Both the position numbers and the translations under genes were made by a program. DNA of 64,000 nucleotides from Subsaximicrobium wynnwilliamsii (GTDB lineage: Bacteria > Bacteroidota > Bacteroidia > Flavobacteriales > Flavobacteriaceae): NCBI RefSeq assembly GCF_007997225.1, contig NZ_VORM01000014.1, positions 62,001 to 126,000 of the forward strand, given 5' to 3'. Under the pieces are notes generated by a model. It worked only from the letters and a program-made list of their open reading frames with translations, was not told where the DNA came from and made no database searches. Of the stretch, positions 1 to 64,000 are shown in pieces. Within the stretch, counting starts at the first letter, position 1; every line of letters begins with the position of its first letter.

Positions 1-186
1 GAAAAAATCAATGGTATTTAAATCTAAATCTATTTTTTTAATAGCATTTAAGATCCCTTTTTCGAATTCGCCCGGTGTTGTGCTGGATTTGGACACCTCG
101 ACCTTTTTGACTTCTTTGGTTTCTCTATCGAAATCGAAAAAAACAAGGTCAGTAAAAGTGCCTCCAATATCTGTTGCGACTCTCAT
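1..186 (-). CDS. HyuA-like hydantoinase/oxoprolinase, N-terminal fragment
   Basis: The gene runs off the left edge of the window, so only about 62 N-terminal residues are visible. The protein begins MRVATDIGGTFTDLVFFDFD, the glycine-rich phosphate-binding loop that opens the hydantoinase A / 5-oxoprolinase / acetone carboxylase beta family (actin-like ATPase fold). Members use ATP to open cyclic amides or to activate ketones for carboxylation. The substrate cannot be told from this fragment. It lies 9 bases downstream of the oxidoreductase at 196-1200 on the same strand, so the two are probably co-transcribed with the TonB-dependent receptor further upstream. Family call firm, substrate unknown. 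Confidence 0.8.
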   Translation of the reverse strand, partial: MRVATDIGGTFTDLVFFDFDRETKEVKKVEVSKSSTTPGEFEKGILNAIKKIDLDLNTIDFF

Positions 187-195
187 ATTACTTAA

Positions 196-1200
196 TTATT
201 TAGTATTTACTCTAACTACAATTTTTCCTACTTGCTGATTTGATAGCATATATTCATAGGCTTTTTTGTAGTCTTTGAAATCAAAAACTTTACTCACTAC
301 TGGTTTTATTGCTCCCTTTCCAACTCTATCTAAAATGTAAGCCTTGCATTCGTTTAATTTAACGATGTCTTCTACATGGTTAAATTGAGAATAGGCATCC
401 ATTGTTGCTTTTTTTCTAATTAATGGGACTAGGGGAAATAGTGTTGGGTTTGGATCTAATAATCCATAAATAATTACAACAGCCCCTGTTGATAACGCTT
501 CTAAATATTCATCACAAAAAGCTCCAGCGACAGGATCATACACAAAACTCACACCTTTTCCATTCGTTATTTCCATCAATCTTTTTTCGACTGGCTCTTC
601 TTTTGTTACAATTAGATGATCTATGCCAAGTTGTTTTAGCTCCTCTTTTTTAACACTTGTTCTGGTAGAACATATGGCAATAGCTCCGGCATCTCTTGCC
701 AATTCAAAACAACCATATCCTGCAGAACTAGAGATTGCTGGAATAAAAACATAATCTCCTTTTTTTACGCTACCAATATGGAATAAGGCAAAATAAGCAG
801 TAGAATATTGCATCCAAATAGAACAAGCTTCTTCAACCGTTAAATTTTTAGGTGCTTTAGTTAAATAGTCTTGGGGCACAACAGCATACTCGCCTTGCAC
901 ACCATATTTAGCGGTATTAAACGGTATGGAAGTCACTCTATCGCCTACTTTAAAATCGGTTACCTTGTTGCCGACCTTAACAACTTCACCAGTGGCTTCT
1001 GACCCAATTCGTGAAGGAAAATCTGGCACTGTTGTATGGAAACCTTGGTAATGAAGGACATCAGCTCTATTAAGGGCAAAGGCATCTACTTTAAACAAGA
1101 CCTCATCATTCTCAGGGTCTTCCATGGTTACATTCTCAAGAGCCAATACATCTAACTCTCCGGTTTTGTGGAATCTTATTACGCTACAATTAATTTTCAT
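196..1200 (-). CDS. Zinc-less MDR-family oxidoreductase (quinone oxidoreductase/alcohol dehydrogenase-like)
   Basis: 334 residues, a normal length for the medium-chain dehydrogenase/reductase family. The N-terminal GroES-like half contains FALNRADVLHYQG, with Asn where zinc alcohol dehydrogenases carry the first catalytic Cys, and RIGSEATGEVVKVG in place of the GHE motif. Catalytic zinc is therefore probably absent, as in NADPH:quinone reductases. The Rossmann half starts near residue 145 (VKKGDYVFIPAISSSAGYG). It should transfer hydride from NAD(P)H to a quinone or enone-like substrate in the cytoplasm. It sits between the HyuA-like gene (9 bases downstream) and the TonB-dependent receptor (92 bases upstream), which suggests one catabolic operon. 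The substrate is not predictable. Confidence 0.82.
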   Translation of the reverse strand: MKINCSVIRFHKTGELDVLALENVTMEDPENDEVLFKVDAFALNRADVLHYQGFHTTVPDFPSRIGSEATGEVVKVGNKVTDFKVGDRVTSIPFNTAKYGVQGEYAVVPQDYLTKAPKNLTVEEACSIWMQYSTAYFALFHIGSVKKGDYVFIPAISSSAGYGCFELARDAGAIAICSTRTSVKKEELKQLGIDHLIVTKEEPVEKRLMEITNGKGVSFVYDPVAGAFCDEYLEALSTGAVVIIYGLLDPNPTLFPLVPLIRKKATMDAYSQFNHVEDIVKLNECKAYILDRVGKGAIKPVVSKVFDFKDYKKAYEYMLSNQQVGKIVVRVNTK

Positions 1201-1292
1201 GTTTTTTTATTTCAGTTTAGAAAATGTATTAACCATCTCCCCAGTTAAATTTAGGTAGGGAAAAGAATTAAAAATCAATTATTATATTGTAT

Positions 1293-3692
1293 TTAGAAGG
1301 TATAAGAAAGGTCAATACCCACTGTCGTCGGCGTATTTGGAAATCTTAAATTGTTGAATCCAAATTCGGCTGTTGGAAAAAATTCAGTATTGAATTTAGT
1401 GTCAAAAATATTATTTGACCATACCGTTACACCGAAGTTATTTAACTTCAGATTGACTCTGGCGTTCACAAGTGTATATGGTTCTTGTTTGTATTCTTCC
1501 AAAGGATCCCAGTATTGCGTACCTCTACTATCTACATTAACATGAAAGCCTAATGTTGATTTCTCCGCTAATTCAAAATTAGCATTGGCACCAATTTGAA
1601 ACGTACTTTCTATTGTAAAAGGTGAAGTATTTCCGCTAACATCTACTTCTTCGCTTGTTTCATAATCAAATGCTGCAGCGTTGGTCAATCTGTTATAAAC
1701 TCCTTTTTTTATCTCACCATCGTTTAATCCTAAACTTGTAAAGAAATCTAGGTAATTGGTTGCTCTGAATTTTAGTTCAGTTTCGAATCCTGTAATTGTA
1801 GATTCCTCAAAATTATAAATACCTAAAACAGCTGGAGTCACAGGAATAAAGGTGTATTGTTGTTGATTTTCGAAATCGATACGGTAAAATGCGTTATTGA
1901 AAATAATTCTATTGTTCAAGAAACTTGTCTTTAAACCAAGCTCGTAGTTATTTGTAAATTCCGGCTCATAAGTCCTTCCAAATTTTACAGTTTCGTCAGA
2001 ATTGAACCCACCACTTCTATAGCCACGCCCATAATTGGCATACCCTAATATCGTTTCAGAAAATTCATACGCCAATGAAAATTTTGGTTGCCATACGGTA
2101 ATGTCATTTTCTATGCTAGTGTTTGATATGCGAGATTCATTTGTGAGTTTATCATAATCTACACGTACCCCAGCAGAAACTGTGAACTTTTCGGTCAATT
2201 TATAGTCTACAAATCCAAAACCGGCTAATGTCTCTATGGTATTATCATCGTCGTTCCCAACCAATGGGTCCGTGCTATAATTTGCGTTTTCAGCAGAAGC
2301 ATCTACAAAACCACCTTCATAATAGGTTCTGTTTAGGAAGGTAGAAGTGTTTAAATAGCGATTACTATTTTGGTACAATGTTCCAACGGTGTAATCAAAT
2401 TTGGAGTCCTCACCATAATCTGAGGTCAACCTAAACTCTTGGCTAAACGTATCTGAGTCTGATGTTTGAGATACTTTACTAAAAGCATATTGAGAATAAT
2501 CATTTTCCCCAATGTAATAACGTCTGGTGGCATTAAAAGACGTAACGGATTGAAACTTTGCTTTGCTCAACGATCCTTCTACCTTAAGGCTACTCAGTGA
2601 GTTCGAGAGATCTGAATCTCCCAATACATCACCGAACGGTTCATTAGAATAGTCATCATCTGCAAGTACAGGAATGGATGGGTCAAAAAGATCGGTTTTA
2701 GTTACATAATAGTTACCCCCAGCTTCGATCTTGAAATTATCTTGGACAAAAACGGCCGACCATCTTGGGCTAAACCTATATTTCAATTTTCCTCTAAAAT
2801 TAACTTCCTCAGAAAAATCTGCTTTTTGATTTAAAAAGGTATTGTTAATCAAACCATCAAAACTGCTATACCTACCTGTAACACTATAATAGAACTTGTC
2901 CTTGGTGAAAGCCCCAGAGGAAGAGAGCCCGGCGCCATATAGCCCGCCATTACCCGCTGTAAGCATCACTTTTGTTTTATTCTTGTTTGTTGGATCTTTT
3001 GTTACAATGTTAACTGCACCTGCGATGGCATTTTTACCATATAGCGTACCTTGAGGACCTTTTATAAATTCCAATAGCTCAATATCGTACAATGACATAT
3101 TCATGGCACTTGCATCTGGCAATGTCATACCATCTATTACTACTGCGACAGGAGATTCTGCATTTCTAATTTGTGAAATTCCACGAACGGTAAGAAAATT
3201 TACACCTGGTTGCTGTGCTTGTGTAAAAGTAACATTTGAAATTTGTGCTGTAAACGATTGAATATTGTCAATGCCACTAGCCTCTATCGTAGCAGCATCG
3301 ATCGCAACTGTAGTTTCCGGTAAACTTTGAATGGCTTGTGTTCTAACACGCGCCTTACTTGCAACAGATCTAAACCCTTGTACAGTAACCCCCTCCAATT
3401 GACTGGCCTCCTCTTCTAATATTATGTTTAGAAAATTACCATTGATAGTTACCACTTTTGTTTTAAACCCTAAATAGGACACTTCCAATTCTTTGGTAGA
3501 TTCTGCCACCGATATAACGAATTCACCATCAAAATCAGAAACCACCCCATTGGTCGGGTCTGATTTGTCAACTATTGTTGCTCCCGCAATAGGGTTTCCT
3601 AATGAGTCAACAATAGTACCCCCAATATCCTTTGACTGTTGGCTATAACATACCTGTGCGAGTAAAATGAAGAATAAAAATAATTTTTTCAT
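1293..3692 (-). CDS. TonB-dependent outer-membrane receptor
   Basis: 799 residues. A signal peptide (MKKLFLFFILLAQVCYSQ) is followed by a CarboxypepD_reg-like beta-sandwich at about 22-100 (GTIVDSLGNPIAGATIVD), a plug domain at about 115-230 (LTVRGISQIRNAESPVAVVIDG, then KGPQGTLYGKNAIAGAVNIVTKDP) and a 22-strand-type barrel ending in an aromatic C-terminal residue (VGIDLSYTF). It imports a scarce compound across the outer membrane using TonB energy. It resembles the general siderophore/cofactor receptor class rather than SusC: it is shorter and has no SusD partner beside it. Co-orientation with the oxidoreductase and HyuA-like gene suggests the ligand is the substrate of that operon. This is inference. 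Confidence 0.9.
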   Translation of the reverse strand: MKKLFLFFILLAQVCYSQQSKDIGGTIVDSLGNPIAGATIVDKSDPTNGVVSDFDGEFVISVAESTKELEVSYLGFKTKVVTINGNFLNIILEEEASQLEGVTVQGFRSVASKARVRTQAIQSLPETTVAIDAATIEASGIDNIQSFTAQISNVTFTQAQQPGVNFLTVRGISQIRNAESPVAVVIDGMTLPDASAMNMSLYDIELLEFIKGPQGTLYGKNAIAGAVNIVTKDPTNKNKTKVMLTAGNGGLYGAGLSSSGAFTKDKFYYSVTGRYSSFDGLINNTFLNQKADFSEEVNFRGKLKYRFSPRWSAVFVQDNFKIEAGGNYYVTKTDLFDPSIPVLADDDYSNEPFGDVLGDSDLSNSLSSLKVEGSLSKAKFQSVTSFNATRRYYIGENDYSQYAFSKVSQTSDSDTFSQEFRLTSDYGEDSKFDYTVGTLYQNSNRYLNTSTFLNRTYYEGGFVDASAENANYSTDPLVGNDDDNTIETLAGFGFVDYKLTEKFTVSAGVRVDYDKLTNESRISNTSIENDITVWQPKFSLAYEFSETILGYANYGRGYRSGGFNSDETVKFGRTYEPEFTNNYELGLKTSFLNNRIIFNNAFYRIDFENQQQYTFIPVTPAVLGIYNFEESTITGFETELKFRATNYLDFFTSLGLNDGEIKKGVYNRLTNAAAFDYETSEEVDVSGNTSPFTIESTFQIGANANFELAEKSTLGFHVNVDSRGTQYWDPLEEYKQEPYTLVNARVNLKLNNFGVTVWSNNIFDTKFNTEFFPTAEFGFNNLRFPNTPTTVGIDLSYTF

Positions 3693-3759
3693 AATCGAAT
3701 TGTTTGTTAGCAGTGCTTTGAATTATCGATGGCCAATATATATTTATTATTTATTAACT

Positions 3760-3816
3760 GGAATTATTCCTATTAACTTATTATTTAATTAATTAAATAG
3801 GAATTCAACAGGAATT
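3760..3816. promoter_or_regulatory. Repeated GGAATT boxes between divergent genes
   Basis: The AT-rich gap between the receptor and the divergent gene at 3852 contains the palindrome GGAATTATTCC (3760-3770) and two further direct GGAATT boxes starting at 3800 and 3811, exactly 11 bases (one helical turn) apart. Such spacing is typical of operator half-sites. No protein can be assigned. Inferred regulatory site. Confidence 0.3.
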
Positions 3817-3851
3817 ATGTTATAATTGGCTTAATATAAACATTTAAGACG

Positions 3852-5153
3852 ATGTCCAAAAGAGGAATTGAACTGTCAAATAATTTTTATCTTGGTTTGC
3901 ACAAAGAGCTTTTACAGCTTTTTTATAAGCATAATTCCATAGAAATTAAATCCTTAACGGTTTTCCAACTTTATGGTTTTGGCAACTATGACGAGGGGAG
4001 CGCAAACCTAAAAAGCTTCATCACTGAGAAAACAGGCAAATGGATTAACGGGAAATATTTATATAACAAAAAGAGAGAAATAGATGCAAGTCACAAGACA
4101 AAAATTAAGATAAGAAGAGACTACCTAACCATTTTAGTGACAGCCGCGGGCTATCAAGGCTACAATGACTATCTCCAGAATTCCACTTACATCAGTGCTG
4201 ATGTTAGAGAGGTAGAACAAGCAATATTGCAAGGTTCCGTTAAGAATGAACATGTGCTATACTATGTAGGTTACTACGTAGAAGATAGGCGGTACTACAT
4301 CAAATCAAAGTTCACAATATACCAATTGAAATCTGCCTCTTGGGAAATCTTATATTGGGAGAGAGATGAAGAGCCCACTACATATAGTTATTTTGGAAAA
4401 TGCGTTCCAACGGGAGATAGTGCTTTATCTTTTTACTTTAGCAAAGAAGATTCCAGTTTGAACAAAGAATGTTTTGTGAATTTGTTTTATGGTAATAATA
4501 TGAATAATAAACCCGTGCTTCTAGGTGCCTATTGTGGTTTTGACAGAAGCAACAATCCCGTGATAGGCAAACTCATTTTTGAAGAGGTAGCTAATGCGGA
4601 AGCACAGAACGAAAAAGTAAGAAGCCATGAAATAAATCCGATATTTCATCACCATCTTTATTCACAAAGATTAGAAGTAGATGGTGTTTTGCCCCATAAG
4701 GATTCTGATTTAGCCGTCTCAATCAATCGTTTGGAGATAATTAATTTTTTAATTGGCAGCTATAGAGGGTATTATCTAGACAGTAATGACTACCTCATTC
4801 CAATTTCTTTTCAAGTTATAAATGAGTTAGGGGAAATTAAACTCAAAATCAATAAGACCAATTTTGAAGGTATAGGAAGATTAAGTATTACTGAAAACTA
4901 TTTGATTTCTGAATTTAATAAAAAAAATCAACCTTCTTATTCGCAATTCTCTTTGCAAGTTCAACCCTTAGAGAAGGATTTGTTCGTTAGTCATATGTTA
5001 ATTTATACGGGAGGTAATGTGATCAATGGAAAAGGTCTATTGTGGAAGATGGACGAAAAGAAATCAAAAGAGATTCCTCTAACCAACGAATTCTATATTA
5101 ATAAAAGTGATATAGAGCCCGAAAAGGTTGAAAAAATAAATCAATATCTCTGA
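3852..5153 (+). CDS. Protein of unknown function, divergent to TonB-dependent receptor
   Basis: 433 residues, not recognised. There is no signal peptide, no membrane segment and no catalytic motif I can name. The first 110 residues are basic and helix-prone (LHKELLQLFYKHNSIEIKSLTVFQLYGFGNYDEG, then IKIRRDYLTILVTAAGYQGYNDYL), and the remainder looks beta-rich with many Tyr and Phe. The layout, a possible N-terminal nucleic-acid-binding part and a C-terminal sensing part, together with divergence from the receptor operon across a gap holding repeated GGAATT boxes, would fit a local regulator. That is a guess from context. The ATG at 3852 follows an AT-rich leader. It is followed by the tRNA repeat region. 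Confidence 0.7.
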   Translation: MSKRGIELSNNFYLGLHKELLQLFYKHNSIEIKSLTVFQLYGFGNYDEGSANLKSFITEKTGKWINGKYLYNKKREIDASHKTKIKIRRDYLTILVTAAGYQGYNDYLQNSTYISADVREVEQAILQGSVKNEHVLYYVGYYVEDRRYYIKSKFTIYQLKSASWEILYWERDEEPTTYSYFGKCVPTGDSALSFYFSKEDSSLNKECFVNLFYGNNMNNKPVLLGAYCGFDRSNNPVIGKLIFEEVANAEAQNEKVRSHEINPIFHHHLYSQRLEVDGVLPHKDSDLAVSINRLEIINFLIGSYRGYYLDSNDYLIPISFQVINELGEIKLKINKTNFEGIGRLSITENYLISEFNKKNQPSYSQFSLQVQPLEKDLFVSHMLIYTGGNVINGKGLLWKMDEKKSKEIPLTNEFYINKSDIEPEKVEKINQYL

Positions 5154-5236
5154 TGTTAAACTGAATTACTTTTCAAGATTTACCAGATAAATCCTTTTTC
5201 TTTAAATCCCGGGTCTTGAATTTTATGTGCAAATAA

Positions 5237-5272
5237 AAAAAGCTCCCAAGAATTAAATCTTGAAAGCCTTGA
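5237..5272 (-). terminator. Terminator-like hairpin left of repeat unit A1
   Basis: Read on the minus strand, a partly paired hairpin (AAGGCTTTCAAGA ... TCTTGGGAGCTT) is followed by a run of seven T. It occupies the same position relative to repeat unit A1 as the better terminator does relative to the intact tRNA. Confidence 0.4.
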
Positions 5273-5279
5273 ATTTACT

Positions 5280-5649
5280 AGTGGTCCCACCTGGGCTCGA
5301 ACCAGGGACCACCTGTCCCGATAGCTATCGGGAGAGTCAGGTGGATAAGGTTGTTATTTTTCTACCATCTCTTGGTATTTCTTAAGGTTTAGGATATAAG
5401 TCCCTGTATTCACGAACTTTATCTTTAGTGGTAATAAAAAAACCCTTCAGATGAAGGGTTTTCTAGTGGTCCCACCTGGGCTCGAACCAGGGACCACCTG
5501 TCCCGATAGCTATCGGGAGAGTCAGGTGGATAAGGTTGTTATTTTTCTACCATCTCTTGGTATTTCTTAAGGTTTAGGATATAAGTCTTGGCCTTCACGG
5601 ACTTTATCTTTAGTGGTAATAAAAAAACCCTTCGGATGAAGGGTTTTCT
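5280..5649 (-). repeat. Tandem repeat A: two 185-bp units, each with a tRNA 3'-half copy carrying palindrome P1
   Basis: Unit A1 is 5280-5464 and A2 is 5465-5649. A third start at 5650 is the intact tRNA, so the period is exactly 185 both times. Each unit holds the 3' part of the neighbouring CAU tRNA on the minus strand (discriminator, acceptor 3' strand, T arm, variable loop, anticodon stem). Palindrome P1 (5316-5333 and 5501-5518) replaces five bases of the anticodon loop region. The tRNA homology stops at the 5' end of the anticodon stem, where a unique 'gataaggttgtt' spacer begins. Each unit ends in an AACCCTTC/GAAGGGTT hairpin. The units differ at only a few positions. They lack the D arm, so they cannot encode tRNA. 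Confidence 0.9.
5625..5648 (-). terminator. Rho-independent terminator of the CAU tRNA
   Basis: On the minus strand the tRNA 3' end is followed within a few bases by AAAACCCTTC-ATCC-GAAGGGTTTT and a T run. The same hairpin is duplicated near 5439-5462 in unit A1. Confidence 0.75.
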
Positions 5650-5651
5650 AG

Positions 5652-5725
5652 TGGTCCCACCTGGGCTCGAACCAGGGACCACCTGATTATGAGTCAGGTG
5701 CTCTAACCAGCTGAGCTATAGGACC
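5652..5725 (-). tRNA. tRNA with CAU anticodon (Met elongator or lysidine-modified Ile2)
   Basis: The 74-base cloverleaf folds fully on the minus strand. The acceptor stem GGTCCTA pairs with TGGGACC (one G-T pair), the D arm is GCTC/GAGC, the anticodon stem CCTGA/TCAGG encloses loop CTCATAA (anticodon CAT), and the T arm CCTGG/CCAGG encloses TTCGAGC. CCA is not encoded. Pairs C4-G69 and C5-G68 resemble isoleucine tRNAs that TilS converts with lysidine, but sequence alone does not separate them from elongator Met. It is the only complete copy among five tRNA-like segments between 5280 and 5955. Confidence 0.93.
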
Positions 5726-5955
5726 GTTGGTTATTTTTTATTTCAATATGTTCACTTATCCTGTACCACCTGTCCCGATAGCTATCGGGAGAGTCAGGTG
5801 CTCTAACCTCCCGATAACTATCGTGGAGAGCTATAGGACCGTTGGTTATTTTTTATTTCAATATGTTCACTTATCCTGTACCACCTGTCCCGATAGCTAT
5901 CGGGAGAGTCAGGTGCTCTAACCTCCCGATAACTATCGTGGAGAGCTAAAGGACC
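5726..5955 (-). repeat. Tandem repeat B: two 115-bp units with tRNA 5'-half copies carrying two palindromes each
   Basis: Unit B1 is 5726-5840 and B2 is 5841-5955. The intact tRNA 5' end at 5725 starts the series, so the period is exactly 115. Each unit contains a spacer (possibly the tRNA promoter region, read from the right) and the 5' part of the tRNA on the minus strand: acceptor 5' strand, D arm, anticodon arm. Palindrome P1 (5773-5790, 5888-5905) replaces the anticodon-loop bases. A related 19-base imperfect palindrome (5809-5827, 5924-5942) replaces four D-loop bases. The T arm is missing, so the copies are not functional tRNAs. Confidence 0.9.
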
Positions 5956-6004
5956 GGTTTAGAGGATGCAATATTACTACTTATTTTAAAATCTTACAAC
6001 AATT

Positions 6005-6415
6005 TTAGGGCTTTATCTCTTGGCACAGCTCAATCAAAACGCCATTGCTGCTTTTGGGATGTAAAAAAGCAATCAGCTTATTGTCAGCCCCTTTTTTGGG
6101 AATTTCGTGAATCATCTTAAAACCTTCGGCTGTTAATCGTTTGATTTCGGCCTCAATATCATCTACGGCAAAGGCAATGTGATGGATGCCTTCGCCTTTT
6201 TTTTCAATGAATTTAGCAATGGGACTTTCTGCGGAAGTGGCTTGAAGTAACTCCACTTTATTAGGACCTGCCTCAAAAAAGGAGGTCGTGACCTGTTCAC
6301 TTTCTACGGCTTCGGTCTTGTAATGTTTTTTTCCGAAGAGCGCAGCAAACAACTCATTGGAAGCTTCAATGTCCTTGACCGCTATGCCAATATGTTCTAT
6401 TTTTGTTAAGCCCAT
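6005..6415 (-). CDS. mce: Methylmalonyl-CoA epimerase
   Basis: 136 residues, a full-length single-domain member of the vicinal-oxygen-chelate (glyoxalase) fold. It begins KIEHIGIAVKDIEAS, with the metal-binding His of the first beta-alpha module, and contains GEGIHHIAFAVDDIEAEI and a C-terminal LIELCQ with the Glu ligand, as in methylmalonyl-CoA epimerases. The enzyme interconverts the (R) and (S) forms of methylmalonyl-CoA in the propionyl-CoA/succinyl-CoA pathway. No mutase genes are in the window. The gene is isolated: the tRNA repeats lie downstream and a 400-base gap lies upstream. Confidence 0.9.
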   Translation of the reverse strand: MGLTKIEHIGIAVKDIEASNELFAALFGKKHYKTEAVESEQVTTSFFEAGPNKVELLQATSAESPIAKFIEKKGEGIHHIAFAVDDIEAEIKRLTAEGFKMIHEIPKKGADNKLIAFLHPKSSNGVLIELCQEIKP

Positions 6416-6822
6416 GGTTTAATTTCGATTTAAGAATTAGTGATTTAGAAGCAATAATAAAGACTTGGTTCTAATTAGTTGACAAACAATTTTTAAACAA
6501 CCCGATTTTTAGGGTGCTTAAGTTTTTTGTAAATAAATAAAGCTTTGATATTCAATATGTTTAAAGGCCTTCTGAATAATTCCTTGAACACGAAAAACCA
6601 AAAAATCACAACGGCAGTTTCAAGCTTGAACAGGAGTGGATAAGTTAATCGTTTGGTGCCTTACTTCCGAAGCAATTCCCCTTTTTACCCTCAAAAATAA
6701 GATTTTACTCAAATATCGCCTACTTTTGCAGTCTAAAATACGGTATGCTCGCATACGACCACTTGAAAGTTGTTCCACCAAATTAACGATGATCGATTGA
6801 GAACGACTTAAAACTCAAAATT
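6416..6822. other. Intergenic gap without a gene
   Basis: This 407-base gap separates the divergent mce and rbfA genes. Apart from the rbfA promoter box at 6721 and a short GTATGC-tc-GCATAC inverted repeat near 6752-6766 I see no coding sequence, RNA gene or repeat in it. Confidence 0.5.
6721..6728 (+). promoter_or_regulatory. Bacteroidetes -7 box upstream of rbfA
   Basis: TACTTTTG matches the TAnnTTTG consensus recognised by the Bacteroidetes primary sigma factor and lies about 95 bases before the rbfA ATG. No clear -33 TTTG is present. Confidence 0.4.
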
Positions 6823-7218
6823 ATGGAAGAAACAAATAGACAAAAGAAAATAGCAGGCATCTTGCAACAAGACCTCGCCGATGTGTTACAAAAAGCAGCT
6901 ACCGATGGCGGTTTGCGAGGCGTCATTATCTCTGTAAGTAAGGTCAATGTGACCGCAGATCTATCGGATGCGAAGGTTTTTTTAAGTATTTTCCCAAACA
7001 ATAAAGCTGCCGAACTGTTGAAAGGCATCAAATCAAATACGCCATTGATTCGCCATGAACTCGCACAACGTACCAGAAATCAACTGAGACGCATGCCTGT
7101 ATTGGAATTTTTTGTGGATGATTCTTTAGAATACATTGAAGGTGTTGAAAAAGCACTCAAACGTGAAGAGGATCCCATCAAGGACGCCGATCTGCTTTCT
7201 AAACGTAAAAAATCCTAA
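6823..7218 (+). CDS. rbfA: Ribosome-binding factor A
   Basis: 131 residues of the KH-like RbfA fold. The protein starts METNRQKKIAGILQQDLADVLQKA (with one extra Glu) and contains VSKVNVTADLSDAKVFLSIFP and the C-terminal RMPVLEFFVDDSLEYIEGVEKAL typical of the family. RbfA binds 16S rRNA helix 1 during late 30S maturation and is needed for growth in the cold. It is followed without a gap by the permease at 7219 (TAA then GTG), so the two share a transcript. This rbfA-permease pair is common in flavobacteria. Confidence 0.93.
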   Translation: MEETNRQKKIAGILQQDLADVLQKAATDGGLRGVIISVSKVNVTADLSDAKVFLSIFPNNKAAELLKGIKSNTPLIRHELAQRTRNQLRRMPVLEFFVDDSLEYIEGVEKALKREEDPIKDADLLSKRKKS

Positions 7219-8421
7219 GTGAATTTTGCCCTTTATATCGCTAAGCGTTACCTTTTTTCCAAAAGTAGCAACAATGCCATAAATATCATGACCATTATTG
7301 CAGCTTCAGGAACCGTGATTGCTGCTGCGGCTTTATTTATTGTACTCTCGGGGTTTGCGGGCTTAAAGACTTTTAGTCTGGAGTTCTCTTCATTTGTGGA
7401 CCCCGATTTGAAATTGTTTCCTTCGGAAGGCAAATCGTTTTTATTTACAGATGCTGAAAAATCTGAAATCCAAAAGATCGATGCGATTGAGGTCTACTCC
7501 AAGACCATTGAAGAACGTGTGATTCTCGAGTTTGACGATAAGCAACAAATCGTGACCTTAAAGGGGGTGGACGAAAATTTCACTAAAGTCACTGCCATCG
7601 ATTCCATGGTGTATTATGGCAGTTGGTTAGATCCTGAAGCGAGTCAAGTGGTTGCTGGCGGCGGAATTTCGAACAAATTGGGCTTTGGGATTCTCGATTT
7701 CTCCAAAAGTCTGAAAATATACGTGCCTAAACCCGGAAAGGGTCAAATCACTTCCATTCGTGGTGCTTTCAATAGCGTTACTGCTTACAATGTGGGCGTT
7801 TTTGACATCAATGAAGACCTTAACAACGAGGTGATTTTTTCCGATATTGAGACCGCTTCCTATCTCGTCAATTACAAAAAAAACCAATTGTCTTCCATAG
7901 AGTTTAAGCTCAAAGATGGCGCAAACCAAGCGGAAGTGGCGCAGCAGATTGCCTCCATCTTTGGTAATAAGGTTAAGGTTAAAAACCGAAATCAGCTTAA
8001 CGACGCGCTCTACAAAATGCTTAATACTGAAAACGTAGCGGTGTATCTTATTTTTACGCTAGTCATCATCATCGCTCTTTTCAACGTGGTTGGTGCGCTT
8101 ATCATGATGATTTTGGATAAGAAGGAATCCTTGAACACGCTCTTTAATTTGGGCACTACCACAAAGGATATTCGGCTTATTTTCTTTTTTCAGGGGAGTT
8201 TAATGACGGTGCTTGCTGGTGTTTTTGGATTGATCATTGGCTTTGTGATCGTGTATTTGCAACAACAATTTGCACTGGTTATGATTACCCCTTCTTTACC
8301 TTACCCTGTTGAAATCCAAGGCATTAATTTTGTCATTGTGCTTGCCACGATTTGTACCTTCGGAATTCTGGCCTCAAAATTGGCTTCGCAACGCATATCG
8401 AAGAATTTGGTTAAGAGTTGA
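7219..8421 (+). CDS. LolC/LolE-like ABC transporter permease (FtsX family)
   Basis: 400 residues with GTG as the probable start, directly after the rbfA stop codon. The protein opens FALYIAKRYLFSKSSNNAINIM, the N-terminal signature of lipoprotein-releasing permeases, has a first membrane helix at about 22-45, a large periplasmic MacB-PCD-like domain to about 265, and three C-terminal helices (VYLIFTLVIIIALFNVVGAL and following) of an FtsX domain. With an ATPase and a lipoprotein acceptor it would release lipoproteins from the inner membrane. No ATPase gene adjoins it. It could also belong to a related MacB-type exporter. Confidence 0.85.
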   Translation: MNFALYIAKRYLFSKSSNNAINIMTIIAASGTVIAAAALFIVLSGFAGLKTFSLEFSSFVDPDLKLFPSEGKSFLFTDAEKSEIQKIDAIEVYSKTIEERVILEFDDKQQIVTLKGVDENFTKVTAIDSMVYYGSWLDPEASQVVAGGGISNKLGFGILDFSKSLKIYVPKPGKGQITSIRGAFNSVTAYNVGVFDINEDLNNEVIFSDIETASYLVNYKKNQLSSIEFKLKDGANQAEVAQQIASIFGNKVKVKNRNQLNDALYKMLNTENVAVYLIFTLVIIIALFNVVGALIMMILDKKESLNTLFNLGTTTKDIRLIFFFQGSLMTVLAGVFGLIIGFVIVYLQQQFALVMITPSLPYPVEIQGINFVIVLATICTFGILASKLASQRISKNLVKS

Positions 8422-8600
8422 TGCATGCTTCAGTGATTTCTCCTCGCAGAGGCGCAAAGCCTTGCTAACACATTCTTTTTTCGCAAAGTCGGAAGGATGC
8501 AAAATGTTCCTGACAGGTTAATTTCAAAATATACTTTAATGAATCTATCAAGAATATCAGATTATAAAGTTAGCGTATGTTCTCTCTGGGTCTTCGCGGC

Positions 8601-8621
8601 CCAGCCTACCGGCAGGCAGGT
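8601..8621. repeat. Palindromic element P2, copy 1
   Basis: CCAGCCTACCGGCAGGCAGGT; the core CCTACCGGCAGG is nearly self-complementary. It is repeated at 8815-8835 and 9032-9052 in the same array, and variants lie upstream of lepA, downstream of lepA and upstream of the S8 peptidase. Confidence 0.75.
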
Positions 8622-9128
8622 TTGCGAGCAACTTCATCTTCATCTTCATCCTCATCCTCATCTTCAACTTCAAGTTCAAGTTCAAGTTCAAGAAAACTGA
8701 TCATCCCAAAAACCTCCAACACCTCCTCAAAGGCTGCGAAAACAGCTGCTGGATCAGTTGATGCACTTAAAGTAATTGTTACAGTCGCGTCGGGTTTCTA
8801 AAGCGCTCTGCGGCCCAGCCTACCGGCAGGCAGGTTTGCGAGCAAATTCATCTTCATCTTCATCTTCAAGTTCAAGTTCAACTTCAATTTCAAGTTCAAG
8901 AAAACTGATAATCCCCAAAAACCTCCAACACCTCCTCAAAGGCTATGAAAACAGCTGCTGGATCAGTTGATGCACTTAAAGAAATTGGTACAGTCGCGTC
9001 GGGTTTCTAAAATACTCTGCGACTCTGCGCCCCAGCCTACCGGCAGGCAGGTTTGCGAGCAAATTCATCTTCATCTTCATCTTCATCTTCATCTTCAAGT
9101 TCAACTTCAACTTCAATTTCAAGTTCAA
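8601..9128. repeat. Three-unit array behind dus: palindrome P2, hexamer tract and degenerate dus 3' end
   Basis: Units begin at 8601, 8815 and 9032 (periods 214 and 217). Each has P2, then TTTGCGAGCAA, a tract of TTCATC/TTCAAG/TTCAAC hexamers (8632-8692, 8847-8900, 9061-9128), and then a copy of the last part of the dus gene. In the third unit the copy is the real gene (from 9125). In units one and two it is a roughly 110-base fragment (8691-8801, 8899-9011) with an internal deletion of about 40 bases relative to dus. The hexamer tract touches the dus stop codon. Confidence 0.88.
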
Positions 9129-10117
9129 GAAAACTGATAATCCCCAAAAACCTCCAACACCTCATCAAAGGCTGCGAAAACAGCTTCTGGATCATCACTG
9201 GTTACCATTTTCATGCGGTAAGTTTTGAAATCTGGGATGCCCTTAAAGTAATTGGTATAGTGGCGTCGGGTTTCGAAAACTCCCAGTTTCTCGCCTTTCC
9301 AGGCAATGGACATTTCTAAGTGTCGGCGAGCAGCGTCCACACGTTCTGCCATGGAAATTGGTCCAAGGTGCTCTCCCGTTTTGAAGTAATGCTTCACTTG
9401 TTTGAAAAACCAAGGATTGCCAATGCTGGCACGACCTATCATACAACCATCAAGCCCAAAACCATCTCGCATGAGCATGGCTTTTTCTGGGGTATCCACA
9501 TCGCCATTTCCAAAAACAGGAATGTGCATGCGCGGATTGTTCTTCACTTCGGCAATCGGCTTCCAATCGGCTTCGCCTTTATACATTTGGGCGCGGGTTC
9601 TTCCGTGGATGGAAATGGCCTTGCAACCCACATCCTGCAAACGTTCAGCAACCTCAAGGATTTTAATGGAATCGTGGTCCCAGCCTAATCTTGTTTTTAC
9701 GGTCACTGGTAAGTTGGTGCGCTTAACCATTTCTGCAGTGAGGCGCTCCATAAGACAAACATCTTTCAAAATACCAGCCCCAGCACCTTTGCTCACAACC
9801 TTTTTAACCGGACAGCCAAAATTGATGTCGATGATATCGGGATTCGATTTTTCTACGATATCGATAGTTTGCAACATGCTTTCCATATTGGCGCCAAAGA
9901 TCTGAATCCCAACAGGACGCTCTTTCTCATAGATATCTAGCTTCATCACACTTTTTGCGGCATCGCGAATGAGGCCTTCGCTGGAAATAAATTCTGTGTA
10001 AACCACATCGGCACCTTGTTCTTTGCAAAGTGCACGGAAGGGTGGATCGCTCACATCTTCCATAGGTGCCAAAAGCAATGGGAAATCCTTAAGTTCTATA
10101 TCGCCTATCTTTATCAA
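9125..10117 (-). CDS. dusB: tRNA-dihydrouridine synthase
   Basis: 330 residues, a flavin-dependent TIM-barrel enzyme. LLAPMEDVSDPPFRALC opens the barrel, DINFGCPVKKVVSKGAGAG carries the catalytic Cys (about residue 102), TVKTRLGWD and SIHGRTRAQMYKGEADW line the FMN/tRNA site, and GCMIGRASIGNPWFF is the phosphate-binding end. It reduces uridines in the D-loop of tRNA using NADPH. The length and GAGILKD segment fit the DusB branch, to which most single-copy bacterial enzymes belong. The last codons run into a hexamer repeat, and the stop codon is part of it. Two broken copies of the 3' end lie downstream. Confidence 0.93.
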   Translation of the reverse strand: MIKIGDIELKDFPLLLAPMEDVSDPPFRALCKEQGADVVYTEFISSEGLIRDAAKSVMKLDIYEKERPVGIQIFGANMESMLQTIDIVEKSNPDIIDINFGCPVKKVVSKGAGAGILKDVCLMERLTAEMVKRTNLPVTVKTRLGWDHDSIKILEVAERLQDVGCKAISIHGRTRAQMYKGEADWKPIAEVKNNPRMHIPVFGNGDVDTPEKAMLMRDGFGLDGCMIGRASIGNPWFFKQVKHYFKTGEHLGPISMAERVDAARRHLEMSIAWKGEKLGVFETRRHYTNYFKGIPDFKTYRMKMVTSDDPEAVFAAFDEVLEVFGDYQFS

Positions 10118-10133
10118 GTGATTTATTTTTTTG

Positions 10134-10141
10134 CAAAATTA
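10134..10141 (-). promoter_or_regulatory. Bacteroidetes -7 box upstream of dus
   Basis: TAATTTTG on the minus strand, 17 bases before the dus ATG, matches TAnnTTTG. Confidence 0.5.
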
Positions 10142-10161
10142 GGGATTTTTATCAAATAGAC

Positions 10162-10186
10162 CTCACAGGTTTAGGAAACCTGTGAG
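10162..10186. repeat. Perfect 11-bp hairpin CTCACAGGTTT-agg-AAACCTGTGAG
   Basis: It lies between the DUF4345 gene and the dus promoter. It could terminate the DUF4345 transcript, but the minus-strand T run is poor. A similar element (GCAAGGTTTTCAAAACCTTGTAGG) is found at about 52113-52136. Confidence 0.6.
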
Positions 10187-10258
10187 TTTTAAGCAGTTTT
10201 GATTTTATTTTAAGTCATGATGTTTTTTACGGGTTTGTGATACCTCGGATTATTATGG

Positions 10259-10654
10259 TCAAACACACTTATCTTCAGCCAGTCTTTTGAGCACCCAAAG
10301 TCCGTAGAAACCCAGAAACAATTCTGCAACAGTGCCAAACACATAACCTGAAGTTGGGATGCCATCCATAAGGATGCTTATAATTCTGCCGAAACCCAAT
10401 CCCAACATAAAAATCAAGTTCGTGATTACAGCGGTTTTGAGATACTGATTTTTAAAAACGCCCAAAATCCAAAGCGCTGAAAACCCCAAATACAAGCCCA
10501 TAATGGCTTTGTAGAAATTATGCTCATCAATGGTTTCTAAAGACATATCAAAACTTAACCCTGGATTGAAACCATAGACAAAAGCGATAGGAACGACGAT
10601 GCATGCCGAAATGATGAGGTGGATTTTGTTGATGAAATCTGTCTTGGTTTTCAA
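10259..10654 (-). CDS. DUF4345-family integral membrane protein
   Basis: 131 residues with four predicted membrane helices at about 8-28, 46-65, 70-92 and 100-122. The sequence fits the DUF4345 family of small four-helix membrane proteins (FYKAIMGLYLGFSALWILG, then FGRIISILMDGIPTSGY). The function of the family is unknown. It stands alone: dus lies 141 bases downstream on the same strand and has its own promoter box, and 216 bases upstream are non-coding. Confidence 0.75.
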   Translation of the reverse strand: MKTKTDFINKIHLIISACIVVPIAFVYGFNPGLSFDMSLETIDEHNFYKAIMGLYLGFSALWILGVFKNQYLKTAVITNLIFMLGLGFGRIISILMDGIPTSGYVFGTVAELFLGFYGLWVLKRLAEDKCV

Positions 10655-10870
10655 TTTCTTATCTTAGACTGTTCAAATTATTTGATAATCTCACAAAACC
10701 CATGTATAAGCACTGCATAAATAACAATTGCTGTTCATTAAAACGGGATGCCTAAGGCAACAGCGATCGATTTTACATTTTAAAATTATTGATGTAGCCG
10801 AAGGAGTAATCAGGGCTGAGTAGAACGCCCTTTCAAAGAAATCCCGACAGCAACATTGGGAGCGATGGGA

Positions 10871-12106
10871 TTAAAACTCTAATGCTGCTTCCACTTCTTC
10901 CTCGCCGCGTTTAACCACTACCTTGGTTTTATCGCCAGTATCAAAAGCACTCAATGCTCGCATGTAACTCATCATATCAGTTACCAAACTATCGCCTAAT
11001 TTAACCACGACATCTCCTTTTTGAAGCCCTGCTTTTTGAGCGGGCTTATCTTCACTAATCCCATCGATGCGCATGCCTTTACCATCAAATAGATAATCGG
11101 GCACAACGCCTAAGGTTACTTTAAATCTTGGTACATCTTCACTTTCGTTTTTTGTTTTTCTGAAGGGCAATTTGCCATTATCGTCAAGGTCGGAGATGAT
11201 GTCGAAAATATAGCCTGAAATCAAGGCCATGCCCTCGATATTCAATTTTTCGGTGTCGTCACCTGGCTTGTGGTAATCTTCATGCTGTCCTGTAAAAAAG
11301 TGCAGTACGGGAATATCGGCTAAATAAAAAGAGGTGTGGTCACTTGGCCCCACGCCAGATTCGTTTTCAATGATCTTGAAGTTGGCATTGTTTGCTTTGA
11401 CGACCTGTTTTAAGATTGGCGACGTGCCCAAGCCATAAACCGCGAGCGTGTTGTTGTTTTTTAGTCGGCCCACCATATCCATGTTGATCATATAATTGGC
11501 ATTTTGGAAATCTATCGTGGCATTCTTCGTGAAGTAATTAGAGCCCAAAAGTCCCATTTCTTCTCCAGAAAAGGCCATAAATAAATAGTTGTTTCCGGTA
11601 TTTGCAGATTTTAATTTTTGAGCTAAATTGAGCATTACTGCAACGCCACTGGCATTGTCGTCTGCGCCATTATGGATTTGCTGCTCCTTATCCCTGTAAA
11701 GCGAGCCTTCAGCACCATAACCCAAATGGTCGTAATGTGCACCAATTATGATGGTGTTTTTGGCATTATTATCTAAAAAACCAATCACGTTGATTCCAGT
11801 GATTGTGCTATCGCCATCCTTCACGTTGTATTTTACCTCTTGATGCGGATCGGTTTTTGGCTTAAACAAAAACTGCTGAAAATAGCCATCTGTACCTTTT
11901 GCTTCAAGTCCCATAGTTTCGAAACGCATGGCAATATAATCGGCGGCTGCTTTTTCTCCTTTGGTTCCAGTTTGACGACCTTCCAATTTGTCATCTGCCA
12001 AAAAACTCACATCCTCTTTGATGCTTACTGGTTTTGATTTTTCTTCGGAATTGGGCTTGCAAGCGATTAAAACTGTTAGAAAAAGGATAAGTACTATGTT
12101 TTTCAT
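10871..12106 (-). CDS. M28-family lipoprotein metallopeptidase with C-terminal PDZ domain
   Basis: 411 residues. A lipoprotein signal ends in LIAC (Cys16), so the mature enzyme is membrane-anchored outside the cytoplasm. The M28 domain (about 30-300) shows IGAHYDHLG (zinc His124), HNGADDNASG (bridging Asp149), SGEEMGLLGS (catalytic Glu182, zinc Glu183) and SDHTSFY (second-zinc His). All di-zinc aminopeptidase ligands are present. Residues about 325-411 form a PDZ domain (VTLGVVPDYL ... DKPAQKAGLQKGDVVVKLGD), which may hold substrate or partner C-termini. It probably removes N-terminal residues from imported or surface peptides. It is divergent from the TolB-like gene at 12199. Confidence 0.9.
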   Translation of the reverse strand: MKNIVLILFLTVLIACKPNSEEKSKPVSIKEDVSFLADDKLEGRQTGTKGEKAAADYIAMRFETMGLEAKGTDGYFQQFLFKPKTDPHQEVKYNVKDGDSTITGINVIGFLDNNAKNTIIIGAHYDHLGYGAEGSLYRDKEQQIHNGADDNASGVAVMLNLAQKLKSANTGNNYLFMAFSGEEMGLLGSNYFTKNATIDFQNANYMINMDMVGRLKNNNTLAVYGLGTSPILKQVVKANNANFKIIENESGVGPSDHTSFYLADIPVLHFFTGQHEDYHKPGDDTEKLNIEGMALISGYIFDIISDLDDNGKLPFRKTKNESEDVPRFKVTLGVVPDYLFDGKGMRIDGISEDKPAQKAGLQKGDVVVKLGDSLVTDMMSYMRALSAFDTGDKTKVVVKRGEEEVEAALEF

Positions 12107-12198
12107 GATGATATATCTTAATTTTGTTCAAATTTAATCAATAATTTAATCATTACGAGATCTCAAACATTAGAAGCGCCAAGCTTCTTTGAATTTAA

Positions 12199-13317
12199 AT
12201 GCACATGAAATACGCCTACCTCCTAATCCTCTCAATCTTATTTTTTAACTGTAAAAACGAACCTAAAAATTCTTCTGAAGCAAAAAAAGATATTTCTGAA
12301 GTGGTTGAAAACACAGCATCCGATTCGCTGATCTATCCTGAGGAAAAACATTTTAAATCCATGCGACAAGTCACTTTTGGCGGCGACAATGCGGAGGCTT
12401 ATTGGAGTTTTGATGACCAGCAATTGGTGTTTCAATCGAATAATAAGGATTGGGGCGTGAACTGTGACCAAATGTTTTTGATGGATCGCGACGACACGTT
12501 TAAAGATGGCAAGCCACCAATGATCAGTACTGGAATGGGACGAACCACCTGTGCCTATTTTTTACCAGACAATAAACATATTATTTATGCCTCCACGCAT
12601 TTGGGTGATAAAGCCTGTCCAGATACGCCTTTGCGCAAGAATGGAAAATACATTTGGCCCATCTATGACAGCTATGACATTTTTGTAGCCGATTTGGAAG
12701 GCAACATCGTAAATCAATTAACCAATGAAGTTGGCTACGATGCAGAACCAACCGTATCTCCCAAAGGCGATAAAATTGTGTTTACCTCTACAAGAAGTGG
12801 CGATTTGGAACTCTATACCATGAATATTGATGGCAGTGATGTCAAACAAATTACCAATGAATTGGGCTATGATGGTGGGGCTTTCTTTTCTCCCGACGGC
12901 ACAAAACTCATATTTAGATCGTCTCGTCCTAAAACCGAAAAGGAAATTAAAGACTACAAAGATTTGTTAGCGGAAGGCTTGGTGGAACCCACCGAAATGG
13001 AACTCTACATCTGTAATGCCGACGGAAGCGAAATGCGACAATTAACCTATTTGGGGAATGCCAACTGGAGTCCGTTTTTTCATCCCTCCGGAAATAAAAT
13101 TCTGTTCTCCTCCAATTTTGAGGCCGAACGCGGCTTCCCGTTTAACTTATACTTGATTGATCTTGATGGAAAAAATCTGGAACGCGTCACGCATAGTGAA
13201 ACCTTTGATGCCTTTCCGGTATTTTCAAACGATGGGAAGTATTTGGCATTCTCCTCTAACCGAAACAATGGCGGTGGTCGCGATACCAACCTCTTTATCG
13301 CCGAGTGGCAAGACTGA
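12199..13317 (+). CDS. TolB/PD40-like beta-propeller lipoprotein
   Basis: 372 residues. A short lipoprotein signal (MKYAYLLILSILFFNCKN) begins at the second ATG, 12205, which is the more likely start. The rest is a six-bladed WD40-like PD40 propeller with repeated blades such as EPTVSPKGDKIVFTSTRSGD, GGAFFSPDGTKLIFRSSR, FHPSGNKILFSSNF and VFSNDGKYLAFSSNRN. Each ends with a phrase of the form LYTMNIDGSDVKQITNE. PD40 proteins bind partners in the periplasm or on the surface. This one lacks the peptidase domain of the S9/tricorn group. Divergent promoter region with the M28 peptidase; a functional link between the two is possible but unproven. Confidence 0.85.
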   Translation: MHMKYAYLLILSILFFNCKNEPKNSSEAKKDISEVVENTASDSLIYPEEKHFKSMRQVTFGGDNAEAYWSFDDQQLVFQSNNKDWGVNCDQMFLMDRDDTFKDGKPPMISTGMGRTTCAYFLPDNKHIIYASTHLGDKACPDTPLRKNGKYIWPIYDSYDIFVADLEGNIVNQLTNEVGYDAEPTVSPKGDKIVFTSTRSGDLELYTMNIDGSDVKQITNELGYDGGAFFSPDGTKLIFRSSRPKTEKEIKDYKDLLAEGLVEPTEMELYICNADGSEMRQLTYLGNANWSPFFHPSGNKILFSSNFEAERGFPFNLYLIDLDGKNLERVTHSETFDAFPVFSNDGKYLAFSSNRNNGGGRDTNLFIAEWQD

Positions 13318-13495
13318 ATTCTTGAGCATTTACCTTCGATTGGGTAGGGTTAGGAATCTGCTCCTTTTAGATGGTGTTTTGATGAAAGGAATTGCTAGGT
13401 AATAACGGCCTTAGCGCTTCCGAATTCAGGAGAACTTTATTTTTTTTAGGCGATTTTTTCCGTAGAAACACGTCTAACTATAGATTATAATTTTG

Positions 13496-15898
13496 CTACT
13501 TATCCAACCGCTTTAATTCTTCTAAATCGATACTGCGTTCGTTGGTCTCTAAACGGGTGTTACCAAATTTATATCTAAAGCCTACTTTTATATAGCGATT
13601 ATCGATGTCCGATTTTCCAAAGCTAAATTGATTTTGATAGCGTACACGAGTCCTTATGTCCTGTGCGTTGAAAATATCGCCAACAGAAAGCGATACAACA
13701 CCTTTTTTATCGAGAACACTCTTTACGACCGAGAGTTCTGAAAATAAGCGCTCATCAACCGTTTGAAATGCTTCTAAATGATTGCCATAATAGGTTAAAG
13801 ATAATGTTGCACTCAAACTATTATCTTCTAAAAAGCTAATGCTGTTTTGGAGGATTGATAAGTTAGACCATTGATTTTGGTTGACAACGCCATTTCCAAA
13901 ATCGGTTTCTTCCTCTAAGTTGAAAAAGGACGTGACCGCATATAAGTACCAGCGATCGGTCACGTTGAAATAGGTGGCAAAATCAAATCCAAACTCTATG
14001 GTTTTGTCAAAATTGACGTTGATGTATTCAATGATATTGGTGTTGTTATCTTGCCTGGGGATTTCAGAAATGGCGCCATCTAAATTTTTGTAATAGGCTT
14101 CTACTGTGAACATATTCAATAAACCAGCACCAACAACCACGTGATCGATAAAGGTGGGCACTAAATTTGGATTCCCAGAAACGACATAATTTTCATTTAA
14201 AAAGAATCGGAAGGGATTCAAATCGGCATAGCCAGGTCTTGAAATACTGCGTTTGTAGTTGGTATAAACGTTATAGTTGTCTGTTAGGTTGTATTGCACG
14301 CTTGCATTGGGAAACCACTCCAAATAATCCTGTATGTTTTCAATGCTGGTTGCTGCCGATACGCCTTCAATATTTGTTTGTTCTACTCTCAAACCAGTGC
14401 TGATGCTCCATTTATCAGTATTTAGGGAGTAATTGGCATAAGCGGCATAAATACGTTCGTCATAATCAAAGACATCGGAGTTTAACGTATTCAGGCTTTC
14501 GGCACCTGTGTTGAGGTTCACGTCAAATTGAGTGAGATCACTAACTGTTCTGGTACTGGCATATTTTACGCCGGTTTCAAAGCTTGATTTATCATTTAAT
14601 GGCACATTATAATCCAATTTTGAGGTAAAGATTTCTGTATCCTGATTGGCGTTGGTATTAAAGGCAGAGGCATTGTCAAACGTGTTGTTACCGTCATAAA
14701 AATTACTCAACACGCCTTGGTTGCGTTCGTAATTATAGGTGGTAAAATGTGCATTGAACAGCAATTGGCCTTTACTGAGCCTGCGGTTAAAATTAAGATC
14801 GAAACCAAGATTGTACTTATCATCGCGCGAAAGGTTATCGGCAGTGAAGCGAGATAAAAAGTTGGCGTTTTCATCTGTAATAATGGTGTTATTATCAATG
14901 CTATATCTAAAATAGGGCAGGTAAAAAGTATTGGCAGAGAAGCTCAAAGTGTGAGTGTCGTCTATAAAATAGTCGAAGTTGGCATTTAGGCTGTGGGTTT
15001 CAGATTTGGTGTTTCGGTTTGTTCTTGATCGCCAGCTTTGGTCTAAGCTATTGGTGTCATCAAGGTAATTAACGGTATCGTCGCCATCGCGATTGATTTT
15101 ATCTTTGGAATAATTATAGTTGATATTAAAACTTATTTTTTTATTCTTAAAAAAGTTGTTCGATCCAAAATCGTATCTCGGGAAAACGCCTTGTGTGTAG
15201 TTTGCGCTCAGGCTTCCGCGGTAACCGGCAATTAAATTTTTGCTCATTTTGATGTTGAGCACAACACCACTTGCTGCATCATAGCGCGCAGAGGGATTGG
15301 TAATCACTTCCACTGAGGTCACAGAATTTGCAGAGGAACCATCCAATAATTGATTCAAATCTGCTGAAGACAGATACACTTGTTTGTCATTTATGTAAAT
15401 TGTTGGTGTTGCACTTTTAATGGTAATGGCATCATCAACCACCAGCACACCTGGTGTGTTTTTTAGCACGTCAAGCATTGAGCCCTCTACCAAAGCGGTA
15501 TTTTGAACGTTAAAAATCAGTCGGTCTGCTTCTCGTATGAGGCTTGGTTTCTTGACCGTGATACTTACCTGATCCAAATTTTCTGAAGATTCTTGAAGCA
15601 TTATTGGTTCAAGTTTTAAATCTTCCGTCAAGACAATGGTTTCTTGATGACCATCAAATCCAATAAAGCTCGCTTTGAGTATGTAGGTATTCTTCGGAAG
15701 GTTTTTCAGCATAAAAAAACCTTTATCATCTGTAGAAATGCCTTTAATTACGGTCTCAGCATCTTCAGAAACCAAAAAAACATTTGCAAATTCAATAGGC
15801 TGTCCATTGGTATCCAATACTGTGCCTGAGATGGAGTACTCCTGTGAGAAACAAAACAATGTGGCGGACAATGTGAGAAATAGAAAGTAGGTTTTCAA
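13496..15898 (-). CDS. Outer-membrane beta-barrel protein, TonB-dependent receptor superfamily (OMP_b-brl_3 type)
   Basis: 800 residues. Signal peptide, then a CarboxypepD_reg domain at about 22-105 (GTVLDTNGQPIEFANVFLV), a TonB-plug-like segment at about 115-225 (MLDVLKNTPGVLVVDDAITIKSATPTIYINDKQVYLSS ... VEVITNPSARYDAASGVVLNIK, split here by dots), and a long barrel. The plug phrase NPSARYDA[AS]G and the barrel pattern match the OMP_b-brl_3 group that is abundant in Bacteroidota; their ligands are mostly unknown. The protein ends in a basic/acidic tail (SIDLEELKRLDK) rather than an aromatic residue. It is convergent with the PD40 gene and stands alone as an operon. Confidence 0.87.
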   Translation of the reverse strand: MKTYFLFLTLSATLFCFSQEYSISGTVLDTNGQPIEFANVFLVSEDAETVIKGISTDDKGFFMLKNLPKNTYILKASFIGFDGHQETIVLTEDLKLEPIMLQESSENLDQVSITVKKPSLIREADRLIFNVQNTALVEGSMLDVLKNTPGVLVVDDAITIKSATPTIYINDKQVYLSSADLNQLLDGSSANSVTSVEVITNPSARYDAASGVVLNIKMSKNLIAGYRGSLSANYTQGVFPRYDFGSNNFFKNKKISFNINYNYSKDKINRDGDDTVNYLDDTNSLDQSWRSRTNRNTKSETHSLNANFDYFIDDTHTLSFSANTFYLPYFRYSIDNNTIITDENANFLSRFTADNLSRDDKYNLGFDLNFNRRLSKGQLLFNAHFTTYNYERNQGVLSNFYDGNNTFDNASAFNTNANQDTEIFTSKLDYNVPLNDKSSFETGVKYASTRTVSDLTQFDVNLNTGAESLNTLNSDVFDYDERIYAAYANYSLNTDKWSISTGLRVEQTNIEGVSAATSIENIQDYLEWFPNASVQYNLTDNYNVYTNYKRSISRPGYADLNPFRFFLNENYVVSGNPNLVPTFIDHVVVGAGLLNMFTVEAYYKNLDGAISEIPRQDNNTNIIEYINVNFDKTIEFGFDFATYFNVTDRWYLYAVTSFFNLEEETDFGNGVVNQNQWSNLSILQNSISFLEDNSLSATLSLTYYGNHLEAFQTVDERLFSELSVVKSVLDKKGVVSLSVGDIFNAQDIRTRVRYQNQFSFGKSDIDNRYIKVGFRYKFGNTRLETNERSIDLEELKRLDK

Positions 15899-16018
15899 AT
15901 GAAAAATGAATTTAGAATCGCAATATAAGGCATGTTTTTTAATTGTATTTACGGTTTTCCCGTAATTAGGAAAGTTTTTTCATAACTAAAATCGGTACAC
16001 TTTGCTCGATAAATCAAC

Positions 16019-16026
16019 TATATTTG
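16019..16026 (+). promoter_or_regulatory. Bacteroidetes -7 box upstream of lepA
   Basis: TATATTTG, preceded by TTTG at 16001-16004 (14 bases between). It implies a leader of about 135 bases carrying the repeated element at 16089 and palindrome P2. Confidence 0.45.
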
Positions 16027-16088
16027 CAAATCTTAATCCCGATGAATTAAGCCTTTATGAAACAAGCATGTTCAATATTTTAACACCC

Positions 16089-16138
16089 AACGGAATGATT
16101 AATAGCGAACCGCACCTGGCTGCGGGCAGGCAGGAGTG
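16089..16138 (+). repeat. Leader repeat (AACGGAATGATTAATAGCGA...) plus palindrome P2 upstream of lepA
   Basis: A 22-base block (16089-16110) matches the block upstream of the S8 peptidase (22045-22066) at 21 positions. In both places it is followed directly by a P2-type palindrome (here 16113-16138) and then, after an AT-rich stretch, by ATATAARCAC and the start codon. Confidence 0.8.
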
Positions 16139-16166
16139 TCCATAAAGAAACAATAGATATAAGCAC

Positions 16167-17963
16167 ATGAAACATATTAGAAATTTTTGCATTATAGCAC
16201 ATATTGACCACGGCAAAAGCACTTTAGCCGACCGCTTGCTCGATTTTACAGGTACTGTGACAGAGCGCGAAAAGCAGGATCAGTTGTTGGACAGTATGGA
16301 TTTGGAGCGAGAGCGTGGCATTACCATTAAATCGCACGCCATTCAAATGGAGTATGTTCATGAAGGGGTTAATTATACGCTCAATCTTATTGACACCCCG
16401 GGGCATGTTGATTTTTCTTATGAAGTTTCGCGGTCAATTGCTGCTTGTGAAGGCGCTTTACTTATTGTTGACGCCGCACAGAGCATACAGGCACAAACGA
16501 TTTCCAATCTTTATTTGGCTTTGGAAAATGACTTGGAAATCATTCCCGTACTCAATAAAGTGGATTTGCCAAGTGCCAATCCCGAGGAAGTTACCGATGA
16601 TATCGTTGATCTATTGGGCTGTAACCCCGAAGATGTCATTCATGCCAGCGGAAAGACTGGTTTTGGTGTTGATTTGATCTTGAAAGCAATCATAGATCGC
16701 ATTCCGCCACCAAAAGGGAATATTGATGAACCTTTACAAGCCTTGATCTTTGATTCGGTTTACAATCCGTTTCGAGGTGTGGAGACCTACTTTAGAGTCA
16801 TTAACGGGGTAATCAAAAAAAACCAACTCATCAAATTCATTGCCACTGGTAACACCTATGGTGCCGATGAAGTGGGCACTTTAAAGTTGAAACAATTTCC
16901 ACGGAATGAAATTCGCGCGGGTGATGTGGGTTATGTAATCACGGGAATTAAGGAAGCCAAGGAAGTCAAGGTTGGTGATACCATTACCGATGCCAAAAAC
17001 CCCACTCAAAATCCGATTTCGGGGTTTGAGGATGTGAAGCCCATGGTATTTGCAGGGATTTATCCCGTAGATACCGAAGATTATGAGGATTTGCGCTCTT
17101 CCATGGAAAAGCTACAACTCAACGATGCCTCTTTAGTGTTTCTGCCCGAAAGCTCAGCAGCCTTGGGATTTGGTTTTAGGTGTGGATTTCTTGGCATGTT
17201 GCATATGGAAATCATACAAGAACGCTTGGAAAGAGAGTTTGATATGACCGTTATCACAACGGTACCTAACGTTTCCTACCATGCCTTTACCCATAAAAAT
17301 CCAGAAGAGATTGTTATTGTCAATAACCCAACCGATTTACCAGATCCCTCTACTTTAAATCGTGTTGAAGAGCCTTATATCAAGGCGACCATCATTACAA
17401 AAGCCGATTTTGTGGGCAATGTGATGTCGCTATGTATTGAAAAACGCGGTGTGATTACCAACCAAACGTATTTGACCACCGAGCGTGTGGAGCTTACTTT
17501 TGATATGCCTTTGGCTGAGATCGTTTTTGATTTTTATGATAGACTTAAAACAGTCTCCAAAGGCTATGCGTCTTTTGATTATTCGCCAATAGGCCTGCGC
17601 GCTTCAAAACTGGTGCGTGTGGATATTTTGCTGAATGCTCAACCCGTTGATGCTTTGTCTGCCTTGATTCATTTTGACAACGCCTATCACATTGGTAAAA
17701 AGATGTGTGAAAAGCTGAAGGAATTGATTCCGCGACAACAATTTGACATTCCTATCCAAGCAGCCATTGGCGCCAAGATTATTTCCCGTGAAACCATTAA
17801 GGCTTTGCGAAAAGATGTTACCGCCAAATGTTACGGTGGAGATATTTCACGTAAACGTAAGTTATTGGAGAAGCAGAAAAAAGGAAAGAAACGGATGCGC
17901 CAAGTGGGTAATGTAGAGATTCCTCAGGAAGCCTTTATGGCAGTCTTGAAGCTCAACGACTAA
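16167..17963 (+). CDS. lepA: Elongation factor 4 (LepA), ribosomal back-translocase GTPase
   Basis: 598 residues, the normal length. The G domain shows AHIDHGKST (G1, residues 11-19), RGITI (G2), DTPGHVD (G3) and NKVD (G4). EF-G-like domains II, III and V follow, and the protein ends in the LepA-specific C-terminal domain ([20 protein letters not shown] then [20 protein letters not shown]). It remodels stalled or mistranslocated ribosomes and helps 30S assembly. Monocistronic: promoter box 140 bases upstream, repeat-rich trailer downstream. The leader shares repeats with that of the S8 peptidase, although the proteins are unrelated. Confidence 0.96.
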
Positions 17964-17964
17964 A

Positions 17965-18012
17965 TTCCTGCGCACCTGCCTACCGATGGGTAGGAGCACA
18001 GGAATCCCATGC
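17965..18012. repeat. Hairpin TTCCTG/CAGGAA with palindrome P2 in its loop
   Basis: TTCCTGCG (17965-17972), P2 variant CACCTGCCTACCGATGGGTA... (17973-17998), CAGGAATCCCATGC (17999-18012), starting one base after the lepA stop. The outer parts recur without P2 at 18141-18166. Confidence 0.8.
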
Positions 18013-18140
18013 TACTTGCAGAAATTTGATTTTGAGTAACGATTCTTCAGCGCCAGTTTTGCGTAATTAAATACCAATCAAAGGTCGGTTGAAGGCATCA
18101 AAAATCGAAGGATAGACCTTTTAGGTTTTTAGAAATTCAA

Positions 18141-18166
18141 TTCCTGCGAAAGCAGGAATCCCATGC
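18141..18166. repeat. Simple form of the hairpin: TTCCTGC-GAAA-GCAGGAA
   Basis: A 7-bp stem with a GAAA loop followed by TCCCATGC. It is the uninterrupted counterpart of the element at 17965-18012, about 176 bases away in the same intergenic gap; both copies are followed some tens of bases later by ATTCTTCAGC. Confidence 0.8.
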
Positions 18167-18234
18167 CAGGAGCAAAGCATCTGATTTAAAGTATTAATTC
18201 TTCAGCATAAAATAAGGGTAGCGCATTTGAAAGC

Positions 18235-20127
18235 CTAGACCTCAGGAACCTCTTCGTTTTTCAGTTCCTCAACATCAAAGGGTTTGCCGATATAAACCAA
18301 TTTCCAACCGGTTTCGATAGCTTCGTCCTTTTTGTGAAAAGAAGATATGATATGAAGTTCACCATCGGCGTCTTTTAGAAATAAAGGGATGATATCCTTG
18401 TCATTTTCTGTGATTTCCACTAAGCTAGAGTAGTGTGCAGCATCCCTTAGATCAATTTCTTGAATGGAAGGGTATTTTCTGGTGACTTCAGATAGTCTTA
18501 TATAATCATCAGTGCGAGAGAATAAGCCCTCCTTTGGATAATTGTTGGAATCGTTCATCTCATCACTGGTAACCAACCTAAAAGATCCGTTTTCACCAAA
18601 CTGTTTTCCAAAACGGCTGATGGCATATTTATTAATATCGGAGTTGGCGGTCATTGCCATGATGTACCCAACGTCATTCAATTCGATATTATCATCCAAA
18701 TTATCTGAGTAAATATTGGTGTTCAATGCTTCAAGTCCTAAATCTCTAGCCTTGGCGATGTTGGTTTGGTTGCTATCAATAAGCACAACGTGTCTGCCAT
18801 TGATTTCCAGATAATGTCCTAACAATCTGGATACTTTTGAAGCGCCAACAATTAAAATACCATTGGACTTATCTAAAAACACGCCCACAATTTTGGCAAA
18901 CAGTCGGGCAGTGGTAGCGTTTAATAGTACTGTGCCTAAAACAATAACGAATACTAAAGGCGTAATGTATTCTGCATCCACAACGCCAATTTTAGCTAAT
19001 TTAAGTCCGAAAAGGGAAGCAATCCCTGCCGCGACAATACCTCGGGGTCCGACCCAACTAATAAACAATTTTTCATTTAGCTGGAGTTTAGATCCATGAG
19101 TACTCAAAAACACGCCAAGAGGACGTATTACAAAAACAATGACGGCAAATAGAATTGCGGTTTTCCAATTATAAATGAGCAGTAACTCCTCATAATTGAT
19201 GTTGGCAGCCAATAAGATGAACAAAATAGATATGAGCAACACACTCAGGGACTCTTTGAAATACAAGATGTCTTTCAAATAAGGCGATCCAGAATTGCCT
19301 AGTACCATACCCATGACCACAACCGCCAATAGTCCAGATTCGTGTGCAAAAACATCAGATAGCACAAAAACCCCTAAAACCGCAGCAAGGGAGAATACAT
19401 TCATCAAATAGTGAGGCACTAATTTCTTATTAAGGATGAAATTTAGGGCATGGGCAAAGCCGAATCCAAAGGCAGAGCCAAAAAGCACAATTTTCCCGAA
19501 CTCAACCAAAGCGGTCTTGGTAAATTCACTACCAGCATCCACACTTATAAACTCATACACCAGTACCGCAACTAAGGCACCAATGGGGTCAATCAATATT
19601 CCTTCCCATTTTAGTACTGCCGAAACGTCTTTCTTCAAAGGAATGTTTCTTAAAATAGGCGTGATCACGGTAGGTCCCGTGACTATGATCAATCCTGAAA
19701 ACAAAAAGGAAATTTCCCAAGAAAGTTCGAAAATAAAATAGGCCGCTACCGCAGCGCCAAAAAATGTCACAACAGAACCAATGGTAATCAATTTTGTAAT
19801 TACTGGACCAACATTCTTGATCTCGCCAAGTTTTAGTGTGAGTCCACCCTCAAATAATATAATTCCAATCGCAAGGGACACGAAATAAAACAAGCTCTCG
19901 CCAGGGAACAGGCCTTTACCAGGGGAAAGAACTCCAGATTCATTCATTATAGGCTCATTCCAAATAGGTTCAATCCATTTGGTGCCATCATCAGAAAGAA
20001 ATTCCGCGGAGATTGGCCCTACCAAAAGACCTATCAAAATCAAAGGTAGAATGGCAGGAATCTTGAGTTTCCAGGCAACCCATTGTGCTAATATTCCCAG
20101 TATGATTATTCCCGCTAATTCTATCAT
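18235..20127 (-). CDS. CPA-family cation/proton antiporter with TrkA-type regulatory domains
   Basis: About 630 residues. The membrane part (about 1-410, 12 or so helices) belongs to the NhaP/CPA exchangers: LPLILIGLLVGPISAEFL, LFEGGLTLKL and WEGILIDPIGALVAVLVYEF, with the conserved Asp of the ion site. A Rossmann TrkA-N domain follows (ILIVGASKVSRLLGHYLEINGRHVVLIDSN), then a TrkA-C-like tail. NAD(H) or nucleotide binding to TrkA-N probably gates Na+/H+ or K+/H+ exchange across the inner membrane. I chose the ATG at 20127 because the upstream in-frame TTG at 20148 lies inside a TAnnTTTG promoter box. The gene appears monocistronic. Confidence 0.9.
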   Translation of the reverse strand: MIELAGIIILGILAQWVAWKLKIPAILPLILIGLLVGPISAEFLSDDGTKWIEPIWNEPIMNESGVLSPGKGLFPGESLFYFVSLAIGIILFEGGLTLKLGEIKNVGPVITKLITIGSVVTFFGAAVAAYFIFELSWEISFLFSGLIIVTGPTVITPILRNIPLKKDVSAVLKWEGILIDPIGALVAVLVYEFISVDAGSEFTKTALVEFGKIVLFGSAFGFGFAHALNFILNKKLVPHYLMNVFSLAAVLGVFVLSDVFAHESGLLAVVVMGMVLGNSGSPYLKDILYFKESLSVLLISILFILLAANINYEELLLIYNWKTAILFAVIVFVIRPLGVFLSTHGSKLQLNEKLFISWVGPRGIVAAGIASLFGLKLAKIGVVDAEYITPLVFVIVLGTVLLNATTARLFAKIVGVFLDKSNGILIVGASKVSRLLGHYLEINGRHVVLIDSNQTNIAKARDLGLEALNTNIYSDNLDDNIELNDVGYIMAMTANSDINKYAISRFGKQFGENGSFRLVTSDEMNDSNNYPKEGLFSRTDDYIRLSEVTRKYPSIQEIDLRDAAHYSSLVEITENDKDIIPLFLKDADGELHIISSFHKKDEAIETGWKLVYIGKPFDVEELKNEEVPEV

Positions 20128-20145
20128 ATGTCTTTTTTGATGCGC

Positions 20146-20153
20146 CAAAGATA
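20146..20153 (-). promoter_or_regulatory. Bacteroidetes -7 box of the antiporter gene
   Basis: TATCTTTG on the minus strand, 18 bases before the chosen ATG. It decides the start: a start at 20148 would fall inside the promoter. Confidence 0.55.
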
Positions 20154-20620
20154 ATTGAAACGAGATATAAACATTGAGAAATGTGCTAAAAATAGAATTG
20201 GAACCTTGATTGAGTTAGAAATGATTGACCATTGTTAATCAAAATATGGTTTTTTTTAATTGTGATGAAGTTGAAGCGTATAGAGGTTTCTACCTCCTAA
20301 GGGCAAGCGAAATCGATATGACCTATTCGCAGTGGTAAATGATGACCTATCGATGGTTGTTCTCGGTTGGCTTTGACAAAAAAAAGGAAATGTTGAAATT
20401 CACAAAATCATCCAACTCGCCATCGTTGGATTTTACCATGCGATTTATAAAATTAGGCAGAAATCTCGTTTTCAAACCCGATTCCTTTGCTGTGATGTTC
20501 ATTTATTCAATTGGAAATGGTATGTTTCGACTTGTTTAAAATGTTAATTATTAAAAAGTTAGAAATGTGTCAAAGTTTATAATATTGATTGTTTTGGTAT
20601 CACGGCAAAGTGGATGATCT
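20154..20620. other. Intergenic gap without a recognisable gene
   Basis: About 470 bases between the antiporter promoter and the DUF202 gene. A 66-codon open frame on the plus strand (20339-20539) has no recognisable features and I do not call it. No repeat or RNA structure stands out. Confidence 0.5.
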
Positions 20621-20980
20621 CTAATCCTGTTCGGTTTTTTCCTTATCTTCGGAAATGTAATACAGTCGTTTCAGGCTTTTCTTCAGCAAGGTAAATCGGT
20701 AAACGCCAATAAGGAAAAATATGGCACTGAAGCCCAAAGATAAAAACGCCAAAAATTTGAAATCGGCAAAGTCCTTTAACTGAAACAACCCAATCCCGCC
20801 CAACAGTAGGTATAATGACGATCTAATGTAAGACAATAGTGTACGTTCGTTGGCCAATCGCGTACGTTCAATCGCCAAGTAGTCCCTTAAAATCACTTCT
20901 TCATCTGGTTTGAAATCACGGCCAAACCTAAGCAATCTCATATTCTGTATCTTAAGCGGCGCTTTTGAAATGCGTTTCAT
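20621..20980 (-). CDS. DUF202 (YidH-like) small membrane protein
   Basis: 119 residues. EVILRDYLAIERTRLANERTLLSYIRSSL is the conserved amphipathic opening of DUF202/YidH proteins and is followed by two membrane helices (about 52-70 and 76-98) and a basic tail. The family is widespread, with no settled biochemical role. The start codon at 20980 gives MKRISKAPLKIQNMRLLRFG. Divergent from the MBL hydrolase gene, about 160 bases apart. Confidence 0.82.
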   Translation of the reverse strand: MKRISKAPLKIQNMRLLRFGRDFKPDEEVILRDYLAIERTRLANERTLLSYIRSSLYLLLGGIGLFQLKDFADFKFLAFLSLGFSAIFFLIGVYRFTLLKKSLKRLYYISEDKEKTEQD

Positions 20981-21143
20981 GGGTATTAAATTTTAGCAAC
21001 TTCATAAAAATAGGGTATTTTGATTGAGCGTTCAAAGATAAAACCCGCAAAAAAAATGTTAAAACTGCGCTAATTAAATCGTCGCTGCAAGCGTTTTGTT
21101 CATTGCTTTTAGTATTTTGCATGACGATAAATGTAATCTTAAT

Positions 21144-22004
21144 ATGCAATTATATCCCATTAACGCTGGTAATTTTAAATTGGACGGTGGTGCAATGTTT
21201 GGTGTAGTCCCCAAATCACTTTGGAACAAAACCAACCCTGCCGATGCCAATAATATGATTGATATCGCAGCACGTTGTTTGTTGATTGAGGATGGTGATC
21301 GTCTAATTTTGATCGATACAGGGATGGGTAACAAGCAAAGCGATAAATTTTTTGGCTATTACTATCTTTGGGGCAATGATAGCATCGATAACTCACTCAA
21401 AGCACATGGTTTTCACAGGGACGATATTACCGATGTGTTTATGACGCATCTTCATTTTGACCACTGTGGTGGCGGTATCCAATGGAATAAAGATAGAACG
21501 GGTTACGAGCCCGCATTCAAAAATGCACGTTTTTGGAGCAACCAAGACCATTGGGATTGGGCGACACATCCCAATAATCGTGAAAAAGCATCCTTCCTTG
21601 AGGAAAATATTCTGCCAATTGAACAAAGTGGCCAATTACAATATACAGCACTTCCAGAAAACGACTTTTTAAAGGATTCCAAATTGGGTTTTGATATTTT
21701 CTTTGCCAATGGGCATACCGATAAGCAAATGATCCCAATGATTGAATATAAGGATAAGACTATTTGTTTTATGGCCGATTTGCTCCCAACAGTAGGGCAT
21801 TTGCCACTTCCCTTTGTCATGGGATATGACACCAGACCTTTGTTGACTCTTGATGAAAAGCAAAAATTTCTAAACCTTGCAGCAGATCAAAATTATTACC
21901 TATTTTTGGAACATGATGCACATAACGAGATCATTACTGTAGAACACACTGAAAAAGGTGTTCGATTAAAAGAGACTTACACTACAAATGCTATTTTTAA
22001 CTAA
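21144..22004 (+). CDS. Metallo-beta-lactamase-fold hydrolase
   Basis: About 286 residues from the ATG at 21144 (MQLYPINAGNFKLDGGAMFG), which matches the usual N-terminus of this subfamily; an in-frame ATG at 21096 would add 16 unconserved residues. THLHFDHCGGG carries zinc ligands His102, His104, Asp106 and His107. FANGHTDKQMIPM and LFLEHDAHNE supply further ligands. The layout resembles the lactonase/AttM-like branch of MBL-fold enzymes, cytoplasmic because there is no signal peptide. The substrate is not predictable: possibly a lactone or another ester. It is followed by the S8 peptidase leader. Confidence 0.85.
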   Translation: MQLYPINAGNFKLDGGAMFGVVPKSLWNKTNPADANNMIDIAARCLLIEDGDRLILIDTGMGNKQSDKFFGYYYLWGNDSIDNSLKAHGFHRDDITDVFMTHLHFDHCGGGIQWNKDRTGYEPAFKNARFWSNQDHWDWATHPNNREKASFLEENILPIEQSGQLQYTALPENDFLKDSKLGFDIFFANGHTDKQMIPMIEYKDKTICFMADLLPTVGHLPLPFVMGYDTRPLLTLDEKQKFLNLAADQNYYLFLEHDAHNEIITVEHTEKGVRLKETYTTNAIFN

Positions 22005-22044
22005 AATCAATTAAGAACTTAGCATGTTGAAAGCCTTATCGCCT

Positions 22045-22090
22045 AACGGGATGATTAATAGCGAACAGCATCTGCCTGCCGGTAGGTGTG
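22045..22090 (+). repeat. Leader repeat (AACGGGATGATTAATAGCGA...) plus palindrome P2 upstream of the S8 peptidase
   Basis: The 22-base block 22045-22066 corresponds to 16089-16110 before lepA. The palindrome CATCTGCCTGCCGGTAGGTG (22069-22088) follows. A possible upstream ATG at 22088 would lie inside the palindrome, which supports the start at 22118. Confidence 0.8.
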
Positions 22091-22117
22091 ATAATTAAAA
22101 ACACTAAATATAAACAC

Positions 22118-23731
22118 ATGAAACACATTTTTAAACCTTTCATTTACTCAATTTTTGCTGCATCGATACTATTTGCTTGTGGTGGTGGATCCAGTTTCGT
22201 TTCAACGCCTATTGAAAATATTGACACCTCTCCAATCAAGGAGAAAGAATTAACCACAACCGAGCTCAATAGCTGGTCACACTTAGATCTGGCTAAAGAT
22301 ACCATCCCAGGGATGAGTGTGGATAGGGCCTATTCAGAACTCATTAAAAACAAAAAGGGTAAAACTGTTATTGTGGCTATCGTAGATTCTGGCGTTGATA
22401 TTGATCACGAAGATTTAAATGGCGTTATCTGGACCAACAAAGACGAAACTCCAAACAATGGAAAAGATGATGATAATAATGGTTACGTAGATGACATTCA
22501 CGGATGGAATTTCTTAGGTGATGGTTATGACGAGCAATTGGAGTACGTGCGCTTAATTGCTGCAGGGGATAAAAATGCACCAAGATATGATGAAGCAGAA
22601 GCCTTATACAACAGCGAGTACCAAAAATGGTTGGGTAGAAAAACCCAATACGATCAAATCTACCAACAAATCACAGTTGCAAATGATGTGTTGACTAAGC
22701 ATTTTGGTAAATCAGACTACACCAAGGCAGAAGTGGCGGCCATTAAAAGCGATGATGAAGAATTGATGCAAGCTGTACAAGTAGCACAATTTATTTATGG
22801 CAATAACATGGATTCCATGGCCATTGCCATTGAAGAGATCAAAGGTGGCGTGGAGAGCATCAATGACCGTCTCAATGCTGATTTGAATAAGGATTTGAAA
22901 GGGCGTAAAACTGGAGATGATCCTAATGATTTTGATGATAAGCCAGGTTATGGCAACAACAACCCAAGACCTTCCACCAAGTCTGAAAGTCACGGGACTC
23001 ATGTCGCAGGTATCGTAGCTGCAGAGCGTAACAATGGGAAGGGTATGAATGGTATCGCCAGCAATGTTGAAATTATGGCCGTGCGTACCGTGCCTAATGG
23101 TGATGAGTATGACAAGGATGTTGCAAAGGCGATAAGATATGCGGTAGACAATGGCGCTAAGGTGATCAACGGTAGTTTTGGTAAATCCTTTTCACCACAT
23201 AGTGATTGGGTAAGGGATGCCATAAAATATGCTGCAGAAAATGACGTGCTTTTTGTTCACGCTGCGGGTAACGATAGTGACGATATAGATGTTGCATCCA
23301 ACTATCCAAATGATGCGATTGGTACAGGACCAGAAATTTCAGATAATGTGATTACTGTGGGAGCGCTCGCGCCAAACTACGGGTCTAGCATGGTGTCAAG
23401 CTTCTCCAATTACGGCTTGGTAAATGTAGATGTGTTTGCTCCTGGAACTGATATTTATTCTACAATGCCAGAAAACGAGTATGATCTCAATAGTGGTACT
23501 TCCATGGCAGCGCCAAATGTGGCTGGTGTTGCAGCGATGATTCGTTCTCAGTTTCCAAGTTTAAATGCATCACAGGTCAAAAAGGCCATTTTGGATTCAG
23601 GATTACCAATCCAAGCGGAAGTGGTTATTGGCAAGGATAAGGAATCAAAGTCATTATCCGAAATCTCTAAAACAGGTCGCATCGTTAACGCTTATAATGC
23701 TTTGATCTTAGCCGCTAAAATGGCAAATTAA
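22118..23731 (+). CDS. S8-family (subtilisin-like) serine peptidase, lipoprotein
   Basis: About 537 residues from the ATG at 22118 (MKHIFKPFIYSIF), giving a lipoprotein signal with LFAC. The catalytic triad is complete: Asp at about 90 in VAIVDSGVDIDHEDL, His in SHGTHVAGIVAAE, Ser in SGTSMAAPNVAG. Between Asp and His is an insertion of about 170 residues, helical and charged, starting near NKDETPNNGKDDDNNGYVDD, a common feature of Bacteroidota S8 lipoproteins. It probably degrades proteins at the cell surface or in the periplasm. It is followed 47 bases later by the M1 peptidase, likely the same transcript, so a shared peptide-degrading role is plausible. Confidence 0.92.
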   Translation: MKHIFKPFIYSIFAASILFACGGGSSFVSTPIENIDTSPIKEKELTTTELNSWSHLDLAKDTIPGMSVDRAYSELIKNKKGKTVIVAIVDSGVDIDHEDLNGVIWTNKDETPNNGKDDDNNGYVDDIHGWNFLGDGYDEQLEYVRLIAAGDKNAPRYDEAEALYNSEYQKWLGRKTQYDQIYQQITVANDVLTKHFGKSDYTKAEVAAIKSDDEELMQAVQVAQFIYGNNMDSMAIAIEEIKGGVESINDRLNADLNKDLKGRKTGDDPNDFDDKPGYGNNNPRPSTKSESHGTHVAGIVAAERNNGKGMNGIASNVEIMAVRTVPNGDEYDKDVAKAIRYAVDNGAKVINGSFGKSFSPHSDWVRDAIKYAAENDVLFVHAAGNDSDDIDVASNYPNDAIGTGPEISDNVITVGALAPNYGSSMVSSFSNYGLVNVDVFAPGTDIYSTMPENEYDLNSGTSMAAPNVAGVAAMIRSQFPSLNASQVKKAILDSGLPIQAEVVIGKDKESKSLSEISKTGRIVNAYNALILAAKMAN

Positions 23732-23778
23732 AAAACCTAAACCTAAATCTAAATTAAACAAAACCTAAAACACACTAA

Positions 23779-25656
23779 ATGAAATTATTCAGTATTAGTA
23801 TATTGGGTGTTCTTTGTACGCTTTTCTCTTCGGAATTGATGGCGCAAAGCCCAAAAATGGAATACAAAACAAACGGCTATTGGCAACAACAGGCCGATTA
23901 TTCCATGGAGATTGACATGAATGTCAATACCTATCAATATAAAGGAAAGCAACAAATTGAATACACCAACAATTCACCCGATGTTTTGGATCGTGTCTAT
24001 TACCACTTATTTTTCAACGCCTTTCAGCCAGATAGTGAAATGGATGCAAGGCTTAATAGCATTCCTGATCCTGATGGTCGAATGGTCAATAACTTGGGCA
24101 CTAAGGAAAATCCAAATTATGAGAGTCGTATCTCCATCCTAAAACCAAATGAAATTGGCTATATCAAAGTCAACTCCCTTCAGCAAAATGGTAGACCCGT
24201 AAAATTTACGATCGATGGTACCATCATGATTGTAGATTTGAATACCCCCATCGCGTCTGGCGCTTCTGTTGATTTTGACATGGTTTTTGATGGGCAGGTG
24301 CCTTTACAAGTGCGACGTGCAGGACGCAACAGTGATGAAGGTGTTGCACTCTCCATGTCACAATGGTATCCTAAAATGGCAGAGTATGATGATGAGGGCT
24401 GGCATGCCGATCCCTATATAGGTCGAGAGTTCTATGGCGTTTGGGGTAATTTTGACGTCAAGATTACCATCGATAAAGACTACATGATCGGTGGTACTGG
24501 TTATTTGCAAAACCCAGATGAAATTGGCTTTGGATATAGCGAGAATAGCGTTAAAAAACAAAAAAGCAAGAATTTGACCTGGCATTTTGTAGCACCTAAT
24601 GTTCACGATTTCACTTGGGCAGCAGATCCAGATTTTGTGCACGACACCATGCAGGTTCCCGATGGACCTTTGCTTCACTTTTTATATAAAAAATCGCTTG
24701 ATAAGCCGTTTTTGGACTCCTGGAAAAAGCTTCAGCCAAAAACTGTGGCCTTGATGCAATATTTTAGTGAGCATATTGGAGAATACCCTTATGAGCAGTA
24801 CTCGGTCATTCAAGGAGGCGATGGCGGCATGGAATATGCCATGTGCACCTTGATCACTGGAGAACGTAGTTTTGGTAGCTTGGTTGGTGTTACTGCCCAT
24901 GAATTGGCCCACACTTGGTTCCAGTTTTTATTGGCGACCAACGAGTCCAAACACGAGTGGATGGATGAAGGGTTTACCACATACATTTCCTCTTTGGCCA
25001 TGAATGAGATCATGGATCCCAAAAAAGACAATCCATTGGCAAGTGCTTACAGTGGCTATTCTTACCTAGCAACCTCTGGTTATGAGCAGCCTTTGACAAC
25101 ACATGCCGACCGCTACAATGTCAACCAAGCGTATGGCATCTCGGCCTATAGTAAAGGCGCGGTGTTTATTGCACAATTGGCATATGTGATTGGTGATGAT
25201 AATTTGAGGAAAACCATCAAAAAGTACTATAACGATTTTGCTTTTAAACATCCCAAGCCAGCCGATTTTATACGCACGGCAGAACATGTGTCTAAACTGG
25301 AATTGGATTGGTACCTAACCGATTTTGGCCAGACGACCAACATCATCGATTATGGAGTAAAAAGTGTGGACGGTAAAACGATCACTTTAGAGCGTTTGGG
25401 CAATATGCCAATGCCTATAGACCTTGAGGTGAGTTATACAGATGGTTCTACGCAAAGTTATTACATCCCTCTGCGCATGATGCGAGGTGGCAAGCCCACG
25501 TTGGCAACCACTATTGATAATTGGGCATGGGCCTATCCAACTTATAGCTTTGCTGCAGCAAGCACAGTGAAGTCGGTTCAAATTAATCCAACAGGCATGA
25601 TGGCAGATGTAAATGATACCAATAACGTGTTTCCTAATACTGCGGAAGGTCAATAA
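23779..25656 (+). CDS. M1-family aminopeptidase, secreted
   Basis: 625 residues with an N-terminal signal peptide ending ...SSELMAQ. The zinc site is HELAHTWFQ (His374, His378) with Glu397 in HEWMDEGFTTYIS, exactly 19 residues after the second His as in the M1 family. The exopeptidase motif appears as GGDGGMEYAM, a variant of GxMEN with Tyr in place of Asn. It is shorter than the classic four-domain enzymes, as is usual for secreted Bacteroidota members. It removes N-terminal residues from peptides outside the cytoplasm. Second gene after the S8 peptidase; a good terminator follows at 25683. Confidence 0.92.
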   Translation: MKLFSISILGVLCTLFSSELMAQSPKMEYKTNGYWQQQADYSMEIDMNVNTYQYKGKQQIEYTNNSPDVLDRVYYHLFFNAFQPDSEMDARLNSIPDPDGRMVNNLGTKENPNYESRISILKPNEIGYIKVNSLQQNGRPVKFTIDGTIMIVDLNTPIASGASVDFDMVFDGQVPLQVRRAGRNSDEGVALSMSQWYPKMAEYDDEGWHADPYIGREFYGVWGNFDVKITIDKDYMIGGTGYLQNPDEIGFGYSENSVKKQKSKNLTWHFVAPNVHDFTWAADPDFVHDTMQVPDGPLLHFLYKKSLDKPFLDSWKKLQPKTVALMQYFSEHIGEYPYEQYSVIQGGDGGMEYAMCTLITGERSFGSLVGVTAHELAHTWFQFLLATNESKHEWMDEGFTTYISSLAMNEIMDPKKDNPLASAYSGYSYLATSGYEQPLTTHADRYNVNQAYGISAYSKGAVFIAQLAYVIGDDNLRKTIKKYYNDFAFKHPKPADFIRTAEHVSKLELDWYLTDFGQTTNIIDYGVKSVDGKTITLERLGNMPMPIDLEVSYTDGSTQSYYIPLRMMRGGKPTLATTIDNWAWAYPTYSFAAASTVKSVQINPTGMMADVNDTNNVFPNTAEGQ

Positions 25657-25682
25657 ACAACCTTTAAAAGAATAATAGTAAG

Positions 25683-25712
25683 AAGCTCTCAATTACGATT
25701 GAGGGCTTTTTT
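25683..25712 (+). terminator. Rho-independent terminator after the M1 peptidase
   Basis: AAGCTCTCAAT-TACG-ATTGAGGGCTT followed by a T run, 27 bases after the stop codon. Confidence 0.8.
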
Positions 25713-25732
25713 CATTTCAATACGGAAGGTTT

Positions 25733-26017
25733 CTAACCAAACGGAATCGTCTCTTTTCTAGAGCTTGGATGTTTTGAAGGCTGAGTCTTTTGAATGCGTT
25801 CACGACGCCACTGAAATTTTAAAGCGGCAGAAGGGCAACGATTGATTTGTTTAACGATGAGGTCTGTAGAGGCAGCATCTAGGTCTATCCATGGGATGAC
25901 CGAGTTTCTAAAAACAGCAGATAACTCTTTAGCGCAGCGCTCGGCATTGACACACTGGCTCGGGTTGTAGGTCACAGTAATGTCTGCATTACTGAAAACG
26001 TTGGGAATGGTTTTCAT
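25733..26017 (-). CDS. Divergent 4Fe-4S mono-cluster protein (Fer4_19/YjdI-like)
   Basis: 94 residues. The order DITVTYNPSQCVNAERCAKEL, VIPWIDLDAAST and INRCPSAALKF is that of the Fer4_19 family: two Cys five residues apart and a third in the CPS motif. The family is thought to bind one iron-sulfur cluster, though only three Cys are evident here. A basic tail of about 20 residues (RRERIQKTQPSK) is not part of the domain. Its partner is unknown. It is isolated between the M1 gene (convergent) and a 258-base gap before prfC. Confidence 0.8.
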   Translation of the reverse strand: MKTIPNVFSNADITVTYNPSQCVNAERCAKELSAVFRNSVIPWIDLDAASTDLIVKQINRCPSAALKFQWRRERIQKTQPSKHPSSRKETIPFG

Positions 26018-26275
26018 AAGTAGGTCATTTCGGGGTTTGCAGCAAATTCAATCTGTTCGTATTAGAGTTTGAAAAGATCATAATTTCGATTAAATGTATA
26101 AAATAATCGGCGAAACACCAAAATTCAGTGAATATTTGTTTTTTTTACGTGGTTATGTTCAGAAACTGCTATTGATACTTTAACTCATGTATTATTTTGA
26201 AAGCGGCCTGTGCTGAGCGCAGTAGGAGTAAGGGGTATTATTGCTTTACGGTATGTCATGATTATTTAAAACTGA

Positions 26276-27874
26276 CTAATAGGCATCCTCAAATTCTGAA
26301 GTGAAATGGAACTTGATATTGGGATACTTCTGCTGCGTCATTTGCAGTGAAAATGGTGAATCGGCCAAAAACACCAATTGATCTTGTTTATCTTTCGCCA
26401 AAAAGCGTTGCTTTACCCTCAAAAACTCCAGAAATTCCTCACTTTTAGAATCTTTTGCCTCTACCCAGCAGGCTTTATGCACGTTGAGGTTTTCATAGGT
26501 GCATTTGGCGCCATATTCGTGTTCCAATCGGTATTGTATTACTTCATATTGCAGGGCTCCAACGGTTCCAATTACTTTTCTTCCGTTAAGTTCCAAGGTG
26601 AATAACTGTGCGACACCTTCATCCATCAATTGATCAATGCCTTTGTTGAGTTGCTTCGATTTCATTGGGTCGGCATTGTTGATGTATCTAAAATGCTCGG
26701 GAGAAAAACTTGGTACGCCTTTATAATTGATGGTTTCGCCTTCCGTTAAAGTATCACCAATCTTAAAGTTGCCGGTATCATGAAGTCCAACGATATCACC
26801 AGGATAGGAGATATCAACGATTTCCTTCTTTTCGGCAAAAAAAGCATTCGGACTAGAGAACTTCATTTTCTTGTCATTTCTAACATGGAGGTAAGGCGTG
26901 TTTCGCTTAAACTCGCCAGATACGATTTTCACAAAAGCCAAACGGTCTCTGTGGTTGGGATCCATATTGGCATGGATTTTAAAGACGAAGCCGGTAAACT
27001 CCTTCTCATCAGGATTCACCAGGCGCTCTTCACTTCTTTTAGGTCTTGGCTTTGGTGCAATTTCCACAAAGCAATCCAAGAGTTCGCGCACCCCAAAATT
27101 GTTCAATGCCGAGCCAAAGAAAACCGGTTGTTGCTCGCTTTTAAGATATGCCTCTCTATTGAACTTTGGATAAATACCTTCTACCAATTCTATTTCCTCA
27201 CGTAGGGTCTTTGCAGCTTTTGTTCCGAGGAGCGTGTCCAATTTTTCAGACTTAAGATCTGAAATCTCAATGGTTTCTTCTATATTTTTGCGGCTACTGC
27301 CACTAAACAAGTTGATGTTCTGCTCCCAAAGATTGTAAATGCCCTTAAAATCGTAACCCATGCCAATTGGGAAACTTAAAGGCACGACGTTGAGACCTAA
27401 TTTCTGTTCGATTTCATCCAAAAGGTCAAAAGCATCTTTCCCCTCGCGGTCCATTTTATTGATGAATACGATCATTGGGATATTACGCATACGGCAAACC
27501 TCTACCAATTTTTCGGTTTGCTGCTCCACACCTTTGGCGACATCAATAACCACGATCACACTATCAACAGCGGTTAGCGTTCTAAAAGTGTCTTCAGCAA
27601 AATCCTTGTGACCAGGGGTGTCAAGAATATTGATCTTAATACCGTCATATTCGAAAGCCAAGACCGATGTGGCCACACTAATACCACGCTGGCGTTCAAT
27701 CTCCATAAAGTCACTGGTAGCGCCTTTCTTGATCTTGTTGCTTTTTACAGCGCCCGCTTCTTGAATGGCACCGCCAAACAACAGTAATTTTTCGGTCAAA
27801 GTGGTTTTTCCGGCATCTGGGTGAGAGATGATCCCGAAGGTACGACGTCTATTGATTTCTGATTTAAAACTCAT
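26276..27874 (-). CDS. prfC: Peptide chain release factor 3 (GTPase)
   Basis: 532 residues, a normal length. The G domain shows SHPDAGKTT (G1, 17-25), RGISVATSV (G2), DTPGHKDFAEDT (G3) and FINKMDREGKD (G4). Domain II begins near 300 (EFTGFVFKIHANMDPNHRDR) and the RF3-specific C-terminal domain contains VGALQYEVIQYRLEHEYG. RF3 recycles RF1/RF2 from terminated ribosomes and takes part in post-peptidyl-transfer quality control. Transcribed alone; idi is divergent. Confidence 0.95.
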   Translation of the reverse strand: MSFKSEINRRRTFGIISHPDAGKTTLTEKLLLFGGAIQEAGAVKSNKIKKGATSDFMEIERQRGISVATSVLAFEYDGIKINILDTPGHKDFAEDTFRTLTAVDSVIVVIDVAKGVEQQTEKLVEVCRMRNIPMIVFINKMDREGKDAFDLLDEIEQKLGLNVVPLSFPIGMGYDFKGIYNLWEQNINLFSGSSRKNIEETIEISDLKSEKLDTLLGTKAAKTLREEIELVEGIYPKFNREAYLKSEQQPVFFGSALNNFGVRELLDCFVEIAPKPRPKRSEERLVNPDEKEFTGFVFKIHANMDPNHRDRLAFVKIVSGEFKRNTPYLHVRNDKKMKFSSPNAFFAEKKEIVDISYPGDIVGLHDTGNFKIGDTLTEGETINYKGVPSFSPEHFRYINNADPMKSKQLNKGIDQLMDEGVAQLFTLELNGRKVIGTVGALQYEVIQYRLEHEYGAKCTYENLNVHKACWVEAKDSKSEEFLEFLRVKQRFLAKDKQDQLVFLADSPFSLQMTQQKYPNIKFHFTSEFEDAY

Positions 27875-28019
27875 TTTTTAGATAAAATAGACTGCAAAAG
27901 TAGTTATTTTATGTGCATTCGCGATATGGATGCTTAGGTTTACTTTATAACAAAACGTTAAAAGCGGCTATTTTTGATCGAGTGCCATAAATTCTAGCGT
28001 TAATGTAAAAATTAGTTGG

Positions 28020-28027
28020 TATTTTTG
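28020..28027 (+). promoter_or_regulatory. Bacteroidetes -7 box directly upstream of idi
   Basis: TATTTTTG ends 6 bases before the idi ATG at 28034, implying a nearly leaderless mRNA if it is used. Confidence 0.4.
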
Positions 28028-28033
28028 CTAGCT

Positions 28034-28561
28034 ATGACAGAAGAACGTGTAATTTTAGTAAACGAGCAGGACGAACAGATTGGCACCATGCCTAAAATGG
28101 AAGCCCATGAAAAAGCCATGTTGCATCGTGCCTTTTCGGTATTTGTATTCAACGAGCGAAAGGAATTGATGATTCAACAGCGTGCAAAACATAAATACCA
28201 TTCACCCTTATTATGGACCAACACTTGCTGCAGCCACCAACGTGTGGGAGAGCGCAATGTGGAGGCAGGGAAACGAAGACTGATGGAAGAAATGGGTTTT
28301 GTGACTGATTTGACTGAAAGCATTTCATTTATCTACAAGGCGCCTTTTGATAATGGCCTAACCGAACACGAGTTTGACCACATCATGATTGGCACGTTCA
28401 ACGATGAGCCTAAAATTAACCCAGATGAGGTTGAAGCTTGGAAATGGATGGATCTGGAAAGTCTAAAAACAGATATGAAAACGAACCCAAAGCAGTATAC
28501 GGCTTGGTTCAAGATTATTTTTGATAAATTTTACGATCACATAAATATAACCGAATCATGA
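28034..28561 (+). CDS. idi: Isopentenyl-diphosphate delta-isomerase, type I
   Basis: 175 residues from the ATG at 28034 (MTEERVILVNEQDEQIG); an upstream in-frame GTG/ATG extension would run into the promoter box. Nudix-like fold with WTNTCCSH (catalytic Cys in the 65-66 pair), the Nudix-like helix EAGKRRLMEEMGF and EHEFDH (catalytic Glu and metal ligands). It converts isopentenyl diphosphate to dimethylallyl diphosphate, the starter of isoprenoid, quinone and carotenoid synthesis. It overlaps the next gene by four bases (ATGA), so the two are translationally coupled. Confidence 0.94.
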   Translation: MTEERVILVNEQDEQIGTMPKMEAHEKAMLHRAFSVFVFNERKELMIQQRAKHKYHSPLLWTNTCCSHQRVGERNVEAGKRRLMEEMGFVTDLTESISFIYKAPFDNGLTEHEFDHIMIGTFNDEPKINPDEVEAWKWMDLESLKTDMKTNPKQYTAWFKIIFDKFYDHINITES

Positions 28562-28968
28562 AGGTAACCGTTAGTAGAAAAGCCCATTTCAATGCAGCCC
28601 ATCGTTTGTATCGCGAGGATTGGAGCTTTGAAAAAAATGATGCTGTCTTTGGAAAATGCAACAATCCCAATTTTCATGGCCACAACTATGAGCTAGTGGT
28701 GCATGTCACTGGGGAAATTGATCCTGAAACCGGTTTTGTGATGGATATGAAAGTGCTTAAAGATCTCATAAAAGCTGAAATTGAAGATGCATTTGATCAT
28801 AAAAACCTCAATGTGGAGGTGCCAGAATTTAAGGAACTCAACCCAACTGCTGAAAACATTGCAGTGGTTATTTATCAAAAACTGAAACCGAAGTTAGAGG
28901 CTTCCGTTGATTTGGAAATCACCTTGTACGAAACACCTCGTAACTTTGTTAGTTATTCAGGTAACTAG
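28558..28968 (+). CDS. queD: 6-carboxytetrahydropterin synthase / 6-pyruvoyltetrahydropterin synthase family (QueD-like)
   Basis: 136 residues of the T-fold. Zinc ligands are His15 in HFNAAHRL and His40/His42 in NFHGHNYEL. The catalytic Cys34 lies in FGKCNNPN, and ETGFVMDMKVLKD and ENIAVVIY complete the signature. The likely reaction is conversion of dihydroneopterin triphosphate to 6-carboxytetrahydropterin for queuosine; the length and the FGKCNNPNFHGHNY segment also fit tetrahydropterin synthase, so the exact activity is uncertain. Coupled to idi by a four-base overlap, an order seen in many flavobacteria. manA follows 33 bases later. Confidence 0.88.
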   Translation: MKVTVSRKAHFNAAHRLYREDWSFEKNDAVFGKCNNPNFHGHNYELVVHVTGEIDPETGFVMDMKVLKDLIKAEIEDAFDHKNLNVEVPEFKELNPTAENIAVVIYQKLKPKLEASVDLEITLYETPRNFVSYSGN

Positions 28969-29001
28969 TACACTCATAATTTTCAAAATGCATTCGCATC
29001 C

Positions 29002-29973
29002 ATGACACCAGCTTTGTATCCTATAAAATTCGAACCTATTTTAAAAGAAAAAATCTGGGGAGGTAAGAAGTTAAAGCGTATTCTACACAAGAAAAGTGAT
29101 CGCCCCAATGTTGGTGAGAGCTGGGAAATAAGTGATGTGGATGGTGATGTGTCTGTGGTGGCTAATGGAATGCTTAAAGGCCAATCTCTCAAACAATTGC
29201 TCCAAGATCATGGAAAAGAGATTTTGGGCGAGCACAATTTCAAAACATTCGGTACAAAATTTCCTTTGCTCATAAAATTCATTGATGCCAAGGCCGATTT
29301 ATCCATACAATTGCATCCCAATGATGAATTGGCTGCTAAACGTCATAATTCTTTCGGAAAGACCGAGATGTGGTACGTCATGCAAGCCGATCAAGATGCT
29401 AAGTTAATTGTGGGATTCAATCAAGAGATGAATCAAGCGCTTTATCTGAAGCATTTGAAGAACAATACTTTGATCGATATTTTGAATGTTGATCCCGTAA
29501 AAACAGGCGACAGTTATTTTATTGATGTGGGGCGTGTGCATGCCATTGGAAGTGGTGTATTGTTGGCCGAAATACAGCAAACCAGTGATATTACCTATCG
29601 TGTCTATGATTGGGACCGTGTGGATGATCAAGGGAACGCGCGTGAGCTTCACAATGATTTGGCAATTGATGCTTTTGATTTTGACATGCCAGATGATTTT
29701 AGGCTAAGTTATGCTTCCGAAGCCAACAAAAGCAATGATATGGTAAGCTGCGCTTACTTCAAGACTAGTTTTGTGCATGTGACGCAAACCCTTCCGAAGC
29801 AAAACGACAAAGATTCTTTTTTCATTTACATTTGTGTGGAAGGTGAGGCGCAGATTGTGTCAAATCAAGGCACCGAAACGATTAAATCTGGGGAAACACT
29901 ATTTTTACCTGCAGCTATAAAACAATACCAACTGGTATCAAAAAACGCAAAATTGCTAGAGGTTTACGTTTAA
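29002..29973 (+). CDS. manA: Mannose-6-phosphate isomerase, class I
   Basis: 323 residues, a short class I cupin enzyme. GESWEISDV, SIQLHPND, KTEMWYVM and VHAIGSGVLLAEIQQTSDITYRVYDWDR hold the zinc ligands (Gln/His/Glu/His) and the substrate site. It interconverts fructose-6-phosphate and mannose-6-phosphate and so feeds GDP-mannose and surface-polysaccharide synthesis. It probably belongs to the idi-queD transcript. Confidence 0.93.
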   Translation: MTPALYPIKFEPILKEKIWGGKKLKRILHKKSDRPNVGESWEISDVDGDVSVVANGMLKGQSLKQLLQDHGKEILGEHNFKTFGTKFPLLIKFIDAKADLSIQLHPNDELAAKRHNSFGKTEMWYVMQADQDAKLIVGFNQEMNQALYLKHLKNNTLIDILNVDPVKTGDSYFIDVGRVHAIGSGVLLAEIQQTSDITYRVYDWDRVDDQGNARELHNDLAIDAFDFDMPDDFRLSYASEANKSNDMVSCAYFKTSFVHVTQTLPKQNDKDSFFIYICVEGEAQIVSNQGTETIKSGETLFLPAAIKQYQLVSKNAKLLEVYV

Positions 29974-30036
29974 CTTAAAACGCTGTTGTTTTGATTTCTA
30001 ATTCGATTTTTCAAACGTTGATACGAATGAAATGCC

Positions 30037-30044
30037 TATTTTTG
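30037..30044 (+). promoter_or_regulatory. Bacteroidetes promoter of the 89-residue protein
   Basis: TATTTTTG, with TTG at 30018-30020 sixteen bases upstream; 25 bases before the ATG at 30070. Confidence 0.5.
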
Positions 30045-30069
30045 TCAAAAATTTTAAATATTTTATACA

Positions 30070-30339
30070 ATGGCAAATGTTAGAGACCTAAAAAAAGACA
30101 TCAATTTTGTTTTAGGCGATATTATAGAAGCGGTTTACGTTTGGGAATACAACAATACCGATAAGGGTACCAAAGAAAGCGAAGCCATCATAAGCGAGGC
30201 TATTGCCACATTTGATGAGTTAATCGCAAAAGTAAACGCTAAGAATGTGGAAGATAATAAAGCACATTTTAAATCCATTCGACAAGAATTGGAAACTAAA
30301 GGTCGCGAGCTTATTGAAAAGATCAATAAATTGGGCTAA
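30070..30339 (+). CDS. Small conserved-looking helical protein of unknown function
   Basis: 89 residues, strongly charged and predicted almost fully alpha-helical, with heptad-like hydrophobic spacing in AIISEAIATFDELIAKVNAKN and IRQELETKGRELIEKINKL. No signal peptide, membrane segment or catalytic motif. I do not recognise a named family. It has its own promoter box and is closed by a strong terminator, so it is probably an independently expressed, abundant small protein. Confidence 0.75.
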   Translation: MANVRDLKKDINFVLGDIIEAVYVWEYNNTDKGTKESEAIISEAIATFDELIAKVNAKNVEDNKAHFKSIRQELETKGRELIEKINKLG

Positions 30340-30362
30340 GTCTAAGCTAAAATGACACAAAA

Positions 30363-30396
30363 AAAATCCCGAATGCAATGGCGTTCGGGATTTTTT
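30363..30396. terminator. Bidirectional terminator
   Basis: AAAAATCCCGAATGC-aatg-GCGTTCGGGATTTTTTT, A-rich on one side and T-rich on the other. It serves the convergent genes at 30070 (plus) and 30415 (minus). Confidence 0.85.
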
Positions 30397-30414
30397 TATG
30401 AAATGGGCAATCGT

Positions 30415-31110
30415 TTAAGCCTGTGTTTTCTCATCTATGCTTTCTTTGAGCATCACGCCATATTTGGAGTTTTTGATGTTATCATCTAAAGCGTCGTAAA
30501 TTTGTTTTAGAAATTTGACACTTGTATTTGGGATCTCTGAAATCGCGAGGTACGGCGCCAGCTCGCTATCTTTATGATTTATTGCAAAATTGATGGTGTA
30601 GAGATACTTTCGTTTTAAGAGCCCGTCAAAGTCTTTTTGAAGCTGATTGGTTTTTGCAGAATCCTGTGCCATTTGCGATTCCAAACGCTCTTTCAGCATG
30701 TCTAAATTCTTGTCATTGAATTTGGACATCATCAAGAGATACTCATCCAAAAGCGCTTGCTGTTTTGAACCTTTGACCTTGGCGTTGTAATTAAAGTTTT
30801 TTAAGGTAGAATTGATTTCGGTAACGCCTTTGTCGGCAAAAAACACAACAGTACCATCTTCATCATCATTTTTATCTAAGGTAAGAAACAATATTTCTGG
30901 TTCTTCAAGTGTGGCGTGCAGCTCAAAGCTAGAGTTTCCGTTGATCTCTAAGGAATCCAGAGTGACCAAAACCGAATCTTGCTGTCTTTTCAAAAACACG
31001 GTGCCTTTTTTTAAGTCTTCAATACTGCCTTTTAAAGTAAAATCTTTTGGCTGTTCATTTCCGCAGGAAAACAAGACGAGTGTGATTAAAATTGCTGCAA
31101 ATCTTTTCAT
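30415..31110 (-). CDS. DUF4369-domain lipoprotein
   Basis: About 231 residues from the ATG at 31110, which yields a lipoprotein signal, MKRFAAILITLVLFSCGN; an upstream in-frame ATG at 31155 would bury it. Residues about 22-125 (DFTLKGSIEDLKKGTVFLKR ... DSLEINGNSSFELHATLEEPEILFL) fit the beta-sandwich DUF4369, which usually precedes a thioredoxin-like domain in Bacteroidota. Here the thioredoxin domain is missing and a helical region takes its place (LLMMSKFNDKNLDMLKERLE). Anchored in a membrane; role unknown. Confidence 0.8.
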   Translation of the reverse strand: MKRFAAILITLVLFSCGNEQPKDFTLKGSIEDLKKGTVFLKRQQDSVLVTLDSLEINGNSSFELHATLEEPEILFLTLDKNDDEDGTVVFFADKGVTEINSTLKNFNYNAKVKGSKQQALLDEYLLMMSKFNDKNLDMLKERLESQMAQDSAKTNQLQKDFDGLLKRKYLYTINFAINHKDSELAPYLAISEIPNTSVKFLKQIYDALDDNIKNSKYGVMLKESIDEKTQA

Positions 31111-31415
31111 GGTATCTTTTATAAATTGGGTGCGCAAATATCCTATAAAAAACATAGAAATTCAGCATGTCGGTGAAAAACATTTACAAGTTCTTATTGA
31201 ATGGATTCTTTATTTGGTTTGAGTTTTTAGCTTGGTCATGATTTCCAATTGTTGTGGAAGCGCGTAGTGCTTTAAAATCTAAATGAAACAGGTAGGTTAT
31301 TTGCTTTTCAGTTACAATGATGTCCATGCAGGCCAAAAGATTGGATCTTGTGTTTAAGAGTGACCGTTAATGATCCCAGTCGAAGTGAGCGTTCTTAGGT
31401 CTTGGCAAAGAACCA
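31111..31415. other. Intergenic gap without a recognisable gene
   Basis: 305 bases upstream of the DUF4369 gene and downstream of the DUF819 gene. I see only AT-rich DNA with no open frame, repeat or convincing terminator. Confidence 0.45.
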
Positions 31416-32726
31416 TTAACTCACAGCAGCCAACTGCATCAAAATGGTACAGCCAATTGCAGCGACCGTCCCTACAGCATAACCAAATACTGCCAATAAA
31501 ACGCCAACCGTTGCCAGGGAGGGATGAAAGGCAGCAGCTACAATGGGAGCAGAGGCTGCACCACCAACATTGGCTTGGCTGCCAACAGCCAGAAAGAAGT
31601 AAGGAGCCTTTATCAGTTTTGCCATACCAATAAGCGATAAGGCATGTATGCTCATCCAAACCACGCCAATTGCGATAAGACCAACATTGTCAAAAATTAG
31701 TTTTAAATCCATTTTCATGCCGATGGTAGCCACTAAAATGTAGATAAATACGCTTCCATATTTACTCGCGCCTGCACCTTCCATATTTTTTGCTTTGGTA
31801 AAGGAAAGTACGATGGCAATAATCGTGGCAATACTAATCATCCAAAAGAATTCAGAATCGAGGAAGGTAAAAATGTTCCTGGTTGTTTGGGAGGTAATTC
31901 CTGAGACCACCTTTTTGAAGAATGGTGCTAAGAAATTAGCGCATAGATGTGCAATACTCACTGTACCGAAGGCGATGGCAGCAATGATCATTAAGTCGGT
32001 AAGTGTGGGATTTCGTTTTACGTTTTCTGAAAATTCAGACATTCTTTTCTTTAAGGCTTCAATCGAAGCGGTATCGGCTTTCAACCATTTGTTGATGCGA
32101 TCTCGTTTGCCAATGCCTATTAAAATGATGGCCATCCAAATGTTGGCAACCACAATATCAACGAATACCATTCCGCCATATTTAGCTTGGTTGTAACCGT
32201 AAATTTCCAGCATTGCGGTTTGGTTGGCGCCACCACCAATCCAACTTCCCGCGAGTGTTGAAAGACCGCGCCAAACGGCGTCTGGACCAACACCTCCAAC
32301 AGTATCTGGCGACACTGATGATATAAGCAAGATAGCTATGGGGCCGCCAATGACAATACCTATGGTGCCTGTGAAAAACATGACCAAAGCTTTCCAGCCT
32401 AGATTGAAAACACCTTTTAGGTCAATGCTAAGTGTCATCAACACGAGCGCTGCTGGTAACAAGTAGCGACTTGCCATATAATAAAGACTGGTCTTGTTTT
32501 TTATGATTTCGCCACTCTCAGAAACCGTTTCCCATTCTGGAGCAATCAATCCCGAGGTCGTTAAAATCGCAGGAATCATATAAGCCATGAACAAACCAGG
32601 AACGATCTTGTAAAATTTTGGCCAAAACCCTGTTTTGATGGATTCGGTAAAAAACACAAACCCCAAGGACAACATGAGCAGCCCAAAAATTATCGTATCA
32701 TCTGTAAAAATTGGCGAGTTGTCCAT
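31416..32726 (-). CDS. DUF819-family integral membrane protein
   Basis: 436 residues, about ten to twelve membrane helices spread over the whole length. TIIFGLLMLSLGFVFFTESI, LAGSWIGGGANQTAMLEIYG and FFLAVGSQANVGGAASAPIVAAAFHPSLATVG (split phrases from one helix bundle) match the DUF819 family, which resembles gluconate/keto-acid and anion permeases. It is likely a carboxylate or peptide-like solute transporter in the inner membrane; the substrate is not known. It lies 61 bases downstream of the Arc-type regulator on the same strand, so it may be the last gene of the SPFH-hydrolase-regulator operon. Confidence 0.85.
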   Translation of the reverse strand: MDNSPIFTDDTIIFGLLMLSLGFVFFTESIKTGFWPKFYKIVPGLFMAYMIPAILTTSGLIAPEWETVSESGEIIKNKTSLYYMASRYLLPAALVLMTLSIDLKGVFNLGWKALVMFFTGTIGIVIGGPIAILLISSVSPDTVGGVGPDAVWRGLSTLAGSWIGGGANQTAMLEIYGYNQAKYGGMVFVDIVVANIWMAIILIGIGKRDRINKWLKADTASIEALKKRMSEFSENVKRNPTLTDLMIIAAIAFGTVSIAHLCANFLAPFFKKVVSGITSQTTRNIFTFLDSEFFWMISIATIIAIVLSFTKAKNMEGAGASKYGSVFIYILVATIGMKMDLKLIFDNVGLIAIGVVWMSIHALSLIGMAKLIKAPYFFLAVGSQANVGGAASAPIVAAAFHPSLATVGVLLAVFGYAVGTVAAIGCTILMQLAAVS

Positions 32727-32787
32727 CTAATGCATAGTTTAGTGCTGCAAAATACCAAAATAAAGGCGCATAAAAAAGCGACTGTTT

Positions 32788-32967
32788 CTATGAGTCGCTT
32801 TGATCTGTTTTTTTTGACTTGGGTAACCGGTTATTTTCTTTAAGATATTGCATAAGCATCCATTCGATTTGTCCGTTGGTGCTTCTAAACTCGTCTGAAG
32901 CCCACTTTTCAATCGCTTTTAGCATGTCTTCATTGACACGCAGTGCAAATGCTTTCTTTTTGGCCAT
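32788..32967 (-). CDS. Small Arc-like ribbon-helix-helix DNA-binding protein
   Basis: 59 residues. It begins MAKKKAFALRVNEDMLKAIE: a beta strand with alternating basic and hydrophobic residues and then KWASDEFRSTNGQIEWMLMQYLKEN, the helix-turn-helix pair of MetJ/Arc repressors. It should bind DNA as a dimer through the N-terminal strand. The start codon lies two bases after the stop codon of the alpha/beta hydrolase, so the two are co-transcribed. It may control its own operon; an inverted repeat at 35030-35049 upstream of the SPFH gene is a candidate operator. Confidence 0.88.
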   Translation of the reverse strand: MAKKKAFALRVNEDMLKAIEKWASDEFRSTNGQIEWMLMQYLKENNRLPKSKKTDQSDS

Positions 32968-32969
32968 TT

Positions 32970-33941
32970 TTATTTTTTTATAAACGCAGCAATCGCATCA
33001 ACTAATGCTGATGACAACGGAAAATCGGGTTTGGTATAAGAAATAAAATTATCATAATCATCGACGATGGTTTTGAGCACATGATTCATATCCTTAATGA
33101 TGACCAATTTTGAGTTGGGCTGGGCTTTGTGAAGTGTTTCGGCATCTACCACAGCGACTTGTAGATCCTTATCTCCATTTAAAATCAGTATTGGCATTTC
33201 TAATTTTTTTAGTTCTTCGGAAGGATCGTAGGCCATCCAAGAAGCCATAAAGGGCTGAGTGGGTTTGTTAAAGAGTACCATTAAATTGGGATCTACTTTA
33301 GCAATGCTTCCAGTGTCTTGGAGTTCCTTGAAGTGTGAAACCACTAAATTGGCAAGGGAGTCTCCATTTCTTGCGCGCACTTGTTCTATGAGCGCTTTAT
33401 CAATGGATGTGCTCGGGCCTGCAATTGAGATATACTTGTCTACATGCTCATGATTTGCCAACATAGCCACCAATGAGCCTTGACTATGCCCGATGAGGGT
33501 AATGGACGAAAATCGGGTATCATCCATAAAATGAGCGATGGCCAAATTCACATCTTCAGTAAAGGCATAAAAACGCATATCTTTCATCATAAAAGGGACG
33601 TTTGAAGCTGTTGCAGAGCGCTTATCATACCTATAAAAGGCAATGTTTTTAGACACCAAACTGTCACTAAGCTGTTTGATGTAATTGGCACTAGAGGGCG
33701 CTCCAGCTTGATTGCCATTGCGATCTACATTACCTGAGCCATGTACAAAAATGACCAACGGTTGTTTTGTTTCCCCAGTATGAAACGTGAGCGTTCCAGG
33801 CAATTGGATGCTATCATTGCTAATCAAAATTTCTTCGGAAATGATCTCGCTTTGAGACATCCCAAAATGGATGAAGCAAAACATAAATAGCAACAGCAAA
33901 TACAGTCTTTTTCGCTTCAAAACATAAGTTGCTGTGCACAT
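32970..33941 (-). CDS. Alpha/beta hydrolase, exported
   Basis: About 323 residues from the ATG at 33941 (MCTATYVLKRKRLYLLLLFM); the open frame extends to 34127, but a start there would place the signal peptide in the interior. After the signal (cleavage near FGMSQS) comes the hydrolase fold: VIFVHGSGNVDRNG (oxyanion region), LIGHSQGSLVAML (nucleophile Ser in GHSQG), PILILNGDKDLQV (acid Asp region) and MNHVLK (catalytic His). It probably hydrolyses an ester or peptide outside the cytoplasm. Next to the SPFH gene and the Arc-like regulator. Confidence 0.85.
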   Translation of the reverse strand: MCTATYVLKRKRLYLLLLFMFCFIHFGMSQSEIISEEILISNDSIQLPGTLTFHTGETKQPLVIFVHGSGNVDRNGNQAGAPSSANYIKQLSDSLVSKNIAFYRYDKRSATASNVPFMMKDMRFYAFTEDVNLAIAHFMDDTRFSSITLIGHSQGSLVAMLANHEHVDKYISIAGPSTSIDKALIEQVRARNGDSLANLVVSHFKELQDTGSIAKVDPNLMVLFNKPTQPFMASWMAYDPSEELKKLEMPILILNGDKDLQVAVVDAETLHKAQPNSKLVIIKDMNHVLKTIVDDYDNFISYTKPDFPLSSALVDAIAAFIKK

Positions 33942-34144
33942 CAATGTAAGTGCCGGTTTTTTCTCTAAAAGACAATTAAATGGCTTTAAGGACATTTCTA
34001 TTTCAGGCCTGTTTGTTTTCATTTTGAAGGCTTTGACCATGGCATTTATAATAAAATAAATTTTAAATCTGAAACTGCTAGCAAAGCTTGGGTTCCCCAA
34101 TGTGATGAGATAAGCATTGGGATTCACAATTGATCGTCTAATGA

Positions 34145-35005
34145 CTAATGACTCAAGGTGCCCGTGTTAAGAACAGGTGAGGCCTCTTTATCACCACATA
34201 AAATGACCATAAGGTTGCTAACCATGGCCGCTTTTCGCTCGTCGTCTAAGTGTACAATTTGTTTTTTGCTTAATTCGTCTAAAGCCATTTCCACCATGCT
34301 TACCGCACCTTCTACAATTTTATGTCTTGCTGCAACAATGGCGGTTGCTTGCTGGCGTTTAAGCATGGCATTGGCAATTTCGTTGGCGTAGGCCAAATAA
34401 CCAATTCTGGCTTCCAATACTTCAATGCCTGCTATGGTAAGGCGCTCATCTATTTCTTTTTCCAATGCTTCACTTACCTCATTTACACTAGACCTTAGGG
34501 TAATATCTTCGTCTAAACCTTCATCTGCAAAATTATCGTAAGGATACATACTGGCCAATTTTCTAACCGCAGCATCGGTTTGTACGTGAACAAAATCATT
34601 ATAATTATCCACATCAAAAGCTGCTTTATAGGTGTTTTTGACGCGCCAAACTAAAATTGTACTGATCATGATGGGGTTACCTAATTTGTCATTGACCTTC
34701 AAGCGTTCGCTGTCAAAATTGCTGGCACGCAATGAGATTTTTTTCTTGGTGTAAAATGGATTTACCCAATAAAACCCGTTTTGTTTTACAGAGCCCACGT
34801 ATTCTCCAAAAAGCAATAATACGCGTGATCCATTTGGTTGCACCATGATAAATCCGGGTGCTATCACTAGAGCGCTAATTGTGGCAATTACAAAAAAGGG
34901 ACTCTCGAGCATGATCATGGCTGCAATACTTCCGAAGAATAAAAGAAGATTCACTGTTAGCATGAGGTAGCCATTGGCTGGTACGATGATTTTTTCTGCT
35001 TTCAT
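34145..35005 (-). CDS. SPFH/Band 7 membrane protein
   Basis: 286 residues. Two membrane helices at about 15-32 and 36-54, then the SPFH domain (GSRVLLLFGEYVGSVKQNG, VDNYNDFVHVQTDAAVRKLAS) and a C-terminal coiled-coil stretch (EIANAMLKRQQATAIVAARHKIVEGAVSMVEMAL). SPFH proteins form large membrane-bound oligomers that scaffold membrane microdomains. The coupling of such a gene with an Arc-type regulator is frequent in Bacteroidota; here an alpha/beta hydrolase lies between them. It starts at 35005, 25 bases from an inverted repeat. Confidence 0.88.
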   Translation of the reverse strand: MKAEKIIVPANGYLMLTVNLLLFFGSIAAMIMLESPFFVIATISALVIAPGFIMVQPNGSRVLLLFGEYVGSVKQNGFYWVNPFYTKKKISLRASNFDSERLKVNDKLGNPIMISTILVWRVKNTYKAAFDVDNYNDFVHVQTDAAVRKLASMYPYDNFADEGLDEDITLRSSVNEVSEALEKEIDERLTIAGIEVLEARIGYLAYANEIANAMLKRQQATAIVAARHKIVEGAVSMVEMALDELSKKQIVHLDDERKAAMVSNLMVILCGDKEASPVLNTGTLSH

Positions 35006-35029
35006 GGAAAGGATGGATTGGTTGTTAAG

Positions 35030-35054
35030 TCAAAATGATATTATTTTGATATCA
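35030..35054. promoter_or_regulatory. Inverted repeats upstream of the SPFH gene (candidate operator)
   Basis: TCAAAAT (35030-35036) and ATTTTGA (35043-35049) are exact complements across 6 bases, and TGATATCA (35047-35054) is an adjoining palindrome. The position, 25 bases before the start codon, suits a repressor site, perhaps for the Arc-like protein of the same cluster. Inference only. Confidence 0.35.
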
Positions 35055-35198
35055 TAAAGATATATGAAATATTTTTTAAATACAAATCAGTTTTGGCACA
35101 GGATTTGATTTAAGCTGGGTAACAATGATCATGGAGATGCTTACCGAGGAGTGATTACCTCAATTGGCGGAGTGACATTGACATTTTGGTTGGTTAGT

Positions 35199-35229
35199 GA
35201 AAAAGCGTCTCATACTTGAGGCGCTTTTT
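35199..35229. terminator. Hairpin AAAAAGCGTCTCA/TGAGGCGCTTTTTT
   Basis: A 13-bp stem with one G-T pair and T runs on both strands. On the minus strand it is a second barrier between the acc genes and the SPFH gene. Confidence 0.7.
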
Positions 35230-35285
35230 TAATGTGTGCTAATTTTTAATGTGCCAGAGTAGAGTCAAGAGCTATTCTATTATAA

Positions 35286-35332
35286 TATTCATCTTCATCT
35301 TCAACTTCATCTTCATCTTCATCTTCATCTCC
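35286..35332. repeat. TTCATC/TTCAAC hexamer tract
   Basis: About eight imperfect hexamers of the same type as those behind dus (8632-9128), here downstream of the accC terminator and not touching a gene. Confidence 0.75.
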
Positions 35333-35353
35333 AAGCTAAATCGGATTGTACAA

Positions 35354-35384
35354 AAAGCTCCGAAACTTTGGGTTTCGGAGCTTT
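35354..35384 (-). terminator. Rho-independent terminator of the fabH-accB-accC operon
   Basis: A 13-bp perfect stem, AAAGCTCCGAAAC/GTTTCGGAGCTTT, with a 5-base loop and TTTTT on the minus-strand exit, four bases after the accC stop. Confidence 0.88.
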
Positions 35385-35387
35385 GGG

Positions 35388-36743
35388 TTATTCATCATCT
35401 TTTGGCTTTTCAATCACAAAGTCTTCCATGAATTTGGTGGTATAATTACCAGCTAGATAATCGGGATGATCCATAAGCTGCCTATGAAATGGGATGGTGG
35501 TTTTTATACCTTCAATTACAAATTCGTCCAAGGCACGCTTCATTTTATTAATGGCTTCGAGACGGGTTTGCGCGGTAGTAATCAACTTTGCAATCATGGA
35601 GTCATAGTTTGGCGGAATCACATAACCGGCATACACATGAGTATCCAATCTTACCCCGTGGCCTCCTGGAGCATGCAGTGTCGTGATGCGTCCTGGGGAT
35701 GGTCTAAAATCGTTAAATGGGTCTTCTGCATTGATCCTACACTCTATGGCGTGCATTTGTGGTAAATAATTTTTTCCTGAAATGGGCACACCTGCAGCCA
35801 CCAAAATCTGTTCCCTAATCAAGTCAAAATCAATAACTTGTTCTGTTATGGGATGTTCCACTTGGATACGCGTATTCATTTCCATGAAAAAGAAGTTGCG
35901 ATGTTTGTCTACCAAGAACTCCACGGTACCCGCACCTTCATACCCTATATATTCTGCCGCTTTCACGGCTGCTTTACCCATTTTATCGCGTAAGGCTTTA
36001 GTCATGAAAGGGGAGGGCACTTCTTCTGTCAATTTTTGGTGGCGACGTTGTATGGAACAATCGCGCTCTGATAAATGACAGGCTTTACCTGTAGAATCAC
36101 CTACAATTTGAATCTCAATATGTCGTGGCTCTTCAATGAGTTTTTCCATGTACATATCGTTATTTCCAAACGCAGCTTTTGATTCTTGTCGTGCAGAATC
36201 CCAAGCGTCTTTCAGTTTTTCATGTTTCCAGACGGCGCGCATCCCTTTTCCTCCACCTCCAGCAGTGGCTTTGAGCATTACGGGATACCCTACTTCTTCG
36301 GCTAACTTCTCACAGTGCTCAAAATCTGAAATGATACCTTCACTTCCAGGGACGCAGGGCACTCCAGCTTCTCTCATGGTGGCCTTTGCGGTGGCTTTGT
36401 CTCCCATTTTGGAAATCATATCTGCGGAAGCACCAATGAATTTTATGCCATGTTCCTCACAAATTTTTGAAAATTTTGCATTTTCAGAAAGAAATCCGTA
36501 GCCAGGATGTATGGCATCGGCATTCGTGATTTCTGCAGCAGCAATGACATTGGGTATTTTGAGATAAGACTCGCTACTTGCTGGTGGGCCTATGCAAACG
36601 GCCTCATCGGCAAACTTGACGTGTAAACTTTCGGCATCTGCTGTAGAATAAACAGCAACAGTTTTGATGCCCATTTCCTTGCAGGTCCTAATAACACGCA
36701 GTGCTATTTCCCCTCTATTGGCAATTAATATTTTTTTGAACAT
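35388..36743 (-). CDS. accC: Acetyl-CoA carboxylase, biotin carboxylase subunit
   Basis: 451 residues, the standard length. [25 protein letters not shown] opens the preATP domain (given here as a family signature in two parts: [14 protein letters not shown] and [11 protein letters not shown]). [12 protein letters not shown] is the ATP-grasp glycine loop, [16 protein letters not shown] and [13 protein letters not shown] are catalytic and Mg-binding motifs. It carboxylates the biotin on AccB using ATP and bicarbonate, the first step of fatty-acid synthesis. Last gene of fabH-accB-accC; 76 bases after accB and followed by a strong terminator. Confidence 0.96.
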
Positions 36744-36819
36744 AACGTTTTAAATATTTAAAATCTCAAATTCCAAATTCCAACAAATTGGGATTTATTT
36801 TTTGGAATTTTAAATTTGG

Positions 36820-37302
36820 TTATGATGGATCTACTAAGAACAAAGGTTGGTCATATTCAACTGGTGAGGAGTCATCAACCAGAATCTTAACGATTTTTCC
36901 GGAGACTTCAGATTCGATCTCGTTGAATAATTTCATCGCTTCAATGACGCAAAGCACATCGCCTTCTTTAATGGAAGTGCCTACCTCAACAAACACAGGT
37001 TTGTCTGGTGATGCTTTGCGGTAAAATGTGCCTATAATTGGTGATTTGATGGTAATGTATTTTGAATTTTCGTCAACAGGTGTAGGGGTCGCAGTCGTTG
37101 GTTCAGTTGCTGTGGGTGCGGCCGGTGCGGCTTGTGCCATAGGGGCGTTCATTGGTATTTGCTGTACGTAGGTCGTATTTTCACCCTTGTCTTCGGAACC
37201 GGTTTTTATTGTTATTTTAATGTCATCCATTTCCAATTTAACCTCACTCGCGCCAGATTTAGCTACGAATTTGATTAAGTTTTGAATCTCCTTAATATCC
37301 AT
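36820..37302 (-). CDS. accB: Biotin carboxyl carrier protein of acetyl-CoA carboxylase
   Basis: 160 residues. An N-terminal helical region (MDIKEIQNLIKFVAKSGAS), a Pro/Ala/Thr-rich linker at about 50-75, and a biotinyl domain ending in VIEAMKLFNEIESEVSG, where Lys124 of EAMKL is biotinylated. It carries the carboxyl group from AccC to the transferase. The start at 37302 gives the usual MDIKEIQ N-terminus. Between fabH (46 bases upstream) and accC. Confidence 0.95.
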   Translation of the reverse strand: MDIKEIQNLIKFVAKSGASEVKLEMDDIKITIKTGSEDKGENTTYVQQIPMNAPMAQAAPAAPTATEPTTATPTPVDENSKYITIKSPIIGTFYRKASPDKPVFVEVGTSIKEGDVLCVIEAMKLFNEIESEVSGKIVKILVDDSSPVEYDQPLFLVDPS

Positions 37303-37348
37303 AATGATTAGATTTAATAATTAAAATAGTTAGTTGTTAGTTAGTTTG

Positions 37349-38344
37349 TTATGAATTGTAGGCCCATTTGAAATAAATGGAGCCCCAAGTGAATCCGCCT
37401 CCAAAAGTCGCGAATATGATTTTGTCATTTTTTTTGAGTTGTGATTCGTAATCGCTCAATAATAGCGGTAAGGTGGCAGAGGTGGTATTACCGTATTTTT
37501 GGATGTTCATCATCACTTTCTCTGGCGGTAAAGCCACTCTGTTGGCCGTAGCCTCAATGATTCTTTTATTGGCTTGGTGCGCCGCAAGCCATGTTATATC
37601 GTCATTTGTGAGGTTGTTTCTCGCTATGATGCGCTCGGTCACATCGGCCATGTTGAAGACCGCATTTTTAAAAACGGTTTTCCCTTCTTGGAAGAGATAA
37701 TGTTTTCCTTGGGAAACGGCTTCCGGGGTTGATGGATAAGAAGAGCCTCCATAGGTGGCTTGAAGAAAATCACGACCACTTCCATCGCTTCTTAAAAGTT
37801 CGTCCTGCAAACCAAGACCTTCTTCATTGGGTTCAAATAAAACTGCTCCGGCGCCATCACCAAAGATGATGCAGGTTGCACGATCTGTGTAGTCGATCAT
37901 GGAGGAGTTTTTATCGGCACCTATCAAGAGCACTTTTTTGTATTTTCCAGATTCAATGTAACGGGCAGCGACAGACATACCATAAAGAAAACTGGAGCAG
38001 GCGGCCTCGAGATCAAAGGAAAAAGCATTGACTGCGCCTATCTCTGTGGCTGTAAAAGCTGCGGTCGAAGCGGCTTTCATATCTGGGGTTGCCGTAGCAA
38101 CGATTACCAATTCAATCTCTTTTGGGTCTAATCCTTTTTTATCGATTAAGTTTTGGGCTGCATTGATGGCTAAAAAAGAAGTGCCTTTGCCGTCTTCCTT
38201 TAAGATCCTTCGTTCCTTGATGCCTGTTCGCGAGGTAATCCATTCGTCATTGGTCTCAACCATGGTTTCCAAAATTTGGTTGGTCAAAACATATTCTGGT
38301 ACATAGGCTCCTATTGCTGTGATTGCAGCGGTGATGTGACTCAT
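37349..38344 (-). CDS. fabH: Beta-ketoacyl-ACP synthase III
   Basis: 331 residues. The triad is Cys116 in LEAACSSFLYG, His256 in AAHQANKRI and Asn286 in YGNTTSATLPLLL. FGDGAGAVLFEP and the C-terminal FGGGFTWGSIYFKW are typical. It condenses acetyl- or a branched acyl-CoA with malonyl-ACP to start fatty-acid synthesis; in flavobacteria it often accepts branched starters. First gene of fabH-accB-accC; separated from rpmF by the terminator at 38481. Confidence 0.95.
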   Translation of the reverse strand: MSHITAAITAIGAYVPEYVLTNQILETMVETNDEWITSRTGIKERRILKEDGKGTSFLAINAAQNLIDKKGLDPKEIELVIVATATPDMKAASTAAFTATEIGAVNAFSFDLEAACSSFLYGMSVAARYIESGKYKKVLLIGADKNSSMIDYTDRATCIIFGDGAGAVLFEPNEEGLGLQDELLRSDGSGRDFLQATYGGSSYPSTPEAVSQGKHYLFQEGKTVFKNAVFNMADVTERIIARNNLTNDDITWLAAHQANKRIIEATANRVALPPEKVMMNIQKYGNTTSATLPLLLSDYESQLKKNDKIIFATFGGGFTWGSIYFKWAYNS

Positions 38345-38480
38345 AAAAAAGTTTTAAGTACTCCCAAAAGTTGGGAAATCCTTTAAAAAAGATAAAAGTG
38401 GTATGAAATTACTGATTTCTCAAGGATTATTGCGCAAATTAAGTTGTTTTTAAGACTTTGAAAAATTAAACATAAAAAAA

Positions 38481-38501
38481 ACGCTCGACTTGAGCGTTTT
38501 T
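38481..38501 (-). terminator. Terminator of the DUF177-rpmF transcript
   Basis: ACGCTC-gactt-GAGCGT with long A and T runs on either side, so it can work in both directions; it lies 21 bases after the rpmF stop. Confidence 0.82.
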
Positions 38502-38521
38502 ATATATGCATGCATAATACT

Positions 38522-38725
38522 TTATGCTGCGTTTTCTTCTTTTTCTGAATTGTCAATCAACACCTGGCCTCTGTAATACAATTTGCCTTCATGCCAATGT
38601 GCTCTGTGAAAAAGATGTGCTTCTCCTGTGGTAGGACACGTTGCAATTGTTGGTGCAGTTGCTTTGTAGTGTGTTCTTCTCTTATCTCTTCTTGTTTTAG
38701 AAATCTTTCTTTTAGGATGTGCCAT
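38522..38725 (-). CDS. rpmF: 50S ribosomal protein L32
   Basis: 67 residues. [20 protein letters not shown] is the classical L32 N-terminus. A single Cys ([16 protein letters not shown]) remains of the zinc ribbon, as in the zinc-free C-minus form. The C-terminal tail EKEENAA is acidic. It follows the DUF177 gene by 8 bases, the conserved yceD-rpmF pair. Confidence 0.96.
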
Positions 38726-38733
38726 TTTTTATG

Positions 38734-39279
38734 TTATTTATCCGTTAATAGTTTTTTTAATGTATTCCAACGAGGGTCAATTTCCTCTGATGTTGCTTCT
38801 TTTTCTTCTAGGTTCTTTGGTCTTAACTCTTCTAACTTATTGAGTATTTCAGAATCTAAGGTTCCATCTTCAACGCCCGGATGAATCCGTTTTGCTGGCA
38901 TTGCCAAAATGATGGTCTCATAAATGTATTGGGCCACGTTGATTTCATATTCTCCGTGTGGGACAATCAAAATATCCTCAAACTCGTCATTGTAGTCTTC
39001 TCCAAATTTTATCACCAACTTGTACTCGCCATTGATTGGCTGTGCATAAGGTTCATTGGTAAGGTCACAATTCACAGTTACCATGCCTTTCACTTTGAAA
39101 AGCAGTTCTAATAAGGTGGTCTTTTTTTCAAATACGATATCTGCTTGGATATCAACATCTTGAAAATCATCATACTCAAAATTCTCAAAGAACTTTTTAT
39201 CAATCTGATAATCAAAATGGTGAGTGCCTACTTTGAGACCAACAAATGGTATCGTAAAATCCTTTAGGGGCTTCATCAT
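38734..39279 (-). CDS. DUF177 (YceD) family protein, 23S rRNA accumulation
   Basis: About 181 residues. YceD-family proteins sit directly before rpmF in most bacteria and are needed for normal 23S rRNA levels. The pattern IDKKFFENFEYDDFQDVDIQ ... VKGMVTVNCDLTNEP is typical of Bacteroidota members; only one of the usual cysteines is present. The start is uncertain: ATGs lie at 39288, 39279 and 39276. A TAnnTTTG promoter box at 39299-39306 puts the transcript start near 39293, which favours 39279 or 39276 over anything upstream. Confidence 0.88.
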   Translation of the reverse strand: MMKPLKDFTIPFVGLKVGTHHFDYQIDKKFFENFEYDDFQDVDIQADIVFEKKTTLLELLFKVKGMVTVNCDLTNEPYAQPINGEYKLVIKFGEDYNDEFEDILIVPHGEYEINVAQYIYETIILAMPAKRIHPGVEDGTLDSEILNKLEELRPKNLEEKEATSEEIDPRWNTLKKLLTDK

Positions 39280-39298
39280 CACATTCATTTTGAGCCTG

Positions 39299-39306
39299 CA
39301 AATATA
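39299..39306 (-). promoter_or_regulatory. Bacteroidetes -7 box of DUF177-rpmF
   Basis: TATATTTG on the minus strand. It rules out the in-frame ATG at 39309 as translation start and separates this transcript from pdxA. Confidence 0.6.
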
Positions 39307-39348
39307 CAAATATTAATCAATTACAAGATAGATATCAACATTTTTTGT

Positions 39349-40395
39349 TTATATCTTCTTTTGTCGTTTTTTGAGCGGATTTTTACTGTAGATTTTATAG
39401 TTGGTTCTCGTTTTAAAAATATCCATTGCCATAAAAACCGCTGCTTTAAATGAGCCATGGTCTGCCTCACCTTTGCCTGCAATTTCAAAAGCAGTGCCGT
39501 GATCGGGCGAGGTGCGTATCTTATTTAAGCCCGCAGTGAAATTGACGCCATGACCAAAAGAGATGGTTTTGAAAGGAATGAGTCCTTGATCGTGATAAGC
39601 TGCAATGATGGCATCAAAATTTTTGTAGTTTTTTGATCCGAAAAAGCTATCGGCTGCATAAGGACCATAAACCAACTTTCCTTTGTTTCGTAATTTTTCG
39701 AGCTCAGGTTTGAGAATGCTATCATCTTCGGTGCCAATCACGCCATTGTCGCCGGCGTGCGGGTTGATACCCAAAATGGCGATTTTTGGTCGTTCTATTG
39801 CAAAATCCTCTATTAAGGATGTATAGACGGTATCTATTTTTTCTGAAATAAGGGCTGCGGTTATCTGGGCGGAAGCATCCTTCAAGGGAACATGGTCGGT
39901 AAGTAAACCTACTTTTAGTGTTTCTGTGACCATGAACATCAAACTCTTTCCACCCAATTTTTCAGCGAGATAATTGGTGTGACCAGGAAATTTGAACGAT
40001 TCAGACTGTATATTGTGCTTATGGATTGGAGCAGTGACCAGAACATCGATGTCTTCACTTATAAGCGCTGCAGTGGCTGTCTCAAGTGATTTTACTGAAT
40101 AGGCTCCAATTTCAACATCTTCTTCGCCAAAATTGATGCTTACATTTTCTTTCCAAACATTGAGCACGTTGATTTTTCCGTCCACAATTTGGTTGAGGTG
40201 ATTGATCCCATGAAAATTGATACTGCTGTTAAAATGTTTTTTGAAGAAAGACATGGTTTTTATGGAAGCGAAAATCACAGGGGTGCAAAACTCCAACATG
40301 CGACTGTCTTCAAAAGTCTTCAAAATGATTTCTGAACCAATGCCATTGAGATCTCCTATTGATATGCCAACTCTTATATTTTTGTCTTTTTCCAT
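39349..40395 (-). CDS. pdxA: 4-hydroxythreonine-4-phosphate dehydrogenase
   Basis: 348 residues. Metal- and substrate-binding motifs are all visible: VTAPIHKHNIQ, FPGHTNYLAEKLGG, GINPHAGDNGVIGTED, AAYHDQGLIPFKTISF and IRTSPDHGTAFEIAGKG. The enzyme oxidises 4-phosphohydroxy-L-threonine with NAD+ in pyridoxal-phosphate synthesis. The gene is divergent from ribE with a 60-base shared promoter region. The DUF177-rpmF pair follows but has its own promoter. Confidence 0.95.
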   Translation of the reverse strand: MEKDKNIRVGISIGDLNGIGSEIILKTFEDSRMLEFCTPVIFASIKTMSFFKKHFNSSINFHGINHLNQIVDGKINVLNVWKENVSINFGEEDVEIGAYSVKSLETATAALISEDIDVLVTAPIHKHNIQSESFKFPGHTNYLAEKLGGKSLMFMVTETLKVGLLTDHVPLKDASAQITAALISEKIDTVYTSLIEDFAIERPKIAILGINPHAGDNGVIGTEDDSILKPELEKLRNKGKLVYGPYAADSFFGSKNYKNFDAIIAAYHDQGLIPFKTISFGHGVNFTAGLNKIRTSPDHGTAFEIAGKGEADHGSFKAAVFMAMDIFKTRTNYKIYSKNPLKKRQKKI

Positions 40396-40455
40396 GCCTA
40401 TATGATCTGTTGTGTGTAATTTTACACTTGCAAATTTAACTAATTATTCGACACT

Positions 40456-41046
40456 ATGTTTACAGGCATTATTGAAGATTTGGGAACCATAAGGAAGTTG
40501 CAGCAGCAGCAGGGAAATCTACAGATCACTCTAGAGAGTAAGATCACTTCTCATTTGAAGATAGATCAAAGCGTGGCGCACAATGGCGTGTGTTTAACGG
40601 TGGTTGATATTAGCGATGATCTTTACACGGTTACAGCCATTAATGAAACTTTGAAAAAAACGAACCTATCCAATCTTGAAGTTGGCGATAAGGTCAATTT
40701 AGAACGCGCCATGAAATTGGGCGATCGTTTGGATGGGCATATCGTGCAAGGCCATGTGGATCAAATTGGGCTTTGTGAGGCTGTAAGCGAAGAAAATGGA
40801 AGCTGGCTATACACCTTTACCTACGATGCCTCCATAGGCAATGTGACCATTGAGAAAGGGTCTGCCACTGTGAATGGGGTCAGTTTAACCGTGGTCAATT
40901 CAGAAAAGGATCGTTTTAGTGTGGCCATCATTCCCTATACGTATGAGCATACCAATTTTAAGCATCTAAAAAAGGGATCAAAAATAAATCTGGAATTTGA
41001 CGTGCTCGGGAAATACATTCAAAGATTATACAAAGCACAAGCCTAG
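40456..41046 (+). CDS. ribE: Riboflavin synthase, alpha subunit
   Basis: 196 residues made of two homologous lumazine-binding repeats: MFTGIIEDLGTI with the first VAHNGVCLTVVD, and the second beginning near 97 (DGHIVQGHVDQIG) with ATVNGVSLTVVN. Trimers dismutate two 6,7-dimethyl-8-ribityllumazine molecules to riboflavin. No FMN riboswitch precedes it; the leader is only a few dozen bases. Convergent with the PID-CTERM gene, whose stop codon directly adjoins the ribE stop. Confidence 0.95.
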   Translation: MFTGIIEDLGTIRKLQQQQGNLQITLESKITSHLKIDQSVAHNGVCLTVVDISDDLYTVTAINETLKKTNLSNLEVGDKVNLERAMKLGDRLDGHIVQGHVDQIGLCEAVSEENGSWLYTFTYDASIGNVTIEKGSATVNGVSLTVVNSEKDRFSVAIIPYTYEHTNFKHLKKGSKINLEFDVLGKYIQRLYKAQA

Positions 41047-41256
41047 CTAATCTTTGTAATGTTTTAGGGTTTTTTTGATACCGTAGAACAAACCTGCAAT
41101 GACGGCGATAGTAGTCGCTCCATCAATTGGCAGACCTGGAGGTCCCGGTGGACCAGCAGGTGGAGGTGGTCCGGTCGTACCACCCTGTCCAATGCATACA
41201 AAACTTATTAATACAAATAAGATTGAGGCAATTATGTTCTTGTTTTGTATTCTCAT
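41047..41256 (-). CDS. Small PID-CTERM-type protein, exported
   Basis: 69 residues from the ATG at 41256, chosen because a TAnnTTTG promoter box lies at 41290-41297 and because it starts the signal peptide (MRIQNKNIIASILFVLISFVCIGQ). The mature part is short: a Gly/Pro-rich stretch (GPPPPAGPPGPPG), then LPIDGATTIAVIAGLFYGIKK and a basic end (TLKHYKD). Pro-Ile-Asp, a hydrophobic helix and a basic tail form the PID-CTERM signal described in Bacteroidota proteins, thought to be a sorting or processing tag. No sorting enzyme is encoded in this window. Function unknown. Confidence 0.82.
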   Translation of the reverse strand: MRIQNKNIIASILFVLISFVCIGQGGTTGPPPPAGPPGPPGLPIDGATTIAVIAGLFYGIKKTLKHYKD

Positions 41257-41289
41257 TGTGGTGTAAATGTATAAAAAAAACGCAATCGA

Positions 41290-41297
41290 CAAAACTA
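41290..41297 (-). promoter_or_regulatory. Bacteroidetes -7 box of the PID-CTERM gene
   Basis: TAGTTTTG on the minus strand, 34 bases before the chosen ATG. Confidence 0.5.
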
Positions 41298-41517
41298 ATT
41301 CATGAAAAAACATCCATAAAACGCATAAAAATACGATAAAATGCTGTTTCTGTCGTCCCTGGGAGCTCTTTTTATTCGGATTCAAATATATGCTATTTTC
41401 AACAAAACAAATATAATATTGATTTTTTTAGCCTTGGTTAATCGTTATTTCGTTGATTCGCGCAATACTTACGACGAAAAGTTGAAACGGTTTTTGATTT
41501 CAGCAAGTTTAAGACGC

Positions 41518-42282
41518 TTAACGGTGCATGCGGTCCAAAATTTCAATGACATCGGCTTTTTTTCTTACTGAAACCGGTACATGCTGCCCATTTTTCAGCA
41601 TTAAATAGCCACCGTCGGTTTTTATAAACGCACTAATGCATTTGATGTTGATCAAATGACTTTGGTGCACTCTCAAAAAACCATAAGGCTTTAACAAGTC
41701 GGCGAAGTACTTTAGAGTTTTGGTCACGAATATCATTTGCCCATCTTGTAGATAAAATTTAGTGTTATTGCTATCGGCTTCACAGCGTACAATTTCATCC
41801 AAATTAACGACGATGATCTTATCTAGAGTATGCAGGGAAATCCGTTCGGGCGGTTTATGGGGCGACACCAAACTGTCCTTTAAAATATTCAAACGTTCTT
41901 GTGACGGTTGCAGTTGGGCTTTCGCACGGGCTAGGGCTTCAGAAAGTTCCTGGTCAGAATAAGGCTTGAGCACATAATCGATGGCGGCAAATTTGAAAGC
42001 TTTAATGGCAAATTCATCACTAGCGGTCACAAATATGATTTTTGAAGAGAGCTTCGGAAAAATCTCCAACACGTCAAATCCAGTGCCATCACCTAACATG
42101 ATATCTAAAAATAGAATATCTGGCTCTTGCTTCCGAAGTGCTTTTGCCGCCGCGACCACAGATTGTGCGGTGGCAATGATTTTAATATCGGGGTGTTGGC
42201 TTTCTAAATCACTTTTTAAAAGCTGAAGGGCATCTGTCAAGTCTTCTACTATAATGGCTGTAAGCATGATGTTGGGTTTCAA
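41518..42282 (-). CDS. LytTR-family response regulator
   Basis: 254 residues. The receiver domain (about 6-125) has the acidic pocket IIVED, phosphoacceptor Asp60 in ILFLDIMLGDG and the Lys in YVLKPYSDQEL. A linker and a LytTR DNA-binding domain (about 150-254; IVNLDEIVRCEADSNNTKFY, GFLRVHQSHLINI) follow. The start codon overlaps the stop codon of the sensor kinase (ATGA, 42279-42282), so kinase and regulator are translated together and are a cognate pair. LytTR regulators bind paired imperfect repeats upstream of their targets; none could be identified here. Confidence 0.94.
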   Translation of the reverse strand: MKPNIMLTAIIVEDLTDALQLLKSDLESQHPDIKIIATAQSVVAAAKALRKQEPDILFLDIMLGDGTGFDVLEIFPKLSSKIIFVTASDEFAIKAFKFAAIDYVLKPYSDQELSEALARAKAQLQPSQERLNILKDSLVSPHKPPERISLHTLDKIIVVNLDEIVRCEADSNNTKFYLQDGQMIFVTKTLKYFADLLKPYGFLRVHQSHLINIKCISAFIKTDGGYLMLKNGQHVPVSVRKKADVIEILDRMHR

Positions 42283-45200
42283 TAATCGGTTTCTAACGGA
42301 ATCTTAAGTACGATTTGCGTGCCTTTGATACTTCCGTCGTTATTTTTTAATTCTGTAATTTGGAGTGCGTTTTTCCCAGAGATGGAAGCCAAGCGCTCTT
42401 CGGTCACTTTCAAGGCCATGGATTGATGGTCGGTTTTTTGCTTCTGTTTTTGGGCTTCGTAAATGCCAATGCCGTTATCGCTAATGGTTACGTATAGCAG
42501 GTCTTCCGTAGTCTTAAAATTCAGTTTCAATTGGCCTAGTGCTTCCACTTTTGAAATCCCGTGCCGGATTGCATTTTCAACAAAAGGCTGGATCAACATG
42601 GGTGGAATTTGAATCGCCTCAGCCTCATAATCGCTGTCCAAATGCATTTCAAATGCAAAGGGCTTTTGCGCCATCAATTGCTCGACCTCTATATAATGTT
42701 GCAAGCTGCTCATTTCCTCTTCAAGACTAATAAGCTCTTTACGTGAGTTGATAAGCGTTTCGCGCAGCAAGGTGGCAAAACTTTGTATGGTGGCATTCAT
42801 TTTATCGGGTTTGGTCTTGGCCATTGCCTTGATGCCATTGAGCACATTAAACATAAAATGCGGATTCATTTGCAAGCGCAAAGCCTTCTGCTCCAATCCC
42901 AAAAGGTGGTTTTCTAATTTCAGGCGTTCTTGGGCCGCTTTATTTTTCCGCTTTAAGCGTCTAATATAGGACCAGATGAGGATGCCAAGTATATTGAGTA
43001 TCAATGCCGCCCCAGCCCATTGAACTATTGTTTTTTGATACCAAGGGCTGTCAATATAAAATGAAAAGCGTTTGGGTGTACTTTCCTCCCAGCGTGAATT
43101 TCTGGAAACCACGGTAAACTCATAGCTGCCATAGGCCAATCCCGAAAAATTCTGGGTGTTCTCCTTGCTCCAAGGGCTCCACTCGGTCTCGTTGAGTTTG
43201 CTGCGATACTCAATATCGTTGGGATGGTTTAAATCGATGCTTTTGTAACTAAAGCTCACTTGGGTCTGGTCTGGCTGGAGTTTCAATACTTTGGCAGAAT
43301 TGGTCCAATCCTGTAAATTAATGCTGTCTACCGATTGATAGGCCACTTTTACATCGTCAAAAAACACTTTGGGCTTTTGGGAAATGCTGGTTTGTTCATT
43401 CGGCTGAAACTCGGTCAAACCATAGATTGCACCAAACCAAAGATGACCTCGAGCATCTTTATCTACTGCGTTTAGGCAAGTCTCCATGCCTAAAAACCCG
43501 TCGTCTCTGCTAAAATGATAGACTTCGGTAATTTCATGTTCTGGATTGAGTTCTATTTTATCCACACCACGCTCTGCACCTGCCCAGAGATAACCTTGGT
43601 CATCAAAAATAAGTTGAAAGCAATTGTCTGAGCTTAGGGGTTTGGCGCCTTTCAACTTTTTAAAATTGAGTTGATCGCCAAGTTCTGCCCACCAAATGCC
43701 TTTACCAGCGGTGCCCAAATAGAGGGTGTTGTTTTGAAATAACATGGAATTGATGGCGACATCCTGGTCTAAAACCAATCCTAAATGGGTCACTTTTCCG
43801 TTTTTAATAAAGCCCAAATGTCCATTTTGTGTGGCATACCAAATCTGGTCTTTATGAGGCACAATCTGCATGATGTATAAATCGGCAATGCCTTCTGCGG
43901 AAGCAAAAACTTTATATATTTTAAAATTTTCGGTTTTAGAATCAAAACTAAACTTTACTATTCCACTTGAGTAAGTGGCTGCCCAAATGGTGTCTTTTTC
44001 AATTTGCAAGCTTCTAATCCAATCGTATGGAAAGCCAGTTTCGGTATTTAAAACATAATCTGTTACGGTTTTTAGCGGAATAGTCACTTGCTTCAATTCA
44101 TCTATGATACTATTGTCTCGCAAAATGGTGTCTCTTGTTTTGGTCTCTCGAAACCACAGCCCGCGACCGTCACTTCCAGACCAAATGTTTCCGTTGTGGT
44201 CACTTGCTAAGGTTTTTATTTTCACTTCGGAAAAATTTTCTGGAGGCAAAATGGTATGAACTCCCAAAGGGTCAATTTTACTGAGGCCTTGTTCAGAATT
44301 GGAGAGCCACAGCCCATCATTGGTACTATGCACTGCATAAATGCGATTGCCCTTCAACCCGGTTGAAGTGTCATAATGCTTGAAATTATTCTGAAAATAC
44401 TTGTAAAAACCACCGCCAGACGTTGCAATCCATAAGTTAGATTGCTGGTCTTTCAATACCATACGTACATGAGGCACCGATAATCCATTAGTCGTGCTGA
44501 TGGTTGATGTTGTGCGGAAGGTTTCCGTATCAATAATGGAAATTCCATCAGAATCTGTCGTTACCCAAAGCGCGTTACTGTTTTGAATGCTCATGGTGTT
44601 GATGCGTAAAGGTTCACGCATTAGAAGCGCGTCTTCAAAATGGTTTGGATTGAATATAAACGTGCCATCGTTAAAGGTCGCCGCAAAAATGTTGTCCTCA
44701 TAAAACACGAGCGCGACAAAGTTATTAGACTCCATTTTTTTGATAGTTCTGGTTTTTTCTGAAAGATTTGAGAGTTTAAACAAGCCAGATTTTGATGCTA
44801 GCCAATACTGCTTTCCGTCGAAGACCAAATCGTTGAGATGGGCTTGATCCAAAGCTGCCGTCAACTTGATTTTTATGGGTTTTAAATTTGCCGAAATCTC
44901 ATAAAGCCCGCGCGCTGTCAAGGCATAGACTTTGTTGCCGAAGCTTTTGAAACTGTTTATCTGTGGCATTGGGGAAGACACAAAATTAGTCTTGAGAAGA
45001 ACTGAAAGTCCGCGTTTTGTACCCACATACAAGGTGTCATTCATGGCCTTGAGCGCATGAATATAATTGCTGTTCAAGCCATTGCTTGTGTTGAAGACTT
45101 TAAATTCGCTGCCATCAAATCGTGCCAAGCCACCACCTTGGGTGCCTAACCAGAGATAACCCTTAGCGTCTTGCACCATGTCAAATACTTGTGATTGCGG

Positions 45201-45329
45201 CAAACCATCTTCTAAAGTGAAAGCGCGTAACTGCTCGTTTTGGCCTTGGAGCGCAACACTTATTCCGAAGAAAAAAATAAAAATTGGATATGCTAAGAGC
45301 TGTTTCAAATTAGACAAGGCGATTAGCAT
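42279..45329 (-). CDS. Sensor histidine kinase with periplasmic two-component-regulator propeller
   Basis: About 1016 residues from the ATG at 45329, the start that puts a signal/anchor at the N-terminus (LLAYPIFIFFFGISVALQGQ). About 14 propeller repeats follow (LWLGTQGGGLARFDG, LWIATSGGGFYKYF, LWFGAIYGLTEF), then a Y_Y_Y domain (YRSKLNETEWSPWS) and one membrane helix (IVQWAGAALILNILGILIWSYI). The cytoplasmic part is of the LytS/His_kinase type: phosphoacceptor His about 824 in LQMNPHFMFNVLNG and IQPFVENAIRHG of the ATP-binding domain. The architecture recalls the propeller sensors that detect oligosaccharides, but this one is split from its LytTR regulator. Signal unknown. Confidence 0.92.
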   Translation of the reverse strand: MLIALSNLKQLLAYPIFIFFFGISVALQGQNEQLRAFTLEDGLPQSQVFDMVQDAKGYLWLGTQGGGLARFDGSEFKVFNTSNGLNSNYIHALKAMNDTLYVGTKRGLSVLLKTNFVSSPMPQINSFKSFGNKVYALTARGLYEISANLKPIKIKLTAALDQAHLNDLVFDGKQYWLASKSGLFKLSNLSEKTRTIKKMESNNFVALVFYEDNIFAATFNDGTFIFNPNHFEDALLMREPLRINTMSIQNSNALWVTTDSDGISIIDTETFRTTSTISTTNGLSVPHVRMVLKDQQSNLWIATSGGGFYKYFQNNFKHYDTSTGLKGNRIYAVHSTNDGLWLSNSEQGLSKIDPLGVHTILPPENFSEVKIKTLASDHNGNIWSGSDGRGLWFRETKTRDTILRDNSIIDELKQVTIPLKTVTDYVLNTETGFPYDWIRSLQIEKDTIWAATYSSGIVKFSFDSKTENFKIYKVFASAEGIADLYIMQIVPHKDQIWYATQNGHLGFIKNGKVTHLGLVLDQDVAINSMLFQNNTLYLGTAGKGIWWAELGDQLNFKKLKGAKPLSSDNCFQLIFDDQGYLWAGAERGVDKIELNPEHEITEVYHFSRDDGFLGMETCLNAVDKDARGHLWFGAIYGLTEFQPNEQTSISQKPKVFFDDVKVAYQSVDSINLQDWTNSAKVLKLQPDQTQVSFSYKSIDLNHPNDIEYRSKLNETEWSPWSKENTQNFSGLAYGSYEFTVVSRNSRWEESTPKRFSFYIDSPWYQKTIVQWAGAALILNILGILIWSYIRRLKRKNKAAQERLKLENHLLGLEQKALRLQMNPHFMFNVLNGIKAMAKTKPDKMNATIQSFATLLRETLINSRKELISLEEEMSSLQHYIEVEQLMAQKPFAFEMHLDSDYEAEAIQIPPMLIQPFVENAIRHGISKVEALGQLKLNFKTTEDLLYVTISDNGIGIYEAQKQKQKTDHQSMALKVTEERLASISGKNALQITELKNNDGSIKGTQIVLKIPLETDY

Positions 45330-45519
45330 GCAACTTACAATTTTGGGCGCAGATTTGAAATAGTTCACGAGATTGATTTTTTTGGAAGTATTCAGTTTAT
45401 TAAAATAGAGCAAAGAGCAAAGGATCAAGATTTGATTTGAACGAGTTGAAGAGTATTTTCGGTTTTATCTTTCGTAAAAAAAATACGGAATAATGTTTTG
45501 GAACAGAGCTATTGAAAAA

Positions 45520-45549
45520 AGCGCTGTGCTCCAAAAGAAACACAGCGCT
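45520..45549 (-). terminator. Terminator after the SH3 protein gene
   Basis: AGCGCTGTG (45520-45528) pairs with CACAGCGCT (45541-45549) across 12 bases, followed on the minus strand by TTTTT; 24 bases after the stop codon. Confidence 0.82.
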
Positions 45550-45572
45550 CCAAACAAAAAACAAATCAACAA

Positions 45573-46313
45573 TTAATTTTGGGCTTCAAAACCACAAGCA
45601 TAGGCATAGTTTGCGTTTTCATATTCGGCTTGCGTAGCAGTTAAGAAGCTAGAAGCTTGCTCGAATTTGTCATTTTTAAAGAGAATGTATTTTGCAGTGG
45701 CGTTAATGGCGGTATCCTCATTGGTTGAATCTCCGAGGCTTATCACATCCTTGTTGCCAACGGTGTCACTATCCAACAACCTAACTTTGGAGAAATGTAG
45801 GCTATCAGATTTGATAAAAATCTTGTCAATTTCTACGCCATTCTTCACGGCTCGCATCTGGAAACGCTTGTAGCCTTTATAATCAAGACCTGCTTCGCCA
45901 AAAACGAATTTCACTTCGGGATTTACGTGGCTTACCAAGGTTTTTTGCGAGATGAGTCCGCCCCAGATCCAACCAATTTGCGGCCCCATTTTGATTTTGT
46001 ACCATCTGCTTTTGACGCCATTGATGGTTTGGGCGGTTTCACTTTTGGCCAGAAGTCGCACATTGGTGCCAATCGTGATGGTGGTTAATTGCTCGCAGTG
46101 TGCAGAAGCACAATCTCGCAAAGCCACATCATCTCCCATGAGATATTGGGAAGCTTTTTCTGCGGAATTGGAGTACACATCAAACTCAACTTCCTCTTGG
46201 GCAAAACTGAATGATGCCATTAAAAGGATGGCGATTGCCAGACAGCTTTTTAGGATTTTTGTTGGTGTGATCAAGGTTTCAACTGTTGCGGTACTGTTCT
46301 TTAAAGTCTTCAT
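45573..46313 (-). CDS. Exported SH3-domain protein of unknown function
   Basis: About 246 residues from the ATG at 46313 (MKTLKNSTATVETLITPTKI). A hydrophobic export signal follows at about 22-37 (CLAIAILLMASFSFAQ), so the N-terminal region before it is unusually long. Residues about 55-115 look like a bacterial SH3 domain (GDDVALRDCASAHCEQLTTI then GVKSRWYKIKMGPQIGWIWGGLISQ). The C-terminal part is not recognised. Bacterial SH3 domains usually bind peptidoglycan or surface ligands. Isolated gene with 719 non-coding bases upstream and a strong terminator downstream. Confidence 0.78.
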   Translation of the reverse strand: MKTLKNSTATVETLITPTKILKSCLAIAILLMASFSFAQEEVEFDVYSNSAEKASQYLMGDDVALRDCASAHCEQLTTITIGTNVRLLAKSETAQTINGVKSRWYKIKMGPQIGWIWGGLISQKTLVSHVNPEVKFVFGEAGLDYKGYKRFQMRAVKNGVEIDKIFIKSDSLHFSKVRLLDSDTVGNKDVISLGDSTNEDTAINATAKYILFKNDKFEQASSFLTATQAEYENANYAYACGFEAQN

Positions 46314-46726
46314 AATATTAAAATTTTTAAGGTTTGTATTATTATCTGACTCAAAGATAGAATGGACACTCCCTAAAATTTGGACGGCTTTAGTATTCGT
46401 AGGGGATGCTTTAGAATTCGTGACTATAATGATCATAGCACTTAAAAAAAGCTATGGTGTTGGGACTCGCTAGGGTTGATTTCTCGGTATTGCTTTCAGA
46501 AAAAACATTCAAAGACGTAGAAGATAATGGATGCTACAAATGGCAAAAGTCTCCACTTTGAGTTTCGAGTTCAAAGTTTAAAGTGTTAGGTCGCCTTTAA
46601 ATCAGAACGAGAAGAAAAAGTCCTTTTGGGGATTTAAAGAGAGGATTTAGTAGAGGGTTTGAAAAATGATTATTTTTATATGCATAGCCGCTTTGCGACC
46701 TAATGGATATTCTAAACTTAAAAACG

Positions 46727-46791
46727 CAAAAATTTTTGTTTCCGCCATCAGTTGCGGCTGAAGCAAAAATTTTAGAATTAGTCTAAAATTT
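46727..46791. other. Two overlapping, mutually exclusive hairpins
   Basis: CAAAAATTTTTGTTTCCGCC (46727-46746) pairs with 46756-46775 (17 of 20 positions plus a wobble). AAAATTTTAGA (46766-46776) can instead pair with TCTAAAATTT (46782-46791). They share the middle arm, so only one can form in a transcript. Confidence 0.5.
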
Positions 46792-46812
46792 GAGAATATG
46801 ACCACCCTTTAG

Positions 46813-46830
46813 TCCCGATAGCTATCGGGA
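46813..46830. repeat. Palindromic element P1 (TCCCGATAGCTATCGGGA)
   Basis: Identical to the copies within the tRNA-like repeats at 5316, 5501, 5773 and 5888. Its flanks are CCCTTTAG and GGGG, which without P1 would form a small CCC/GGG hairpin. Confidence 0.85.
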
Positions 46831-47003
46831 GGGGCAAACACATATTCTGCCGTGGGATATTAAAATTAACTTTTAGTACTGTTTGCGGATATACGTTTTT
46901 TTTTCATTGTTGTCCGATTAAACTTTTATAAACAATGATTTTGTTAACAGCAGCAGGGTTTTAAGTCTCTGTTGGGCATTAATGTTTTTTTTAATTAAAA
47001 ATC

Positions 47004-47038
47004 GTCAATCGTCAATCGTCAATCGTCAATCGTCAATC
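47004..47038. repeat. Five tandem GTCAATC heptamers overlapping the EcsC stop codon
   Basis: Units at 47004, 47011, 47018, 47025 and 47032, followed by the degenerate CTCAATT inside the gene. The stop codon (47033-47035) is part of the last unit. Confidence 0.92.
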
Positions 47039-47884
47039 CTCAATTTCTATTTTCTTCTCAAAAACTTCCTGCACCAAGGGCACTCCATATTTGCGTTCTA
47101 AACGTCTTACCGTAAAGTGGGCACTAGCCATTTTTTGGAAATGATTTACGAAGATAAAATTTAGTGAACCACCGCTTACTGCTCCCAAAACGGGAATGGC
47201 CTGGGCCAAGAATTTTTCGCTCATGAATAAGCTCAATCGCGAGGCGATTTTGGCGACAATGTTGCTCAAGGTGCTTGAGCCCATGACGCCAACCGATTTC
47301 ACTACGGTTTCCAAACCCATCTTAATACCCGATGCCGAAATGGTCTTTAAACCAGCATCTAAAGTAATGCGTGTGCTGTAATAACTCGTTTCGACACCAT
47401 CATCGTCTTTTGACTCGCCACCCAATGCAAATACTTGGAGGCAGGCCAACTGTCCTTCCAAGGAATAAATATCTTCGCCTTCACTACGGGCAATATCCAT
47501 AATGGTTCGCATCAGGAATTTAGTGGTTACACCTAGTTCAGACACAAAAATAGCAGTGCCAATACCCGTAGTTGAACCGAAAAATCCGCTTAGCGCACCA
47601 CTTCCTGTTACCACTGCCCTATAAGTGGCATTGGAGGGTTTTTTAAAAGCTTTGTCTTTTTGTATGGTAAGCAAATTGGCCTTGATGATTTTCATTAACA
47701 CATTTTGTGTGGCAGTTTGCAACTTATTCAATGCTTTCTCGGGAATGTATTTTATTTTCGATTCCACAACATTGCCCAAGCTATTGACACCTTTAATCGC
47801 CCAACCTAAATTGTGCATGGTATGTTTGGCCTTTTCTAAAGCCTCTAGATCTTCGGGATTGATACGTTGGATTTGGAGTGTCAA
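47033..47884 (-). CDS. EcsC-family protein
   Basis: 283 residues. The central glycine/alanine-rich, hydrophobic segments (SGALSGFFGSTTGIGTAIFV, VLGAVSGGSLNFIFVNHFQ) and the N-terminal KAKHTMHNLGWAIKGVNSLG fit the EcsC family, first named from the Bacillus ecs operon and of unknown biochemical role. It is probably membrane-associated. Its last codons (KIEIED) and stop codon merge into a tandem GTCAATC repeat. The gene stands alone. Confidence 0.82.
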   Translation of the reverse strand: MTLQIQRINPEDLEALEKAKHTMHNLGWAIKGVNSLGNVVESKIKYIPEKALNKLQTATQNVLMKIIKANLLTIQKDKAFKKPSNATYRAVVTGSGALSGFFGSTTGIGTAIFVSELGVTTKFLMRTIMDIARSEGEDIYSLEGQLACLQVFALGGESKDDDGVETSYYSTRITLDAGLKTISASGIKMGLETVVKSVGVMGSSTLSNIVAKIASRLSLFMSEKFLAQAIPVLGAVSGGSLNFIFVNHFQKMASAHFTVRRLERKYGVPLVQEVFEKKIEIED

Positions 47885-48147
47885 TGTTTTATGAATTTTG
47901 TTTTCTTTTGTGAATCAAAGCAAGTTAAGCTTCTGGCTGTCGTTAAAAATAATAAATTTATAAAGACAAGGCGCTTAGAAAAAAGCTAATATTTTAGAGT
48001 CAGCAATTTCTCAGTTTTCAATGTTGCCAAAAAACGTTCGGTTGTAATGGGAAAAGTCTAAAAAATGCTTATTTTGTTGCTAAAACTGGAATGTTTCAAT
48101 TTGAGATAGACCAATCCCAAACAGCCTATCCCAAGACCTCAATTGTT

Positions 48148-48594
48148 ATGAACAGCCATGCTATTTTAAATCTTTTGCCTTATCAGGATCCTTTTTTATT
48201 TGTAGATGGGCTAACTTCCATAACTTCGGAAGGTGTTGAAGGTTACTACACGTTTGAGAGTGATTCCTATTTTTATGAGGGTCATTTTAAAGATAATCCA
48301 GTAACACCAGGTGTGATTTTAACGGAATGCATGGCGCAAATAGGGTTGGTATGTTTGGGTATTTTTTTGCTGAAGGAAAGTCTTTCAGGATCGAATTCAC
48401 CACAAATCGCATTAACCTCAAGTCAAATGGATTTCTTTCTACCGGTTTTGCCGGGAGAGAAGGTAAGGGTGGTTTCAGAAAAAGAAGTATTTCGGTTTCA
48501 AAAGCTGAAATGTTTGGTTAAGATGTATAACGAAAAAAACGAGTTGGTGTGTCGCGGCAAGCTTTCGGGAATGATGAGCGCCGGTGGAAAATAG
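48148..48594 (+). CDS. FabZ-like 3-hydroxyacyl-ACP dehydratase
   Basis: About 148 residues from the ATG at 48148 (MNSHAILNLLPYQDPFLFVD), matching the FabZ N-terminus; an in-frame ATG at 48091 would add 19 unconserved residues. Single hot-dog domain with catalytic His46 in YEGHFKDNPVTPGV and Glu60 in ILTECMAQIG. It dehydrates beta-hydroxyacyl groups on a carrier protein. The sequence is more divergent than housekeeping FabZ. Upstream of a ketosynthase, carrier protein and phosphopantetheinyl transferase on the same strand, so it likely serves that small acyl locus, although 427 repeat-containing bases lie between. Confidence 0.88.
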   Translation: MNSHAILNLLPYQDPFLFVDGLTSITSEGVEGYYTFESDSYFYEGHFKDNPVTPGVILTECMAQIGLVCLGIFLLKESLSGSNSPQIALTSSQMDFFLPVLPGEKVRVVSEKEVFRFQKLKCLVKMYNEKNELVCRGKLSGMMSAGGK

Positions 48595-49021
48595 ACTATA
48601 GAATCAAGAACAGAGAATTAAGACTTGATAATAACTATTTGATGAAAAGAAGTATTTCTTATTGGGCAGATGAGATTTATTTGGAGACCAATAAGGCTAA
48701 TGATAAAGAGGGCTAGTCTATTGCGCAGAATTTCTGGGATGATGAAAGCTGTTTGAGAATAGAATCAAGAGTCAAGTACAAAGAATCAAGACTGGGTTAT
48801 AATTATTTATCAAAATGGGGCTTCGATTCAACTTTAGTTCGCATAATTATGGTTTCTGAAAGGCTCTGATTATAATGGATAATTGTCTAGCAAACAGCTA
48901 AAAAAATCTAAGTTTTCAACCAGTAACGGAAGCTGTCTTTTCTTTTGGCTCTTGCAGTCCCGATGTTATCGAGACGGTTTTGATTCTAATTTGGAATCAC
49001 AAAATTAAAAAAGAACAAACA
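48595..49021 (+). repeat. Repeat-bearing gap with a partial duplication of the FabZ-like gene's 3' end
   Basis: 427 bases without a gene. The segment around 48730-48815 is an imperfect copy of the end of the FabZ-like gene and its trailer (48560-48645): TTCTGGGATGATGA corresponds to TCGGGAATGATGA of the gene, followed in both by AATCAAGA-rich DNA and AATTATTT/AACTATTT. A degenerate P1-type palindrome (GTCCCGATGTTATCGAGAC) lies at 48957-48975, 46 bases before the ketosynthase start. Confidence 0.65.
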
Positions 49022-50299
49022 ATGAATAAAAATAGAGTCGTCATTACCGGTTTAGGTGTTGTGGCGCCCAATGGTGTGGGATTGGATGCTTTTTCTGAGG
49101 CCATTAAAACGGGTACTTCGGGCATTACCTTTCATCAAAAACTGAAGGATTTGAATTTTTCCTGCTGTATTGGTGGGATTCCGCAGATTTCAGAAGAAAA
49201 AAAACTGGAATACCTTAGTCCTTTGCAATTGCGTGGCTTTAATTCTGCAGGGATTTTATACGGGTGTATGGCAGGGATAGACGCCTGGAAAGATGCTGGT
49301 TTTGAGGTTGATGCCAACAGTGATTTGGATACCGATACGGGATTGATCTTTGGGGCAGGCACTTCGGGGATCGAGAAGTTTAGGGAGGCCATACTCAAAG
49401 TGGACAAAGGTCAAGTCAAGCGCATGGGCAGCACGGTTGTGGTGCAAACCATGGCCAGTGGCATTAGTGCTTTCTTGGGAGGTATTTTAGGTCTTGGCAA
49501 TCAAGTGACCACCAATTCTTCTGCCTGCACAACGGGTACTGAAGCCATTCTCATGGGCTACGAGCGCATCAAAAACGGGCAGGCCAAACGCATGTTGGTG
49601 GGAAGCTGCAGTGACGACGGCCCTTATATTTGGGGCGGTTTTGATGCCATGCGCGTCATGACTTACAAACACAACGATTCTCCAGAAGCAGGATCCAGAC
49701 CCATGAGCGCGACGGCCAGTGGTTTTGTGCCTGGCTCTGGTGCGGGTGCTTTTGTGTTGGAATCCCTAGAGAGTGCTTTGGAGCGCAATGCCAGCATTTA
49801 CGCTGAGGTTTTGGGCGGAAACGTCAATTCTGGTGGCCAACGCAACGGTGGTACCATGACTGCACCAAATGCTGAGGCAGTACAACGATGCATTACAGAT
49901 GCGCTCAAAAATGCCAAAATTGCCGCTCAAGACATCGACGCCATCAACGGCCATCTAACGGCCACCTCCAAAGACAGTCTTGAGATCGCCAATTGGACGC
50001 AAGCACTTGGGCGTAGTGGAAATGATTTCCCGTACATCAACTGTTTGAAATCTATGGTGGGGCATTGTCTACCCGCTGCCGGAAGCATTGAGTGCGTTGC
50101 CGCGGTGCTTCAGTTGAAAGAACAGTTTGTGTTTCCCAATATCAATTGTGAAGACATCCATCCTGAGATTTTAGAGCTGATTTCCGAAGAAAAAATTGTT
50201 AGGGAACTGCTCAAGACCAAACTTGAAATCGTTGCAAAAGCCAGTTTTGGTTTTGGTGATGTCAACGGTTGTGTTATCTTTAAATCCTATTCTGAATAA
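49022..50299 (+). CDS. Beta-ketoacyl-ACP synthase (KAS II-like)
   Basis: About 425 residues from the ATG at 49022 (MNKNRVVITGLGVVAPNG), the canonical start. The thiolase-fold triad is present: Cys169 in SSACTTGTEAI, His311 in NGHLTATSKDS and His348 in MVGHCLPAAGSIE, with Lys343 just before it. The motifs differ from housekeeping FabF (NAHGTST, GHTLGAAG), so a specialised substrate is likely. It extends an acyl chain on a carrier protein, here presumably the ACP 45 bases downstream. The arrangement KS-ACP-phosphopantetheinyl transferase is a small self-contained acyl-assembly unit. Confidence 0.92.
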   Translation: MNKNRVVITGLGVVAPNGVGLDAFSEAIKTGTSGITFHQKLKDLNFSCCIGGIPQISEEKKLEYLSPLQLRGFNSAGILYGCMAGIDAWKDAGFEVDANSDLDTDTGLIFGAGTSGIEKFREAILKVDKGQVKRMGSTVVVQTMASGISAFLGGILGLGNQVTTNSSACTTGTEAILMGYERIKNGQAKRMLVGSCSDDGPYIWGGFDAMRVMTYKHNDSPEAGSRPMSATASGFVPGSGAGAFVLESLESALERNASIYAEVLGGNVNSGGQRNGGTMTAPNAEAVQRCITDALKNAKIAAQDIDAINGHLTATSKDSLEIANWTQALGRSGNDFPYINCLKSMVGHCLPAAGSIECVAAVLQLKEQFVFPNINCEDIHPEILELISEEKIVRELLKTKLEIVAKASFGFGDVNGCVIFKSYSE

Positions 50300-50344
50300 T
50301 CTCAGCATTTAACCTAAATATGTCCCCAAATCGAGGGAGTTGCT

Positions 50345-50599
50345 ATGACCAAAGACGAACTTATTTCCAAATTGAAAGCTATTGTAAAACCGTATGTGCA
50401 AGATGAGGAGGCTCTTGAAAAGCTGTCTGAAGACACCGACTTTATAAGTGACCTCAAAATCAATTCTGCCAACCTGGTGGATGTAATCTTGGATGTTGAG
50501 GATGAATTTGACATCAGGATTGAAAATGACGATATGGAAAAAATGACCAATGTAAAGGCGGCTATGGCTATCGTTAACGAAAAGTTGGCTGAAGAATGA
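50345..50599 (+). CDS. Acyl carrier protein
   Basis: 84 residues, a four-helix carrier fold. The phosphopantetheine serine is Ser41 in LKINSANLVDVILDVEDEF; the usual DSL motif is NSA here, a marked deviation also found in specialised carrier proteins. Strongly acidic helices II-III suit docking to the neighbouring ketosynthase and dehydratase. The stop codon overlaps the start of the phosphopantetheinyl transferase gene (ATGA, 50596-50599), which suggests the transferase activates this ACP. Confidence 0.92.
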   Translation: MTKDELISKLKAIVKPYVQDEEALEKLSEDTDFISDLKINSANLVDVILDVEDEFDIRIENDDMEKMTNVKAAMAIVNEKLAEE

Positions 50600-51171
50600 T
50601 TGGCAATGATGTTGTGGATTTGGCTCAAGCAGCCAAAGATTCCAACTGGCGTCGCCCGCGATTTTTAGACCGAATCTTTACTGCGCAAGAGCAGGAATCC
50701 ATCTCAAATTCTAACAACAAAGATCAAACGGTATGGCTGCTTTGGAGCCTAAAGGAAGCTGCCTACAAGGCCTATGTGCAGGAAACAGGGCACAAATTTT
50801 TCAATCCCAAAAAATTGCGTTGCCAAATGATGTCTTCTACGGAAGGGATTGTCGAAATCTCAAAGCGCAGGTATCGCACAACTTCCAAACTAACGGAAGA
50901 TTTTATTCACAGCATCGCTTCGACGGAAGCACATGAGCAAAATTTGAACGCTTGTTTTCCGCTTAGTAAAACCGATCATGGCTTTCAAAGTGAAGCAGTG
51001 CGTTCCGTTTTAATAGAAACGCTTTCAAAAGACAATTCTTTCCGAAGCACCAATTTACAGGTCAGAACAGATGATTTGGGCATTCCCAGTCTGTATTCTG
51101 AAAACAGAAAATTATCGAAAAGGCTGTCCTTTTCGCATCATGGGGCGTATGGCGCTTTTGTTATATCTTGA
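50596..51171 (+). CDS. 4'-phosphopantetheinyl transferase
   Basis: 191 residues. MIGNDVVDLAQAAKDSNWRR holds the Mg-binding Asp of the first motif and VWLLWSLKEAAYKAYVQETG the WSxKEAxxK motif with catalytic Glu and Lys. The C-terminal half resembles part of the Sfp-type fold. It transfers 4'-phosphopantetheine from CoA to the carrier-protein serine. Translationally coupled to the ACP gene. Its last 11 bases overlap the convergent ABC gene end. Confidence 0.88.
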   Translation: MIGNDVVDLAQAAKDSNWRRPRFLDRIFTAQEQESISNSNNKDQTVWLLWSLKEAAYKAYVQETGHKFFNPKKLRCQMMSSTEGIVEISKRRYRTTSKLTEDFIHSIASTEAHEQNLNACFPLSKTDHGFQSEAVRSVLIETLSKDNSFRSTNLQVRTDDLGIPSLYSENRKLSKRLSFSHHGAYGAFVIS

Positions 51172-52072
51172 TCACTAGAGAAACATCAGTCCCTGTTGGG
51201 ATGGGTTCTGGATGTTCAAAAAATAACTGCTGTTGCTCGGTTTCAGCTTCAATTAAATAATAGGCACCTTTGAAATAGGAGTGTATGACTTTAGCCTTGA
51301 GGTCAGAATTTTCTACCACTTGCAATTGATGGGCATAGACTATGTTTTGATCAATACTATTGAATTCCCTAAAAAAGGCTGCCACTAAAGCTGTTTCTGG
51401 ATTTTTGTACAAGGCTTTTGGCGCAGCATTGGCTGCGATTTTGGTGTTGTTGAGCACCAACATGCGGTCTGAAAACCCAAGTACATCGTCTCGATCGTGC
51501 GTGGCAACGATGCAGGTAATGTTCTTGTCCTTGAGATATTTAAAGACTTTTCGTCGCAAGCTTTGTTTCTGGAAATTATCGATATGCGAAAAAGGCTCGT
51601 CCAGCAGAATGATTTCGGGTTGTTTCGCAATGGCGCGCGCTAAGGCGACCCGCTGTTTTTGGCCGCCACTAAGGGTTTTGACCTTGGTATTTGCGAAGTC
51701 TGTCAATTCTACCACTTCCAATAATTCGGCAATGCGTTCCTTTTTCTCTTCCGGATAAAAGTTGGACAGAAATTTTCCCACGTTTTCAGCTACTGAGGTG
51801 AAGGGCATCAAGTCAAATTCTTGGGCTACATATTTCATGAACTCGTATCCCACCACCAGATTGTATTTTGGGCCAAGGATTTGTTCGTCTTTCCAGAAAA
51901 TTTCGCCTTGGTCTAAGTCGTATTCACCATGAAGCAGCTTGAGCAGCGTGCTTTTGCCAGATCCGCTTTCGCCAATCACAGAGACATGCTCGCCTTGACG
52001 CACCTCGAAGTTGAGTTGTTCTAAAACGGAAGTAGTATTGTAACTGAAAGAAAGTTGATGGACTTTGAGCAT
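51161..52072 (-). CDS. ABC transporter ATP-binding protein
   Basis: 303 residues. Walker A GESGSGKSTLLKLL, signature LSGGQKQRVALARA, Walker B IILLDEPFSHID and the switch His in IVATHDRDDV are intact. The C-terminal 90 residues (about 215-303) form an extension like the TOBE-type regulatory domains of CUT1/spermidine importers. No permease or binding-protein gene adjoins it, so the partner must be elsewhere. The substrate cannot be assigned. The 3' end overlaps the convergent phosphopantetheinyl transferase by 11 bases. Confidence 0.88.
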   Translation of the reverse strand: MLKVHQLSFSYNTTSVLEQLNFEVRQGEHVSVIGESGSGKSTLLKLLHGEYDLDQGEIFWKDEQILGPKYNLVVGYEFMKYVAQEFDLMPFTSVAENVGKFLSNFYPEEKKERIAELLEVVELTDFANTKVKTLSGGQKQRVALARAIAKQPEIILLDEPFSHIDNFQKQSLRRKVFKYLKDKNITCIVATHDRDDVLGFSDRMLVLNNTKIAANAAPKALYKNPETALVAAFFREFNSIDQNIVYAHQLQVVENSDLKAKVIHSYFKGAYYLIEAETEQQQLFFEHPEPIPTGTDVSLVIKI

Positions 52073-52112
52073 TTTTGAGATTTTTTGCAGGTTATTGCGT
52101 CCTGCAAGGTTT

Positions 52113-52136
52113 TCAAAACCTTGTAGGTCTTTGCGG
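52113..52136. repeat. Hairpin CTGCAAGGTTTTCAAAACCTTGTAGG
   Basis: A near-perfect 12-bp inverted repeat in the gap between the ABC gene and pheS (about 52111-52136). The same gap holds ACCTACAAGG again at about 52151-52160. Similar in form to the hairpin at 10162-10186. Confidence 0.6.
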
Positions 52137-52227
52137 CTTTTGAAATATACCTACAAGGCTATTGCCTCGTGCTTCGCAATGACACCTAACAGGATTGCAA
52201 TGGTAGTAATATTTCTAATAAGTAAGT

Positions 52228-53247
52228 TTATAGCGCACTTCTAAACTGCTCCAAAAAGCGAACGTCATTTTCGCTCAACAAACGAATGTCGCTAATTTGG
52301 TGCAAGAGCAACGCAATACGGTCAATCCCCATTCCAAATGCAAAACCAGAATATTCCTTAGAATCGATACCGCAGTTTTCGAGTACATTGGGATCTACCA
52401 TCCCACAACCCATGATTTCCAACCAGCCTGTGCCTTTGGTCATTTTATAATCGGTCTCGGTTTCCAAGCCCCAATATACATCGACCTCTGCACTAGGTTC
52501 AGTAAACGGAAAGTAGGACGGTCGCAAACGAATCTTGCTTTTCCCGAACATTTCTGTAGTGAAATATTGTAGCGTTTGTTTTAAATCGGCAAAACTCACA
52601 TCTTTATCAATGTAAAGGCCTTCCACTTGGTGGAAAAAGCAGTGTGATCGTGCCGAAATGGCCTCATTACGAAACACGCGACCCGGAGAAATAGTACGGA
52701 TTGGTGGCTTGTGGCTTTCCATGTAGCGCACCTGTACCGAGCTGGTGTGCGTGCGCAAGAGCACATCTGGGTTGGTTTGGATAAAAAAGGTATCCTGCAT
52801 GTCACGTGCGGGATGGTATTCGGGCAGGTTCAATGCGGTGAAGTTGTGCCAATCATCTTCGATTTCTGGACCTTCGCTCACATTGAAACCAATGCGGGAG
52901 AAAATATCGATGATTTGGTTCTTCACAATTGAAATGGGATGGCGTGCACCAATCTCAATGGGCTCGCCAGGACGGGATAAATCGCCATAAACGCCTTTGG
53001 TTTCTTCTTTGGTCTCCAATTCTTCTTTAAGAGCGTTGACTTTTTCTTCCGCAGTGCTTTTTAGCTTATTGATGATTTGACCAAACGCTTTCTTCTGGTC
53101 ATTGGGGACATTTTTGAACTCGGCAAAATAATCGTTGAGCAATCCCTTTTTGCCTAAATATTTAATGCGGAAGGCTTCCACTTCAGCTGTAGATTGGGCT
53201 TGAAAGGCTTCAGCTTCTGCGATAAGTGCTTTGATCTTGTCTATCAT
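52228..53247 (-). CDS. pheS: Phenylalanyl-tRNA synthetase, alpha subunit
   Basis: 339 residues, the normal length. An N-terminal coiled coil (about 1-90) binds tRNA. The class II catalytic core shows HPARDMQDTFFI, motif 2 GRVFRNEAISARSHCFFHQVEG and motif 3 GFAFGMGIDRIALLLH. It charges tRNA-Phe as part of an alpha2-beta2 enzyme; pheT is not beside it here, as is usual in Bacteroidota. A TAnnTTTG box lies 20 bases before the start. Confidence 0.96.
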   Translation of the reverse strand: MIDKIKALIAEAEAFQAQSTAEVEAFRIKYLGKKGLLNDYFAEFKNVPNDQKKAFGQIINKLKSTAEEKVNALKEELETKEETKGVYGDLSRPGEPIEIGARHPISIVKNQIIDIFSRIGFNVSEGPEIEDDWHNFTALNLPEYHPARDMQDTFFIQTNPDVLLRTHTSSVQVRYMESHKPPIRTISPGRVFRNEAISARSHCFFHQVEGLYIDKDVSFADLKQTLQYFTTEMFGKSKIRLRPSYFPFTEPSAEVDVYWGLETETDYKMTKGTGWLEIMGCGMVDPNVLENCGIDSKEYSGFAFGMGIDRIALLLHQISDIRLLSENDVRFLEQFRSAL

Positions 53248-53266
53248 GGTCTTAAAAAATGAATGG

Positions 53267-53274
53267 CAAATTTA
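53267..53274 (-). promoter_or_regulatory. Bacteroidetes -7 box of pheS
   Basis: TAAATTTG on the minus strand, 20 bases before the ATG. I see no Phe-rich leader peptide or attenuator. Confidence 0.55.
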
Positions 53275-53400
53275 GGGTTTTTATCTAGATTTGCGTCAGC
53301 AACGTAGGCATTTGTTATGCTCTTAAAGTTACTGAAAAAGCAACTTTAAAGCGACTGCCGAATGCTGTCTGCCGATTTGCAGGCGTGATCCCAAATAAAA

Positions 53401-53757
53401 TCACTCAATAAAATCTGTTTCCAAAAAGTAGTTGACGATGGCATCTTTCATCAAAATGCTTTGCTCACCAGCTTTTAGGGGAGGCAGTTCTTCCTTGACT
53501 ATATAATGTGGCCAACCTTCTTCGTCAACATAATCAAATTCATAATAGCCGTAGGGCATGAGCAGCTTGCAAATGGCGATGTGCATCAAATCCAATTTAT
53601 GGTCTTTTTTGAACTTGCGATCCAATTGTCCCAATTCCTGAACGCCTATCAAATAGATAATCGCATCCAGATCCAAGGGGTCACCATCGGCAAATTTGGC
53701 AGATAGTTTATGGACTACCAGTTCCCAGCGTTCCTTTAATTGTTCGTCTCTTGCCAT
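53401..53757 (-). CDS. Conserved-looking protein of unknown function
   Basis: 118 residues, soluble, no signal peptide. Distinctive phrases are ERWELVVHKLSAKFADGDPL, DLDAIIYLIGVQELGQ, LMHIAICKLLMPYGYYEFDYVDEEGWPHY and a C-terminal acidic stretch. I do not recognise a named family. It lies between pheS and the divergent cvpA gene. The helical first half and the tyrosine-rich second half suggest a single compact domain. Confidence 0.78.
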   Translation of the reverse strand: MARDEQLKERWELVVHKLSAKFADGDPLDLDAIIYLIGVQELGQLDRKFKKDHKLDLMHIAICKLLMPYGYYEFDYVDEEGWPHYIVKEELPPLKAGEQSILMKDAIVNYFLETDFIE

Positions 53758-53878
53758 GTTGCGGTTTTAGGTTTAGGGGTTCAGGGTTCCGAATTCAAAG
53801 TTCAAGTTCAACTTCAAATTAGATTTCAAAAGTAGTCGCTATTTGAGTGTTGCCCAATTAAAAATCGCAAAAATTACG

Positions 53879-53886
53879 TAGGTTTG
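53879..53886 (+). promoter_or_regulatory. Bacteroidetes -7 box of the cvpA-like gene
   Basis: TAGGTTTG, 23 bases before the ATG at 53909. Confidence 0.5.
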
Positions 53887-53908
53887 TTGAAACTTGTTTT
53901 TCAAACTT

Positions 53909-54442
53909 ATGGCGATTATTGACATTGTTTTAGTGGTGCTCTTGCTTTTTGGTCTCATAAGAGGCTTTATGAAAGGTTTTTTTGTGGAGGTCGCTTCATT
54001 GGTGGCATTGATTGCGGGCGTTTATGGCGCCATCCATTTTAGTGATTTTGCTGCAGAATTTCTAGACAGTAAGGTCGATTGGGATGAAAAATACATCAAC
54101 ATTGTCGCATTTGCAATCACGTTTATTGTCATTGTGCTAATCATTGCCATGGCTGGGAAAGCTTTAACCAAGTTAGCCGATTTTGCAGCTTTGGGTATTT
54201 TGAATAAATTGTTGGGTGGTGTTTTTGGGCTGCTAAAAATCGGACTGATTTTAAGTGTGCTGCTCATTGTTTTTGATACGATGAATGCCACAATTCCCTT
54301 AACAAAGAAAGAAGATCTGAAGGATTCCATACTCTACGAACCTGTAAAATCCTTGGCACCCATGATTTTTCCTGAGCTTCTAAAGAAGGGCAAGGAGCAG
54401 TTGGAGGAGATTGACGAAGAGGAGCCAAATACTGAAGTATAA
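53909..54442 (+). CDS. CvpA-family membrane protein
   Basis: About 177 residues from the ATG at 53909 (MAIIDIVLVVLLLFGLIRGF), the start that fits the family; a start at 53894 would add five residues. Four membrane helices at about 2-22, 26-45, 62-85 and 100-122, with GLIRGFMKGFFVEVASL as the CvpA signature. CvpA proteins are needed for colicin V export in E. coli and for envelope integrity elsewhere; the molecular role is unclear. The tail (about 130-177) is acidic and cytoplasmic. Confidence 0.88.
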   Translation: MAIIDIVLVVLLLFGLIRGFMKGFFVEVASLVALIAGVYGAIHFSDFAAEFLDSKVDWDEKYINIVAFAITFIVIVLIIAMAGKALTKLADFAALGILNKLLGGVFGLLKIGLILSVLLIVFDTMNATIPLTKKEDLKDSILYEPVKSLAPMIFPELLKKGKEQLEEIDEEEPNTEV

Positions 54443-54613
54443 ATAATACCCATCCTTAAAAACAATTTTTTTGAATAGGGTGTCAATCCAAATGATAGAT
54501 TTCCATAACATCCTTCAAATACCTTTCAAAATCAATTTTCAAATTCACCAGTATGGATATCAAAAACCCGCCCGTGTGCTTTTAAGTACGTTCTCTAATT
54601 TCATGAATTGGTT

Positions 54614-56476
54614 TTAGTATTTGTCCTTGACGTTATCCTTGATCCATCTCATACAGGTGTCAAAATTCTTAAACAGATGTTTTTCGGGGATGAGGTCTGG
54701 AATCATACCAAAGCGTTCCATCATATATCGTGGTTGATTTAGTAAATCAACTAGAAGCACATTTATATTGTCTTTTCTCAAATCTACAAGCGCATCTTCC
54801 AGAGCATATAAACCAGACTGGTCAATATACTGCATGAGGTTCAATCTTATAACTACCGTAGAGGCTGTTTTTGGGATTTGACCCATGAGGCTTTGAAAAT
54901 CGCTGGTCGAGCCGAAGAATAATGGGCCTTTCACATGTTTGATAAACACTTCTTCCTTTAGTTTCTCTGGAAAGTCCATCTCATCTTTCCAAACTTCTTC
55001 CTTGAGCGATTTAACATCTGAACGTTTCCCGGTCAAATCGCCAATTTTTTTCATGAACATCAAGGAGGCGATTACCAAACCGATGCCTACAGCATAAACT
55101 AAATTCCAAAAGGTTGATAAAATCAATACTACGAGCATGGCCAATACCTCTGAACTCAATTTAACAGGGCCTATTTTAATATCCTTTGGAAGGCTGGGAA
55201 TTGCTTTCAAGCCCTTATAATCCATCACACCTATACCCACCGTAATCAAAATACCGGCCAATACTGCTGCTGGAATTTGTGATGCAATTGGCCCTAAGGC
55301 CAATAAAATCACCAATAAAACCACACCCGTAATCATCCCAGACAATTTGGTCTTTCCCCCAGATTTGATGTTGACCACAGTCCGGATTGTGGCGCCAGCA
55401 CCTGGGAGTCCGCCAAAAATAGCGCCAATGCTGTTTCCAATCCCTTGGCCCACCAATTCTTTGTTGGGTTCGTGTTTGGTCTTGGTCATATTATCTGCTA
55501 CAACACTTGTCAATAGCGAATCTATGGCTCCTAAAAGTGCAAGGGTCAATGCAGTAAAAATGTAAGGCGTGATGCTTGAAAGTTGAAATCCAGTAAAAAT
55601 TTCTAAATTGGGTATTGGGAAACCGGTTGGGATTTCTTCGATTGGTCTATAATTTAATTTGAAGCCAAACGCAATGCCAGACATGACCACCAGCGAAACA
55701 AGAGTACTAGGCACGGCGGTGGTTATTCTTTTGAAGCCGTAAATGATAAAAATGGTGCCCAATGCGAGCACTAATTCCAGCCAACTGATTTGTGTGATGG
55801 CTTTTGGCAGTACTTTCAGGGTTCCGAGAACTCCTGAAGCGTCATTACTAGCTAAGGTTTTGGACTCTTTGAGGATGTCGGCTTCAGAAATGGACTCAGC
55901 ACGACCAATGGTTTCCTTGAAATCTTCCAAAGCTAGGATGCCTTCACCTGCTTCCTCGCTTAGTATGTTTTTTAGAATGGTTTCTTCAGCTTGAGGTTTA
56001 TATTGATTCACGTAATCCATATCCTCTTTTGGGTAATAGCCAATGGCTGGAAGTATTTGAGTCACTAAAATAATTACCCCAATAGCGGTCATAAACCCTG
56101 AAACCACGGGATAGGGAATGTACCTAATGTATTTACCAAGCCCCAAGGCGCCCAGCGAGATTTGCATTAGGCCTGCCAATAGGAAAACGGTTAGAATTAC
56201 AGGTAGCGCCTTATTCACATCACCATCGTTAACCGCAATAATGCTCGCAATAACTACCATACTTACTGCCGTCATTGGCGCTGTTGGCCCTGATATTTGA
56301 GTACTGGTACCACCAAAAAGCGCAGCGAAAAAACTTATAAATATAGCACCATAAAGGCCAGCAGTTGGGCCTAAACCAGATGATACGCCAAAGGCTAGCG
56401 CCAAGGGTAATGCAACGATACCTGAGGTAATACCGCCAAAAGCATCTCCCTTGACATTAGAAAATAAATTTTTCAT
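54614..56476 (-). CDS. SulP-family anion transporter with STAS domain
   Basis: 620 residues. The membrane part (about 1-490) has the SulP signatures GGITSGIVALPLALAFGVSSG, TQISGPTAPMTAVSMVVIAS and IGAIFGGLPGAGATIRTVVNI. The C-terminal STAS domain is at about 500-615 (VIRLNLMQYIDQSGLYALEDA). A periplasmic or cytoplasmic insertion of about 60 residues near 150-210 (KPQAEETILKNILSEEAGEG) is larger than usual. Members carry bicarbonate, sulfate or dicarboxylates with Na+ or H+. Its position beside a beta-carbonic anhydrase suggests bicarbonate. Separate promoter region of 571 bases. Confidence 0.9.
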   Translation of the reverse strand: MKNLFSNVKGDAFGGITSGIVALPLALAFGVSSGLGPTAGLYGAIFISFFAALFGGTSTQISGPTAPMTAVSMVVIASIIAVNDGDVNKALPVILTVFLLAGLMQISLGALGLGKYIRYIPYPVVSGFMTAIGVIILVTQILPAIGYYPKEDMDYVNQYKPQAEETILKNILSEEAGEGILALEDFKETIGRAESISEADILKESKTLASNDASGVLGTLKVLPKAITQISWLELVLALGTIFIIYGFKRITTAVPSTLVSLVVMSGIAFGFKLNYRPIEEIPTGFPIPNLEIFTGFQLSSITPYIFTALTLALLGAIDSLLTSVVADNMTKTKHEPNKELVGQGIGNSIGAIFGGLPGAGATIRTVVNIKSGGKTKLSGMITGVVLLVILLALGPIASQIPAAVLAGILITVGIGVMDYKGLKAIPSLPKDIKIGPVKLSSEVLAMLVVLILSTFWNLVYAVGIGLVIASLMFMKKIGDLTGKRSDVKSLKEEVWKDEMDFPEKLKEEVFIKHVKGPLFFGSTSDFQSLMGQIPKTASTVVIRLNLMQYIDQSGLYALEDALVDLRKDNINVLLVDLLNQPRYMMERFGMIPDLIPEKHLFKNFDTCMRWIKDNVKDKY

Positions 56477-57048
56477 AGGCTTAGCCCTTTATGTGAATTA
56501 AGTTTGACGTTCATAAACTAACGAACGTCATTATAGCAATTTGGTCTAGACTACTGGTTTTAAAAAACGGGTTTATATAGCCAACTCTGACGCTTACCTT
56601 TTTTTTGATTTAGCCACTTGAACCGCCGTAAAGCCTGTTTCTATCGAAAATTGAAGTTTCAGTATTTAAGGACACTTCGTTAGGTGCAGAAAGGTAATAT
56701 TTATTCGTTTCTTTTTTACTTAAGGGCATATTTAATCCTAAAAAATAGCGCAATATTAGTTTAAAATCGCCTTCTACAAAACCTTGCTCAAACCTTTAGT
56801 GATGCTGTAAAGTACTACTTTTAAAATGGTTGCTTGCTTATAAATTGCTGGTAGGTGCTATGTTCATTTACCTCTGCCTTGACATTCGTCTCGCTAAAAC
56901 CTGTACTTAGTAATAATTGCTAGTTTCAAAATAGATTAGCAATTTCTAAAATTACGCTTTTGGGCATGACAATAAACTGAAAGCGCCAACATAAGTGTTA
57001 GCGCTATCAGGTTATTTTTTTCAATGATTTTACACATCAACTGTTGAG
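56477..57048. other. Long leader/intergenic region before the SulP gene
   Basis: 571 bases between carbonic anhydrase (upstream, same strand) and SulP. It holds an 8-bp stem TGACGTTC (56505-56512)/GAACGTCA (56523-56530) only 28 bases before the SulP start, possibly an operator or leader hairpin. I see no open frame or RNA gene. Confidence 0.5.
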
Positions 57049-57678
57049 TTATTCATAAAAAGTGACTTCGCCAGTATTGATGTCATACATTCCGCCAACG
57101 ATATTAATTTCATTATTATCCTCCATTTCTTTCAGAATAGGACTTTGCGCTCTAATCTTATCCAAAGTAAGGATGACATTTTTTTTAGAAACGTTGTCAA
57201 CAAATTCAATATTTTTAGAGTTGCGCAAACTCTTATCAGTTGGCTCATTAACCGCATTAACTGCCGGTGTGATCTTTGCTAGCATGTTGGTTAGATTGCC
57301 CAGTTTAGCATCGTCACAGGCACCTTTAATGGCACCGCAACTGGTATGGCCCAAAACCACAATTAATTTTGTTCCTGCGAGTTTGCTTGCAAATTCCATG
57401 CTTCCCAGAATATCTTCATTGACGAAGTTTCCAGCAATTCTAACGCTAAAAATATCACCTAAGCCTTGGTCAAAAACTAATTCTGCTGAAACTCTTGAGT
57501 CTATGCAACTCAAAACAGTTGCAAACGGAAATTGGCCATCACTAGTGTCATTTACCTGTTCCAACAGGTTTCTGTTAGCCTTTAAATTGTTTTGAAAGCG
57601 TTGGTTACCTTCTTTTAAATAGTTCAATGACTTTTGAGGGGTCATTGTGGCTTGTGTTTCTTTGGTATGTGCTTTCAT
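57049..57678 (-). CDS. Beta-class carbonic anhydrase
   Basis: 209 residues. Zinc ligands are Cys58 and Asp60 in LSCIDSRVSAELVFDQ and His111 and Cys114 in GHTSCGAIKGA. The Asp-Arg dyad SR and the GNFVNEDILGSMEFA segment are typical. It interconverts CO2 and bicarbonate in the cytoplasm. It lies 33 bases downstream of the universal stress gene, which itself follows a SulP gene by 5 bases, so the three form one operon. This supports a role in bicarbonate supply or pH control. Confidence 0.94.
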   Translation of the reverse strand: MKAHTKETQATMTPQKSLNYLKEGNQRFQNNLKANRNLLEQVNDTSDGQFPFATVLSCIDSRVSAELVFDQGLGDIFSVRIAGNFVNEDILGSMEFASKLAGTKLIVVLGHTSCGAIKGACDDAKLGNLTNMLAKITPAVNAVNEPTDKSLRNSKNIEFVDNVSKKNVILTLDKIRAQSPILKEMEDNNEINIVGGMYDINTGEVTFYE

Positions 57679-57711
57679 ATGTATATTATTCTAAAATTAT
57701 TTTTTAAGGTG

Positions 57712-58545
57712 TTAAAGGGTGTTTTCATGACGTGAAGTTTCACGACTTAAAAGTAAGGAAACATTAAGGCTATCCATGATGCTCTGAATATCTGGGTCTA
57801 TCAAATTTGAATTGGAACGTGTTGCGTTAACTGTTCGATCTACAAATAATAGGTTGACCTTATTTAGCGAGAGGTACTTGGATAGGCTGTCTATCGCATT
57901 GTCACCTTGTTGAAAGACATACGTTACTAGGTCTTGATCACTTACAGCTGTCTTTTCATCTAATGCGTTTGAATTTTGAATGATTTGAAAGCATTTGAAT
58001 GGTTTTAGACAATGGCTTACCAAATCCTCAGCAAAGTCTATATTTAAATTTTGCGCTTCATTATTGAGTACGCCTAATGATAATTCCGTATCTGGTGCTA
58101 AGGCATTGGTATCATCGGCTAGCATGATAATGCCATTATAATTGTTAAGTACAAATTGCGTGATACCATCACCAATGAACTTAATCATTCTTGGTTTTCG
58201 TTTTCCTAAAACGATAATATCAGGCTGACTCTCCTGGATGTGCTTTTCAATTTCTGCTGGCACATTTCCAAAAGAAAATTTGAAATTGATGTCAACACCA
58301 TATTCTTTCACAATTGGGGCGATCATCTTCTGTATGTGTTTTTCGGTAGCCATGTAGTTTTCATTGATGGCCCGCATAGCCGACAATTGATTTTCGCTTT
58401 TTACAACATCTGTTGGTTTTTTAACGTGTAAGAGTTCAATATCTGCACCAATCATTTTAGCCAGGCATACAGTGCTTTTTAGAGTAATGCCCGCGGCATC
58501 TTTTAAGTCTGAAAGAACAAGTATTTTATATGCTTTGTTTTTCAT
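57712..58545 (-). CDS. Universal stress protein, tandem UspA domains
   Basis: 277 residues. The first UspA domain (about 1-145) has YKILVLSDLKDAAGITL, IELLHVKKP and the C-terminal VLGKRKPRMIKFIGDGITQFVL. The second, more divergent half (about 150-277) is helical and strand-like without a clear ATP loop. Such proteins bind nucleotides or act as regulators. Here it is sandwiched between a SulP transporter and a carbonic anhydrase with gaps of 5 and 33 bases, suggesting a regulatory part in the transport unit. Confidence 0.85.
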   Translation of the reverse strand: MKNKAYKILVLSDLKDAAGITLKSTVCLAKMIGADIELLHVKKPTDVVKSENQLSAMRAINENYMATEKHIQKMIAPIVKEYGVDINFKFSFGNVPAEIEKHIQESQPDIIVLGKRKPRMIKFIGDGITQFVLNNYNGIIMLADDTNALAPDTELSLGVLNNEAQNLNIDFAEDLVSHCLKPFKCFQIIQNSNALDEKTAVSDQDLVTYVFQQGDNAIDSLSKYLSLNKVNLLFVDRTVNATRSNSNLIDPDIQSIMDSLNVSLLLSRETSRHENTL

Positions 58546-58550
58546 GATTT

Positions 58551-60164
58551 CTAACTTAAACTGATTTTTGACTTGGGCCTTAATTTAAAGAATTCGGTAA
58601 AGCTTTCTGGATTTTCAATGACTCCTCGCTTTGAAATCAACTTTATGTCTATGTTTCTTTCTTTGGCTTTGAACGCAAAATCTTCCAATATTTCGATAAT
58701 GTCATGGTCCAGATAGCGTGTTTTGGTAACGTCAAACTCTAAATAGGAATCTCTTGGTAAACTATCCAGTTCTTTTAAAATAGCCCCTTTGTTGAAAAAT
58801 GTGACTTCTTCTGCAAGGGTCATTTTTATTTTATGCTTGCCATTGCTCTTATCCTCAACATGTAAAAAGTGAGAGTTTTGGTAGCTCTTAATTAAAATGA
58901 CCACAATGCCTACACCAAGACCTAAACCAATTCCTATCAATAGGTCGGTAAATACAATTCCACCAACTGTAACTGCAAATGGCACCGATTGTTTCCATCC
59001 TAATTTGTACATTTTTTTAAACAACGCAGGTTTTGCTAATTTGTAACCAACTACCAATAAGATTGCTGCCAATACAGAAAGTGGAATCATATTAAGTAAA
59101 CGAGGTATAAGAACGACCGCTATTAATAATAGAAAACCGTGTAAAATTGGTGATAATTTGCTTTTACCACCAGATTGAATATTGGCAGAACTTCTAACAA
59201 TTACCTGCGTAATTGGCAATCCACCGATTAATCCTGAAAGAATGTTTCCTGTTCCTTGTGCCAACAGTTCTCTATTTGTAGGAGTTACATTTTTTTCTGG
59301 ATCTATTTTATCAGTAGCTTCAACACATAATAGTGTTTCCAAACTTGCGACCAAAGCAATGGTAAAGGCAACAATCCACACCTCCATATTGGTAATGACT
59401 GCAAAATTAGGAAAACTAAATTGCCCCATAAAAGATTGAATATCGTCGGGGATAGGCACGTTTACCATGTGTTTCTCTCCAAGAAAGAGTGTTTCGCTAT
59501 TTTGAGTGATTGTATAAAACAAGATTCCAAGAACAACCACCACAAAGGGCCCTTGTATTATTTGAAACACCTTTGACTTTTTAGTTAATACTTTGTCCCA
59601 AAGAATCAATAGTAGCAAACTAACAATACCAATCAATGCCGCACCAGGGGTTATATTATTGACAATAGCCAAGATCTCTGAAAAGGTGTTTCCACCATCA
59701 TTCTCAAAAAATCCCAAATCCCATGCAGATTTTTCATCATACCCAAAAAAGTTAGGGATTTGTTTTAAAATAATGATAATTCCAATTCCTGTAAGCATCC
59801 CTTTGATGACAGAAGATGGGAAATAGTAGCCAATGATCCCTGCTTTTAAAATACCGAAAACCAACTGGATCACACCTCCTAATACAACGGCGACGAGAAA
59901 GTTTTCATAACCCCCTAAAGTGCCAATGGCGGTAAGTACAATTGCTGCGAGTCCTGCTGCGGGACCACTTACTCCTACTTTAGAGCCACTCAAAGCTCCA
60001 ACTACAATACCGCCAATAATTCCTGCTATTAATCCTGAAAAAAGTGGCGCTCCACTAGCCAACGCGATACCCAAACATAAAGGTAGTGCGACAAAAAAAA
60101 CAACTACACTCGCTGGAAAGTCGCTCTTGAGAGTTTTAAACATAAATAAATTCATTTGTGCCAT
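58551..60164 (-). CDS. SulP-family anion transporter, second copy
   Basis: 537 residues. Membrane part at about 10-430 with FFVALPLCLGIALASGAP, GVSGPAAGLAAIVLTAIGT and NILSGLIGGLPITQVIVRSSANIQSGG. The C-terminal STAS-like domain (about 445-535) is short. The N-terminal MAQMNLFMFKTLKSDFPAS offers three possible starts (M1, M4, M8). It is only distantly similar to the SulP at 54614, so the two are not a recent tandem duplication. The close carbonic anhydrase makes bicarbonate/Na+ symport (BicA-like) likely, but sulfate cannot be excluded. Confidence 0.9.
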   Translation of the reverse strand: MAQMNLFMFKTLKSDFPASVVVFFVALPLCLGIALASGAPLFSGLIAGIIGGIVVGALSGSKVGVSGPAAGLAAIVLTAIGTLGGYENFLVAVVLGGVIQLVFGILKAGIIGYYFPSSVIKGMLTGIGIIIILKQIPNFFGYDEKSAWDLGFFENDGGNTFSEILAIVNNITPGAALIGIVSLLLLILWDKVLTKKSKVFQIIQGPFVVVVLGILFYTITQNSETLFLGEKHMVNVPIPDDIQSFMGQFSFPNFAVITNMEVWIVAFTIALVASLETLLCVEATDKIDPEKNVTPTNRELLAQGTGNILSGLIGGLPITQVIVRSSANIQSGGKSKLSPILHGFLLLIAVVLIPRLLNMIPLSVLAAILLVVGYKLAKPALFKKMYKLGWKQSVPFAVTVGGIVFTDLLIGIGLGLGVGIVVILIKSYQNSHFLHVEDKSNGKHKIKMTLAEEVTFFNKGAILKELDSLPRDSYLEFDVTKTRYLDHDIIEILEDFAFKAKERNIDIKLISKRGVIENPESFTEFFKLRPKSKISLS

Positions 60165-60233
60165 TGAAATTAATCAATGGCTTTTTAATAATAATTTTGG
60201 TGGACTAAGTCTGTCCAATGGCCTTGAAAATTG

Positions 60234-60530
60234 TTAAATGAATTCAGGAGGGGGAGAAAATAAATTAAGGTGTGGTTTGGGGTAGTTCTTAAAATGATAT
60301 ACTGTTTTGTTTGAACTTTTTTGAAGGTAAAGCAACTCTACTTCTATTGGAGTCACTGAAACGAGTAATTTAGCCTGCTTAATCTTTTGGCCATTTTTAT
60401 TCTCTTCTTCGCTAATGGTGTAAAAACAGGAAATATCTGCCGTATCGTCTATGGCCATAAGAACTAATGGCGCAAGAATAAACGACAAGAAGATGATAGA
60501 AAAAAAAATAGAAATAGATGTTTTAGCCAT
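60234..60530 (-). CDS. Small exported or membrane-anchored protein of unknown function
   Basis: 98 residues. The N-terminal hydrophobic segment (about 5-27; SIFFSIIFLSFILAPLVLMA) is a signal peptide or membrane anchor, and the rest is soluble (FYTISEEENKNGQKIKQAKL ... ELLYLQKSS). A proline- and phenylalanine-rich end (PKPHLNLFSPPPEFI) is present. Not recognised. It lies 49 bases downstream of batE on the same strand and may be read through from the bat operon. SulP starts 69 bases further on. Confidence 0.65.
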   Translation of the reverse strand: MAKTSISIFFSIIFLSFILAPLVLMAIDDTADISCFYTISEEENKNGQKIKQAKLLVSVTPIEVELLYLQKSSNKTVYHFKNYPKPHLNLFSPPPEFI

Positions 60531-60579
60531 AACAGCCGCAAAGGTAACCTCTATATTTTAATATGTTGTTAAAGAATAT

Positions 60580-61338
60580 TTAAAACGTCTTTACTAGTTT
60601 GATATCCTCATTCATGACCCAGCCTGTTTTGCCGTCGGCCAATTTGATTTTTTTCCAGTTATCAACGCTGTCCAAAACTTGTACTTTTGTGCCTTCATGA
60701 AGTTTAAAGGCTTCAGTACTTCGTAGATTGGGTTCACTTTTAATTTGGGCTTCTTTGGCAAAAACAATGGCCGGTTGGTTGTTGGCAACTAAATCATGAC
60801 CGTGATAAGCCAAGCCGAAGGAGGCAAAAACCAATAACAAACACAAAATGCTTGAAACAAATGCAAAACGCTTTTTACCTGTGGAGCTAACAAAGAAGTA
60901 ACTGATAAATAGAATCACAAATAAAATTGCAAAAGCCACTGAAATCTTTGCCCAAACCTCATAATAAAAAGTTTTGGTCCATGAATTCATCAACTTGGCT
61001 AAGCCTACTTCTGGCACAGTATCAATAGCATCCAAAGTCATGTTTTTGGCAAAGGCCATGTTGTTTTTTATGTCCTTATCATTGGGATTGAGAAGCGATG
61101 CCTTTTCATAATAATAAATGCTTGGGGCAATATGGTTGAGCTTGTAATGTGCATTCGCCATGTTAAAATACAGTGCGGCAGACTGCTCACCAGAGTCCAT
61201 AATAGCCTTGTATTTTTGCAGAGCCTCGGTATAGTTGGCATCACTGTATAATTGGTTGGCCTGCTCAAAAAGCGTATCATTTTGCGAAAAGCTGAGCGCG
61301 CTCAATAAAAGTACCATGGCGATTAAGAACTGTTTCAT
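60580..61338 (-). CDS. batE: BatE-like tetratricopeptide/SH3 protein
   Basis: 252 residues. Signal peptide (MKQFLIAMVLLLSALSFSQ), two or three TPR units (EQANQLYSDANYTEALQKYK, ALYFNMANAHYKLNHIAPSI), two membrane helices (about 130-152 and 158-178) and a C-terminal SH3 domain (LHEGTKVQVLDSVDNWKKI then GKTGWVMNEDIKLV). This order is that of BatE in the Bacteroides aerotolerance operon, where it works with BatC, BatD and the vWA proteins. Three bases after batD; overlap-like spacing shows co-transcription. Confidence 0.88.
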   Translation of the reverse strand: MKQFLIAMVLLLSALSFSQNDTLFEQANQLYSDANYTEALQKYKAIMDSGEQSAALYFNMANAHYKLNHIAPSIYYYEKASLLNPNDKDIKNNMAFAKNMTLDAIDTVPEVGLAKLMNSWTKTFYYEVWAKISVAFAILFVILFISYFFVSSTGKKRFAFVSSILCLLLVFASFGLAYHGHDLVANNQPAIVFAKEAQIKSEPNLRSTEAFKLHEGTKVQVLDSVDNWKKIKLADGKTGWVMNEDIKLVKTF

Positions 61339-61340
61339 AC

Positions 61341-63116
61341 TTATTTTATGTCTTTATCGATTACAGAAATGGTTCGTGCTGCCTTTTCATAATCCTGTTG
61401 CATTTCCACATTGGTAATTGGGGTGTAACGCGCCAGTTCACAATGCTGTAAAATGCTAATGAATTCGGCAACTGTAGCTTGATCCACTTGTTCCTTCAAT
61501 AAAATTTCCTCAATTTTTTCTTTGCTAAAATCACTGGTCTCAATATGGATTTTACCTTTTAAATAGTTATGTAAGGCACGCTCCAGGGCAATGTAGAAGG
61601 CTTCTTTTTGACCTAGTGATTTTTTGGCCTCACTCAAATAACGTTTGGCCAACCTATCGGCTTTTCTAATTTTATTTCCGAAGACATCTGCATCACGCTC
61701 CTCTTTTTTCTTGCGATAAACCAAAGCCAGTGGGATGGCCAATAGCGGAAGCAACATGCTGCTCCAGAAAACGCTTGAATTGAAAAAATCGGGCTGATTG
61801 ATGGGTTTTAGTTTCGCATCGGTCTTGATATAGGCGAATTGGTCGTTGCTGAGTACCACTTTTTGTTTGTTGCCTTCAGAAGCAATCCTATTATTATCAC
61901 CGGCAGTTGAATTGATTGGGCCTTCAATCACATCAATCACAATCTCGCCAGAAGACACGCGCTTATAGGTTTCAGTGTTTAAATCGAAATAAGAAAAGGA
62001 AATACTCGGGATGGGATATTTGCCCTTGTACTGGGGCACCACCGTGTAATTGTCGGAAATGGAACCTTGCATCCCACCCAAATCGGTACGCACATTCTCA
62101 TTATGTTCTGGTTCATAAACCTCCAAGGAACTTGGTAATTTCAATTTGGGCAGCTGAAACAATTTCAGGTTACCGTTGCCTGTGACTTCCACCTTGGCTT
62201 CCAAGGATTCGGAAGCATTCAGCTTGGATTTAGAGGTAATCACATTGAATTTGAAATCGCCAACCGCCCCAGTGAAATCTGCTGGTTTGCCTTCCTCTGG
62301 CAATGGTTTGACGTTAATGGTTCTGCTTCCTGCGGAAATGGTTCTAACGACTTCAGCCATGTGTCTTCCGCCGAAAAAATCACGACGATTAGTAGGTACT
62401 TGCACCGTAAGGTCTAAAGTTAAAGGTTCGATTTCCAGTTTACCTGTTTTTTGCGGATAAAGTACGGTCTTTCTTAAAACGACATAACGGTAAGCTTCGC
62501 CTTTAAAAGTGCCATTTTGAGCTTGCAGGTTTTGCATTTCAATTTTCTGGCTCCAAAAATCGTTATATTTTGGGCTACTGGTCTCGCGCCAATCGGTTAC
62601 ACCAATATTTTGTGACACGTAAAGTTTATAGACGACGGTAATGGCTTCATTTAAGTACGGATTCATTTTAGAAACCTCAGCCACCAAGTGTAAATTTTCC
62701 TCTGCTTTCGCCACAGAGTTATTTGGGTCATTGGGCCGTTGTACTGGAGCGGTAACTAAAACGCTAACGGCATCGGTACTAAAGGTTTCACCCTCAATTT
62801 CTATGGTAGCTTTACCAATTTTGAGCGTGCCTTGTCTTGTGGGTGCTAAAAAATAACTGTAAGTTTTCGCATAGGAGCGAATGCCGTTCATCCAAGAATT
62901 ACTTACCGATGTATTAGGACCACCTACTACTGTAAAATCGGCAAAGTCTGGCGGATTGAAATTATCGCCATCTTTATTCATCTCAAAATCGACTCGTAAG
63001 CGCTCGTTTTGACCCAATTTGGTCTTGCTCACTTTGGTCTCAAATTTAGTTTGGGCAAAAGCCATACTTGTGATAAGCATGACCAATATTAAAGGGATGT
63101 GTTTTAAGCTATTCAT
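61341..63116 (-). CDS. batD: BatD (aerotolerance operon protein)
   Basis: 591 residues. Signal peptide (HIPLILVMLITSMAFAQ), then several beta-sandwich repeats of the BatD family (RLRVDFEMNKDGDNFNPPDF, YLNEAITVVYKLYVSQNIG, FNVITSKSKLNASESLEAKV), a single membrane helix at about 445-465 (FWSSMLLPLLAIPLALVYRKK) and a cytoplasmic tail. BatD is a periplasmic/membrane component of the BatABCDE complex needed for growth under oxygen in Bacteroides. Three bases separate it from batE. Confidence 0.9.
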   Translation of the reverse strand: MNSLKHIPLILVMLITSMAFAQTKFETKVSKTKLGQNERLRVDFEMNKDGDNFNPPDFADFTVVGGPNTSVSNSWMNGIRSYAKTYSYFLAPTRQGTLKIGKATIEIEGETFSTDAVSVLVTAPVQRPNDPNNSVAKAEENLHLVAEVSKMNPYLNEAITVVYKLYVSQNIGVTDWRETSSPKYNDFWSQKIEMQNLQAQNGTFKGEAYRYVVLRKTVLYPQKTGKLEIEPLTLDLTVQVPTNRRDFFGGRHMAEVVRTISAGSRTINVKPLPEEGKPADFTGAVGDFKFNVITSKSKLNASESLEAKVEVTGNGNLKLFQLPKLKLPSSLEVYEPEHNENVRTDLGGMQGSISDNYTVVPQYKGKYPIPSISFSYFDLNTETYKRVSSGEIVIDVIEGPINSTAGDNNRIASEGNKQKVVLSNDQFAYIKTDAKLKPINQPDFFNSSVFWSSMLLPLLAIPLALVYRKKKEERDADVFGNKIRKADRLAKRYLSEAKKSLGQKEAFYIALERALHNYLKGKIHIETSDFSKEKIEEILLKEQVDQATVAEFISILQHCELARYTPITNVEMQQDYEKAARTISVIDKDIK

Positions 63117-63176
63117 TTTTTATTTTTAATCGCAGTGGGCACTTCAAACGTCCAAGTTCGTGCGTCCAGCTTGAGC

Positions 63177-64000
63177 CTACCAGTCTTTTTCAGATTTGAC
63201 AGGTGTGCCTTTTTGTTTTTCAGCATTCATTTTTTCCTGAACTTTTTGCTCTTGGTTATTCATGGCCTCCAATATGTTCTTTATTTGTTGTGGCGATAGT
63301 TGACCGGGTTGTTGTTTGGGTTGGCCTTGGTTCTCTTTTTCGTCTTTTTTATCGTTTTTGCCTTCGTCCTTTTTATCGTCTTTAGGTTTTCCGTTCTCTT
63401 CTTTTTTGTCGTCGCCCTCTTTTTGATCTTCTTTTTTATCGTCGCCCTTATCGTCGCCCTTATCGTCTTTCTTGTCCTCTTTATCTTTTTTATCGTCTTT
63501 GCTTTCGTCCTTTTTGTCGTCGTCCTTATCCTTTTTTTGATCTTCTTGCTTATCGGCACATACTTTGGCTAAGGCATAATTGTAACGGGTTTCGTCATCG
63601 CTTGGGTCATTGCGCAAGGCATCTTTATAGGCTTCAACCGCTTCTTTGCACTTTTTATTTTTCATTAAAATATTCCCGATGTTATGGAAGGCTTTGTGTT
63701 TTTCGGTTTTGGTTTTTCCGTTTTTTGCAGCTTGTGCCAAACGAAATAACGCTTCGTCATAATTGCCTTTTTCATAGTAGGAATTGCCCAAATTGTAAGT
63801 GCCAGCAACGTTTGTGGGCTGCTCTGAAATGGCCTTTCGGTATTCCTTTTCCGCAGAAACATAATTATCGGCATCTACCAATTCATTGGCGTGGTAAACA
63901 AAGCCATTGGCCTTTTTAAGCGAGAGTTGTTCTTGTTTTAGTTCGTCTTTATCTTGGGCAAAAAGTAAGAAAGTAAGAGAAAAACATAAAAGCGATAGTG
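63177..64000 (-). CDS. batC: BatC-like TPR protein, partial at the N-terminus
   Basis: The frame runs to the right edge of the window; about 274 residues are visible and only the first few codons of the signal peptide (LSLLCFSLTFLLFAQDKDE is the visible part) are missing. TPR units occur at about 35-140 (YRKAISEQPTNVAGTYNLGN, ALFRLAQAAKN, EAVEAYKDALRNDPSDDETR). A long Lys/Asp/Glu-rich stretch (about 155-225, KKDEGKNDKKDEKEN-type repeats) follows, and the end is Gln-rich (QPKQQPGQLSPQQIKN). This is the architecture of BatC. It starts the visible bat operon, 60 bases upstream of batD; batA/batB are expected beyond the edge. Confidence 0.9.
   Translation of the reverse strand, partial: LSLLCFSLTFLLFAQDKDELKQEQLSLKKANGFVYHANELVDADNYVSAEKEYRKAISEQPTNVAGTYNLGNSYYEKGNYDEALFRLAQAAKNGKTKTEKHKAFHNIGNILMKNKKCKEAVEAYKDALRNDPSDDETRYNYALAKVCADKQEDQKKDKDDDKKDESKDDKKDKEDKKDDKGDDKGDDKKEDQKEGDDKKEENGKPKDDKKDEGKNDKKDEKENQGQPKQQPGQLSPQQIKNILEAMNNQEQKVQEKMNAEKQKGTPVKSEKDW

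Follow-up and report, generated by a model that had tools for sequence, protein, structure and literature searches.

A short hairpin element of Bacteroidia associated with the replacement of a few target bases

Introduction

Tiny dispersed hairpins are known from cyanobacteria, and palindromic elements of about 100–150 bp, often located inside proteins, are known from Rickettsia. The SDRs of Nostoc and its relatives, which Elhai et al. reportedly described in 2008, are said to be tiny hairpin-forming repeats of 21–27 nt without a gene of their own, to sit inside short tandem repeats and other small repeats, and to be nested in themselves. SDRs are cited as reference 43 in PMC3116915, and the Rickettsia palindromic elements are mentioned in PMC3733652. 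Organelle genomes carry the RHE of sponges, the palindromes of Volvox and the GC clusters of yeast; as presented in PMC2800124, PMC2670323 and PMC4478555, these are short hairpins that lie mainly between genes and whose mechanism is unsettled. REP and REPIN elements with RAYT are short, multicopy, extragenic hairpins that are thought to be moved in trans (PMC3116915, PMC6006769 and PMC3733652).

Here we describe P1, a perfect 18-nt palindrome (TCCCGATAGCTATCGGGA) present in a 64,000-nt stretch of the Subsaximicrobium wynnwilliamsii genome (the whole stretch of DNA analyzed, hereafter ‘the window’). By analogy, its nearest kin in behavior would be the Nostoc SDRs and the organelle hairpin elements. 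Like the SDRs as described above, P1 is a tiny hairpin found within tandem repeats, within other small repeats and within itself; it differs in length (18 nt, versus a reported 21–27 nt) and in host (Bacteroidia rather than cyanobacteria), and replacement of target bases is documented for P1, the comparison with SDRs being one of features rather than of sequence. The Rickettsia elements resemble it as palindromic repeats spread in one bacterial lineage, but are unlike P1 in size and habitat; P1 spans 18 bp and is mostly intergenic. With the organelle elements P1 shares its shortness, its position mainly between genes and an unsettled mechanism; it further shares conserved stems and variable loops with the sponge elements, and insertion of elements into one another with the Volvox palindromes. 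It differs from all of these in lying on bacterial chromosomes with the same 18 letters class-wide. For yeast GC clusters, short flanking direct repeats like target duplications are reported, whereas P1 sites lose bases. Finally, P1 differs from REP and REPIN elements in having no GTAG or CGTC tag and in not lying beside the RAYT genes examined.

Results

P1 replaces bases in partial copies of a tRNA-Met gene

The window contains one intact tRNA-Met gene (anticodon CAT; minus strand, positions 5651–5725), identified by ARAGORN and from the sequence. This gene is free of P1 and served as the reference for four partial copies, also on the minus strand, of which two lie 3′ and two lie 5′ of it, all within positions 5281–5955. 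The 3′ partial copies (5281–5344 and, 185 bp away, 5466–5529) comprise the T arm and the anticodon arm, and each carries P1 in place of anticodon-loop bases (5316–5333, found by pattern search and folding, and 5501–5518, found by pattern search). The 5′ partial copies (5765–5840 and, 115 bp away, 5880–5955) comprise the D arm and the anticodon arm; each has P1 in the anticodon loop (5773–5790 and 5888–5905, by pattern search) and a 19-nt variant of the P1 family in place of D-loop bases (5809–5827, recognized by sequence and fold, with a second copy at 5924–5942). The variant has the loop AACT and one arm longer by one base. All of the P1 and variant positions given in the original prediction were thus located. 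Its description of the pieces as half-copies held only in that four partial copies exist: they are not clean halves, since the anticodon arm is present in the 5′ and 3′ pieces alike.

Comparison with the intact gene bore out the claim that bases of both loops had been replaced. At the anticodon site (plus-strand letters), CCACCTG-ATTAT-GAGTCAGG in the intact gene becomes CCACCTG-P1-GAGTCAGG in the partial copies; at the D-loop site, CTCTAACC-AGCT-GAGCTATAG becomes CTCTAACC-variant-GAGCTATAG in both 5′ partial copies. The further claim that loss was confined to the loop, with the stems unchanged, needs amendment: in the DNA fold, the last base lost at the anticodon site is part of the anticodon stem. 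Overall, the window contains seven matches to P1 with up to three mismatches, where 0.02 would be expected by chance; five are perfect, including one at 46813–46830 (found by pattern search), and the variants at 5809 and 5924 have three mismatches.

Because the partial copies share flanks and are spaced at 115 and 185 bp, we attribute them to some two insertions that were later duplicated. The probable history in the window is one entry of P1 at the anticodon loop and one entry of the variant at the D-loop, after which the tRNA-Met copies multiplied. A further copy is present elsewhere in the source genome (L003:2688).

The neighboring gene likewise stands next to a single tRNA-Met at 20 loci of 19 congeners, where the fetched stretches contain no P1. 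Two congeners (G002 and G015) have P1-free 3′ partial copies of tRNA-Met elsewhere, with the anticodon-loop letters intact; partial copies as such therefore do not need P1, and tRNA truncation and P1 entry need not be a single event. These two copies (L318 and L319) break off within the anticodon arm and are separated from the intact gene by about 19 and 23 kb. An integrative element that exploits a tRNA gene can leave a 3′ partial copy of it behind, and L318 and L319 may be attachment-site remnants. Two partial tRNA-Met matches in G013 were uninformative, both lying at contig ends. The three window proteins adjoining the tRNA (a TonB-dependent receptor, an alcohol dehydrogenase and one without a Pfam family) gave no clue to P1.

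P1 belongs to a hairpin family

P1 folds into a 7-bp stem (TCCCGAT/ATCGGGA in the family) with the 4-nt loop AGCT, and the tetraloop is freer than the stem. In 13 P1-positive genomes with 204 exact copies, freeing the four loop positions added 115 sites, while freeing four positions of one arm added only 23 or 37; this is the conserved stem and variable loop of DHE/RHE elements. The source genome behaved in the same way (30 additional sites versus 1 and 4), but in three genomes taken singly (G338, G228 and G131) the arms were as variable as the loop or more so, the loop effect being absent or reversed. Matches to the 14-mer core outnumber those to the 18-mer by 27% (259 versus 204 in the 13 genomes, with 1 to 11 more per genome), indicating that the ends of P1 are not always identical. 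We read P1 as the commonest member of its family of hairpin elements. Other perfect palindromes recur in loci of the source genome (CTGCCTGCCGGCAGGCAG in four loci, AAGGGAGCATGCTCCCTT five times in one locus) and may represent further families.

Flank statistics were taken from exact 18-mers, in which the outer T and A are fixed by the search. Of 209 sites, 28 have complementary bases at −1 and +1, versus 65.6 expected; A occupies +1 in 22 of 418 flanks, and purines (A or G) predominate at +3 on either side, which gives a weak YNR motif. The idea that P1 is a piece of a longer conserved element was rejected, as flanks differ between sites and complementarity ends at the ninth pair. At the level of the sequences compared, the palindrome stops sharply at 18 nt.

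P1 is scattered through Bacteroidia, mainly between genes

The source genome carries 48 exact copies of P1 and 136 sites within three mismatches, with none for a reversed-pattern control. Among 98 sampled genomes of Bacteroidia, the source genome included, 28 carry P1, with 1 to 48 exact copies each; it is absent from 297 genomes of the other classes of the phylum, and the reversed pattern is absent from all 395. In a separate draw of congeners, 4 of 22 carry P1 at 1–3 copies each, so that 48 copies are unusual for the genus. Among the matches listed from a named collection, at least 118 stretches contain P1, 117 labeled as Bacteroidota or one of its subgroups and one as ‘uncultured bacterium’; we take the name of the class, Bacteroidia, from these labels. 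Another 37 stretches that contain P1 are from viral contigs. We set aside a sequencing artefact as the source, since many assemblies within one class contain P1 without being related to each other, and none of the 395 genomes contains the reversed pattern. A search by sequence and topic in one open library, covering the main texts rather than supplements, found no description of P1.

Pooling of these sources gave 253 distinct sites (44 from the source genome, 123 from named stretches and 86 from the sampled ‘G’ genomes). Only 17 of them lie inside crude ORFs, whereas ORFs cover 72.6% of bases. We infer that P1 is mobile because its presence is scattered.

P1 replaces a few bases at sites with a P1-free homologue

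Among the fetched DNA, a P1-free homologue was available for 59 of the 253 sites, and replacement can be read at those sites rather than at the other 194. Of the 59, 21 are hexamer arrays and were dropped; their phase points to loss of 4 nt, though plain insertion with a 2-nt duplication would fit it too. The remaining homologue sites, five further sites and the two window events make up a counted set of 45. At 41 of these, 3–6 nt have been replaced (3 nt at 13 sites, 4 nt at 17, 5 nt at 8 and 6 nt at 3) and at the other four 7, 9, 10 and 11 nt, once each; losses of 0–2 nt, although allowed by the search, were found at none. The 45 are not independent events, because they include related copies (L080 twice, L157/L158, L185/L186 and the Flavo-1 loci) and because the homologues are paralogues or look-alikes rather than proven ancestors. 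Four repetitive or low-complexity sites were left uncounted: L038 (a weak 1-nt match), L058 (6 nt), L071 (3 nt) and L121 (4 nt).

Judged against P1-free homologues, P1 swaps out a short run of target bases, nearly always 3–6 nt. The prediction that a few bases are lost on entry is upheld by the 41 of 45 sites, and it survived the opposing expectation of simple insertion at empty sites, as none of the 45 showed it. Nor is there the fixed target-site duplication of MITE/TIR elements, given the loss of 3–6 nt at those 41 sites. Abutting direct repeats of at least 4 nt flank 11 of 123 sites, versus 0.9 by permutation, an excess that would suit a target-duplicating mechanism at some sites.

P1 lies in loops, structured RNAs and repeats

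Besides the window, P1 occupies tRNA D-loops in five other genomes (L049, L066, L112, L124 and L138) and a tRNA variable loop in one (L148). Altogether there are eight tRNA-like entries in seven genomes, two of them in the window, and all are in loops; one stem base was lost in the anticodon case and, by our reading, one in L148. An intact paralogue lies about 20 to 500 nt from each tRNA-like case, a closeness that is partly by construction, since the cases were located via those paralogues. Two RNase P RNAs with full-length Rfam model matches contain P1 (L059 and L155; 246 and 252 bits): in L155, P1 supplies a distal hairpin, and the copy in L059 is flanked by letters able to pair, within the variable 3′ part. 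P1 is also contained in matches to the Flavo-1 RNA at five loci (L135, L181, L187, L221 and L222), at or near the terminal loop in four alignments, and in three hairpins (L100, L120 and L174) that we read as terminator-like from their stem and T-run.

The SDR-like habit of sitting within other repeats is seen in hexamer arrays, dispersed repeats, direct repeats and, at L129, a P1-like hairpin within which P1 is nested. Long hexamer arrays of the GAAGAY/TTCAAG type in the source genome often hold several copies of P1 at fixed phase (L015, L022, L023, L025 and others). The P1 at 46813 lies within a dispersed repeat (CTTTAG-P1-GGGG...) present at six places in the genome (window positions 46770–46900, L003:6027, L005:2682, L006:2503, L010:2414 and L017:2316), all found through P1; a tandem heptamer, (aatcgtc)n, lies nearby at about 47000–47040 of the window. 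A gapped-pattern search for P1-free copies of this repeat returned four copies in the source genome, all with P1, and none in the 19 congeners. Another repeat, with P1 at the identical place, is common to the source genome (L007, L013 and L016) and Gelidibacter salicanalis (L067).

Enrichment was measured at the 209 sites outside the source genome. Strongly pairing flanks occur at 20 of them (9.6%), versus 66 of 1875 local intergenic controls (3.5%; 2.7-fold, p = 3e-4), and direct repeats of at least 6 nt at 31 (14.8%), versus 99 of 1875 (5.3%; 2.8-fold, p = 2e-6); these p-values are optimistic, because the sites are partly related copies. One or the other threshold is reached at 49 sites and neither at 160 (77%). 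The loop preference of P1 is real, and most sites have no hairpin or direct repeat at the thresholds used. In functional RNAs, some of the loop bias can be put down to selective removal of insertions that fall in stems, an explanation that suits broken tRNA copies less well. Loop-targeted exchange as originally proposed is thus borne out in that loops recur and hairpins are enriched 2.7-fold, but not as a strict rule: direct repeats are enriched equally. Had targeting been strict, most copies should not lie outside hairpin loops, and with strongly pairing flanks at 20 of the 209 sites the strict form fails.

Template switching as a possible source of P1 copies

A rival account has P1 written into stalled, slipped or hairpin-forming sites, either through template switching while DNA is repaired or replicated or through reverse transcription of a small hairpin RNA, and sometimes accompanied by a short tandem duplication. 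The joint enrichment of hairpins and direct repeats fits such a process, and at L049, L066, L124, L138 and in the window P1 sits in a partial duplicate of a tRNA, with an intact tRNA nearby; that proximity, however, is partly by construction, the cases having been found through the intact gene. Direct copies of a 16-nt flank lie within 120 nt of 19 of 208 sites, versus 39 of 930 controls (p = 0.008), but local duplication shows no significant excess when the range is widened to 400 or 1500 nt (p = 0.27 for either), nor for both arms together (p = 0.12). The P1-free partial tRNA-Met copies of G002 and G015 lower the odds further by showing that truncation and P1 entry are separable, and no source molecule for P1 was found. 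On this evidence we consider copying by template switch or reverse transcription rather unlikely. Inverted local copies of the flanks were also considered, and showed no excess at 120, 400 or 1500 nt.

Y1 transposases and REP elements

P1 could also be a REP element in a REPtron-like arrangement, mobilized by a Y1 (HUH) transposase of the REP-associated kind, a candidate that the original prediction had named while observing that the window holds no such gene. That observation is correct: the source genome has six matches to the Y1 domain (Y1_Tnp), none of them on the window's contig. P1 has the REP trait of a short, extragenic, multicopy hairpin, and one of the six Y1 loci bears a P1-like hairpin with three mismatches (L029:2300). 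Y1_Tnp is present in 59 of 80 genomes of the class (the survey covered 80 of the 98; the other 18 are P1-negative), and P1 copy number correlates with the number of Y1 matches (Spearman 0.49, p = 3e-6, kinship ignored). Subclass 2.6, mostly from Bacteroidetes, has atypical flanking hairpins according to PMC6006769, which we count in favor of the REP reading.

Against it, P1 copy number is also weakly correlated with genome size (0.30), P1 presence and Y1 presence are not significantly associated (p = 0.11), and Y1 matches are lacking in four genomes that carry P1. No P1-like hairpin with up to four mismatches lies at any of 20 RAYT loci fetched at 3.3–3.4 kb (18 from P1-positive and 2 from P1-negative genomes, which cover part of the Y1 matches), and on this ground the REPtron arrangement was rejected. 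Tags abut P1 at very few of the 209 sites (GTAG at 1, GTGG at 1 and CGTC at 2); within 6 nt the counts are 4, 3 and 3, versus 4, 2 and 1 for a control 34–40 nt away. Because P1 is missing from the RAYT loci fetched and the REP tags from P1, we do not file P1 as a REP element; the candidate is weakened, and we judge it quite improbable. The Y1/RAYT survey revealed no mobilizing gene linked to P1. Seven of the RAYT loci (L275, L279, L280, L281, L283, L284 and L286) have simple hairpins of their own, such as CCCGTGGTTTCAACCACGGG, CCTCCAGATAAATCTGGAGG and CCCTAGGTTGCACCTAGGG.

That P1 is immobile, a regulatory or RNA-stability motif that selection maintains where it has a function, would suit its intergenic bias (17 of the 253 sites in ORFs) and its presence in terminator-like hairpins such as L100, L120 and L174, but is very improbable given P1 in broken tRNA copies, simple hexamer arrays and a P1-like hairpin, and its absence from the tRNA-Met locus of congeners.

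Discussion

The balance of this evidence tips slightly toward P1 being a tiny, non-autonomous hairpin element, spread across Bacteroidia genomes mainly between genes, that enters by replacing 3–6 bases. A mobile P1 of this kind would travel as a single strand in folded form, and an activity that cuts and joins in trans would exchange the hairpin for the unpaired bases of hairpin loops or of slipped repeats. More specifically, and tentatively enough that we would expect to be wrong more often than right, Bacteroidia may possess an undescribed form of loop exchange, in which a nuclease and a joining enzyme supplied in trans cut both sides of a loop in single-stranded DNA and swap in the folded 18-nt hairpin.

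How tiny dispersed hairpins move, in cyanobacteria as in organelles, is an unsettled question on which P1 bears. It offers a clean case, with one identical 18-mer in many genomes and P1-free homologues ready-made for comparison, and it sets out a footprint that any proposed enzyme would have to meet: 3–6 bases lost, sharp borders and YNR flanks. A partial tRNA gene with an unusual loop is not necessarily an error of assembly, and in RNase P RNA the loops of an essential RNA have been enlarged with the stems undamaged. If loop exchange proves true, P1 would be among the smallest mobile elements, one that moves by substitution instead of insertion.
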